Below are positions 1-39,006 of a stretch of 39,006 bases of DNA, in pieces. How positions within the stretch are numbered: the stretch's first letter is position 1; each line of letters opens with the position of its first letter. Origin of the DNA: Lysobacteraceae bacterium (GTDB taxonomy: Bacteria > Pseudomonadota > Gammaproteobacteria > Xanthomonadales > Xanthomonadaceae). The notes beneath the pieces are model-generated. The model was given only the letters and a program-made list of their open reading frames with translations, did not search any database and had not been told where the DNA came from. The stretch spans positions 1 to 39,006 of the forward strand of contig JAJTGG010000009.1 in NCBI GenBank assembly GCA_021299355.1, written 5' to 3'. A program made the position numbers and the translations under genes.

Positions 1-2
1 CG

Positions 3-77
3 AAAATTCCGCAGATCAGCGCCGTCCGTGACGCGACCGACCATAGCTCCGGTTCGGCGCCATTTATTCCACGTTGA
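3..77 (+). CDS. 3' end of an upstream gene (partial)
   Basis: A reading frame is open from the left edge of the window and ends at TGA 75-77. The visible 24 residues end in APFIPR. The stop overlaps the TTG start of the next gene (TTGA), the same short-overlap coupling seen between many genes in this window. That overlap is the main reason to treat the frame as a real C-terminus and not chance. The other two forward frames are less convincing: one is closed by stops at 29-31 and 44-46, and the other runs on inside the next gene. Too little is visible to name a family. Confidence 0.4.
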   Translation, partial: KIPQISAVRDATDHSSGSAPFIPR

Positions 78-853
78 TCTTACGAGTTCTGCTGTTCGGT
101 CTGATTCTTGCCGGCCATATCGGATTTTTGTTCTGGCTTGATGCCTCTACCCGTTACCAAATCCCGAAGCAGGATTTCCAGACCCGCACGCTCGTCACAT
201 TTACAGTCAAGCCGAAGTCGCAGTCACTCGAAATACCGCTTCGCAAATCCTTTGAGCAAAAATTAAAGGCCGGTTCCGCGCTCACCGCGCCCGGGAAAAA
301 CGCCAATGCGGTCCGGCCCCAAGCTCCTGCTCAGAATGGGAGTGCTTTACGTGTTTTCTATGCTGACGGCAGAGTCTGGATTCCGCAAAGCGCCAAAGAT
401 GAATTTCTGACCCATGGGCAGTCCCGGCAGTTCGACATCCAGCGCGACGGGCTGGATGACATGGAGGAACTGCTCAAGCGTCCCGTGGTACTTGATTACC
501 GGTCGACACGTTTCGACGACGCCTGGCAGGGCGACAAACCCCGGCTGAGCCGCCTGTTAGAAACGGCAGTCGAGAAAACCACGGCGACCGTCAAGATTCC
601 CATTCCTGGAAGGCGGGGCGCTCATCTGCAATGTAGTCTGATGGTGCTCGCAGCATCCGGCAGCTGCGGTTTCACCGCCAATGATGATGGCTATTTCGTT
701 GCACGTGACGATCCCAATACGCTCAGTCCCCTGGAGGAGCAGCAATGCCGGGCCTGGTGGGATCTCATCGTTTCCGCCAAGACGCAGGGCGAATGGCGGC
801 GCACGCGCCGCCTCTACGAGCAGGAGTGCCAGAAGCCGCTCTCCAAATCCTAG
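74..853 (+). CDS. Unrecognised membrane-anchored protein, 259 aa
   Basis: I do not recognise the family. The predicted start is TTG at 74, because stops at 29-31 and 44-46 close the frame upstream and no ATG is available near the N-terminus. Residues 2-21 form one hydrophobic segment (ILRVLLFGLILAGHIGFLFW) that should act as an uncleaved anchor or signal. The remaining roughly 235 residues are hydrophilic, so a periplasmic soluble domain is likely. The C-terminus is rich in Arg, Trp and Glu (about residues 220-259) and contains the Cys residues C227 and C252 or nearby. The start overlaps the stop of the upstream partial gene, so the two are probably co-transcribed. A bidirectional hairpin follows within 10 nt of the stop, so this is the last gene of its operon. 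Confidence 0.7.
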   Translation: MILRVLLFGLILAGHIGFLFWLDASTRYQIPKQDFQTRTLVTFTVKPKSQSLEIPLRKSFEQKLKAGSALTAPGKNANAVRPQAPAQNGSALRVFYADGRVWIPQSAKDEFLTHGQSRQFDIQRDGLDDMEELLKRPVVLDYRSTRFDDAWQGDKPRLSRLLETAVEKTTATVKIPIPGRRGAHLQCSLMVLAASGSCGFTANDDGYFVARDDPNTLSPLEEQQCRAWWDLIVSAKTQGEWRRTRRLYEQECQKPLSKS

Positions 854-861
854 GCAAGAAA

Positions 862-883
862 AAAGCGGACCGGAGTCCGCTTT
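862..883. terminator. Bidirectional intrinsic terminator
   Basis: A 9-bp stem (862-870 with 875-883) closes a CGGA loop between two convergent genes. On the minus strand it is followed by a run of T (complement of the A-run 857-862), giving a good terminator for the cytochrome operon. On the plus strand the T-tract is short, so termination of the upstream gene is probably weaker. Confidence 0.8.
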
Positions 884-906
884 GATTCGTCAGCGGTAAG
901 GGGCGA

Positions 907-1242
907 TTACTTGACGATGCCCATTTGGCCTTTCAGCGAACCGTAGTAAACCGCCAGATTGGCCATGTCGGCATCGGTGAGCGCCTGGACCTGTCCGGCC
1001 ATAACCGCATTGACGCGTTTTCCGGACTTGTATTCCTTCAAGGCCTTCAGCAGGTAATCCGGGTATTGGCCGGCCAGCTTGGGATAGGTGTTGTCGAGTG
1101 TTTTGTTCCCGTCGGTGCCGTGACAGGCCGCGCAGGCGGTGGCTTTCTGTTTGCCGGCGGCGGCATCGCCTTTGACGCCCATGGCGGCGGCTTGACCGGC
1201 CAGACAGAACAGCGCGACAGCGAGGAGGGTGCTGGTCTTCAT
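907..1242 (-). CDS. Class I c-type cytochrome (c553/c5-like), 111 aa
   Basis: This is a periplasmic electron carrier. The N-terminus (residues 1-20, MKTSTLLAVALFCLAGQAAA) is a typical Sec signal peptide ending in an AxA cleavage site. The haem attachment motif is C37-A-A-C40-H41, and M81 in the segment AVMAGQVQALTD is the likely axial methionine. The helix after it (ADMANLAVYYGSL) matches the C-terminal helix of cytochrome c553/c4-half proteins. Length is normal for a single-haem protein. It lies 12 nt downstream of a second small cytochrome in the same orientation, so the two are very likely made from one mRNA. The physiological partner, such as a terminal oxidase or another reductase, cannot be read from this context. 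Confidence 0.9.
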   Translation of the reverse strand: MKTSTLLAVALFCLAGQAAAMGVKGDAAAGKQKATACAACHGTDGNKTLDNTYPKLAGQYPDYLLKALKEYKSGKRVNAVMAGQVQALTDADMANLAVYYGSLKGQMGIVK

Positions 1243-1254
1243 CGATGTAATCCT

Positions 1255-1578
1255 TTATTTGGCCGGTTTCAGTGCGGAAACATAGGCGGCGATGTCGGCG
1301 ATGTCCTGGGCACTGAAGCTTTTGGCCTGTGCAACCATGGTCGGATGATTGCGTTCACCCTTGGCATAGGCATTGAGCGCATTGACGATGTAAGCCTCGT
1401 TTTGCCCGGCAATTTTCGGGACATGGTAGCTCGGGTAGGCATTCTTGTACTCGGGAATGCCATGGCAGCCGGTACAGGTATAGGCCAGGGTCTTACCTTT
1501 CTGGGCATCGCCCTTGGCCAGGCAGGTGCTGCCGGCCAGAGCCAGCACTAAACCGATGAAAAGGGACGTTTTGGTCAT
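1255..1578 (-). CDS. Small c-type cytochrome, 107 aa
   Basis: This is a second single-haem class I cytochrome, first in a two-gene operon with the gene at 907-1242. I chose the ATG at 1578 because it places a clean Sec signal peptide at the N-terminus (MTKTSLFIGLVLALAGSTCLA, cleaved after A21). The longer TTG start at 1611 would add 11 residues that mask the signal and would lie on the -10 promoter box. The haem motif is C35-T-G-C38-H39, and M81 in HPTMVAQAK is the likely sixth ligand. The segment KIAGQNEAYIVNALNAYAKGER is typical of cytochrome c4/c5-type carriers. Two slightly different carriers side by side could form a diheme-like relay, which is an inference. Confidence 0.88.
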   Translation of the reverse strand: MTKTSLFIGLVLALAGSTCLAKGDAQKGKTLAYTCTGCHGIPEYKNAYPSYHVPKIAGQNEAYIVNALNAYAKGERNHPTMVAQAKSFSAQDIADIAAYVSALKPAK

Positions 1579-1610
1579 AGCAAAATGCCGAAGTGGGTTA
1601 AAGTCCGCCA

Positions 1611-1641
1611 ATTATACCTAAAATTCACCGGAATCAGGCAA
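1611..1641 (-). promoter_or_regulatory. Predicted sigma70 promoter of the cytochrome operon
   Basis: Read on the minus strand, a perfect TATAAT (1611-1616) follows TTGCCT (1636-1641) with 19 bp between them. The spacing is longer than the usual 17, so the -10 is the stronger evidence. Transcription would begin near 1604, about 26 nt before the ATG at 1578. Confidence 0.6.
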
Positions 1642-1682
1642 GTATGTATGACTTTAGGCAGGTACATCGGGCCCATATTCCC

Positions 1683-1718
1683 GTTACCATTTGCATCAGT
1701 CCCCCCTGTTACGGTAAC
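1683..1718. promoter_or_regulatory. Palindrome cluster upstream of the efflux operon
   Basis: Three copies of the half-site GTTAC/GTAAC lie just upstream of the adaptor start: at 1683-1687, and as an 11-bp perfect palindrome GTTAC-G-GTAAC at 1708-1718. The position, overlapping the region before the ribosome site, would suit a repressor operator or translational hairpin. No cognate regulator gene is adjacent. Confidence 0.3.
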
Positions 1719-1728
1719 CGGAAAGCCC

Positions 1729-2886
1729 ATGCATTCTCCCTCCAAATACGATAAAACCGCGGCCCTGTTGTTGGTCTTTACCATGCTGCTGTCTGCTTGC
1801 GGCGGAAAGCCGGACAATGCCGAAGCGGCAAGGGTCGAAGCCGGTGCGGAACAGGGCAAGAACAGCAAAGACGGTAAGCCCAAAGAGCCGGAATCGGTTC
1901 CGGTCGAGGTGGTCACTGCAGCCAGCCAAAGTATCAATGCCAGTTATGCCGGCACCGCCAATCTGGAGGCGCCGAACGAGGCGCAAGTGGTTGCCAAGAG
2001 CTCCGGGGTCATGGTGGCCCAGCTGGCCGAAGAGGGTGATACCGTAAGGCAGGGTCAGGTGCTGGCCCGTATCGATCCGGCACGCGCCCAGCTGGAAGTC
2101 CAGCGCTCCCAGGCAACGGTCAACAAACTGAGCAACAACTATGCACGTGCCCAGGAACTGCGCAAGCAGAACCTGATTTCCGCCGAGGCCCATGACCAGA
2201 TCCGCTTCGATCTGGAATCGGCCAAGGCCGGCCTTAATCTGGCACGGCTGGAGCTTTCCTATACCAATGTCACGGCCCCAATATCCGGCGTCATTGCACA
2301 ACGCATGGTGAAACAAGGCAATCTGGTGACCCTCAACGCCCCGGTATTCCGTATCGTAAATACGCAGTATCTCGAAGCGGTGATGAATGTTCCCGAGCGC
2401 GAACTTGCACTGATCAAAGCCGGCATGCCGGTACGTATGATCGTCGATGCGGTTCCCGGCCAGGTTTTCGAAGGCCGCGTCGATCGCGTCAGCCCAGTGA
2501 TGGAAGCCGGTAGCGGCACTTTCCGCGTGACCTGCGCCTTTGATGGCAAGCAGATTCTGCGCCCCGGCATGTTCGGCCGGTTCGAAATCATCTATGACCG
2601 CCGAGAGAACGTGCTGACCATTCCGCGTACCGCCATGCTCGAAGACGAGACTGATCCTGCTGTATACGTGGTCCGCGCCGGTAAAGCCGTTCGTGCTCCG
2701 ATCAAGCTCGGATACAGCAACGGCGAAATCGCCGAAGTGGTTTCAGGCCTGAAGACCGGTGACCGCATCATTACAGCCGGCAAGGTCTCCGTCCGAGACG
2801 GTGGCGGGGTAACCGTGATCGCCATCGATGGCAAGACGGTGGCACAGCCCAAGAAAGACGGTAAAAAAGCGGATTCCGGAAAATGA
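1729..2886 (+). CDS. RND efflux periplasmic adaptor (membrane fusion protein), lipoprotein, 385 aa
   Basis: This adaptor links an inner-membrane RND pump to an outer-membrane channel. The ATG at 1729 is preferred over an in-frame upstream start at 1585. It follows a GGAAAG ribosome site and begins a lipoprotein signal with lipobox LLSAC, lipidated Cys at residue 24. After it come a charged linker, a lipoyl/barrel-sandwich half (about residues 70-105, VVAKSSGVMVAQLAEEGDTV), a helical hairpin (about 105-170), the second lipoyl half (TAPISGVIAQRMVKQGNLV) and beta-barrel and membrane-proximal domains. This is the normal AcrA/MexA order. Its stop overlaps the start of the first pump gene (ATGA), so the three genes form a translationally coupled operon. 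No outer-membrane factor gene is present, so the pump probably borrows a TolC-like channel encoded elsewhere. Substrate is unknown. Confidence 0.93.
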   Translation: MHSPSKYDKTAALLLVFTMLLSACGGKPDNAEAARVEAGAEQGKNSKDGKPKEPESVPVEVVTAASQSINASYAGTANLEAPNEAQVVAKSSGVMVAQLAEEGDTVRQGQVLARIDPARAQLEVQRSQATVNKLSNNYARAQELRKQNLISAEAHDQIRFDLESAKAGLNLARLELSYTNVTAPISGVIAQRMVKQGNLVTLNAPVFRIVNTQYLEAVMNVPERELALIKAGMPVRMIVDAVPGQVFEGRVDRVSPVMEAGSGTFRVTCAFDGKQILRPGMFGRFEIIYDRRENVLTIPRTAMLEDETDPAVYVVRAGKAVRAPIKLGYSNGEIAEVVSGLKTGDRIITAGKVSVRDGGGVTVIAIDGKTVAQPKKDGKKADSGK

Positions 2887-5800
2887 GTCTGGTCGAGTTC
2901 TCGACACGGCGGCGGGTTACCATCGCGATGGTCACCTTCACCTTCGTACTGTTCGGATTCATCGCACTTGGCAATCTGAAGGTCAACCTGCTTCCGGATC
3001 TGAGCTATCCGACACTGACTGTCCGCACCGAATACACGGGTGCGGCACCGGCCGAAATCGAGACGCTGATCAGCGAGCCACTGGAAGAATCCCTCGGCGT
3101 AGTCAAGAATCTGCGCAAGATCAAGTCGGTTTCGCGCACTGGGCAGAGCGATGTCGTACTGGAGTTCGCCTGGGGTACTGATATGGACCAGGCGGGGCTC
3201 GAGGTCCGTGACAAGCTCGAGCTGCTTCGCCTTCCCCTTGAGGCCAAGTCACCGGTCGTGCTGCGTTTCAACCCCAGCACCGAGCCGATCATGCGCCTCG
3301 GTCTGGTGCTTCCTGAAAAAGTCACCGGCAGCCGTCAAGCCCAGCTGATCCAGCTGCGACGGTTCGCCGAGGAAGACCTCAAGAAGCGCCTCGAGCCGGT
3401 AGATGGCGTTGCTGCGGTCAAAGTGGCTGGCGGTCTTGAAGATGAAATCCAGGTTGCCATCGATAATGAGCGCCTATCCCAACTGAATCTGTCGGTCGAA
3501 ACCGTCATCAACCGGTTGCGGCAGGAAAATATCAATATCTCTGCCGGTCGAATCGAAGAGGGCAGTGAGCGCTATCTGGTGCGCACAGTCAACCAGTTTG
3601 CCGATCTCGATACCATGGCCGATATGCTGGTGGCCAACACCGCCTTCGGAATTCCGGTCAAGCTGAAAGATGTTGCGACCGTCACCCAAGGTTACAAGGA
3701 GCGGCAGGCCATCATCCGCGTCGGCGGCCGGGAAGCCATCGAGTTGGCCCTTTACAAAGAGGGTGATGCCAATACGGTCGCTGTCGCCAAGTCGGTCAAA
3801 CAGGCATTGCAGCGCATGCAGGGTGATGGCGGCAATGCTCAGGGGCGTCCACAGCTTGCTCCTGAAAACGGCATCTATACGATTGATGGTCTGGAACTGA
3901 GTACCATCGAGGACGCTTCGCTGTTCATCGAAAGCGCGCTCTCCGAAGTCAAGAAGGAAGCTCTGCTCGGCGGTATTTTTTCGGTCCTGATCATCTTCTT
4001 CTTTCTGCGTGACGGCTGGAGCACATTCGTAATCAGTCTGTCCTTGCCGATCTCCATCATCACCACTTTCTTCTTCATGGGCCAGCTCGGCCTGAGTCTA
4101 AATGTGATGTCTCTGGCCGGGCTGGCACTGGCCACCGGCATGGTGGTCGATGACTCCATCGTTGTGCTTGAGTCCATCGCCAAGGCCAGGGAACGTGGGC
4201 TTGGTATTCTCGATGCCGCCATCAAGGGGGCTGGCGAGGTCAGCATGGCCGTTGTCGCATCGACACTGACCACAGTAGCGGTGTTTTTCCCTCTCGTTTT
4301 CGTGGAAGGCGTGGCCGGACAGCTGTTCAAGGATCAAGCACTGACTGTATCCATTGCCCTGATGATTTCGCTCATCGTGTCCCTGACACTGATTCCTATG
4401 CTTTCCTCGCTGAAAGCACATTCGCCTATGGCTTTCCCGGAAGACAATCAGCTACCACTGACCGCCCGGGAAAAATGGCAACAGTTCCTTGCCAGCTTGA
4501 AAGATCTGGCACGATATCCGCTGCAGCAACCATGGAAACGACCCGTGGCCTATGCCGCATGGATTGTGTTGATTCCCTTCAAGCTGTTGACCGTACTGAT
4601 CTATGCCGTTGCCCTGCTGTTCAGTCTGGTTTATCCCCTGGTGGTTTTTGGTATTACCTGGGTCATCACCGCGATAAGCCGGTTGGGCAGAGGAACCGGC
4701 GGCAATGTCATGGTCAGACTCGGTGATGTGATCATCAAACCTTATGATTATGCTGCAGCCTATTACCATGATATTCTGCCAAAAGCGCTTGAGCAGCCTC
4801 GTAAAATCTTAACTGGCGCTGCCGTGGCTTTTATCGCTTCGCTGCTGCTGGCCACGACGTTAGGCTCGGATCTGATTCCGCAACTCGCGCAGGACCGTTT
4901 TGAAATGACCGCCAAGCTTGCTCCGGGAACGCGTCTTGAAGAAACCGACCAGCTTGTCAGTGCCATCCAGTCCAAACATAAGGCGGATACCGATATCCAG
5001 GCGCTTTATGGCGTGAGCGGTTCCGGCACGCGGCTGGATGCTAACCCAACCGAGTCCGGCGAAAATATCGCCAAGCTCAGTGTGGTCCTTGGCAAGGGCT
5101 ATAGCCGTGACAGCGAGGCCGCCATCACCGAACGGTTGCGTGAAACCATGCGTGACTACCCGGATGTGCAGGTCAAGTTCGGGCGCCCGGAGCTGTTCAG
5201 CTTCTCAACTCCGCTGGAAATCGAAATCCGCGGCACTGATCTAAAATCATTGGAGCAGTCGGCACGCAAGCTTGCCGGCATGATGCAGAAAGCCGAATAT
5301 TTCGCCGATGTCAAATCCAGTGTCGAACAGGGGTACCCGGAAATCCAGATCATCTTCGATCAGGAGCGCGCGGCGGCACTCGGACTGACCTCGCGTCAGA
5401 TTGCCGACCAGGTGGTCAAACAGGTGCGCGGCGAGGTAGCCACCCGCTACAGTTTCCGAGACCGGAAAATCGATGTGTTGGTGCGTGCCGAAGAACAGTC
5501 CAGATCTTCCGTCGACGATATCCGAAACATCATCATCAATCCGGCCGCACCACAGCCAGTCACGCTGGCTTCTGTGGCGCAGGTTGTTGAAACCATCGGG
5601 CCGAGCGAAATCAACCGCGTCGACCAGACCCGGGTCGCGATTATTTCCGCCAACTTGAGGGATATCGATCTGGGTACGGCCGTGGCGGAGGTGCGCGACA
5701 TGGTGGCGGCCGATCCGTTGCCGGCCGATGTCCGCATTGCCTTCGGTGGCCAGAGCGAAGAGCTCGACCGTTCGCGCAATTCGCTGTTTTTCGCTTTCGG

Positions 5801-6329
5801 CCTGGCGATATTCCTGGTTTATCTGGTCATGGCCTCGCAGTTCGAATCGCTGCTGCATCCTTTCGTGATTCTGTTTTCGATTCCACTGGCGATGGTCGGT
5901 GCCGTTCTGGCCCTGTGGCTGAGCGGGTCGCCGATATCGGTAGTGGTGTTCATCGGTTTGATTCTACTTGTCGGAATCGTGGTCAAGAATGCCATCGTGC
6001 TGATCGACAAGGTCAACCAGCTGCGCGAGGATGGCGTCGCAAAGCGTGAGGCCATCTGCATGGGCGCGGAATCACGTCTGCGTCCGATCATCATGACCAC
6101 CCTGACGACCCTGTTCGGTTTTGCCCCGCTGGCCTTCTTCGGCGGCGAGGGTGCCGAGGTCCGTGCACCGATGGCCCTGACCGTCATCGGCGGCCTGACG
6201 GTTTCGACCTTGTTGACGCTGGTGGTCATTCCAATCGTCTATGATCTGCTCGATCGGCGTCCGGACAGTTATTACAAAGCGCGCGGTGCGCTTCATCATG
6301 ATGCATTGGAAGGCGGAAGCGTCCGGTGA
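2883..6329 (+). CDS. RND efflux pump permease 1, with an enlarged TM6-TM7 loop, 1148 aa
   Basis: This is a proton-driven inner-membrane pump of the RND/AcrB superfamily (HAE1-like). The N-terminus (STRRRVTIAMVTFTFVLFGFIALG) is the usual TM1. TM4 carries the proton-relay pair D423-D424 (MVVDDSIVVLESI), and TM10 carries the conserved Lys at 1035 (GIVVKNAIVLID), so the coupling machinery looks intact. At 1148 residues it is about 100 longer than AcrB. The excess lies between TM6 (ending near 508) and TM7 (starting near 640) and contains a strongly hydrophobic stretch at about 555-601, enough for two extra membrane passes. It overlaps the adaptor gene upstream (ATGA) and the second pump gene downstream (GTGA). 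The pair may form mixed trimers as MdtB and MdtC do, but the sequence cannot show this. Confidence 0.93.
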   Translation: MSLVEFSTRRRVTIAMVTFTFVLFGFIALGNLKVNLLPDLSYPTLTVRTEYTGAAPAEIETLISEPLEESLGVVKNLRKIKSVSRTGQSDVVLEFAWGTDMDQAGLEVRDKLELLRLPLEAKSPVVLRFNPSTEPIMRLGLVLPEKVTGSRQAQLIQLRRFAEEDLKKRLEPVDGVAAVKVAGGLEDEIQVAIDNERLSQLNLSVETVINRLRQENINISAGRIEEGSERYLVRTVNQFADLDTMADMLVANTAFGIPVKLKDVATVTQGYKERQAIIRVGGREAIELALYKEGDANTVAVAKSVKQALQRMQGDGGNAQGRPQLAPENGIYTIDGLELSTIEDASLFIESALSEVKKEALLGGIFSVLIIFFFLRDGWSTFVISLSLPISIITTFFFMGQLGLSLNVMSLAGLALATGMVVDDSIVVLESIAKARERGLGILDAAIKGAGEVSMAVVASTLTTVAVFFPLVFVEGVAGQLFKDQALTVSIALMISLIVSLTLIPMLSSLKAHSPMAFPEDNQLPLTAREKWQQFLASLKDLARYPLQQPWKRPVAYAAWIVLIPFKLLTVLIYAVALLFSLVYPLVVFGITWVITAISRLGRGTGGNVMVRLGDVIIKPYDYAAAYYHDILPKALEQPRKILTGAAVAFIASLLLATTLGSDLIPQLAQDRFEMTAKLAPGTRLEETDQLVSAIQSKHKADTDIQALYGVSGSGTRLDANPTESGENIAKLSVVLGKGYSRDSEAAITERLRETMRDYPDVQVKFGRPELFSFSTPLEIEIRGTDLKSLEQSARKLAGMMQKAEYFADVKSSVEQGYPEIQIIFDQERAAALGLTSRQIADQVVKQVRGEVATRYSFRDRKIDVLVRAEEQSRSSVDDIRNIIINPAAPQPVTLASVAQVVETIGPSEINRVDQTRVAIISANLRDIDLGTAVAEVRDMVAADPLPADVRIAFGGQSEELDRSRNSLFFAFGLAIFLVYLVMASQFESLLHPFVILFSIPLAMVGAVLALWLSGSPISVVVFIGLILLVGIVVKNAIVLIDKVNQLREDGVAKREAICMGAESRLRPIIMTTLTTLFGFAPLAFFGGEGAEVRAPMALTVIGGLTVSTLLTLVVIPIVYDLLDRRPDSYYKARGALHHDALEGGSVR

Positions 6330-9300
6330 AAAGTCTTGCCGAGCTGAGTCTGCGGCGGCCGGTAACGGCAGTCATGTGTTTCGTTTCTCTAGTCGTAGTC
6401 GGCCTTTTGGCGTCGGTCCGGCTGCCGCTGGAACAGTTCCCTGACGTCAATGTGCCCTTCGTCTTCGTCAGCGTCCCCTATCCGGGGTCCACGCCGCAGG
6501 AAGTTGAACGCCAGATTACCCGGCCGGTTGAGGAGGCACTCTCGACCTTGCCCGGGATTTCGATGATGAATTCGACATCGCGCTCGGACAATGCCGGCAT
6601 CTTCCTGATGTTCTCGGATTGGAATCGGGACATCGCCATCACGGCCAGCGAGGCCCGTGACCGCATCGATGCCATCCGCTCCGAGCTTCCGGAAGACGTC
6701 CAACGCTATTTCGTCCAGAAGTTTTCTCCCAACGATGCACCGCTGATGCGTGTCCGGTTCGCCTCCGACCGTGACCTGAAAAACAGTTATACCCTTATCC
6801 AACAGTCCATACAAAAGCGTCTTGAGCGTATTCCCGGTGTTGCCAGAGTGGACATCACCGGTGCTCCTCCACCGGAAGTGGAAATCGCCATCGACCCGGT
6901 CCGCCTGGCCAGCCACAATGTCGGTCTGAATGAATTGTCCGCGAAACTGCAGTCGGTGAATTTCTCGGTATCCGCCGGCGACATCAATGACCGTGATCGC
7001 CGGATCCGTGTCCAGCCGGTCGGCGAAATCAAGACGGTAGAAGAACTGCGCAGTCTGCCGTTGAATGACAAAGGGCTAAGACTCGGCGATATCGCCGACG
7101 TCCGATTCAAGCTTCAGCGTCAGGATTTCGGACGCCGTCTTGACGGCCGTCCGGCGGTCGGTGTCGATATCCTGCGCGAGCAGAATGCCAATCTGGTCAA
7201 TGTTGCCGATGCCATCCATGCCGAAATCGAGAAAATCAAGGAAGATCCGGATTTGGCAGGCATCAAGTTCATCATCGTCAGTGACTCCGCTGAAAGCGTG
7301 AAGAGTTCCATTGCCGAGCTGATTGAAGCCGGCGTCATAGGGTCGCTGCTGTCGATCATCGTGCTGTTCTACTTCCTGAGGCACTGGCCTTCGACTCTTA
7401 TGGTCAGCCTCGCGATACCGATTTGCATCGTCATCACCCTTGGCGTGATGTACTTCACCGGCATGACCTTGAATGTGCTCTCGATGATGGGGCTGCTGCT
7501 CGGCATCGGGATGCTGGTCGACAATGCCGTGGTAGTGGTCGAAAGCATCTACCAGTACCGGGAAAAATATCCGGATAATCCGATGATGTGCGCCATCGAG
7601 GGTACCAAATCCGTACAGCTCGCCATTTCCTGCGGCACGCTCACATCCATCATTGTGTTCCTTCCGAATCTTTTCGGCGACAAGAATTTCATTTCTATCT
7701 ACCTGTCACAGGTCGCGTTGACCATCACCATATCGCTTCTGGCTTCGTGGCTGGTGGCCGTCAGTCTGATTCCGATGATATCGGCAAGGCTGAAAACCCC
7801 GCCGGCCATAACCCAGGCCCATGGTTTCGTGCCGGCACTGACCCGCCGTTATGGGTCATTTCTGGCTTGGACACTGTCGAACCGCCGTCTTTCACTGCTC
7901 GGCATCCTGTTCATCATCATGGTCAGCATTGTGCCCTTCAAATTCACCAAGTTCGACTTGAGCTCGAATGAAGTCGGCCGCGAGCTGTCCTTGTATTTCA
8001 AGTGGAACGGTGCCTACTCGCTCGAACAGATGTCGAGCGAAGTCGGCAAGGTCGAGCAGTTCATGGACGAGAACCGCGAGCGCTACCAGATCAAGCAGGT
8101 CTATGTTTTTTTCAGCGAACAGGGCTGGGGCGGCATGAATCTGACCTTGCGCGATGATCTGCGGTCCTGCGGCAGCTTCGTTTCCAGGAGCATCCGTCTG
8201 CTGAATCCTGATTACCCGTGCGCCATGTCTTCGGAACAGGTACAGGAAATGATCCGGTCCGAAATTCCCAAATTCGCACGTGCCGAGGTCGGCTTCCAGG
8301 GCGGCGGCCCCGGTGGCGGCGGTGGCGGCGGTGGTGGTAGTGGCGGAGGGCAGGACAACAGCGTCGAGATTTTCCTGAGCGGGGATTCGACCGAAATGCT
8401 GAAGCAAATCGGCAGCGAGGTCATTCCGGTGTTGGCCAAGCAGCCTGAACTCCGTGATGTCCGTCTCAATGCCGGCGATGAAAACAGTGAAATCCGGGTC
8501 AGTGTCGACCGTGAGCGCGCAGGCGCCCTCGGCTTCAGCGCACAGGATGTGGCGCAATACATCAGTATTGCGCTTCGCGGGACGACGCTGCGGGAATTCC
8601 GCAAGGATGACCAGGAAATTCCGATGTGGGTCCGATTTGCCGGTGCCGAGCAGTTCCGAGTTGAGGAGCTTTCCGGCCTGACGCTACGTCGCCCGGATGG
8701 CACTACCGTACCGTTAATGTCGGTGATTGATGTCGAAATCCGCAAAGGCGACAGTGAAATTTTCCGACAGGACCGCCTGACATCCCTGTCCATCAAGGCC
8801 AATAAAGCCGAAGAAGTAACCACGGAACAAGCCATGGCGGCTTTCAATCGGGTGCTGAGCAATCTACCTGTTGGATATTCATGGAGTGAAAGTCAAGGTG
8901 GATTCAGTGGCGGCGATGCGGCCGGGCAGATGGGCATGAACACAATCATTGCCTTGTTGATGATCTTGATTGTCATGGCCGCGTTATTCGAGTCGCTGCT
9001 CATGCCTCTCGCCATTCTGACCAGCATCCTGTTCTCGGCGCTGGGTGTCTTCTGGTTGTTTGCCCTGACCGGGACGACCTTCTCGATCATGGCCTCGATC
9101 GGCATCCTGGTGCTGATGGGTGTGGTGGTCAACAACGGCATCGTCCTGTTCGAGCACATCAATATGCTCCGACGCAGCGGTCATGCGCGCACGGAGGCGT
9201 TGATCATGGGCTGCAAGGAGCGTCTGCGACCGATCCTGATGACCATGGGCACCACGATATTGGGCATGCTGCCGCTGTGTTTCGGCACCACCCAGATCGG

Positions 9301-9490
9301 CGGCGATGGTCCTGCCTATTATCCGATGGCGCGGGCCGTGGTCGGAGGATTGGCCTTTTCGACCATCGTCAGCCTGATCTTCCTGCCGACCATCTATGCC
9401 GCTTTGGACGACCTGCGTATCATGACCGGCAGTGTCATTGCGCGTGCCAAGGACAAGGCCCCCTTGCAGCGATTCGTGAAACCGGCCTGA
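6326..9490 (+). CDS. RND efflux pump permease 2, with a poly-glycine linker, 1054 aa
   Basis: This is a second, divergent RND pump protein of standard length. It starts at GTG 6326 inside the stop of permease 1. TM4 reads MLVDNAVVVVESI, so the first relay Asp (D399) is kept and the second is Asn (N400). In TM10 the Lys of AcrB is replaced by Asn (N936 in VVVNNGIVL). These substitutions occur in several HAE1 subgroups. Here they sit beside a partner that keeps the full set, which hints at division of labour. Residues 659-675 form an almost pure glycine linker in the second periplasmic (porter/docking) half. With the adaptor and permease 1 it makes a three-gene efflux operon. Regulation was not identified apart from a palindrome upstream of the adaptor. 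Confidence 0.92.
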   Translation: MKSLAELSLRRPVTAVMCFVSLVVVGLLASVRLPLEQFPDVNVPFVFVSVPYPGSTPQEVERQITRPVEEALSTLPGISMMNSTSRSDNAGIFLMFSDWNRDIAITASEARDRIDAIRSELPEDVQRYFVQKFSPNDAPLMRVRFASDRDLKNSYTLIQQSIQKRLERIPGVARVDITGAPPPEVEIAIDPVRLASHNVGLNELSAKLQSVNFSVSAGDINDRDRRIRVQPVGEIKTVEELRSLPLNDKGLRLGDIADVRFKLQRQDFGRRLDGRPAVGVDILREQNANLVNVADAIHAEIEKIKEDPDLAGIKFIIVSDSAESVKSSIAELIEAGVIGSLLSIIVLFYFLRHWPSTLMVSLAIPICIVITLGVMYFTGMTLNVLSMMGLLLGIGMLVDNAVVVVESIYQYREKYPDNPMMCAIEGTKSVQLAISCGTLTSIIVFLPNLFGDKNFISIYLSQVALTITISLLASWLVAVSLIPMISARLKTPPAITQAHGFVPALTRRYGSFLAWTLSNRRLSLLGILFIIMVSIVPFKFTKFDLSSNEVGRELSLYFKWNGAYSLEQMSSEVGKVEQFMDENRERYQIKQVYVFFSEQGWGGMNLTLRDDLRSCGSFVSRSIRLLNPDYPCAMSSEQVQEMIRSEIPKFARAEVGFQGGGPGGGGGGGGGSGGGQDNSVEIFLSGDSTEMLKQIGSEVIPVLAKQPELRDVRLNAGDENSEIRVSVDRERAGALGFSAQDVAQYISIALRGTTLREFRKDDQEIPMWVRFAGAEQFRVEELSGLTLRRPDGTTVPLMSVIDVEIRKGDSEIFRQDRLTSLSIKANKAEEVTTEQAMAAFNRVLSNLPVGYSWSESQGGFSGGDAAGQMGMNTIIALLMILIVMAALFESLLMPLAILTSILFSALGVFWLFALTGTTFSIMASIGILVLMGVVVNNGIVLFEHINMLRRSGHARTEALIMGCKERLRPILMTMGTTILGMLPLCFGTTQIGGDGPAYYPMARAVVGGLAFSTIVSLIFLPTIYAALDDLRIMTGSVIARAKDKAPLQRFVKPA

Positions 9491-9498
9491 GTGCCGGT
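9481..9498. other. Small hairpin between convergent genes
   Basis: A 6-bp stem (9481-9486 with 9493-9498) spans the stop codons of permease 2 and the TraB-like gene. There is no T-tract on either side, so it is a weak or factor-dependent end signal at best. Confidence 0.3.
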
Positions 9499-10697
9499 CA
9501 GCCGATATTGAGCAGAAAAGCCGCTCCGGCAATCCAGACCGTCAGGGCGGTGCCGGTGTTTGTTAGGATGAAATTCACCAAGATGCGTGCGAAGCGGTTT
9601 TTCCACCATCCGGATATTTCGGTGGTGTCGTCCTTGAGCTTCAGCAGATCTTCATAGGTCGGTTTGCGCAGTTTGGCTTCCACATAGGCCGATACCATGC
9701 CCGAGCTCAATGCCGGATGCAGTGGCGTCAGCGGCGAGGCGATGAATGCGGCGAGGCAGCTCAGCCAATGCCCCTTGGCAGCGATGCAGCCGATGAGTCC
9801 GCCGGCGCCGGTAATGAGTGCCCATTGCAGCAGAAGCAGGCCGGCCATTTTCATGCCACCTTCGTGAATGCCCCAGGCGAATCCGCCGATGAGGAATGCG
9901 GCAATGAAAATACTGAACCAGGGTATTCCCGATTTTGCGGGTATGGTCTCCAGATCGGCCAGAACACGTGAATCAAGGTTGGCCGAATCCTGCAGTGCAC
10001 TTTCTAGACCGGCCAGGTGACCTGCGCCGACAACCGCAAGGACGTGTTTGACATCATCGTGGGCTTGCAATTGCAGCAGCTTGGCGGCCATGTAACGGTC
10101 GCGTTCGGCGATGATGCTTTCATACAATTCCGGGGTCTGCTTGGCGAACTCGCCGAAGCTCGATTCCAGCATATCGCCTTCCTTGAGCTGCTCGATTTCG
10201 GTCTCGCCGATATCATCCGAGCTGACCAGGCTGGCACCAAGGCCGGCCACCAGTTGGCCGCGCTTGAAAAACCCAAGCTTGGACCAGCTGCGCTTCAAGG
10301 TTATGCCGGCATCCCGGTCAATCAGCGCCATGCGCAGACCGCGGATTTCGGCTTCCTGGGCGGCGGCTTTGAGTTCTGCGCCCGGTTCGATTCCCAGTTG
10401 CTCGGCCAATCGGCGCTGGTAGGCGGCCAGGGAAAGGTTGGCGGCGACCAGGCCGATCTTGTCCTCCTTGATGATCTGGAAGATGTCGAGCTTGTAAAGC
10501 GCATCCGGTTGGGTCAGTTGCCGATGCCGATTGCTATCCAGTTCCACGGCGACGGTATCGAAACCGCCGCCATCAATGGCGGCTTTTACCGCCTCGAGGC
10601 TTTTCACCGAAACATGGGCGGTACCGAGCAGGGTGTAGAAGACCCCGTTCACGGTGCATTGGCGGACCGGCTGGCCGGCGAAGTCGGGGAGACTCAT
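9498..10697 (-). CDS. TraB/PrgY-family membrane protein, 399 aa
   Basis: The family is named after the Enterococcus pheromone-shutdown proteins TraB and PrgY, with relatives in archaea and eukaryotes. Members are thought to be membrane-bound metal-dependent hydrolases or proteases related to TIKI/erythromycin-esterase-like folds. The N-terminal half (1-230) carries the family signatures LLGTAHVS (residues about 23-30), a conserved VAVELDSNRHRQL segment and VVGAGHLAGL near 220-230. The C-terminal half (about 255-399) is hydrophobic and should cross the membrane several times. The gene lies 7 nt downstream of aguB on the same strand, so it is probably co-transcribed with the agmatine genes, but a functional link to polyamines is not implied by the family. 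The substrate in proteobacteria is unknown. Confidence 0.85.
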   Translation of the reverse strand: MSLPDFAGQPVRQCTVNGVFYTLLGTAHVSVKSLEAVKAAIDGGGFDTVAVELDSNRHRQLTQPDALYKLDIFQIIKEDKIGLVAANLSLAAYQRRLAEQLGIEPGAELKAAAQEAEIRGLRMALIDRDAGITLKRSWSKLGFFKRGQLVAGLGASLVSSDDIGETEIEQLKEGDMLESSFGEFAKQTPELYESIIAERDRYMAAKLLQLQAHDDVKHVLAVVGAGHLAGLESALQDSANLDSRVLADLETIPAKSGIPWFSIFIAAFLIGGFAWGIHEGGMKMAGLLLLQWALITGAGGLIGCIAAKGHWLSCLAAFIASPLTPLHPALSSGMVSAYVEAKLRKPTYEDLLKLKDDTTEISGWWKNRFARILVNFILTNTGTALTVWIAGAAFLLNIG

Positions 10698-10704
10698 CGG
10701 CAGA

Positions 10705-11592
10705 TCAATCGCGGTAGCGCTTCAGCAGATCGGCATAGGCGTCGATCCGGCGGTCACGCAGGAACGGCCACATGCGCCGGACCTGCTCGCTGCGGGCAAG
10801 ATCGAGGGTGGCATAAAGGATTTCGGGGGTGTCGGTACCGGCCTCGGCCAGAATTTCACCCTGCGCACCGAGCGCATGCGAACTGCCCCAGAAGCGGATG
10901 CCGCTAGCACCGATCGGGGAAGGTTCGAAACCGGTCCGGTTGCAGCTCAATACCGGGATACCGTTGGCGACGGCATGACCGCGATGACTGAGCATCCAGG
11001 CTTGGCGTTGCCGCTCCCGTTCATCGGACGTGTCGTCCGGATCCCAGCCGATCGCCGTCGGATAGACCAGCACTTCGGCGCCGGCAAGCGCCATCAGCCG
11101 TGCCGCCTCCGGATACCATTGGTCCCAGCACACAAGCACGCCGATTTTTCCGACGCTGCTGGCGATCGGATAGAAGCCGAGATCGCCCGGCGTGAAATAG
11201 AATTTTTCATAAAACCCCGGGTCATCCGGGATGTGCATCTTGCGGTATTTGCCGAGCAGACTGCCGTCTTTTTCGAAAATCACGGCGGTGTTGTGATAGA
11301 GGCCGGCGGCACGGCGTTCGAAAAGCGATGCAACGAGAACAACACTGTTTTTGGCCGCAAGTGCCGACAGGCGTTCGGTGCTCGGTCCGGGGATGGCTTC
11401 GGCGCGGTCGAATTCAGCGGCGGATTCATGCTGGCAGAAGTAGGCGCCATTGTGCAGTTCCTGCAGCAGTACCAGTTCCGCGCCCGCCGCAGCGGCCTCT
11501 GCAACGCGCTGTTCGATGACGGACAGGTTGGCGTCGGCATCGCCATGGTTGATATCCTGGATCAGTGCGGCTTTCAGCGTTGAACGGCTCAT
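10705..11592 (-). CDS. aguB: N-carbamoylputrescine amidase, 295 aa
   Basis: AguB hydrolyses N-carbamoylputrescine to putrescine, CO2 and ammonia, the last step of the arginine-decarboxylase/agmatine route to polyamines, in the cytoplasm. It belongs to the nitrilase superfamily, and the catalytic triad is visible: E45 (LLQELHNG), K118 (KYRKMHIPDD) and C155 (VLVCWDQWYPEAARL). The length and the DPGFYEKFYF segment match AguB orthologues rather than generic amidases. Its ATG overlaps the stop of aguA by 4 nt (ATGA), giving coupled production of the two enzymes. No speA is in the window, so agmatine must come from elsewhere or from the medium. Confidence 0.95.
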   Translation of the reverse strand: MSRSTLKAALIQDINHGDADANLSVIEQRVAEAAAAGAELVLLQELHNGAYFCQHESAAEFDRAEAIPGPSTERLSALAAKNSVVLVASLFERRAAGLYHNTAVIFEKDGSLLGKYRKMHIPDDPGFYEKFYFTPGDLGFYPIASSVGKIGVLVCWDQWYPEAARLMALAGAEVLVYPTAIGWDPDDTSDERERQRQAWMLSHRGHAVANGIPVLSCNRTGFEPSPIGASGIRFWGSSHALGAQGEILAEAGTDTPEILYATLDLARSEQVRRMWPFLRDRRIDAYADLLKRYRD

Positions 11593-12620
11593 TTCAATAA
11601 CCCTTCCGGTAGTTGCATGGTGCAGCAGTGCAGGCTGCCATTCTGCCAGATTAGATCCCGGCAGGGGATACCGAGAACCTCATGCGAGGGAAAGACCCGG
11701 CGCATGACCGAAAGCGCTTCTGCGTCAGCCTGATCCCCGTAGACCGGCATCAGGACCGCGCCGTTGATGATCAGGAAATTGGCATAGGAGGCCGCTAAAC
11801 GTCGGCCGTCATCCAGAATCGGCTTTGGCCAGGGCAGGGCGTGCAGGGTGTAAGGCTTGCCTGCAGCCGTAAGTAGCTTTGCCAGTTCTGCGGCCATCGC
11901 CTGCAGTTCCGGATAATGGCTGTCCTGCGGATCGTCGCAGCCCTGATAGACGATGGCGGACTCCGATGCAAAACGGGCGAGGGTATCAATGTGGGCATCG
12001 GTATCGTCGCCTTCCAGATAGCCGTGCTCCAGCCAAAGAACGCGATCTTGCTGGAGGTATTTTTTCAGAACGTCTTCGATATCCGCGCGGGACTTTTTCG
12101 GATGCCGTTCATGCAGGCAATACCAAGTCGAGAGCAGGGTACCGGCGCCATCGGTTTCGATGCCGCCACCCTCCAGCGCGAAGTCGATGCGCTTATGTTC
12201 GGCATTCCGAAACAGGCCCTGTGCGTCCATTTCCGAGACGATGCGGTCATCCAGTCCGGCCTCGAATTTGCCGCCCCAGGCGGTGAAATGGAAGTCCAGA
12301 AGTTCAAAACCGTCTGCCTTGCGCAGGCTGATCGGGCCACTGTCGCGTAGCCAGGTGTCGTTATAGGGCAGTGTAATGAACCGAACCCGTTCAAGGTCCG
12401 CATTGGACTGGACCAATGCAGTCCGGGCATCGGCCTCTACAGCGGCATCGGAGACCAGCAAAAGCAAGGTCTGATGCCTGCTGATGGCCGTAGCGATGCC
12501 CGCGAAACAGAGTCGCGTGCTTTCCAACCGGACGGCCCAGTCGGTTCCGGCATGCGGCCAAGCCATGAGAATGGCGGATTGGGATTCCCATTCGGCCGGG
12601 AAGCGGGGGCTGTCACTCAT
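11589..12620 (-). CDS. aguA: Agmatine deiminase, 343 aa
   Basis: AguA converts agmatine to N-carbamoylputrescine and ammonia. It is a member of the amidinotransferase-fold (PAD-like) guanidino-modifying enzymes. Diagnostic sites are present: WPH (21-23) with the N-terminal AEWESQSAILMAWP block, D93 in RDSGP, E150 in LEGGGIE, H210 in DDTDAHID, and the catalytic Cys at 332 (SLHCCTMQLP). The start has a good GGAG ribosome site about 8 nt upstream. A transcription terminator for rpmJ lies only about 35 nt upstream and I see no clear promoter in the gap. Expression may therefore depend on readthrough or on a promoter inside the short rpmJ region. Confidence 0.95.
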   Translation of the reverse strand: MSDSPRFPAEWESQSAILMAWPHAGTDWAVRLESTRLCFAGIATAISRHQTLLLLVSDAAVEADARTALVQSNADLERVRFITLPYNDTWLRDSGPISLRKADGFELLDFHFTAWGGKFEAGLDDRIVSEMDAQGLFRNAEHKRIDFALEGGGIETDGAGTLLSTWYCLHERHPKKSRADIEDVLKKYLQQDRVLWLEHGYLEGDDTDAHIDTLARFASESAIVYQGCDDPQDSHYPELQAMAAELAKLLTAAGKPYTLHALPWPKPILDDGRRLAASYANFLIINGAVLMPVYGDQADAEALSVMRRVFPSHEVLGIPCRDLIWQNGSLHCCTMQLPEGLLK

Positions 12621-12655
12621 CCTGAACTCCGAAGGCGGGCGGCATCACAATGAAA

Positions 12656-12675
12656 AAGCCGGCTTCAGCCGGCTT
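12656..12675 (-). terminator. Intrinsic terminator of rpmJ
   Basis: On the minus strand an 8-bp GC-rich stem (12668-12675 with 12656-12663) and a 4-nt loop are followed by a T-run (complement of the A-run 12653-12657). It sits between the rpmJ stop and the aguA start. Confidence 0.85.
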
Positions 12676-12701
12676 GATCGTGACAACAGCCTGGAAAGCG
12701 A

Positions 12702-12827
12702 TTAACGCTGACGGGCTTTGAAACGGGGATTCGATTTGCAAATCACAAAGACCTTGCCGCGACGACGGACGACCTTGCAGTCACGATGGCGGGTCTTGGC
12801 CGATTTAAGCGAATTAAGGACTTTCAT
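12702..12827 (-). CDS. rpmJ: 50S ribosomal protein L36, zinc-free type, 41 aa
   Basis: This short gene encodes L36, a late-assembling protein of the large ribosomal subunit. The translation starts [18 protein letters not shown] and ends NPRFKARQR. This is the 41-residue form with the MKVLNSL insertion, equivalent to E. coli YkgO and to the single L36 of xanthomonads. Only two cysteines remain (C17 and C30). The first Cys and the His of the zinc ribbon of standard L36 are absent, so it should not bind zinc. It has its own consensus promoter just upstream and a terminator just downstream, so it is a monocistronic unit. I cannot tell from this window whether the zinc-binding form also exists in the genome. 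Confidence 0.96.
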
Positions 12828-12863
12828 GGCTATATTCCTAAACAACGAAAACGGGAAGCGCAC

Positions 12864-12892
12864 ATTATACCGCTAAAATCCTGTGAAAGCAA
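12864..12892 (-). promoter_or_regulatory. Sigma70 promoter of rpmJ
   Basis: On the minus strand TTGCTT (12887-12892) and TATAAT (12864-12869) are separated by exactly 17 bp. Transcription should begin near 12857, about 30 nt before the ATG. This is the closest match to consensus in the window, fitting a constitutively expressed ribosomal gene. I see no obvious Zur-type palindrome. Confidence 0.8.
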
Positions 12893-12911
12893 TAACTTGA
12901 TAAATAAAACC

Positions 12912-13538
12912 TTAATCCGCATAGGCTTTGGACAGGGTGTGCAGATGTAGGCGCTCGGTATCGCGCAGGAAGGGGGAAACCAGCATCATGACCTGTACGA
13001 TGCCCTGCTGGATGGCCCGCTGCTCATCCTTTTCGCCCCGGACATTGGCATAATTCAGCCAAAACGTGGCCAAAACCAGAATATTGGTGGCCAAGCCCTC
13101 GATTTCAGCCGCGCTGGCTCGCATGGCCCCGGTTTCGGTCAGGCCGCGCATGATGCCTTGGGCATTTGAGGAGCCGCGTTTCAGAATCCGCGCAAATCTT
13201 AGGCGTAAGTTCCTATTTCTACTGAGAATATTAATGATATCGCGGTAGATGAAGCGGTAATTCCAGATGCACTCGAAGACCAGATGGAGCTGCAGCCAGA
13301 CATCTTCGAGTGTGACATCGCGGCCTTCGGGCGCCACCAAGGCCTGGTCCATACGTTCCTCGAAACGCAGGAACAGCTGTTCGATGATGTCGTCTTTGTT
13401 TCGGTAGTGATAATACAGATTGCCTGGGCTGATTTCAAGCTCATCGGCGATGTGGTTTGTGGAGATATTGGTTTCGCCCTGTTCGTTGAACAGGCGTAGG
13501 GCGACATCCAGAATGCGGTTTCGGGTTTTTCCGGACAC
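12912..13538 (-). CDS. TetR-family regulator, PhaD-like, 208 aa
   Basis: The N-terminal 55 residues form a TetR helix-turn-helix domain (RNRILDVALRLFNEQGETNIS...IADELEISPGNLYYHYRNKDDI). The whole protein resembles Pseudomonas PhaD, the regulator of phasin and PHA genes that is thought to sense acyl-CoA-type intermediates. Shared features include LFNEQGE..NIST..IA.EL.ISPGNLYYH near the N-terminus, YRF near residue 100 and VMMLVSPFL near the C-terminus. It starts at GTG 13538, one nucleotide after the stop of the acyl-CoA-binding protein gene, so the two are translationally coupled. Phasin and PHA-granule-region proteins nearby support a role in lipid or PHA granule control. It may act at the repeats at 13837-13862; that is an inference. 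Confidence 0.85.
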   Translation of the reverse strand: MSGKTRNRILDVALRLFNEQGETNISTNHIADELEISPGNLYYHYRNKDDIIEQLFLRFEERMDQALVAPEGRDVTLEDVWLQLHLVFECIWNYRFIYRDIINILSRNRNLRLRFARILKRGSSNAQGIMRGLTETGAMRASAAEIEGLATNILVLATFWLNYANVRGEKDEQRAIQQGIVQVMMLVSPFLRDTERLHLHTLSKAYAD

Positions 13539-13539
13539 G

Positions 13540-13797
13540 TCAGTCCTTCAGGGAGTGCACAAGGTCGACATATTTCTTCATGGCTGATTCCCGGCTCGTG
13601 CCTTCAAGCTTCTGCCAGGCCTGGTACTTCGCCGAGGCCACGAAATCGAACATGCCCGGCGCCGGTCCGCTGACATCGCCTTCCGAGCCCTGTTTGTAAA
13701 GGCCGTACATGCGCAAGAGAGTATCGTTGTCGGGCCGCTTCTTGAGATTCTTGGCCTCGAGGGCGGCCAGCTCAAATTGTTCCTGCAGTGTCGCCAT
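13540..13797 (-). CDS. Acyl-CoA-binding protein, 85 aa
   Basis: This is a small cytosolic four-helix protein that binds medium- and long-chain acyl-CoA esters and delivers them to enzymes. It is full length for the family. The signature YGLYKQGSEGDVSG (about residues 31-44) and the following MFDFVASAKYQAWQKLEGTSRESAMKKYVDLV, which carry the Tyr and Lys residues that contact CoA and the acyl chain, are clearly present. ACBPs are universal in eukaryotes but patchy in bacteria. It is the first gene of a two-gene operon with the PhaD-like regulator and is divergent from a fatty acyl-CoA reductase. That placement suggests it supplies or buffers the reductase substrate. Confidence 0.95.
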   Translation of the reverse strand: MATLQEQFELAALEAKNLKKRPDNDTLLRMYGLYKQGSEGDVSGPAPGMFDFVASAKYQAWQKLEGTSRESAMKKYVDLVHSLKD

Positions 13798-13809
13798 GGA
13801 AGAAGTCCT

Positions 13810-13837
13810 TTGACCAGATGTCGGATTCCAGTATTAT
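13810..13837 (+). promoter_or_regulatory. Sigma70 promoter of the acyl-CoA reductase gene
   Basis: TTGACC (13810-13815) and TATTAT (13832-13837) are 16 bp apart on the plus strand. Transcription would start near 13844, leaving a leader of about 68 nt before the ATG at 13912. The -10 end touches the first copy of a direct repeat (13837-13845), so a bound regulator would block initiation. Confidence 0.7.
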
Positions 13838-13862
13838 GCATTAAACTGCGATTTGCATTAAA
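13837..13862. repeat. Direct repeat TGCATTAAA x2, candidate operator
   Basis: Two identical 9-mers TGCATTAAA (13837-13845 and 13854-13862) start 17 bp apart, a little under two helical turns, in the divergent region between the ACBP-regulator operon and the reductase gene. They lie at the predicted start site of the reductase and across the likely -10/-35 region of the opposite promoter. This is a plausible site for the adjacent TetR-type regulator, although TetR operators are usually inverted repeats. Confidence 0.45.
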
Positions 13863-13911
13863 AAATCAAGCACCTATTCAATATTTAACGGGAAAGGAAT
13901 CGGGTAATTTT

Positions 13912-15900
13912 ATGGCTTATTTCGTCACAGGCGCTACCGGCTTCATCGGCCGTTTTCTGGTCAGCAACCTGCTGAAACGCAAAGGCCAGGTGCATGTGCT
14001 GGTACGTAAAGGCTCGGCCAAGAAACTCGGCCAGATCGGCGAGGCCATGGGTTGGGACATGAAACGTATCATTCCGGTCACCGGTGATCTGTCCAAACCC
14101 AAGTTGGGTCTGGCTGCCGCCCAGATTACCGCACTCAAGGGCAAGATCCAGCATTTCTTCCATCTGGCCGCCATTTACGATCTTACCGCCGATGCCGACA
14201 GCCAGAAGCTGGCTAATATAGGTGGCACCAAGAACGCTCTGGAGCTGGCGGCGGTCATCAAGGCCGGCTGTTTTCATCACACCAGCTCCATTGCCGCAGC
14301 CGGGCTGTATCCCGGCGTGTTCCGTGAAGACATGTTCGACGAGGCCGAAGGCCTGAAAGACCCTTACCTGAAGACCAAGCATGAATCGGAAGGTCTGGTA
14401 CGCAAACAAAGCGCCGTGCCTTACCGCATTTACCGGCCATCGATGGTGGTCGGTCATTCCAAAACCGGTGAAATCGACAAAATCGACGGCCCTTACTATC
14501 TGTTCACCCTGATCAAGAAAATCCGGCAGACCCTGCCACAGTGGATGCCGACGCTCGGCATCGAGGGCGGCCGCATCAATGTCGTGCCGGTCGATTTCGT
14601 CGCGGATGCCATGGATCACATCGCGCACAAAAAAGGACTGGACGGGCATTGTTTCCATCTGGTCGATCCGGAACCGATGCGCTTCGGCGAGCTGATGAAC
14701 ACGTTCGCGCGTGCCGCACATGCGCCGGAGATGACCATGCGTCTGGATGCCCGGATGTTCGCGTTCATCCCGGCTCCGATGCGGATGGCGGTCACCAATC
14801 TGCCGCCGGTGAGGCGCCTGACCAATATGATTCTGCGTGATCTGAAAATTCCCAAATCGACGCTTGAATTCATCACCTATCCGACCCGTTTCGACACCCG
14901 TGAAGCCGAGCGGGCATTGAAAGGTTCGAAAATCAGCGTGCCGCCGCTCGACAGTTATGCCTGGCGCCTTTGGGATTACTGGGAACGCAATCTCGACCCC
15001 GATCTTTTCATCGACCGTTCGCTGCGCGGCAAGGTCGAGGGCAAAGTGGTGCTCATCACCGGCGGCTCGTCCGGCATCGGCAAGGCTGCCGCCCTCAAGA
15101 TCGCCGAAGCCGGTGCCAAAGTGGTCATTGCCGCCCGTGGCGAGCAAGAGCTCGAAGCGACACGCAAGGAAATCAATGATGCCGGCCATCTGTGCTACGC
15201 CTTCAAGGCTGATCTTGCCGATCTGGATTCCTGTGACGGCCTGATCGAACAGGTGACCAAGCAGCATGGCGGTGTCGATATCCTGATCAACAATGCCGGT
15301 CGTTCCATCCGCCGCTCGATCGAGCTCAGTTTCGACCGGTTCCACGACTTCGAACGCACCATGCAGTTGAATTATTTCGGTTCACTGCGTCTGATCATGC
15401 AGTCGCTGCCGGGAATGATCGCCAAGCGTCGTGGACATATCATCAATATTTCATCCATCGGTGTTCTGGCCAGTTCGCCGCGCTTTTCGGCCTACGTGGC
15501 TTCAAAGGCAGCCTTGGATGCGTTCAGTCACTGCGCCCAGGGCGAGCTGTCCGGCAAAGGCATCAGCTTCACCACCATCAACATGCCCTTGGTGAAAACG
15601 CCTATGATTGCACCGACCAAGATGTACGATTCGGTGCCGACACTCAGCCCCGAAGAGGCTGCCGACCTGATCGTCAAGGCCATCATCGACAAACCGAGCC
15701 GTGTCGCCACCCGACTCGGGGTGTTCGCCGGCGTGGTACATGCGGTGTTCCCGAAGGCCTATGAAGTGGTAATGAGCACTGCTTTCGAACTGTTCCCGGA
15801 CTCGGCAGCAGCCAAAGGCATGGCCGGCCGGGGCGATGCCGCCAACCCGACCAACGAGCAAATCGCATTCGCATCCCTGATGCGCGGCGTGCACTGGTAA
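13912..15900 (+). CDS. Two-domain fatty acyl-CoA reductase (alcohol-forming), 662 aa
   Basis: I assign this to the family of Marinobacter Maqu_2507, a roughly 660-residue enzyme that reduces acyl-CoA through the aldehyde to the fatty alcohol with NADPH. Length and many blocks agree, for example EGGR.N.VPVDFV, YPTRFDTRE.ER.LKG, DYWERNLDPDLF and NNAGRSIRRS. The N-terminal extended-SDR domain (1-370) has TGATGFIG at 6-13 and Y152/K156. The C-terminal classical SDR domain (about 375-660) has TGGSSGIG at 383-390, NNAG at 460-463, S514/S515 and Y528/K532. Both active sites look intact. The ATG at 13912 is chosen because the GATGFIG fold starts right after it; an in-frame extension upstream has no domain and overlaps the promoter. 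A wax-ester, fatty-alcohol or ether-lipid role is inferred. Databases often label it only 'SDR family oxidoreductase'. Confidence 0.9.
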   Translation: MAYFVTGATGFIGRFLVSNLLKRKGQVHVLVRKGSAKKLGQIGEAMGWDMKRIIPVTGDLSKPKLGLAAAQITALKGKIQHFFHLAAIYDLTADADSQKLANIGGTKNALELAAVIKAGCFHHTSSIAAAGLYPGVFREDMFDEAEGLKDPYLKTKHESEGLVRKQSAVPYRIYRPSMVVGHSKTGEIDKIDGPYYLFTLIKKIRQTLPQWMPTLGIEGGRINVVPVDFVADAMDHIAHKKGLDGHCFHLVDPEPMRFGELMNTFARAAHAPEMTMRLDARMFAFIPAPMRMAVTNLPPVRRLTNMILRDLKIPKSTLEFITYPTRFDTREAERALKGSKISVPPLDSYAWRLWDYWERNLDPDLFIDRSLRGKVEGKVVLITGGSSGIGKAAALKIAEAGAKVVIAARGEQELEATRKEINDAGHLCYAFKADLADLDSCDGLIEQVTKQHGGVDILINNAGRSIRRSIELSFDRFHDFERTMQLNYFGSLRLIMQSLPGMIAKRRGHIINISSIGVLASSPRFSAYVASKAALDAFSHCAQGELSGKGISFTTINMPLVKTPMIAPTKMYDSVPTLSPEEAADLIVKAIIDKPSRVATRLGVFAGVVHAVFPKAYEVVMSTAFELFPDSAAAKGMAGRGDAANPTNEQIAFASLMRGVHW

Positions 15901-15922
15901 TCATCAGTACCAAGCGGATACG

Positions 15923-15950
15923 AAAAAAGCACCGCAAGCGGTGCTTTTTT
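15923..15950. terminator. Strong bidirectional intrinsic terminator
   Basis: A 12-bp stem of six A/T and six GC-rich pairs (15923-15934 with 15939-15950) and a CAAG loop sits between the convergent reductase and phasin genes. A-run and T-run flank it symmetrically, so it can terminate both transcripts. Confidence 0.92.
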
Positions 15951-16016
15951 CGGTTTCATGCCGGTCAGGTCCGCGCCGGGAGGGAAGCGCAGTCCGGGTT
16001 CACCGGCCTCTGAAAC

Positions 16017-16586
16017 TCAGGCCTTCGGCGCGCGCGGCGTCGGTGCTTTCGGCAGAACCGCCTTGGCGGATTTCTTAGCCGGAGCGGCTTTCTTGGATGC
16101 CTTCTTGACGGCCTTCTTGACCGGCACGGCCGCTTTTTTCGCGGCCGGGGCTTTGCCATTCTGCTTACGCAGTTCAGCAGTGAGGGTTTCGACACGCTTG
16201 TTCAAGCCGGCCAGATCTTCACGGGTCGGCACGCCGAGACGGGTCAGGGCGCGCTGCACGCGGTCTTCGAAGACCTTTTCCATTCGGTCCCAGGTATCTG
16301 TGGCTTTTTCGCGAACGTTTTCGACGCGGTCTTCGACGCTGGCACGCACGACATCGACTTTGCCATTGGCCAGTTTACGGGTCTGAGCTTCCAGGCTCAT
16401 GCCTTTCTTGACCAAGGCATCGAACATGTCGGTACCTTCACCTTGGGCGCGTGCCAAGGCACCAACACCGGCGGCCCAGATTTGCTGGGCAGTGCTGATT
16501 AGGTTGTGCGAAGCGGCTTCGGCGCTTTTGGCGCCCGGCTTGCGGCTTGCGGTTTTGGTACGGGCGGCTTTTTTGAGCTTGGCCAT
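16017..16586 (-). CDS. Phasin / PHA granule-associated protein with histone-like tail, 189 aa
   Basis: Phasins coat polyhydroxyalkanoate or other lipid inclusions. Residues about 25-125 form the amphipathic helical phasin region (LISTAQQIWAAGVGALARAQGEGTDMFDALVKKG..., then VRASVEDRVENVREKATDTWDRMEKVFEDRVQRALTRLGVPT). The C-terminus from about 140 is an Ala/Lys/Pro-rich tail with KKAVKKASKKAAPAKKSAK, like the DNA-binding tail of Pseudomonas PhaF, which ties granules to the nucleoid. The ATG is preceded by a GAGG ribosome site. A PhaD-like regulator 3 kb away is consistent with control, since PhaD regulates phasins in Pseudomonas. No PHA synthase is in the window, so the inclusion type remains open. 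Confidence 0.9.
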   Translation of the reverse strand: MAKLKKAARTKTASRKPGAKSAEAASHNLISTAQQIWAAGVGALARAQGEGTDMFDALVKKGMSLEAQTRKLANGKVDVVRASVEDRVENVREKATDTWDRMEKVFEDRVQRALTRLGVPTREDLAGLNKRVETLTAELRKQNGKAPAAKKAAVPVKKAVKKASKKAAPAKKSAKAVLPKAPTPRAPKA

Positions 16587-16703
16587 GGAGTAACCTCAAT
16601 ATTTGGGAATGGGGGTGACAAGCCGCTGTTCCGACTCGGTGACTATTGTGGGGCACTTGTCTAGAGCAAACACACCAGAAATCAAAGGTTTCCGGTCATG
16701 ACT

Positions 16704-17933
16704 TCAGCGGGTTTTGCGTTGCCGCAGTCCGTATTCGATATCGTCGAGGTTATGCCAGAGTTGCGCGGTCGCCGCCGTCCGGCGGTAGACCGGGGTGATG
16801 CCATCGAGCAGGGTAATCTCGGGATTTTCCAGAACCGACATGTTCAGGGTCAGGCCATGCTTGGCGAGGAGCGGAGCCAGCTCAGCGGCCCGTGATTTCA
16901 GATCACGCAGGGTGCTTTGGAATGCATGTTCGCACACGCGATGCCGCGAGGAATAACTGAAGACGTTGGTGAAGAACATTTCTGCATCGTCTTCGTTCGG
17001 CTCCAGAACCAGCTGGTCGGTTTCCGGATATTGACGGGCGTACTTTTCCAAGCCGACCTGCATGCGGGACTGCAACAGGGTACGGAACGTCTGCGAAAGT
17101 ACCATCGGCAATCCGCCATCAGCGAGCTTGACCGCAGCTTGTTTGTCCTTGGGGCGGTTCTTGGCATTGAACGGAACGAATGGATTGATGCCGATCATCA
17201 AATCGATGCCATGATCGAGTACGACCGAGGCATGCATGGTACGGCGCAGGGCGCCATCCACGAAATGATGGCCGTTGATGTCGACAGGGGGGTACAGGCC
17301 CGGCAGTGCGGCGCTGGCCTGTACGGCCTGCGAAATCGGCACCGAATCCCAGTCCTTACTGCCGAATCGTACCGCCTTGCCCTGGTCGAGATCGACGGCA
17401 ACCACGTACAGTGGCCGTTCCAGTTTCCGGAAATCATTGCTGCGTCCGGGTCCGGTGAAGATGTTTTTCAGGAATTTCTCGATGGGCGCGTTATCGAAAA
17501 GACCGGTTGGAACCGCGCCGGTGAAACGCGAGGTCAGTTCGCCGAGCTGTGAGCCGCTTGGGTCGGTGATCAGACTCTTCCACCAATCCACGGCGAGTCC
17601 GGGCAGGGCCGAAACGCGTTTGCCGAACTCCATGAAGGCCGGTTTCAGGAACATGCGCGGGGAAAAATGGATTTCCGGGTGATTGTTGGTGATGAAAATC
17701 TGGCAGATTTCCGCCGTGCTGAGGCGGTTGACCAGTCCGGCAGCGAGGAAAGCCCCGGAGCTGACGCCGACATAGACATCGAGGCGGTTGAGGTCCAGTC
17801 CATCGATGGCCAATTCCAGCGCCCGCAGGGCACCGAGTTCATACATGCCTCCGATGGGGCCGCCGCCGGCAATGGCGAGGCCGATTTTGCCTTGGTGTTT
17901 GGAGGACTGACTGGCGGCCTGCAATACGAGCAT
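16704..17933 (-). CDS. Patatin-like phospholipase / acyl hydrolase, 409 aa
   Basis: This is a serine acyl hydrolase of the patatin family. The Ser-Asp dyad and oxyanion loop are all visible: GGGPIGG at 23-29, GVSSG at 56-60 with nucleophile S58, and DGA at 226-228 with D226. There is no signal peptide, so a cytoplasmic or membrane-peripheral role is likely, such as release of fatty acids from phospholipid or stored lipid. The C-terminal 180 residues extend beyond the catalytic core (RLQ-rich segments, then a helix with HNLDDIEYGLRQRK). It lies upstream of the phasin gene on the same strand with about 118 bp between. In this neighbourhood a granule or lipid-droplet lipase is a reasonable guess, not shown by the sequence. 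Confidence 0.9.
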   Translation of the reverse strand: MLVLQAASQSSKHQGKIGLAIAGGGPIGGMYELGALRALELAIDGLDLNRLDVYVGVSSGAFLAAGLVNRLSTAEICQIFITNNHPEIHFSPRMFLKPAFMEFGKRVSALPGLAVDWWKSLITDPSGSQLGELTSRFTGAVPTGLFDNAPIEKFLKNIFTGPGRSNDFRKLERPLYVVAVDLDQGKAVRFGSKDWDSVPISQAVQASAALPGLYPPVDINGHHFVDGALRRTMHASVVLDHGIDLMIGINPFVPFNAKNRPKDKQAAVKLADGGLPMVLSQTFRTLLQSRMQVGLEKYARQYPETDQLVLEPNEDDAEMFFTNVFSYSSRHRVCEHAFQSTLRDLKSRAAELAPLLAKHGLTLNMSVLENPEITLLDGITPVYRRTAATAQLWHNLDDIEYGLRQRKTR

Positions 17934-17947
17934 GAAGTGGTCGTGAT

Positions 17948-17978
17948 TTGACGTTGGATTTCATTGTAAGGCTAAAAT
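17948..17978 (+). promoter_or_regulatory. Predicted promoter for the gene at 18011
   Basis: TTGACG (17948-17953) and TAAAAT (17973-17978) are separated by 19 bp on the plus strand, slightly long. A start near 17985 would give a leader of about 26 nt before the ATG at 18011. Confidence 0.5.
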
Positions 17979-18010
17979 AGTCCGAGTCCAATCACCGGGT
18001 GTGTCCACAC

Positions 18011-18733
18011 ATGGCGGTCAATGAGCTTCAAAACCGCCTTGCGAGGCGCCTGCGATGGCAGAAACAGGCGCATCTGTTGGAAAAACAGGATGTTGTGCTC
18101 GCCAAGTGGTTGCCGGTCCTGCGTGCATGGCAGGCGAAACGCCTCGCGGCAAGTTTTGCCCACTTCATGGATGATGCGCGCAAACAGCCGGCAGCCGCCT
18201 TCTTCCTGTCCGATCTTTACGGCGATGCCGATTTCATGAAACGTGACGAGGAAGCAGCCAAAATCCTCCCAAAAATGTCACGGCTGCTTCCCGAAAGCCT
18301 GTTGACGGCGGCTGTAGATGCCATCGAGTTGTCAGTTCTCAGCCACGCCATCGATATGCGCATGGCCAGAGATCTGCATAACACTGGCAGAAAGCCCGCG
18401 TCTTTGGATGCCGAGCTTTACCAAAGGGCTTACCGCAGTGTCGGATTGCGCCGCCTGCGCCGGCGCCAGATTGATCTGGTCTTGGATGTCGGTTCACGCC
18501 TGGACGTCGTCGTACAGAAGCACGGCATATCCAAACTGCTATCGGCTTCGCGGCTGCCGGCACGCATGCTCGGTCTGCAGCATCTGCAGAGTTTTCTTGA
18601 ACGGGGCTTCGGGGCTTTCAACTATCTCGGCGGTGCAGATGATTTTCTTGATGAAATCCATCGTCAGGAAACCTGTATCGCAGATCGCCTTGCGGCCGGC
18701 AACGCCAATCCGTTCACGCCACCATTCAGCTGA
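18011..18733 (+). CDS. Conserved protein of unknown function (FFLSDLYG motif), 240 aa
   Basis: I do not know a named function. The protein is helical and rich in Arg and Leu, without signal peptide or membrane segments. A central block (about residues 52-105) reads FFLSDLYGDADFMKRDEEA followed by MSRLLPESLLTAAVDAIELSVLSHAIDMRMARDL. Similar FFLxDLYG/RD/LP patterns occur in uncharacterised proteobacterial proteins. The ATG at 18011 is preferred; a GTG four codons upstream is possible. It diverges from the patatin gene and overlaps the PHA-granule-region gene tail-to-tail by 8 nt, so it sits inside the putative lipid-granule locus. A granule-related role would rest on location only. Confidence 0.8.
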   Translation: MAVNELQNRLARRLRWQKQAHLLEKQDVVLAKWLPVLRAWQAKRLAASFAHFMDDARKQPAAAFFLSDLYGDADFMKRDEEAAKILPKMSRLLPESLLTAAVDAIELSVLSHAIDMRMARDLHNTGRKPASLDAELYQRAYRSVGLRRLRRRQIDLVLDVGSRLDVVVQKHGISKLLSASRLPARMLGLQHLQSFLERGFGAFNYLGGADDFLDEIHRQETCIADRLAAGNANPFTPPFS

Positions 18734-19001
18734 ATTCTTCGTCCAGATAGCGTTCAATTTCGGTTTCGATCGGACCTTTGAGTGCCGACAGGAAAAAACC
18801 GAGATCGGCGAAGACATGGATGGATTTCGGATTCACTTTGATATGGCCGTCAACACCAGAGCGGCTGAAGTTGAGCATGTTGCCGTCCCATTCGCATTCG
18901 ACATCGAATTTCTCCACGATGTGATCGGCGACTTTCTGGACCTTTTTCTTGGCCTTGGCGATTTCAAGGCTGTGCGTACGTTTGATGTCGATCGCGGCCA
19001 T
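18726..19001 (-). CDS. Polyhydroxyalkanoic acid system (PHA_gran_rgn) family protein, 91 aa
   Basis: This short protein fits the PHA_gran_rgn family, whose members are found near PHA synthesis and granule genes and whose biochemical role is unknown. Recognisable parts are the N-terminal IDIKRTHSLEIAKAKKKVQKVADHI helix, the central ECEWDGNMLNFSRSGVDGHI strand pair and the C-terminal GPIETEIERYLDEEF. It has no signal peptide. The fold resembles small START/SRPBCC-like or alpha-beta modules, which is a guess. With the phasin and the PhaD-like regulator it is the third PHA-type marker within 6 kb. Its stop lies inside the end of the opposite-strand gene (18726-18733). Confidence 0.88.
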   Translation of the reverse strand: MAAIDIKRTHSLEIAKAKKKVQKVADHIVEKFDVECEWDGNMLNFSRSGVDGHIKVNPKSIHVFADLGFFLSALKGPIETEIERYLDEEFS

Positions 19002-19093
19002 GGTGCATCCGTTAACTTGCGAAGCCTAGAAAATACAATGAAATGCTCGGTTTGTCAGGCCGGATATGGTAAATTTTAAAAAAAGGCGCTTCT

Positions 19094-19897
19094 ATGCACT
19101 GGCTACTTCACATTCCCGGACAACCTGCAGCGACAATCGGCGAATCACCGCTTCGCATCGGTTCGGACCCGGCTTCGGAGATCTATCTGGCACAGCCTGG
19201 CGTAGCTCCCCTGCATGCGCGTTTGATTCCCGATGCCGCTGGACTATTGTGGATTGAGCCGGCTGCCGATGATATTGCGGCCGTGCACGTCAATGGCCGC
19301 CGCATCGTACGTGGCGCCCTGTTGGCTCCGGGCAGCGAGCTGCATTTGGGAAGCTGCGCCTTGCGGCTTAGCTCGGCCGGTAAGCCTGATGCCGCGCGAA
19401 GACCCGCATCCCAGCCGATCAATTTCTCCGGGCGGGTACTTTTGAGGGCGCTGAGCGGGGCCGAGGCAGGACGGGGCCATGTGCTGGTCAACAGCCTGTG
19501 CATCGGACGTTCCGATCTGTCCGAGGTCCGTGTCGACGATACCGCGCTCGCCGAGCGCCAGATCCTTCTTCAACGTCAGGGTAATGATATTTTCGTCAAA
19601 AATCTCAGTCCTGTGCTGGAGATGCGCGTTGATGGGTGGGTTTGCGAAGAGGCCGTTCTGCAACCGGGAGCACACATCAGCATCGAGCAGCATCGCTTCC
19701 GGTTCGAGGCGCCCACCTGCGAAACCGCTACGCAGATAGAGCCGGAAATGGCAGAGCCGTTTCAGCCCGTCAACGCCAAAGACACCACGCCGGCCGATCC
19801 GGCAAGGCCTATTTTCAGTCCGGCGCAATGGATTCTGCTGGCTGTGGCCGTCGCCATCTCTGGTTTTTTCATCATTCTGCTCAGTTTTTCGCCGTAA
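19094..19897 (+). CDS. Tandem FHA-like domain protein with C-terminal membrane anchor, 267 aa
   Basis: Residues about 1-95 resemble a forkhead-associated domain, a phosphothreonine-binding beta sandwich: LRIGSDPASEIYL, then PLHARL, then VHVNGRRIVRGALLAPGSELHLGSCALRL. Residues about 112-210 repeat the pattern (LCIGRSDLSEVRV, AERQILLQ, MRVDGWVCEEAVLQPGAHISIEQHRFRF). The usual Ser before the His is missing in the first copy (A-P-L-H41), and the second has Gln in place of the His. Phosphopeptide binding may therefore be weak or lost. Residues about 243-264 form one hydrophobic helix, so the protein is a tail-anchored membrane protein facing the cytoplasm. It stands alone, with no kinase or secretion gene nearby, upstream of serC. 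Confidence 0.75.
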   Translation: MHWLLHIPGQPAATIGESPLRIGSDPASEIYLAQPGVAPLHARLIPDAAGLLWIEPAADDIAAVHVNGRRIVRGALLAPGSELHLGSCALRLSSAGKPDAARRPASQPINFSGRVLLRALSGAEAGRGHVLVNSLCIGRSDLSEVRVDDTALAERQILLQRQGNDIFVKNLSPVLEMRVDGWVCEEAVLQPGAHISIEQHRFRFEAPTCETATQIEPEMAEPFQPVNAKDTTPADPARPIFSPAQWILLAVAVAISGFFIILLSFSP

Positions 19898-19976
19898 TCA
19901 CGGGTAAATCTCCATAGCGGGTTTCGCTGCTCAAGCCCTGCGTGCTAGGCTAGAACGCATATTCCAAGGAGTTTTT

Positions 19977-21062
19977 ATGTCGCGCGCGTTCAACTTCAGT
20001 GCCGGTCCGGCCACTTTGCCCGAATCCGTTCTCGTCCAGGTCCAGGAGGAACTGCTGGAGTGGCAGGGCGAGCGCGCCTCGGTGTTGGAAGTGAGCCACC
20101 GTGGCAAGGCCTTCATCGACTGCGCCGCCCAAGCCGAGGCCGATCTCCGCCATCTGCTCGGTGTCGGTGACGACTATGCCGTTCTGTTCCTGCAGGGCGG
20201 GGCCACCACGGTGTCGGCACTCTTGCCGATGAATTTGGCGCGTGCCGACCAGACCGGCGAATACCTGCTGACCGGGCACTGGGGCGAGAAGGCGCTCGAA
20301 AACGCCAAAACATCCCTGAATACGCATATAGTCGCCAGCGACAAAGCCAATGCTTACCGGAACATCCCGGGCAATGATTCATGGCAACGCGCAGGCAATG
20401 CCGCTTATTTCCATTACACCTCGAACGAAACCATTCATGGCGTGGAATTCGCGGACATTCCGGATGTGGGCGACGTGCCTCTGGTCGCGGATTTTTCCTC
20501 CAACTTTCTGGCCCGCCCAGTTGATGTCAACCGTTTTGGCATGATTTATGCCGGCGCCCAGAAGAATCTCGGCCCTGCCGGCATCACCATTGCCGTGATC
20601 CGGAAGGACCTGCTCGGCCGCCACGAACGCGATCTGCCGCCGATTTTCGAATGGCAGAACCAGGTCAAGAACGATTCCATGTTCAATACCCCGCCGACAT
20701 TCCCCTGGTATGTGGTCGGCCTGGTGCTCAAATGGATGATTGCCGAAGGCGGCACCGAAGTCTTCGCGCGCCGCAATGCCGAAAAAGCCGCATTGCTGTA
20801 CAGGACGATTGATGGCTCCGGCGGTTTTTACCGGAACGAAGTCGCGGTATCCGCGCGCTCGACCATGAACGTTCCTTTCATTCTGAAGGACGAGGCCCTG
20901 GACAAGGCATTTTTGAAAGAATCCGAAACTGCCGGCTTGATGGGGCTGAAAGGCCACCGCGCCCTCGGCGGCATGCGTGCCTCCGTCTACAATGCCATGC
21001 CCTTGTCTGGGGTGCAGGCTCTAGCCGATTTCATGGGTGATTTTGCGGTGCGCCATGGCTGA
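19977..21062 (+). CDS. serC: Phosphoserine aminotransferase, 361 aa
   Basis: SerC transfers the amino group of glutamate to 3-phosphohydroxypyruvate to make phosphoserine (serine synthesis), and also acts on 3-hydroxy-2-oxo-4-phosphooxybutanoate in pyridoxal phosphate synthesis. It starts with the family hallmark FNFSAGPATLPE, has GGATTVSALLP in the cofactor-binding part, and carries the PLP lysine at 196 (YAGAQKNLGPAG). It ends with RASVYNAMPLSGVQALADFM, as in other SerC proteins. Length is standard. It heads the classical serC-aromatic amino acid-cmk-rpsA gene block. A 23-codon ORF overlaps its last 8 nt. Confidence 0.98.
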   Translation: MSRAFNFSAGPATLPESVLVQVQEELLEWQGERASVLEVSHRGKAFIDCAAQAEADLRHLLGVGDDYAVLFLQGGATTVSALLPMNLARADQTGEYLLTGHWGEKALENAKTSLNTHIVASDKANAYRNIPGNDSWQRAGNAAYFHYTSNETIHGVEFADIPDVGDVPLVADFSSNFLARPVDVNRFGMIYAGAQKNLGPAGITIAVIRKDLLGRHERDLPPIFEWQNQVKNDSMFNTPPTFPWYVVGLVLKWMIAEGGTEVFARRNAEKAALLYRTIDGSGGFYRNEVAVSARSTMNVPFILKDEALDKAFLKESETAGLMGLKGHRALGGMRASVYNAMPLSGVQALADFMGDFAVRHG

Positions 21063-21126
21063 GCGTACCCGGAAACCGCCGGTGAAGAAAGTGGAGCTGG
21101 AGTCCTATCCGGTCGCGTTGCTGTAA
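21055..21126 (+). pseudogene. 23-codon ORF, possible in-frame remnant of pheA
   Basis: ATG 21055 overlaps the end of serC by 8 nt, and the TAA at 21124-21126 lies 2 nt before the hisC ATG. The peptide begins MAERTRKPPVKK and ends SYPVALL. In pseudomonads and many gammaproteobacteria pheA (chorismate mutase/prephenate dehydratase) sits exactly here. As I recall, its proteins start with short Lys/Pro-rich tails and end with a GSYP-x-A-x-L ACT-domain strand. The ORF therefore looks like the first and last dozen codons of pheA joined in frame. It may still serve translational coupling, because hisC has no good ribosome site of its own. Alternatives are a leader peptide, chance, or an assembly error. 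Confidence 0.45.
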
Positions 21127-21128
21127 GC

Positions 21129-22256
21129 ATGCCCGCCGTTCCTGATTTCAAGGCATTGGCTAATCCGGCGATCCGGACGCTCTCCGCCTATGATCCCGGT
21201 CATGACATTCCGTCATTGCGCCGCCGCTTCGCAGATGTCGGCGGCTTGCTTGAGCTGGGTTCCAACGAAAATCCGTTCGGCCCGTCGCCCTTGGTGCTAA
21301 CTGCCATCCATGCCGAGTTGGCGCATCTGCACCGCTATCCCGATCCTGCCGGAAAGGCCTTGAAGCAGGCCATCGCCAGCAAACATGGTATTGGCGAGCA
21401 GCACATTCTGCTCGGCAACGGCTCGCATGAGCTGTTGATGCAGCTGGCGCAGGTATTCGTCGGTCAAAACGATGAGGTGCTGCTGAGCCGCTATTGTTTT
21501 GCGGTATATCCCATCGCCGCCAAAGCCGTCGGCGCAAAGTTGGTCTTCGCCGATGCGTTTCCGGCAGACCACGACATGCCGCTTGGCCATGATCTCGACG
21601 CTTTGGCCGCGTCGATCACGCCACGGACCAAGTTGATCTGCTTCGCCAATCCGAATAATCCGACCGGAACCTGGTTTGACAGCCGGCAGATGATCGATTT
21701 TCTGATCCGCGTACCGCCGCAGGTGATGGTATTGGTCGATGAAGCCTATATCGAATATGTCTCCGATCCGGCGCTGAGCAGCGCCTTGGATTTAGGTGCG
21801 CGCTTTCCGAACCTGATTGTGGCTCGGACTTTTTCCAAAGCGTATGGCTTGGCCGGACTTCGTGTCGGTTATATCGTTGCCGAACCGTCCTTGTTGGCAT
21901 TATTGGAACCCATCAGGGAATCATTCAATGTCAATGGCCTGGGCCTGGTTGCGGCGCAAGTAGCCCTCGCAGATGCAGCCCACCTGCAGGACGTGGTTAC
22001 ACGGACACAGCAGGAGCGCGAGTGGCTGGCAGCAGCGGTGCGGTCCATGGGGGTGCAGGTCCTTCCTTCGCAGACTAATTTTCTGTTGGCCCATTGCGGT
22101 CCGGAAACGCCTGCCATTGAAAATGCGTTGTTCGAACGCGGTGCCATCGTTCGCCCGATGGCGGGATATGGCCTGGGAGAGTATCTGCGGATTACGGTTG
22201 CGACCCGATCCGAAAACGAACGCCTGCTTGCGGGTCTGAAGGCGGTGATTTCATGA
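21129..22256 (+). CDS. hisC: Histidinol-phosphate aminotransferase (HisC2-type), 375 aa
   Basis: This is a class II PLP-dependent aminotransferase. It converts imidazole acetol phosphate to histidinol phosphate and, in the HisC2 subgroup encoded beside aromatic genes, also handles phenylpyruvate or 4-hydroxyphenylpyruvate. Markers are LGSNENPFGPSP (about 38-49), FANPNNPTGTWF (about 173-184), VDEAYIEY, and the PLP lysine K237 in ARTFSKAYGLAGLRVGY. The neighbourhood (serC upstream, aroA overlapping by 4 nt downstream) fits HisC2 with a role in aromatic amino acids. Translation probably depends on coupling from the preceding short ORF, since nothing Shine-Dalgarno-like precedes the ATG. Confidence 0.94.
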   Translation: MPAVPDFKALANPAIRTLSAYDPGHDIPSLRRRFADVGGLLELGSNENPFGPSPLVLTAIHAELAHLHRYPDPAGKALKQAIASKHGIGEQHILLGNGSHELLMQLAQVFVGQNDEVLLSRYCFAVYPIAAKAVGAKLVFADAFPADHDMPLGHDLDALAASITPRTKLICFANPNNPTGTWFDSRQMIDFLIRVPPQVMVLVDEAYIEYVSDPALSSALDLGARFPNLIVARTFSKAYGLAGLRVGYIVAEPSLLALLEPIRESFNVNGLGLVAAQVALADAAHLQDVVTRTQQEREWLAAAVRSMGVQVLPSQTNFLLAHCGPETPAIENALFERGAIVRPMAGYGLGEYLRITVATRSENERLLAGLKAVIS

Positions 22257-23551
22257 GTCTGGTCTGGAAGGCGGCACGCTCAGCAGGCCTTCAAGGCAGT
22301 TTCCGGGTTCCGGGCGACAAATCGATCTCGCACCGGGCCATCATGTTTGGCGCGCTGGCCGAGGGTGTTACCCGGGTCAGCGGCTTTTTGGAAGGCGAGG
22401 ACACCCGCGCCACGGCCCGAATTTTCAGCCAACTCGGTGTCCGCATCGAAATTCCAGATGCGCAATCCCGTGTCATCCATGGCGTCGGCCTGCATGGCCT
22501 ACACGCCAGTGCTTCGCCGCTCGATTGTGGAAACGCCGGTACCGGTATGCGTCTGTTGTCAGGCCTTTTGTGCGCCCAAGCCTTTGACAGCGTCCTTACC
22601 GGGGATGCTTCCCTGTCGCAGCGACCGATGGCGCGGGTCATCAGTAAACTGCAAGCGCTCGGCGGCCGGATATCCGCACGTGAGGGCAATTACGCACCAT
22701 TGCATATCCATGGCGGGCAGCATCTCAGGCCAGTAGAAATCGATACCGGCGTGGCCAGTGCCCAGGTCAAATCCGCCTTGTTGCTGGCGGCGATGTATGC
22801 CGAGGGTGAGTCGGTCATTACCGAACCCCGGCCGACCCGCGATTACACCGAGGCGATGTTGAAGTCGCTCGGTTGGCCGATTGATTACAGTCCCGGTCGT
22901 GTACGGATCCGGGGAGCTGGCCGTCTGCAGGCCGGTGATATACGGATTCCGGGTGATATTTCGTCTGCGGCCTTTTTCATCACCGCAGCACTCCTGATTC
23001 CGGGTTCCGACATCATGCTGGAGAACATTGGCATCAATCCACGCCGCACCGGCATACTGCAGGCCCTCCGTCTGATGGGCGGACGGATCGAGGTGTTCAA
23101 TGAGCGCGAGCAGGGTGGGGAGCCGGTGGCCGATCTTCACATTGTTCATTCGGCCTTGAAAGCGATCGAACTGCCCGAAAGCCTGGTGCCCGACATGATC
23201 GACGAATGCCCGATATTCTTCGTGGCCGCCGCTTTGGCCGAAGGCACCACCCATGCCCGCGGCTTGGGCGAGTTGCGGATCAAGGAATCGGACCGGATTG
23301 CCAGCATGGTGGCAGGCCTGCGTGCCATGGGGGTTGCGGTGGAAGAAACCCCGGAGAGCGTCACCATCACCGGAGGTGCCCTGCATGGTGCCAGCATCGA
23401 TAGCCATGACGACCACCGGATTGCCATGAGTTTTGCGGTCGCGGCACAATGCGCATCCGGTCAGACCCTGATCCATGATTGCGAGAATGTGGCTACTTCC
23501 TTCCCCGGATTCGTCGATTTGGCGCGTTCAGCGGGTATGATTCTTGAATGA
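22253..23551 (+). CDS. aroA: 3-phosphoshikimate 1-carboxyvinyltransferase (EPSP synthase), 432 aa
   Basis: AroA joins shikimate-3-phosphate and phosphoenolpyruvate to form EPSP, the sixth step of the shikimate pathway, in the cytoplasm. Visible landmarks are the N-terminal PGDKSISHRAIMFGALAEG (about 19-37), LDCGNAGTGMRLLSG (about 91-105), QVKSALLLA, EPRPTRDYTEAMLKSLG, and the C-terminal IKESDRIA and DDHRIAMSF blocks. It is complete and of normal length. The start overlaps hisC (ATGA). The NAGTG motif is the glycine-containing class I/II loop; I make no claim on inhibitor sensitivity. Unlike pseudomonads, it is not fused to tyrA. Confidence 0.97.
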   Translation: MSLVWKAARSAGLQGSFRVPGDKSISHRAIMFGALAEGVTRVSGFLEGEDTRATARIFSQLGVRIEIPDAQSRVIHGVGLHGLHASASPLDCGNAGTGMRLLSGLLCAQAFDSVLTGDASLSQRPMARVISKLQALGGRISAREGNYAPLHIHGGQHLRPVEIDTGVASAQVKSALLLAAMYAEGESVITEPRPTRDYTEAMLKSLGWPIDYSPGRVRIRGAGRLQAGDIRIPGDISSAAFFITAALLIPGSDIMLENIGINPRRTGILQALRLMGGRIEVFNEREQGGEPVADLHIVHSALKAIELPESLVPDMIDECPIFFVAAALAEGTTHARGLGELRIKESDRIASMVAGLRAMGVAVEETPESVTITGGALHGASIDSHDDHRIAMSFAVAAQCASGQTLIHDCENVATSFPGFVDLARSAGMILE

Positions 23552-23583
23552 GGGCTTAAGCGCCCGTGCCTTCCGGAGAGCCC

Positions 23584-24270
23584 ATGCCGCACAATTCAGT
23601 CCCCGTGGTGACCATCGACGGCCCGGCCGGAGCCGGCAAGGGCACGGTCAGCCGGCTGGTGGCTCAGGCCTTGGGATGGGCCTATTTGGATTCCGGCGCC
23701 TTGTATCGGGCGGTCGGTATTGCCGCAGCCTGGGAAGGCATCGGCCTGGATGAGCCAGAACAATTGGCGGCTTGCGCAGTTCGAACAGACATTAAGTTTG
23801 TTACTCAAGCTACTGAAGAGCCTAAAATTATTGTCAATGGTAAAGAAGCAACGGACGATATTCGTTCGGAATTGGCCGGGTCCATGGCCTCGGCGCTGGC
23901 GGCTCAACCCGAGGTCCGCGCAGCCTTGGTCCTGCTGCAGCGAAGCTTTCGGGTTCCGCCGGGCCTGGTTGCTGATGGCCGCGATATGGGTACGGTCATC
24001 TTTCCCGATGCCCCGTACAAGTTCTTTTTGACCGCCAGCCCTATGGAGCGTGCCCAGAGGCGGTATAAGCAGTTGATGGAAAAAGGAGTTTCTGTTAAAC
24101 TTGGCGACCTATTGCACGAAATCGTGGCCCGTGATGAACGTGATGCGAACCGAGCGGTGGCGCCGTTGAAGCCGGCCGATGATGCCATCATCATCGACTC
24201 GACCTCAATGCCGATTACCTCGGTCATCGATCAGATTCTTTCCGTTCTGCCGTCACATTACCGCTCGTAA
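23584..24270 (+). CDS. cmk: Cytidylate kinase, 228 aa
   Basis: Cmk phosphorylates CMP and dCMP with ATP. The P-loop GPAGAGKGT (about residues 13-21) begins shortly after the start, followed by ALGWAYLDSGALYRA and, later, the CMP-binding VADGRDMGTVIFPDA and lid-region RAQRRYKQL motifs. The ATG at 23584 is chosen over a GTG at 23566 because GGAGAG at 23574-23579 is a good ribosome site for it. One stretch of 26 codons (23788-23865, FVTQATEEPKIIVNGKEA region) is only about 36 percent GC and uses A/T-ending codons, unlike the rest of the gene. The gene lies 32 nt after aroA and 124 nt before rpsA, its usual place. Confidence 0.97.
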   Translation: MPHNSVPVVTIDGPAGAGKGTVSRLVAQALGWAYLDSGALYRAVGIAAAWEGIGLDEPEQLAACAVRTDIKFVTQATEEPKIIVNGKEATDDIRSELAGSMASALAAQPEVRAALVLLQRSFRVPPGLVADGRDMGTVIFPDAPYKFFLTASPMERAQRRYKQLMEKGVSVKLGDLLHEIVARDERDANRAVAPLKPADDAIIIDSTSMPITSVIDQILSVLPSHYRS

Positions 24271-24303
24271 GCGGGTTTCCGATTCCATAACAATAGAACA
24301 GGC

Positions 24304-24370
24304 CCCTGCCTCGGCAGGGATTTTCAACGTGCATCCGCACACAGCAGGTGGGTTGCCTTGTCCGGCAACC
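24304..24370 (+). promoter_or_regulatory. Two hairpins in the rpsA leader
   Basis: Stem 1 (24304-24309 with 24314-24319) is followed by ATTTTC and could be a weak terminator or attenuator after cmk. Stem 2 (24351-24357 with 24364-24370, 7 bp) lies 25 nt before the rpsA ATG. E. coli rpsA has a structured leader without a strong Shine-Dalgarno and is autoregulated by S1. The weak GAGAG site and the hairpins here fit that model. Confidence 0.5.
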
Positions 24371-24394
24371 TGTTCATCAACTTGAGAGTTAATC

Positions 24395-26074
24395 ATGACC
24401 GAATCATTTGCAGAACTGTTTGAGCAAAGCCAAACATCCCTTAACAACCTGAAATCCGGCGCCATCGTTACCGGCACCGTGGAAGAAATCCGCACCGACG
24501 TCGTCGTCGTCAACGTCGGCCTGAAGTCGGAAGGTGTCATCGACATCAATCAGTTCCGCAATGAGCAGGGCGAAATCGAAGTCGCCGTGGGCGATATCGT
24601 CAAGGTCGCTCTGGAAGCCGTTGAGAACGGTTTCGGCGAAACTATCCTTTCCCGTGACAAGGCGAAAAAAGCGCTGGTCTGGGACGAATTGGAAACCGTG
24701 ATGGACGCCGGCGAAATCGTCACCGGCCGTATCAGCGGCAAAGTCAAAGGCGGCTTCACTGTCGATATCCGCGAAGTGCGCGCCTTCCTGCCTGGCTCCC
24801 TGGTGGATGTGCGCCCCGTGCGCGACCCGGGTTACCTTGAAGGCAAGGAACTGGAATTCAAGATCATCAAACTCGACCGCAAGCGCAACAATGTCGTTGT
24901 TTCGCGCCGTGCCGTGGTTGAAACCGAAAACAGCGCCGAACGCGAGCAGATGCTGGAGCGCCTGACCGAAGGTACCATCGTCACCGGCGTGGTCAAGAAC
25001 CTCACCGATTACGGCGCATTCGTCGATCTCGGCGGCGTCGACGGCCTGCTGCACATCACCGACATGGCCTGGAAACGCGTCCGTCATCCGTCCGAAGTGG
25101 TCAACGTCGGCGACGAACTGCAGGTCCGCGTGCTCAAGTACGACCGCGAACGCAACCGCGTTTCGCTCGGCCTCAAGCAGCTGGGTGAAGATCCATGGGA
25201 AAACATCGCGCGCCGCTACCCGGCCAACACCCGTGCCTTCGGCAAGGTCTCCAACGTCACTGATTACGGCGCGTTCGTCGAAATCGAACCGGGCGTGGAA
25301 GGGCTGGTGCACGTGTCCGAAATGGACTGGACCAACAAGAATGTCAATCCGAGCAAGGTCGTCCAGCTGGGCGATGACGTCGAAGTCATGGTTCTCGACG
25401 TCGACGCTGAACGCCGCCGCATTTCGCTCGGCATCAAGCAGTGCGTTTCCAATCCGTGGGAAGCCTTCGCCGCCATCTTCAAGAAGGGCGACAAAGTCTC
25501 CGGCCAGATCAAGTCAATCACCGATTTCGGCGTGTTCATCGGTCTGGACGGCGGCATCGACGGCCTGATCCACCTGTCCGACATCTCCTGGAACTCGACC
25601 GGCGAAGAAGCCGTACGTGAACTAAAGAAAGGCGACAATCTGGAAGCCGTTGTTCTGGCGGTCGATCCGGAACGCGAGCGGATCTCCCTGGGCGTCAAGC
25701 AGCTGGAACAGGATCCGATGGGCCAGTTCACCGCGAACACCCAGAAGGGCGCCATCGTCAAGGGCACCGTGAAGGAAGTCGACGCCAAGGGCGCTGTGAT
25801 CGATCTCGAAGGCGGTCTCGAAGGTTATGTCAAAGCCAACGACATCGCCAAAGAGCGCATCGAAGACGCCAGTCAGCATCTGAAAGTGGGCGATGTGATC
25901 GAAGCCAAGTACATCGGCAACGACCGCAAAGGCCGTGTCATGCAACTGTCGATCCGCGCCAAAGACGAAGCCGAACTGCAGGAAAGCCTGGCCGAAGTGA
26001 ACAAGGCCGATGCCTCCAGCGGTACCACCAAGCTGGGCGCGCTGCTGCGCGAACAGATGGGTAAAGGCGACTAA
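24395..26074 (+). CDS. rpsA: 30S ribosomal protein S1, 559 aa
   Basis: S1 binds mRNA leaders and helps start translation on structured or weak ribosome sites. Six S1 (OB-fold) repeats are visible in order: two N-terminal ribosome-binding ones (about 20-90 and 105-170), then four RNA-binding ones with the recurring [16 protein letters not shown](I/V)(T/S)-(R/E)ISLG(V/I)KQ pattern. Examples are [22 protein letters not shown] and [23 protein letters not shown]. Length is that of full gammaproteobacterial S1. Codon use is strongly biased to C-ending codons, as expected for a highly expressed gene. A strong terminator follows the stop. Confidence 0.99.
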
Positions 26075-26083
26075 TCAAGCACC

Positions 26084-26112
26084 ATCCGGTCCGGCATGAC
26101 GCCGGACCGGAT
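26084..26112 (+). terminator. Strong terminator between rpsA and ihfB
   Basis: A perfect 12-bp stem (26084-26095 with 26101-26112) with loop ATGAC is followed by TTT. It ends 18 nt before the ihfB start, so ihfB needs readthrough or has a promoter inside rpsA. Confidence 0.85.
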
Positions 26113-26130
26113 TTTACCGGGTATCCCAAT

Positions 26131-26433
26131 ATGACCAAGTCCGAGCTCATTGAATTCCTGTCCAAGCAGCAGCCGCATCTGAAAGCGGACGATGTCGACC
26201 TCGCGGTCAAGACCATTCTGGAAATGATGAGTTCCTCGCTGTCCGAGGGCAAACGCATCGAAATCCGCGGCTTCGGCAGTTTCTCGCTGCATTACCGTCC
26301 GGCCCGTACCGGCCGAAACCCGAAGACCGGCGAAGCGGTCGAACTCAGCGGCAAGCACGTGCCCCATTTCAAGCCGGGCAAGGAATTGCGTGACCGCGTC
26401 AACAACGTCACCGAAATCCAGCCGCACACTTAA
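26131..26433 (+). CDS. ihfB: Integration host factor subunit beta, 100 aa
   Basis: IhfB pairs with IhfA to bind and sharply bend DNA at specific sites. The protein has the HU/IHF fold: [37 protein letters not shown] helices, the beta-arm with [26 protein letters not shown] (the intercalating Pro lies in the R-N-P motif) and the C-terminal [15 protein letters not shown]. Length is standard. Its position after rpsA is the conserved beta-subunit location, which separates it from ihfA (after pheT) and hupB. The strong terminator immediately upstream suggests separate control from rpsA. Confidence 0.98.
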
Positions 26434-26482
26434 ATCCACCGGCCTTTTCGGTTAAGCTTCAGGAATCGGAACGGAGACGGAT

Positions 26483-26737
26483 ATGCGCGCGCTCAAAGCC
26501 ATTATTGCCCTGTTGTTCGTGCTGGCGGGCATCACGCTCGGTGCACTCAACCAGCAGACCATATCCATCGATCTGTTCTTCGTGCGCTATCAGGCCCATC
26601 TCGGCCTCGCGCTTCTTCTCTGTGTGCTTGCCGGAGCGGTCATCGGCGGCGCTTTGGCCAGTATCAGTCTGCTGACTGACAAGCGTTCTTTGCCGAAACC
26701 CGTCAAAGCGGCTTCCGAAGGCGGTAATTCCGCATGA
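26483..26737 (+). CDS. lapA: Lipopolysaccharide assembly protein A (DUF1049), 84 aa
   Basis: LapA is a small inner-membrane protein that works with LapB in controlling LPS synthesis. Two transmembrane helices are visible (about residues 3-24, LKAIIALLFVLAGITLGALN, and 41-64, HLGLALLLCVLAGAVIGGALASI), with the conserved NQQTISIDLFF strand between them. The C-terminal cytosolic part is short. Its stop overlaps the lapB start (ATGA), as in other gammaproteobacteria. A GGAGACGG ribosome site precedes the ATG. Confidence 0.93.
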   Translation: MRALKAIIALLFVLAGITLGALNQQTISIDLFFVRYQAHLGLALLLCVLAGAVIGGALASISLLTDKRSLPKPVKAASEGGNSA

Positions 26738-27906
26738 TGACCAATGTCGCCTGGTTGTTGCTGATTCCGGCGGCCATTGCCATCGGCTGGCTGCTCGGCC
26801 GAAGGGGCGGTGAAATCAAGGGCGGTGCCAAGATATCGCGCCTGTCCAATACCTACTTCCGCGGCCTGAATTATCTGCTGAATGAACAGCAGGACAAGGC
26901 ACTCGAAATATTCCTCCAGATTGCTGAAGTCGACAAAGAAACCGTCGAGACCCAGTTTGCCCTGGGCCATCTGTTTCGGCGCAGGGGCGAGGTCGACCGC
27001 GCCATCCGCCTGCACCAGAATCTGGTGGCGCGCACCGGCCTCAGCGAAGAACAGAAAACCCGTGCCGTGCTTGAGCTGGGCGAAGATTATATGCGCGCCG
27101 GTCTGCTTGACCGTGCCGAAACCCTGTTCAATGATCTGGTGCAGATGGGCGTGCATGCCCCGAAAGCACTTCGGCAGCTGATCGCGATCTATCAATCCGA
27201 ACGGGATTGGCAACAGGCGATTGTGTATGCGCTGAAATACGAGCAGATCACCGGCGAAGTCATGGGCGAGAGCATTGCCCACTATCATTGCGAATTGGCC
27301 GAGAAGCGCTTGCATGAGGGCAACCTCAAGGCGGCCCGCGACCGCATCGCGGCGGCATATTCATCAGACTCCCAATGCGTCCGTGCCGGTATGATCGAAG
27401 GAAGGCTCGATCTTCTGGAAAACAACGATGCCGGCGCCATCCGTGCTTTCGAGCGTGTTGCGCGTCATGACGTCGACTATCTGCCTGAAATACTCCCGCA
27501 GCTGATGGAGTGCTACGAACGCCGTGCCGAATTGATGCGGGCCCGGGGTTTTCTGCAGGAGGTCATCGAGCAGTATGCCGGTGTCACGCCGTTGCTGGCA
27601 CTGACCGATCTCATCGAGCGCGATGAAGGTCCGATGGCCGCACAGGAATTCCTGGCCAAACAGCTGCTGCAGCGCCCCTCTGTCCGTGGCGAAGCGGTCC
27701 TGCTCGAAAAAGCCGTCGCCAATCCCGGAGACGAGCCGGTCGAAACCCTGAAAACACTCAAGCAGATTACCGACCAGCTGCTGGTGCGTTCCGCCAACTA
27801 CCGTTGCGTCAACTGCGGTTTCGGTGCACGAGCCCACCATTGGCAGTGTCCGAGCTGCAAGCATTGGGGCAGCGTGAAGCCGCTGCTCAACCTGTTGGGA
27901 TCATGA
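26734..27906 (+). CDS. lapB: Lipopolysaccharide assembly protein B (YciM), 390 aa
   Basis: LapB tethers the FtsH protease to LpxC and so limits lipid A synthesis; it is essential in E. coli. An N-terminal membrane helix (about residues 4-20, VAWLLLIPAAIAIGWLLGRR) is followed by TPR repeats from about 35 to 335 (FLQIAEVDKETVETQFALGHLFRRRGEVDRAI and similar). The C-terminus has a rubredoxin-type metal site with two CxxC pairs (CVNCGF and CPSCKHWG, about residues 356-377). All parts of the family are present. It is coupled to lapA and is 13 nt before galU, so lipid A control and sugar-nucleotide supply may be co-expressed. Confidence 0.97.
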   Translation: MMTNVAWLLLIPAAIAIGWLLGRRGGEIKGGAKISRLSNTYFRGLNYLLNEQQDKALEIFLQIAEVDKETVETQFALGHLFRRRGEVDRAIRLHQNLVARTGLSEEQKTRAVLELGEDYMRAGLLDRAETLFNDLVQMGVHAPKALRQLIAIYQSERDWQQAIVYALKYEQITGEVMGESIAHYHCELAEKRLHEGNLKAARDRIAAAYSSDSQCVRAGMIEGRLDLLENNDAGAIRAFERVARHDVDYLPEILPQLMECYERRAELMRARGFLQEVIEQYAGVTPLLALTDLIERDEGPMAAQEFLAKQLLQRPSVRGEAVLLEKAVANPGDEPVETLKTLKQITDQLLVRSANYRCVNCGFGARAHHWQCPSCKHWGSVKPLLNLLGS

Positions 27907-27919
27907 ACAAGGACGATCT

Positions 27920-28801
27920 ATGACATTCCAAGTGAAGAAAGCGGTATTTCCGGTCGCCGGACTCGGTACCCGGTTTCTGCCAGCCACCAAGACGGTGCCC
28001 AAGGAAATGCTTCCGGTGGTCGACAAGCCGCTGATCCAGTACGCGGTCGATGAAGCCATCGAGGCCGGTATCGACACGCTGGTGTTCGTCACCAACCGCT
28101 ATAAGCATGCCGTTGCCGATTATTTCGACAAAGCCTATGAGCTTGAACAGAAACTGGAAAAAGCCGGCAAGTCTGAACTGCTGGCGATGATCCGTGACGT
28201 TCTGCCAAAGCATGTGCGCTGTGTTTTCGTCACCCAAACCGAAGCACTGGGGCTCGGCCACGCCGTCCTGTGCGCGAAGCCGGTCATCGGCAACGAGCCT
28301 TTCGCCGTCCTGCTTCCCGATGACCTGATATGGAGCAAGGGCAGGGGGGCATTGGGCCAGATGGTCGATCTTGCCGGCAAGGAGAATGCCAGTGTCATTT
28401 CCGTACAGCAGGTGCCTCAGGAACAAACCTCGAGTTACGGCATTGTGTCGGCCCCGAAATTTACCGGCCGGTTCGGCGCCATCGAACAGATCGTCGAGAA
28501 GCCCAAGCCGGAGATTGCTCCCAGCAATCTGGCTGTGGTCGGCCGTTACGTGCTCAGCGGGGCAATTTTCCCCATTCTCGAAAAAACACGCACGGGCACG
28601 GGCGGGGAGATCCAGCTGACCGATGCCATTGCCGGGCTGCTCAAACAGGAAAAAGTGCTGGCTTACCAGTTCGAGGGGCGTCGTTTCGACTGCGGTACCC
28701 GTATCGGTCTGATCGAGGCCACCATCCAATACGCGCTCGACCATGATGATCTGGCGGCCGAGGCCAGAGCCTACATGCAGGCGGCACTGGCGGCGAAATA
28801 A
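27920..28801 (+). CDS. galU: UTP-glucose-1-phosphate uridylyltransferase, 293 aa
   Basis: GalU makes UDP-glucose from UTP and glucose-1-phosphate, for LPS core, exopolysaccharide and trehalose/glycogen pathways. The N-terminal nucleotide-binding motif VFPVAGLGTRFLPATKTVPKEMLPVVDKPLIQY (about 7-39) is clear; so are VLLPDDLI near 131-138, EKPKPE near 193-198 and GGEIQLTDAI near 229-238. It is full length. A short gap to lapB suggests the same operon. This is the last gene of the plus-strand cluster before a predicted new promoter. Confidence 0.97.
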   Translation: MTFQVKKAVFPVAGLGTRFLPATKTVPKEMLPVVDKPLIQYAVDEAIEAGIDTLVFVTNRYKHAVADYFDKAYELEQKLEKAGKSELLAMIRDVLPKHVRCVFVTQTEALGLGHAVLCAKPVIGNEPFAVLLPDDLIWSKGRGALGQMVDLAGKENASVISVQQVPQEQTSSYGIVSAPKFTGRFGAIEQIVEKPKPEIAPSNLAVVGRYVLSGAIFPILEKTRTGTGGEIQLTDAIAGLLKQEKVLAYQFEGRRFDCGTRIGLIEATIQYALDHDDLAAEARAYMQAALAAK

Positions 28802-28829
28802 TCCGGTATCGCTTCTGCCGACGCGGTTT

Positions 28830-28835
28830 TATAAT
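28830..28835 (+). promoter_or_regulatory. -10 box upstream of fumarase
   Basis: A perfect TATAAT lies 22 nt before the fumarase ATG at 28857, after the galU stop. No good -35 is seen at 16-18 bp (the region reads TATCGC or similar), so this is a partial promoter match. A GAGGAG ribosome site follows. Confidence 0.5.
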
Positions 28836-28856
28836 AACGGCCTGAGGAGAACCGTC

Positions 28857-30371
28857 ATGGCCGTTATCAAGCAATCCGATTTCATCGAAAGCATCGCCGA
28901 TGCCCTGCAGTACATTTCCTATTACCATCCGGTCGATTACATCACCAATCTGGCCGCGGCCTATGCGCGCGAGGAATCACCGGCAGCCAAGGATGCGATG
29001 GCGCAGATCCTGATCAATTCGCGGATGAGCGCCGAGGGCCACCGGCCCTTGTGCCAGGACACCGGCATCGTCACCGTGTTTCTGGATATCGGCATGGATG
29101 TGTGTTGGGACGCGACGATGTCGGTCGAGGACATGGTCAATGAAGGCGTTCGCCGCGCCTATAATCACCCGGATAACAAACTGCGGGCCTCGGTGTTGGC
29201 CGATCCGGCCGGCAAGCGCATCAACACCAAGGACAATACCCCGGCCGTGGTCAACATGAAGGTGGTGCCGGGCGCCACGGTCGATGTCATCGTGGCGGCC
29301 AAGGGCGGCGGTTCGGAAGCAAAGTCGAAATTCGCCATGCTCAATCCATCCGATTCCATCGTTGACTGGGTGATCAAAACGGTCCCGACCATGGGTGCCG
29401 GCTGGTGTCCGCCGGGCATGCTTGGCATCGGCATCGGCGGCACGGCCGAAAAAGCCATGCTGCTGGCCAAAGAGGCCCTGATGGAACCGATTGATATCAA
29501 TGACCTGAAAGCACGCGGGCCGGCCAACAGGGCCGAAGAGCTGCGTCTGGAGCTGTTCGAGAAGGTGAATGCGCTCGGTATCGGCGCACAGGGGCTCGGC
29601 GGTCTGACCACAGTGCTGGATGTCAAAGTGAAGGATTTCCCGACGCATGCCGCTAATCTTCCGGTGGCCTTGATTCCCAACTGTGCCGCGACCCGCCATG
29701 CCCATTTCACTCTGGATGGCAGCGGCCCCGTCAGTCTGGATCCGCCGTCCTTGGCTGATTGGCCGCAATTGGCCCTGGATTTCAAGCAGTCGCGCCCGGT
29801 CAATCTCGATACGCTGACTCCGGCCGAAACTGCGACCTGGAAGCCCGGTGAAACCCTGCTACTCAGCGGCAAGATGTACACCGGCCGTGATGCCGCGCAC
29901 AAGCGCATGGTGGAAATGCTCAACCGGGGCGAAAAATTGCCGGTCGATTTCACCGGGAAAATGATTTATTACGTCGGTCCGGTCGATCCGGTGCGCGATG
30001 AAGTAGTCGGCCCGGCCGGCCCGACCACGGCCACCCGCATGGACAAATTCACCGAGCAGGTATTGGCACAGACCGGCATGATCGGCATGATCGGCAAATC
30101 CGAACGTGGCCCGGCGGCCATCGAGGCCATCAAGAAGCATAAATCGGTGTATCTGATGGCCGTCGGCGGCGCCGCTTATTTGGTGTCAAAAGCCATCAAA
30201 GCTTCGAAAGTGGTCGGCTTCGAGGATCTGGGCATGGAAGCGATTTACGAATTCACGGTCAAGGACATGCCGGTTACTGTCGCGGTGGACAGTACCGGCG
30301 AGTCAGTCCATGACACCGGCCCGAAACTCTGGCAGGCCCGTATCGGCAAGATTCCGGTGGTACTGGAATAA
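28857..30371 (+). CDS. Class I fumarate hydratase (4Fe-4S), 504 aa
   Basis: This enzyme interconverts fumarate and malate in the TCA cycle using a [4Fe-4S] cluster. The alpha (N-terminal, about 1-300) and beta (C-terminal, about 310-504) domains are fused, as in E. coli FumA/FumB. Three candidate cluster cysteines are present: in HRPLCQDTGIVTVF, in GWCPPGMLGIGIGG and in PNCAATRHAHF. The beta domain has GKMYTGRDAAHKRM and YVGPVDP. The ATG at 28857 follows a GAGGAG ribosome site; the longer in-frame reading from 28743 runs through galU and is rejected. The enzyme is oxygen- and iron-sensitive, unlike class II FumC, which is not in the window. Confidence 0.95.
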   Translation: MAVIKQSDFIESIADALQYISYYHPVDYITNLAAAYAREESPAAKDAMAQILINSRMSAEGHRPLCQDTGIVTVFLDIGMDVCWDATMSVEDMVNEGVRRAYNHPDNKLRASVLADPAGKRINTKDNTPAVVNMKVVPGATVDVIVAAKGGGSEAKSKFAMLNPSDSIVDWVIKTVPTMGAGWCPPGMLGIGIGGTAEKAMLLAKEALMEPIDINDLKARGPANRAEELRLELFEKVNALGIGAQGLGGLTTVLDVKVKDFPTHAANLPVALIPNCAATRHAHFTLDGSGPVSLDPPSLADWPQLALDFKQSRPVNLDTLTPAETATWKPGETLLLSGKMYTGRDAAHKRMVEMLNRGEKLPVDFTGKMIYYVGPVDPVRDEVVGPAGPTTATRMDKFTEQVLAQTGMIGMIGKSERGPAAIEAIKKHKSVYLMAVGGAAYLVSKAIKASKVVGFEDLGMEAIYEFTVKDMPVTVAVDSTGESVHDTGPKLWQARIGKIPVVLE

Positions 30372-30980
30372 TCAGCGCAGTTCAATCATCACTTCATTGC
30401 GGCGCATGAATCCCGGCATGAAGGGTGGATCATAGCGTGCCGTCCAGGTGTTGCCGATGCTTTTCAAGGCATTTTTCTTGACGGCAGCCAGCAGCTCTGC
30501 TTGATGCTGTGCGAAGCTCTGTTCGGTCCAGCGCCCCGAGAACCGGATGGCCAGGACTTTGCGGGCGGGAACGGTTTTGAAATAAACCGAAGGGTCGTTC
30601 GGTACCGGCAAAGTAGCCAGCGTGTAACTTTGGGGCATCACAAACGAAACCAACCAGACACCGTCGGTCTTCAGTGTCTGGCTTACCGGGGCGGTCATTT
30701 CGATTTTTTCGCTTTTGGCCTGGCTCACGGGGGCGGTCATCGCGATGGACTGTTTCGTGCGGTTGCCGCCGAAGATATAACCGCCGAGCCGCTGGAAGGC
30801 CAGATTCCCGGCCTGCTCGGCGTCGGCTGCCTTGATTTCGGTTTCGGCGATGATGTAGGCATCGTACTGGCGGATTTCAATGCCGCCGCCGTAGTCCTTC
30901 AGCACGCTATAACGGGGCTGTTCGATGGCCATCAGGCTGCTGCTCCACAAGAGAAGGCCCAGAAGCGGGAATTTCGACAT
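30372..30980 (-). CDS. SOUL haem-binding family protein, exported, 202 aa
   Basis: SOUL/HBP proteins bind haem or related ligands; bacterial functions are not established. A short signal peptide (MSKFPLLGLLLWSSSLMA) suggests export. The mature part follows the SOUL pattern: PRYSVLKDYGGGIEIRQYDAYIIAET, FQRLGGYIFGGN, IAMTAPVSQ, then EKIEMTAPVSQ, and MPQSYTLATLPVPNDPSVYFKTVPARKVLAIRFSGRWTE. The repeated MTAPV segment is typical. Its stop abuts the fumarase stop directly, with no visible terminator, so the two transcripts would overlap tail to tail. Confidence 0.9.
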   Translation of the reverse strand: MSKFPLLGLLLWSSSLMAIEQPRYSVLKDYGGGIEIRQYDAYIIAETEIKAADAEQAGNLAFQRLGGYIFGGNRTKQSIAMTAPVSQAKSEKIEMTAPVSQTLKTDGVWLVSFVMPQSYTLATLPVPNDPSVYFKTVPARKVLAIRFSGRWTEQSFAQHQAELLAAVKKNALKSIGNTWTARYDPPFMPGFMRRNEVMIELR

Positions 30981-31075
30981 GATTCACTCCATTTGGGCTT
31001 TCATCTTAAGGTCAGGGACGTGATGATGGTGTATGCCTTGCGGTATTATTACGGGGTATTGATGCCGAGTTAAGC

Positions 31076-32302
31076 ATGAAAAACCTGAAAAAATCCCGAA
31101 AGCTCGAACAGGTCTGTTATGAAATCCGCGGCCCTGCCCTGGAGCGTGCGAAAGAGCTCGAAGATCAGGGTCATAGTATCATCAAACTGAACATTGGCAA
31201 TCTAGCCGTATTCGGGTTCAACCCGCCGGATGACATCGTCCGCGATGTCATCGGCAATCTCAGCCGCGCCGGTGGCTACAGCGATTCCAAGGGGATCTAT
31301 TCCGCGCGTAAGGCGGTGATGAACTATGCCCAGGACTGCGGCATCCATGGTGTCGGCCTGGAAGACATCTACATCGGCAACGGCGTGTCCGAACTGATTC
31401 TGCTGGCCATGAATGCGCTTCTGGATGATCACGATGAAGTGCTGGTTCCGGCACCGGATTACCCGCTATGGACGGCGGCGGTCTCCCTGTCTGGTGGCAA
31501 ACCAGTGCATTATCTGTGCGATGAAGCCGCCGACTGGCAACCAGATCTTGCCGATCTGCGCGCGCGCATCACGCCCAATACCAAGGCGCTGGTAGTCATC
31601 AATCCCAATAACCCAACCGGTGCCGTCTATCCCGAACCGATGCTGGAAGCGCTGCTGCAAATCGCCCGCGAACACCAGCTGCTGGTATTCGCCGATGAAA
31701 TCTACGACAAGACCCTGTACGACGGCGAAACCCATACCGCCTTGGCTTCCTTGTCCGAAGACGTGTTCTGCATCAGTTTCGGCGGACTTTCCAAAAATTA
31801 CCGAGCCTGCGGTTACCGTGCCGGCTGGATGATCCTGAGCGGCGCACGCGAATATGCCATGGATTACATTGACGGCCTCAATATTGTCACCTCGATGCGG
31901 CTGTGTGCCAACGTGCCGGCGCAGTATGCCATCCAGACCGCACTGGGCGGCACGCAGAGCATCGCACAGCTAGTGGCCGCGGATGGGCGATTGACCCGGC
32001 AGCGCGATCTGGCCTGGCAGCGCTTGACGGCCATCCCCGGGGTGAGCTGCGTGAAACCCAAAGGCGCACTGTATCTGTTCCCGAAATTCGACCCGGCGGT
32101 GTACCCTATAGCCGATGACCAGAAATTCATCACCGAGCTGCTGGAGCAGGAAAAAGTGCTGCTGGTGCAAGGCACCGGATTCAACTGGCCGAATCACGAT
32201 CATGTACGCGTCGTGTTCCTGCCCAATACCGATGAAATGACCGAAGCGCTCGACCGCATCGAACGCTTCCTTGCCGATTACCGTGCCCGTCACGGCACCT
32301 GA
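31076..32302 (+). CDS. alaA: Alanine/glutamate-pyruvate aminotransferase (AlaA-type), 408 aa
   Basis: This class I PLP enzyme makes alanine from pyruvate and glutamate. The N-terminus LKKSRKLEQVCYEIRGPALERAKELEDQGHSIIKLNIGN is diagnostic for the AlaA/YfbQ group. Further markers are NPNNPTGAVYP, FADEIYDKTLYDG and the PLP lysine K240 in SFGGLSKNYRACGYRAGW. Length matches E. coli AlaA (405). A TATTAT -10-like box lies at 31044-31049 in the region divergent from the SOUL gene. A GST gene follows 13 nt downstream, so they are probably co-transcribed. Confidence 0.94.
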   Translation: MKNLKKSRKLEQVCYEIRGPALERAKELEDQGHSIIKLNIGNLAVFGFNPPDDIVRDVIGNLSRAGGYSDSKGIYSARKAVMNYAQDCGIHGVGLEDIYIGNGVSELILLAMNALLDDHDEVLVPAPDYPLWTAAVSLSGGKPVHYLCDEAADWQPDLADLRARITPNTKALVVINPNNPTGAVYPEPMLEALLQIAREHQLLVFADEIYDKTLYDGETHTALASLSEDVFCISFGGLSKNYRACGYRAGWMILSGAREYAMDYIDGLNIVTSMRLCANVPAQYAIQTALGGTQSIAQLVAADGRLTRQRDLAWQRLTAIPGVSCVKPKGALYLFPKFDPAVYPIADDQKFITELLEQEKVLLVQGTGFNWPNHDHVRVVFLPNTDEMTEALDRIERFLADYRARHGT

Positions 32303-32315
32303 CCGGGAGACTGAC

Positions 32316-32948
32316 ATGTACACACTCTATTACGCACCCGGCGCCGCCAGTCTTGTCGTGCATTGGCTGCTGATTGATCTTGAACTGCCGCATCAGCTGG
32401 TCAAGCTCGACATCGCGGCGCGCGAACACAAGACTCCGGCGTATCTCGCACTCAATCCGAGTGGCGTGGTGCCGACTTTGCTGATTGACGGAAAACCGAT
32501 GTGCGAGGCCGCTGCCATGGCCGTGCTTCTGGCCGAGGCAAAGCCGGAATCTGGCCTGATTCCGCCTCTAGGAAGTGCCAAGCGCGGCGAACTCCTGCAA
32601 TGGATGTTCCATCTGGCCAACACCCTGCAGCCGCCGTTCCGGCTCTGGTGGTATCCGAGCGAAGCCGCCGGTGAAGACCATGCCGAGGCCGGGAAAGCTA
32701 CGGCTGAGGCCCGTATCCATGCGGTTTTCGCCAATCTCGATGCGCATCTGGCCAAGAACGGGCCTTATCTGTTGGGTGAAAGCGCGTCCGTAGCCGATTT
32801 CATGCTGGTGATGCTGATGCGCTGGTCACGCAACATGCCGAAAACGGCTTTGGACTATCCGGCACTTGCCAAGTTGGCGGCTCTGATGAAAGCCCGCCCG
32901 AGCTGGAAGGCGCTGTATGAGTCCGAAGGGTTGACCGAATGGGCCTGA
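32316..32948 (+). CDS. Glutathione S-transferase family protein, 210 aa
   Basis: This is a cytosolic GST. The N-terminal thioredoxin-like domain (1-80) begins MYTLYYAPGAASLVVHWLLIDL, with S13 or a neighbouring residue in the usual catalytic place, and includes NPSGVVPTLLIDGKPMCEAAAMAVLLA, with the cis-Pro before the T-L-L strand and the glutathione-binding E-A. The C-terminal helical domain carries LLGESASVADFMLVML, the conserved N-cap Asp motif. The ATG at 32316 is preferred to an in-frame upstream start inside alaA because it opens directly into the domain and has a GGGAGA site. The end overlaps the next gene by 10 nt. Substrate is unknown. Confidence 0.92.
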   Translation: MYTLYYAPGAASLVVHWLLIDLELPHQLVKLDIAAREHKTPAYLALNPSGVVPTLLIDGKPMCEAAAMAVLLAEAKPESGLIPPLGSAKRGELLQWMFHLANTLQPPFRLWWYPSEAAGEDHAEAGKATAEARIHAVFANLDAHLAKNGPYLLGESASVADFMLVMLMRWSRNMPKTALDYPALAKLAALMKARPSWKALYESEGLTEWA

Positions 32949-33421
32949 ATACGGATCCGGCACGCTGGCAAGCCTGGCGCGATTTCGCGCCGCTTTACGT
33001 GCTGGTCAATCTTCTCTTGATTGTTGTGACGGCCGCATTGATGGCCTATCTGCCGCCCGGGAAGCCGGTTTCATTTGCTAGCGTCTCACGCGAAACCGTG
33101 TTCATGCTTTATGTGTGCGGCGCATTATTGAGTACATTGCTTTCGTTTCCCTGGCAATGGCGTTTTTTGCGCCGGTGTCTTGCGCTATCTCAAGAATTCG
33201 GTCGCTTCGACATCCCCGTATTCGCGCTTGGCTATTATTGGCGAAATCTTCTGATTTCCATCATTACTGCGGCCATCGTTGCTGTTCCTTTGGTGTACAT
33301 CATCTTTTTCCTCGTCGGATTTCCATTGATGATGATGCTGGTGCCCATACATTTGCTTTCCGGTGTGATCATCGGGCTAATTGCGGCAAAGTCCTTCTCC
33401 ACTAACCTGCGAAGTCATTGA
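32939..33421 (+). CDS. Small multi-pass membrane protein of unknown function, 160 aa
   Basis: I do not recognise a family. Four hydrophobic stretches are visible, at about residues 16-40 (FAPLYVLVNLLLIVVTAALMAYL), 55-75 (VFMLYVCGALLSTLLSF), 100-122 (NLLISIITAAIVAVPLVYIIFF) and 124-150 (GFPLMMMLVPIHLLSGVIIGLIAA). The start codon lies within the last codons of the GST gene, so translation is coupled to it. Its end is separated by one nucleotide from the stop of the convergent DUF456 gene. Base composition is slightly more AT-rich in the second half than in the neighbours. Confidence 0.75.
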   Translation: MGLNTDPARWQAWRDFAPLYVLVNLLLIVVTAALMAYLPPGKPVSFASVSRETVFMLYVCGALLSTLLSFPWQWRFLRRCLALSQEFGRFDIPVFALGYYWRNLLISIITAAIVAVPLVYIIFFLVGFPLMMMLVPIHLLSGVIIGLIAAKSFSTNLRSH

Positions 33422-33422
33422 T

Positions 33423-33917
33423 TCAGTACCACAACGCGAACAGAAAGATACCCATCATCGCGAAAGCCAATCCGACTTTCAGCGCCACACCGACGGCCAT
33501 GCCGATCCAGGTGGCGAATCCGATTTTGCCGGCTTCGCGCATGCTCTTGCCCTGCGCGGTTTCCACCGCCATGACGCCCACGAAAGGACCGAGAATGAGT
33601 CCGGGCAGGTTGAAAAAAATCATGCCGAACAGGCTGCCCAGACCGGCGCCGAGTATGGCCATCTTGCTGGCGCCGGCACGTTTCGCACCGAGCGCGCTGG
33701 CCAGGAAGTCAATGGCGACCGAGGCCGCCGTCAATAAGCCCAGCAGGATCAGCACCAGGACCGATATCTCCTTGAATCCGCCCACCCAGGCCGCCAGCAC
33801 CATGCCCACGAAGGCCAGCGGTATGCCCGGCAGAACCGGCAGGAAAACCCCAAGCAGGCCGATGATGATCAGCGCGGCTGAAACGATGTAGAGAATCTGC
33901 TGGAGTTCCGCCGTCAT
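33423..33917 (-). CDS. DUF456 family membrane protein, 164 aa
   Basis: DUF456 proteins are small multi-pass inner-membrane proteins of unknown function, with internal glycine-zipper repeats. The pattern is clear: IIIGLLGVFLPVLPGIPLAFVGMVLAAWVGGF near the N-terminus, then GAGLGSLFGMIFFNLPGLILGPFVGVMAVE and the C-terminal helix FATWIGMAVGVALKVGLAFAMMGIFLFALWY. The ATG at 33917 is preferred over an upstream TTG at 33938, because it overlaps the stop of the upstream cytochrome gene by one base (TGATG). Confidence 0.88.
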   Translation of the reverse strand: MTAELQQILYIVSAALIIIGLLGVFLPVLPGIPLAFVGMVLAAWVGGFKEISVLVLILLGLLTAASVAIDFLASALGAKRAGASKMAILGAGLGSLFGMIFFNLPGLILGPFVGVMAVETAQGKSMREAGKIGFATWIGMAVGVALKVGLAFAMMGIFLFALWY

Positions 33918-34327
33918 CACTTGTAATCCCGGTGGCAATTATCGCAGCTTTGTTTGATTGAGCTGATCCCGGTTGCGAGGTCGGCACAGTTGTCGATGCC
34001 CTTGGCCAGCTGCAGGTCCAGTACCCGACGCAAATCGGCGGCATAGCGGACGAATTGCTGGTCTTGTTCGGCCAGGGATTTGAAAGCAGGCTCGATATCT
34101 GCGGCGATAATCCGCATCGGCAGCAGCTCTTTCTGGATATCCGGAGCACTGCAGCGATTGTCTTTGGCCAGCTTGTTGAGGGCCATCGCGTGCGCGGCCT
34201 GGACGGCCATGACGCCGCGGGAGAATTCAGTGCCTTTGCGCAGTGCTTCGATGGCGATGCTGGTACAGACAGCGCCCATGATCAGGCCGACCAGCAGGAC
34301 GATCAGGAATTGCAGGGGTTTGTTCAT
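33917..34327 (-). CDS. Membrane-anchored helical cytochrome with C-terminal haem site, 136 aa
   Basis: The N-terminus (about residues 7-27, FLIVLLVGLIMGAVCTSIAIEAL) is a membrane anchor or signal. The rest is helical, with a single haem-binding motif C128-D-N-C131-H132 four residues from the end. A C-terminal CxxCH is the hallmark of class II (cytochrome c'/c556-like) four-helix cytochromes, to which I tentatively assign it. Free cysteines C59 and C114 could also form a disulphide. The ATG at 34327 is chosen because a GGAG site precedes it; the longer reading from 34393 crosses the tcdA start. It is co-transcribed with the DUF456 gene. Confidence 0.82.
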   Translation of the reverse strand: MNKPLQFLIVLLVGLIMGAVCTSIAIEALRKGTEFSRGVMAVQAAHAMALNKLAKDNRCSAPDIQKELLPMRIIAADIEPAFKSLAEQDQQFVRYAADLRRVLDLQLAKGIDNCADLATGISSIKQSCDNCHRDYK

Positions 34328-34355
34328 GCCGGATTCTCCGAGAAATGATTTCGTC

Positions 34356-34386
34356 ATACTAAAGGATAGCGCGAAGGCATTACAAT
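34356..34386. promoter_or_regulatory. Overlapping divergent promoters of the cytochrome and tcdA genes
   Basis: For the minus strand, TTGTAA (34380-34385) and TAGTAT (34356-34361) lie 18 bp apart. For the plus strand, TACAAT (34381-34386) is a -10 box that overlaps the minus-strand -35. The plus-strand start would fall at about 34392-34393, on or beside the tcdA ATG at 34393. Confidence 0.5.
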
Positions 34387-34392
34387 AGTGCA

Positions 34393-35184
34393 ATGAATAC
34401 CCAATATGAACGCTTCGCCGGGGTCGAACGGCTGTATGGAAAAGGCGCGCTGCAGCGTCTTGGCGCGGCCCATGTCGCGGTCATCGGCATCGGCGGTGTC
34501 GGCTCTTGGCTGGTCGAGGCGCTGGCCCGTTCCGGAATAGGCCGCATGACTCTGTTCGATGCCGATGATATCTGCGTGTCCAACAGTAACCGGCAAATGC
34601 ATGCGTTGGACGGCAACTTCGGCCGCAATAAGGTCGATGTGATGCGCGAGCGCTGCCTGGCCATCAATCCTGAGCTTCATATCAACGCCGTTGCCACATT
34701 CGTGACGCCAGCCAACATGGCCGAACTATTGGCGGATCCGTTCGATCTGGTCATTGATGCCTGTGATGCCTTCCGGGTCAAGGTCGAGCTGATTGCCTGG
34801 TGCCGTCGGCGCAAGCAGAAGTTGATCGTGGTCGGCGCCGCAGGCGGCCGCACCGATCCCACACAGGTCCGCGTCCGCGACCTTGCAAGGACTGAGCAGG
34901 ATGCCCTGCTGGCCTTGATCCGTCGCAAATTGCGGACCGAATTCAATTTCCCGAAGAATAAAGACCGCTATTTCAGCATTCCGGCGGTGTATTCACTCGA
35001 GAACGTTCAATACCCGCAGGCTGACGGCACGGTCTGTGGTATTCGTCCGGCCACCGATCCCGAGGGTGGTTTCAAACTTGATTGTGGCGATGGACTAGGT
35101 GCCGCTACGCATGTAACGGGGGCTTTTGCATTTGCTGCTGCCGCCAAAGCCATCGAATTGCTGTTAGGCCGCAAGTCCAAATAG
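34393..35184 (+). CDS. tcdA: tRNA threonylcarbamoyladenosine dehydratase, 263 aa
   Basis: TcdA (CsdL/YgdL) uses ATP to cyclise t6A at tRNA position 37 to ct6A. It is an E1-like (ThiF/MoeB) enzyme. The N-terminus RFAGVERLYGKGALQRL precedes the nucleotide-binding GIGGVGS at 32-38. D56 and the SNSNRQMHALDGNFGRNKVDVM block (Arg finger and Lys) follow, then IDACDAFRVKVEL and the typical C-terminal NFPKNKDRYFSIPAVYSLE. No Shine-Dalgarno is seen upstream of the ATG and the predicted start site lies at the ATG, so the mRNA may be leaderless. It overlaps the convergent TatD gene by 21 nt. Confidence 0.95.
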   Translation: MNTQYERFAGVERLYGKGALQRLGAAHVAVIGIGGVGSWLVEALARSGIGRMTLFDADDICVSNSNRQMHALDGNFGRNKVDVMRERCLAINPELHINAVATFVTPANMAELLADPFDLVIDACDAFRVKVELIAWCRRRKQKLIVVGAAGGRTDPTQVRVRDLARTEQDALLALIRRKLRTEFNFPKNKDRYFSIPAVYSLENVQYPQADGTVCGIRPATDPEGGFKLDCGDGLGAATHVTGAFAFAAAAKAIELLLGRKSK

Positions 35185-35931
35185 GCGCTTGGCATTAAGC
35201 CCGGTCTGCCCCGCCACTTCAGCCACCGACATGCCGCGGATTTCGGCAACGGCCTCGGCCACACGGACCAATTTCGACGGCTCGTTGCGTTTTCCCTGTT
35301 CGCCGGACATGGGTTGGTCGGGCGAATCGGTTTCCAGCAGCAGGAATTGCAGTGGGATTTCCTGCACAATGGCGCGCAGACGCGTGCTGCGCGGATAAGT
35401 GATGGGGCCGCCGATACCCAGCAGAAAGTCCATGGCCGTTAATTGGCGCGCCTGCTCCAGACTGCCCGAGTAACTGTGGATGACGCCGCGTAATGGACCG
35501 TGTTGGCGCAAAAGTTGAATGACCTGTTCCGTAGCTTTGCGGGCATGAATGATGAGCGCTTTGTTATGTATTGCCGCCAGACGCAGATGCTCCACGAAGA
35601 TGACTTCCTGTCGCCTGCCATCCAGACCGGGCACGAAAAAGTCCAGGCCGCATTCACCCACAGCCACGCACTCCGGGCGTTTCAGCCAGTCGGGCAGGGC
35701 ATCGAGATGGGTATCGGTGTGTTCGGCCAGAAACATGGGATGCAGGCCATAGGCGGGGTGTAAGTCCCGGTGCTTGGCAGCAAGGTCGGCCAAGTGCGGC
35801 CATCCGGCCTCGGAAATGGCCGGGACGATGAAGCGGCCAACGCCAGCCTGCTGCGCACGGGCCAAGGTTTCCTGAAGGTCGCCGTCAAAATCAGCCACAT
35901 CCAGATGACAATGGCTGTCAATCAGGTTCAT
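35164..35931 (-). CDS. TatD-family metal-dependent deoxyribonuclease, 255 aa
   Basis: TatD proteins are TIM-barrel metal hydrolases acting as 3'-5' exonucleases or on D-aminoacylated ends. The metal ligands are visible: H7 and H9 in SHCHLD, E92 or nearby in VAVGECGLDFF, H129 or so in LIIHARKA, H154 or so in VIHSYSG, and D204 or so in LLLETDSPDQP. Length matches the YcfH/YjjV subgroup. The ATG overlaps the stop of the upstream DUF6116-like gene (ATGA), forming a two-gene operon. It overlaps tcdA tail to tail. I leave the symbol empty because TatD, YcfH and YjjV paralogues cannot be told apart here. Confidence 0.93.
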   Translation of the reverse strand: MNLIDSHCHLDVADFDGDLQETLARAQQAGVGRFIVPAISEAGWPHLADLAAKHRDLHPAYGLHPMFLAEHTDTHLDALPDWLKRPECVAVGECGLDFFVPGLDGRRQEVIFVEHLRLAAIHNKALIIHARKATEQVIQLLRQHGPLRGVIHSYSGSLEQARQLTAMDFLLGIGGPITYPRSTRLRAIVQEIPLQFLLLETDSPDQPMSGEQGKRNEPSKLVRVAEAVAEIRGMSVAEVAGQTGLNAKRLFGLAA

Positions 35932-36143
35932 TCCGCAGGCGGCTCCGAGTCTTTGCGCTTTTTCCAGCTTGCCAGAAGCGCTGTTCCAAGGCCCAGTAGG
36001 ATTTCATCGAATGGAATCAAAGGTAATAGAAAATCCGGTGAAACCAAGTCAAGCACAAATACAACAAGGAAGATTTTGAACAGTGTAGGAAAGCGTAGCT
36101 TTGAGAAATAGGCAACAATCGGGGCGATCAAGGACTTCAGCAT
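35928..36143 (-). CDS. Small membrane protein, DUF6116-like, 71 aa
   Basis: This short protein resembles the xanthomonad DUF6116 family. It has MLKSLIAPIVAYFSKLRFPTLF, then a hydrophobic stretch KIFLVVFVLDLVSPDFLLPLIPFDEILLGLGTALLASW with the conserved D-L-(V/I)-x-P-D and D-E-(I/L)-L-L-G-L-G-T, and a short charged tail. One or two membrane passes are expected. A GGAG site 7 nt before the ATG at 36143 defines the start; the much longer in-frame reading to 36470 lies antisense to the next gene. Function is unknown. It is coupled to the TatD gene. Confidence 0.8.
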   Translation of the reverse strand: MLKSLIAPIVAYFSKLRFPTLFKIFLVVFVLDLVSPDFLLPLIPFDEILLGLGTALLASWKKRKDSEPPAE

Positions 36144-36192
36144 GCAGGGCTCCGTGAAAACGCAGTGAATGGCCCCATTTTGGCACAATTTA

Positions 36193-36246
36193 GGGGGGGA
36201 ATATGGGGTAAAATAGCGGTCTGATTTTTGACGAGGAACCCCCCCC
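36193..36246 (+). promoter_or_regulatory. Homopolymer-rich leader of the glutaryl-CoA dehydrogenase gene
   Basis: A run of 7 G (36193-36199) lies just upstream of a TAAAAT -10-like box (36209-36214). A run of 8 C (36239-36246) fills the space between the GAGG ribosome site (36233-36236) and the ATG. No good -35 is seen. Slippage in the C-run would change ribosome-site spacing, and slippage in the G-run would change promoter spacing. Confidence 0.5.
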
Positions 36247-37410
36247 ATGGCCCTGACCCCGACCGACCTGTTCGACATCCGTTCCATGCTCACCGAAGAA
36301 GAATGCATGATCCAGGATGCCGTGGCGCGTTTCACCGACGAAAAAGTGATTCCGATCATCGGCGATGCCTTCGACCAGGGTCGCTTCCCGAAAGAGCTGG
36401 TACCTGAAATTGCTGCCATGGGTCTGCTCGGTTCCTCTCTGCCGGAAGAATACGGTTGTGCGGGCCTCAATGGCGTCAGCTATGGGCTGATCTGCCAGGA
36501 ACTGGAACGTGGTGATTCGGGTATCCGCAGTTTCGTCTCGGTGCAGAGCTCGCTGTGCATGTATCCCATTTATGCCTATGGCTCGGAAGAGCAGCGCCGT
36601 AAATATCTTCCGGGCATGGCGCGGGGTGAAATCATCGGCTGCTTCGGCCTGACCGAACCGCACGGCGGCTCGGATCCGGCCAACATGAAAACCCATGCCA
36701 AGAAAGATGGCGGTGATTGGGTCATCAATGGTGCCAAGATGTGGATTACCAACGGCAATCTGGCCGATATCGCGATCGTCTGGGCGATGACGGAAGAGGG
36801 TATCCAGGGCTTCATCGTGGAAAAAGGAACGCCGGGCTTCGTGGCCCAGGAAATCAAGCACAAAATGAGCCTGCGGGCTTCGGTTACCTCAGGCCTGTTC
36901 TTCGACAATGTGCGCATCCCCGACAGCCAGCGCCTGCCGAACGTGAAAGGCCTGAAAGGCCCGCTGGGCTGCCTGACCCAGGCCCGTTACGGCATCACCT
37001 GGGGCCCGATTGGCGCCGCTCAGGCTTGCTTGACCGAAGTGGTCGAATACACTAAAACCCGCATTCTGTTCAATCGCCCGCTGGCCGCCAATCAGGCTAT
37101 CCAGATTAAGTTGGCCGAGATGGCCCGGCGTATCACCATGGCCCAGCTGCTCAGCCTGCAGCTCGGCCGACTGAAAGATGCCGGCAATATGCAGCCTTCG
37201 CAGGTGTCCTTGGCCAAGTGGAACAACTGCCGCATGGCGCTCGACATCGCCCGCGAAGCCCGCGATATCCTTGGCGGTGCCGGCATCACCACCGAATACT
37301 GTCCGATCCGTCATGCCTTGAATCTGGAATCAGTCATCACTTATGAAGGTACCGAAACCGTGCATCAGCTGGTCATCGGTCGCGAACTGACCGGTATCAA
37401 CGCGTTCTGA
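36247..37410 (+). CDS. gcdH: Glutaryl-CoA dehydrogenase, 387 aa
   Basis: GcdH is an FAD enzyme that oxidises and decarboxylates glutaryl-CoA to crotonyl-CoA in lysine, tryptophan and glutarate breakdown. The group-specific segments match mitochondrial GCDH closely: RSFVSVQSSLCMYPIYAYGSEEQR, IIGCFGLTEPHGGSDPANM, MWITNGNLADIAIVW, RYGITWGPIGAAQACL and the catalytic base E367 in ITYEGTE. Length is that of bacterial orthologues. The ATG directly follows a C8 tract. The next gene, a fused E1 2-oxoacid dehydrogenase, starts 25 nt later and is probably in the same operon, which would suit amino-acid catabolism. Confidence 0.95.
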   Translation: MALTPTDLFDIRSMLTEEECMIQDAVARFTDEKVIPIIGDAFDQGRFPKELVPEIAAMGLLGSSLPEEYGCAGLNGVSYGLICQELERGDSGIRSFVSVQSSLCMYPIYAYGSEEQRRKYLPGMARGEIIGCFGLTEPHGGSDPANMKTHAKKDGGDWVINGAKMWITNGNLADIAIVWAMTEEGIQGFIVEKGTPGFVAQEIKHKMSLRASVTSGLFFDNVRIPDSQRLPNVKGLKGPLGCLTQARYGITWGPIGAAQACLTEVVEYTKTRILFNRPLAANQAIQIKLAEMARRITMAQLLSLQLGRLKDAGNMQPSQVSLAKWNNCRMALDIAREARDILGGAGITTEYCPIRHALNLESVITYEGTETVHQLVIGRELTGINAF

Positions 37411-37435
37411 ATGTAATACGCAAGAAGGATTTTGC

Positions 37436-39006
37436 ATGAACGCCGCCCTGATTCCTGCCCGTCAGAAAGATGTCAACCGCGCCAAGGTCTGCGATGATAA
37501 TTTCATCGCCTTCGTGCAGAACTGGCAGGGCGAGGTGTTTGCCAAGCCAGCCCCCGAAGAGCCGATTCTGGATGGCAGCGCCTGCAGCGCCAGAGATTTC
37601 GATGAGCTGTTCCGCTCCCAGCTGATTTCGCGCCATCTCGATCTAATGGCCCGCGTATTGCGGGTGCAGCAGAAAGTGTTCTACACCATTGGGTCCAGCG
37701 GGCATGAAGGCAATGCCATGGTCGCCCGGCTGACGCGCCACACCGATCCGGCGTTCCTGCATTACCGCAGCGGCGGCTTCATGGTCGAGCGTTTCCGCAA
37801 GCTGCCGGGTATGGATCCGATCATGGACTCAGCCCTGAGTTTCGCCGCCAGCAAGGATGATCCGATTTCCGGCGGTCGGCATAAAGTCTGGGGCAGCAAA
37901 CCCTTATGGGTGCTTCCGCAAACATCGACCATCGCTTCGCATCTGCCGAAAGCGCTCGGTACCGCTATCGCGGTGGAGCAGGCCAAACGCATCGGCCATG
38001 AGTCGCCGATTCCGGATGATTCCATCGTGATCTGCTCGTTCGGTGATGCCTCCAGCAATCATGCCACGGCACAAACGGCCTTCAACACCGCGCAGTGGAC
38101 GGCCTATCAGAAGCTCCCGGCACCGGTGCTGTATGTCTGCGAAGACAACGGCATCGGCATTTCAGTGAAAACACCGACCGGCTGGATCAACAATGCCTTC
38201 CGCAGCCGGGACGGATTGGATTATTTCTATGCCGATGGCCTGGATATCGCCGAAGGTTACGGTCAGATCCAATGTGCCGTGAATCATTGCCGTCAGACTC
38301 GGCGTCCGACATTCCTGCATCTGCGCACGACCCGCATCATGGGTCATGCCGGTACCGATTTCGAAATCGAATGGCGTTCGTTCGAAGAGCTGATGGCGGT
38401 TGAAGCCACTGATCCGCTGCTGCGTTCGGCCGAGATCGCTCTGCAATCGGGGTTGATGTCGAAGCCGGAAGTGCTCGAACTTTACGAAGCCACCCGGCGC
38501 CAGTGTTTTGCTGCGGCTGAAGATGCGGATAAACGCCCCAAGCTGGAAACCCTCGAGGAAGTGATTGCGCCGCTGGCGCCGTTCCATCCGGAGGCGGTCA
38601 TGGCCGAGGCGGTCCGTGCCGATTACGCGGATAAGCGTCTGGCCGTATTCGGTTCTGAGGAAAAACTGCCGGAGAAACTGCCATCGCGGCACCTTGCCCT
38701 GCAGATCAACAGCGCCTTGCATGACCTGTTCTGTAAATATCCGGAAACCCTGCTGTTCGGCGAGGACGTGGCCCAGAAAGGCGGCGTCTATACCGTCACC
38801 AAGGGCTTGCAGAAAACCTTCAAGGGCGCCCGTGTGTTCAATACGCTGCTCGATGAAACCATGATTCTCGGGCTGGCCCAGGGCTTCGCCAATCTGGGCA
38901 TGCTGCCTTTGCCGGAAATCCAGTATCTGGCCTATTTCCACAATGCCTGCGACCAGATCCGCGGCGAAGCCTGTTCGCTGCAGTTCTTCAGCAATGGCCA
39001 GTACCG
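37436..39006 (+). CDS. Fused alpha/beta 2-oxoacid dehydrogenase E1 (branched-chain type), 5' part
   Basis: The frame opens at ATG 37436, after an AGAAGGA site, and is still open at the right edge (523 complete codons). The first about 400 residues are an E1-alpha domain: QKVFYTIGSSGHEGNAMVARL, LHYRSGGFMVERF, the ThDP/Mg2+ site FGDASSNHATAQTAFNTA (Ala replacing the second Gly of the GDG motif), and TTRIMGHAGTDFE. From about 420 an E1-beta domain begins: ALQINSALHDLFCKYPETLLFGEDVAQKGGVYTVTKGLQ and NTLLDETMILGLAQGFANLGMLPLPEIQY. Separate alpha and beta chains are usual for branched-chain 2-oxoacid dehydrogenases; a single fused chain is less common. The lipoyl E2 and E3 partners may lie beyond the window. 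Substrate could be branched-chain 2-oxoacids; 2-oxoadipate, upstream of glutaryl-CoA, is a speculative alternative. Confidence 0.92.
   Translation, partial: MNAALIPARQKDVNRAKVCDDNFIAFVQNWQGEVFAKPAPEEPILDGSACSARDFDELFRSQLISRHLDLMARVLRVQQKVFYTIGSSGHEGNAMVARLTRHTDPAFLHYRSGGFMVERFRKLPGMDPIMDSALSFAASKDDPISGGRHKVWGSKPLWVLPQTSTIASHLPKALGTAIAVEQAKRIGHESPIPDDSIVICSFGDASSNHATAQTAFNTAQWTAYQKLPAPVLYVCEDNGIGISVKTPTGWINNAFRSRDGLDYFYADGLDIAEGYGQIQCAVNHCRQTRRPTFLHLRTTRIMGHAGTDFEIEWRSFEELMAVEATDPLLRSAEIALQSGLMSKPEVLELYEATRRQCFAAAEDADKRPKLETLEEVIAPLAPFHPEAVMAEAVRADYADKRLAVFGSEEKLPEKLPSRHLALQINSALHDLFCKYPETLLFGEDVAQKGGVYTVTKGLQKTFKGARVFNTLLDETMILGLAQGFANLGMLPLPEIQYLAYFHNACDQIRGEACSLQFFSNGQY

Follow-up and report, generated by a model that had tools for sequence, protein, structure and literature searches.

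The window, a 39,006-nucleotide stretch of DNA from an Arenimonas-like Lysobacteraceae genome (assembly 85% complete), carries a cluster of seven genes that is probably a module for wax-ester synthesis, coating and turnover. The putative module uses PHA-type proteins, and no PHA synthase was found. What appears to be new, judging from gene content across genomes, is that a phasin accompanies wax-ester genes in genomes free of PhaC, and that a patatin and an FFLEELY motif protein can be placed in the module.

Gene content of the cluster

The original prediction placed seven genes within 6 kb, and profile searches (Pfam and NCBIfam) found each of them at its predicted position, with a family match and a reading frame that looks intact. 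A TetR family repressor (12912..13538, minus strand; TetR_N and PF13972) is paired with an acyl-CoA-binding protein (ACBP; 13540..13797, minus strand; PF00887, E 1.7e-29). ACBP is divergent from a two-domain fatty acyl-CoA reductase (FACR; 13912..15900, plus strand), which matches PRK07201/NF005539 and contains NAD_binding_4 and adh_short domains. Its assignment to the Maqu_2507 type is based on a full-length match to NF005539 (model positions 1-657 of 657; 980 bits, cut-off 549) together with its motifs. Each domain has a glycine motif and a YxxxK motif (GATGFIG, YLKTK, GGSSGIG and YVASK are present). A sequence search of the PDB at E 1e-20 returned only single-domain or partial SDR matches. 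From these features, FACR is predicted to reduce acyl-CoA to fatty alcohol.

The phasin (16017..16586, minus strand) scores above cut-off for both PF05597 (E 4.8e-40; 137 bits vs. 28.8) and TIGR01837 (113.8 vs. 94.7). It ends in a Lys/Ala-rich tail of 46 residues, 14 of them Lys and none Asp or Glu, and is likely to be both a droplet coat and a nucleoid tether. The patatin-like acyl hydrolase (16704..17933, minus strand; PF01734, E 1.4e-28) has GVSSG and DGA motifs and is likely a droplet lipase. A homolog is present in 36/80 FACR loci. We also considered a defense role for the patatin, as a CBASS lipase, and rejected it because its score is far below the cut-off (40.7 bits vs. 200) and because it recurs at FACR loci.

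The conserved protein at 17999..18733 (plus strand) is indeed present, but it is not unrecognized as first thought, since it matches the FFLEELY motif protein family (NF047641, E 2.9e-64). Its structural model is all-helical (pLDDT 89). Foldseek found no match to it in the PDB (best E 0.43), and the best PDB sequence hit was the chlamydial protein CT584 (E 0.025). The last gene encodes a PHA_gran_rgn protein (18726..19001, minus strand) that is above cut-off for PF09650 (E 4.7e-30; 104.2 bits vs. 26.6) and TIGR02610 (92.3 vs. 40.25). It is modeled as a small sheet-and-helix fold (pLDDT 94), with no PDB sequence match at E 1 and no Foldseek match at E < 0.001 (best E 4.1e-3). The top Foldseek matches include cyclase-like and KA1 folds, which are suggestive only. 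The modeled fold hints faintly at lipid binding.

PHA synthase and WS/DGAT in the host genome

The window contains neither a PHA synthase nor a wax synthase, as originally reported, and the suggested search of the whole genome for both gave different results for the two. We did not find PhaC with PF07167 (PHA synthase; 0 matches genome-wide) or with TIGR01836 at E 1e-20 (0 matches), a search that yields sub-cut-off class I-like matches in other genomes. Because the assembly is 85% complete, the absence of PhaC leans on three genus mates that are 99-100% complete and in which PhaC also had 0 matches. PhaC was likewise not found in the isolates Silanimonas lenta and Arenimonas fontis (G144, G146). 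A single WS/DGAT gene is present (G000:C46:30187-30969), with WS_DGAT_cat and WS_DGAT_C above cut-off and HHCYADG in its translation. It is on a different contig from the cluster and thus not linked to FACR in the host. Genome-wide searches for WS and for PhaC with TIGR01836 covered 51 FACR genomes (those of 50 of the 80 named loci described below, and the host), and a class III PhaC was above cut-off elsewhere in the genome in 28 of the 51.

Gene neighborhoods in relatives

We compared 80 FACR loci from named genomes. They were the top matches among more than 559, and the set thus leans toward close relatives. The proposed co-occurrence of the families near FACR was borne out, as all six neighbors are present at 23/80 loci, more than expected by chance. 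ACBP and a TetR homolog each occur in 57/80. None of the six was found at 19/80 loci, including all 11 from Marinobacter, and FACR can thus work without them.

The order of the genes varies among families. In two PhaC-less genomes (L120, L122), nine genes in ~9 kb are arranged as PHA_gran_rgn–FFLEELY–patatin–FACR–ACBP–TetR–phasin–TPR–WS. Wenzhouxiangella-type loci (L105-L109) have WS-TPR-phasin-TetR-ACBP-FACR, and 4/5 of these genomes are without PhaC. Loci of the Rhodocyclales type (L069, L075, L081, L086) are rearranged as PHA_gran_rgn-ACBP-WS-TPR-TetR-patatin-phasin-FACR, with PhaC-like matches in 4/4 genomes. ACBP, WS, phasin and TetR are also together in a distant family (L124), in a genome that has PhaC as well. 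Family f149 runs counter to such linkage, with a phasin at most 10 kb from either FACR or WS in 0/22 genomes (one without coordinates). These phasin linkage counts are lower bounds, as 4/58 genomes have no phasin coordinates and several have no WS coordinates.

Ten loci without FACR were also sampled (L110-L119), nine of them in PhaC-bearing genomes. PHA_gran_rgn is present in 10/10 and a phasin in six. At six loci from FACR-negative, PhaC-positive relatives, only PHA_gran_rgn, the phasin and an Mrr-like gene were kept among the genes sought, with TetR in one; at the other four only PHA_gran_rgn was kept. Patatin, FFLEELY and ACBP were not found beside the remaining genes in any of the ten stretches. 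The original prediction had named conservation of the phasin and regulator neighbors without the reductase and ACBP as evidence against itself. This was seen in part: PHA_gran_rgn, with or without the phasin, persists in these ten relatives (nine with PhaC). Because they are kept with no FACR or ACBP nearby, neither PHA_gran_rgn nor phasin can be considered specific to the wax module.

Co-occurrence across genomes

The association extends well beyond gene neighborhoods. In an order-level sample of 150 genomes (the host included), FACR is present in 97, WS in 99, and both in 97. WS/DGAT was found in 97/97 genomes with FACR vs. 2/53 without. A clear phasin, scored as absent in 14 genomes where the phasin match was E 3.8e-6 or weaker, was found in 97/97 vs. 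19/53. The genes therefore co-occur strongly in related genomes, and the outcome that the original prediction had named first as refuting it, co-occurrence no more frequent than expected, was not seen. By PhaC, a clear phasin is present in 56/81 genomes with the synthase vs. 60/69 without. Fifty-eight of the 97 FACR genomes lack PhaC, and these have a clear phasin in 58/58 and PHA_gran_rgn in 57/58. A PhaC-like protein is also present in the other 39/97, where the phasin may serve PHA. Genomes with PhaC but neither FACR nor WS (n = 42) have a clear phasin in 17/42 and PHA_gran_rgn in 39/42, so neither protein is wax-specific. Nine genomes have none of FACR, WS or PhaC; a clear phasin was found in 0/9 of these and PHA_gran_rgn in 3/9.

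Family f152, in which PhaC is present in 25/26 genomes, has a clear phasin in 4/4 FACR-positive vs. 1/10 FACR-negative genera (p 0.005, Fisher; like the other genomes of the order sample these are phylogenetically non-independent, and the Fisher tests ignore kinship). In a class-level sample in which each family was represented by roughly one genome (143 in total), the PF05597 phasin occurs in six genomes, five of which have WS/DGAT (one sub-cut-off WS fragment, in G117, was excluded), and in only 4/40 genomes with PhaC. A clear phasin tracks FACR/WS better than PhaC.

Regulation

The TetR protein is likely to be a local regulator, and the 114 bp between ACBP and FACR (13798..13911) is the probable site of its control. 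The label "PhaD-like" originally given to this regulator found no support: all 19 of its NCBIfam matches are far below cut-off and none is named PhaD, although the library may lack a PhaD model. We did not identify a TetR operator between ACBP and FACR, either in the window or at 50 other loci. An inverted repeat resembling GGTCAAT-N10-ATTGT was rejected as a candidate; it occurs in 13/51 of these intergenic regions, is absent from that of the window, and overlaps likely -35 boxes. The 8-mer GCGTTGAC occurs upstream of ACBP in 13/37 loci, of WS in 13/24, of TetR in 8/37 (across ACBP) and of PHA_gran_rgn in 3/25. It was found upstream of none of the FACR (39), phasin (33), patatin (28), FFLEELY (23) or TPR (19) genes, nor in the upstream stretch of the host's own WS. 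It may merely be a common -35 element, and we thus treat it as a weak signal.

Proposed function and alternatives

The original prediction offered two alternatives, an inclusion module with PHA-type coat proteins or a PHA locus tied to acyl-CoA reduction. Comparative evidence favors the former, with wax esters as the product; wax-ester formation, droplet binding and the regulatory role are functions that we infer from genomes. In the proposed model, ACBP would deliver long-chain acyl-CoA to FACR, which would convert it to fatty alcohol in two reduction steps, and WS/DGAT would join the alcohol to a second acyl-CoA, forming a wax ester. Droplets would be coated by both the phasin and the PHA_gran_rgn protein. 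With its basic tail, the phasin could tether droplets to the nucleoid and so let both daughter cells inherit some, a role that PhaF has for PHA, and the patatin would hydrolyze droplet lipid when carbon is short. The divergent ACBP and FACR promoters would be under TetR control, possibly via acyl-CoA sensing. FFLEELY would be one more protein of the wax droplet.

The second of these alternatives is disfavored because PhaC was found neither in the host genome nor in 58/97 FACR-bearing genomes. A related explanation, that the cluster is a PHA granule locus or its remnant with the reductase as an unrelated neighbor, draws on the naming of phasin and PHA_gran_rgn for PHA, on the class III PhaC above cut-off elsewhere in 28/51 genomes, and on the phasin-PHA_gran_rgn pair that is kept with PhaC where FACR and WS have been lost (L110-L115). 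We consider it very improbable given that the phasin follows FACR/WS better than PhaC and is present in 58/58 FACR genomes without PhaC, and given that PhaC was found neither in the host nor in the three nearly complete genus mates. The best reading of the shared genes is that phasin and PHA_gran_rgn proteins are common to the wax module and to PHA systems.

The product might instead be free fatty alcohol or TAG, with FACR feeding another alcohol-using pathway and WS/DGAT making TAG. WS/DGAT enzymes are often bifunctional, and the two genes are unlinked in the host, but joint use is indicated by the correspondence of WS/DGAT with FACR (97/97 vs. 2/53) and by their proximity in several families, which leaves this explanation unlikely. 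We give similarly little credence to the idea that the cluster is an ancient operon for lipid handling in general, in which phasin, FFLEELY and PHA_gran_rgn would be acyl-lipid chaperones or stress proteins with no droplets involved. A review titles phasins as multipurpose proteins (PMC5658603), and PHA_gran_rgn does persist in 3/9 genomes that have none of FACR, WS and PhaC; however, a clear phasin is in 0/9 of the same genomes, and patatin, FFLEELY and ACBP were not found beside the genes remaining in the ten FACR-negative stretches.

The wax-ester module would have wider consequences. To our knowledge, few native coat proteins are known for the wax-ester and TAG droplets of bacteria. If wax droplets are coated by phasins where PhaC is lacking, the presence of a phasin gene would cease to indicate PHA, the isolates Silanimonas lenta and Arenimonas fontis would be clean test organisms for how neutral-lipid droplets are built, positioned and consumed, and the FFLEELY and PHA_gran_rgn families would gain a testable role. 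A bolder version, which we put forward only tentatively and regard as somewhat doubtful, is that in Xanthomonadales and their relatives PF05597 phasins (with patatin and FFLEELY) are primarily native wax-ester droplet proteins of a nine-gene organelle module, with PHA granules sharing phasin and PHA_gran_rgn only secondarily. On this view, FFLEELY would represent a new class of lipid-droplet protein in bacteria.

Comparison with known systems

The claim that no described system has this gene set was too strong, as part of the neighborhood has been reported on betaproteobacterial scaffolds, where WS/DGAT adjoins ACBP (PMC10351704, published in 2023). On two of the scaffolds a PHA-system family protein accompanies a MAQU_2507-like reductase (59.2 and 58.8%), and a phasin is on a third. 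The phasin is assigned there to PHA metabolism, in a section that does not discuss an absence of PhaC. The main text of that paper mentions neither patatin nor TetR, and the paper did not turn up among the matches for FFLEELY, whereas the window cluster has all three. It was the only paper to link a phasin with a wax-ester locus native to bacteria among the open-licence matches listed (title and opening of the abstract), and "wax ester" with "Xanthomonadaceae" returned no paper in the open-licence literature.

The Marinobacter reductase belongs to the same family over its full length. Marinobacter homologs are 60-62% identical to the FACR of the window, and the Marinobacter wax-ester case is also similar in that WS/DGAT is present in the host genome here. 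However, none of the six neighbors could be found at any of the 11 Marinobacter loci compared, while FACR of the window is in a cluster with phasin, patatin, FFLEELY and PHA_gran_rgn.

PhaF is a member of the PF05597 family. Like the phasin of the window, the Pseudomonas PhaF of mcl-PHA loci has a basic tail. A DNA-binding role is described for PhaF (PMC5658603). Unlike in those loci, where PhaD is the regulator, the genome of the window yielded no PhaC, and none of the NCBIfam matches of its TetR is named PhaD. The PhaP1 phasin of R. eutropha binds TAG inclusions (Hanisch et al. 2006, as cited in PMC6273058), and a phasin can thus bind neutral-lipid inclusions. That binding was obtained by artificial heterologous expression, whereas the phasin of the window would be a native wax-droplet protein.

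Genes of the Locus and Source Genome

All seven genes of the original prediction, encoding a TetR protein, an acyl-CoA-binding protein (ACBP), a two-domain fatty acyl-CoA reductase (FACR), a phasin, a patatin, an FFLEELY protein and a PHA_gran_rgn protein, were found at 12912-19001, apparently intact. The protein that had been left unnamed is the FFLEELY one (profile match to NF047641), and the label PhaD for the TetR protein drew no support from an NCBIfam profile search. The FACR is a full-length PRK07201 protein by family profile match, and PRK07201 reductases are presumably of the Maqu_2507 type. This typing fits both the identity of the window FACR to Marinobacter homologs among the best-matching named-genome loci (60-62%) and that of wax-locus reductases to MAQU_2507 in excerpts of PMC10351704 (58.8-61.9%, with one at 49.5%). 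The phasin tail is Lys/Ala-rich, with 14 Lys and zero acidic residues among its 46 residues.

The predicted model of PHA_gran_rgn (18726-19001) has a beta-sheet and two long helices and is not highly helical; excerpts of PMC5658603 predict a highly helical form for four phasin Pfam families, PF09650 among them. Adjoining this gene is an FHA-domain protein (19094-19897, + strand) with a pair of FHA-like domains and a C-terminal segment that looks hydrophobic by eye. A protein cluster occurs at 24/80 FACR loci, mostly near PHA_gran_rgn; the two members of it that were inspected resemble FHA proteins. By eye, the ACBP/FACR intergenic region (13798-13911) is A+T-rich in the window and G+C-rich in the closest relatives.

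By its sequence, the window comes from a Lysobacteraceae genome resembling Arenimonas, since the nearest FACR relatives in named genomes (best 80 loci) belong to Arenimonas and Silanimonas (77-79% identity), and the wax-ester synthase (WS/DGAT, or WS) coordinates in the genome of the Arenimonas fontis locus (G146) are identical to those of G298, listed as "same genus." The window's own assembly is 1.66 Mb. Profile searches of this 85% complete assembly gave 0 matches to PhaC_N and, at E 1e-20, 0 to the class III PHA synthase (PhaC) model, which yields sub-cut-off, class I-like matches in other genomes. One WS/DGAT is encoded on contig 46, with both Pfam domains over cut-off and an HHCYADG motif in its translation. 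Judging from translations, photolyase-like and bacterioferritin-like genes flank it; a photolyase-like gene also adjoins WS in 12/15 other Lysobacteraceae stretches. The photolyase-WS pairing is recorded at L089:6687-10032. PF05597 has three matches in this genome at E 0.001 and only one at E 1e-10; the extra weak matches are possibly further, diverged phasins.

Association of Phasin with FACR

The identical 150 genomes of the window's order were searched for FACR (found in 97), WS/DGAT (99), PhaC (PhaC-like, 81), PHA_gran_rgn (139) and PF05597 phasin (130, of which 116 clear, i.e., stronger than E 3.8e-6). The associations are raw counts without a tree, in which related genomes are not independent: FACR and WS were both present in 97 genomes, FACR alone in 0, WS alone in 2 and neither in 51, and clear phasins occurred in 97/97 genomes with FACR versus 19/53 without it, and in 56/81 with PhaC versus 60/69 without it. 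The phasin-FACR link persists inside each PhaC class. Among PhaC-positive genomes, clear phasins were found in 39/39 with FACR versus 17/42 without (these 42 also lack WS; 39 have PHA_gran_rgn). Among PhaC-negative genomes the counts were 58/58 (57 with PHA_gran_rgn) versus 2/11, the two being both WS-only genomes. Nine genomes without FACR, WS or PhaC had clear phasins in 0/9 and PHA_gran_rgn in 3/9. Family f152 has PhaC in 25/26 genomes, and clear phasins in 4/4 FACR-positive genera versus 1/10 FACR-negative genera. The window's genus (its own and three 99-100% complete genomes) has FACR, WS, phasin and PHA_gran_rgn, with no PhaC found. In one genome (G228:C28:10968-12934) the FACR match falls into two directly adjoining fragments read in different frames, which may reflect a frameshift or an error in the assembly.

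Across the class (143 genomes, about one per family), WS/DGAT over cut-off was found in 9 and PhaC in 40. Phasin (PF05597) was found in six, five of them with WS/DGAT over cut-off and four with PhaC. The phasin lies near WS in two of the six (neighbors in G068, locus L124; about 5 kb apart in G139) and beside FACR in two (the window's genome and G107).

Gene Neighborhoods

Among FACR loci of named genomes, the 80 with the best matches, some of them truncated by contig ends, had as neighbors TetR (57), ACBP (57), phasin (46), patatin (36), PHA_gran_rgn (31), a conserved TPR protein (30), FFLEELY (29) and WS (12). All six window neighbors occur together at 23 of these loci and none at 19, including all 11 Marinobacter loci. 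The TPR protein, a weak TPR match (e.g., L010:7439-8293), adjoins TetR or WS and is not in the window. In 15 loci (L009:3451-4440 and 14 others), FACR is followed by a protein that has an Mrr-type restriction-endonuclease domain and a hydrophobic N-terminal segment; it was not found in the window.

In family f148, two genomes without PhaC (L120, L122) carry PHA_gran_rgn, FFLEELY, patatin, FACR, ACBP, TetR, phasin, TPR and WS within about 9 kb, and L121 and L123 keep this order minus the FFLEELY match. Five Wenzhouxiangella-type loci (L105-L109) read WS, TPR, phasin, TetR, ACBP, FACR; PhaC was not found in four of their genomes, and the fifth (G276) has a sub-cut-off PhaC-like match. Four Rhodocyclales-type loci read PHA_gran_rgn, ACBP, WS, TPR, TetR, patatin, phasin, FACR, in genomes that all also have PhaC-like matches. 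In FACR-positive, PhaC-negative genomes, a phasin lies no more than 10 kb from FACR or WS in at least 30/36 outside family f149 (three without coordinates), and was found there in 0/22 of f149 (one without coordinates).

Ten stretches from FACR-negative relatives were scored only for the genes sought. Six, from PhaC-positive genomes (L110-L115, 15 kb each), hold PHA_gran_rgn, phasin and an Mrr-like gene, with TetR too in L113; this gene is related to the Mrr-type gene after FACR and stays beside the phasin. The other four (L116-L119; three PhaC-positive, L119 without PhaC) hold PHA_gran_rgn only. ACBP, patatin and FFLEELY were seen in none of the ten. Because these stretches keep PHA_gran_rgn, with or without phasin, and lack those three, they suggest that the locus splits into wax-linked genes (FACR, WS, ACBP, patatin, FFLEELY and, for the most part, TetR) and granule genes (phasin, PHA_gran_rgn) that it has in common with PHA systems.

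Proposed Pathway and Comparison with Known Systems

From known family chemistry, ACBP would supply acyl-CoA, FACR would produce fatty alcohol and WS/DGAT would form the wax ester. We infer that phasin and PHA_gran_rgn may coat the droplet, that patatin may mobilize the stored lipid and that TetR may control the divergent promoters. The Lys/Ala-rich phasin tail may bind DNA by analogy with PhaF, whose DNA-binding role is described in excerpts of PMC5658603. At least in an artificial setting, a phasin is known to bind neutral lipid: PhaP1 on TAG inclusions (PMC6273058, in excerpt).

Betaproteobacterial scaffolds in excerpts of PMC10351704 carry WS/DGAT and ACBP, a reductase resembling MAQU_2507, and either a PHA-system protein or a phasin. 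Neither those excerpts nor the titles and abstracts of the open-licence literature surveyed describe these association counts, genomes free of PhaC, a nine-gene cluster or a place in it for FFLEELY, patatin and TetR. The locus is probably a variant of the known wax-ester pathway.
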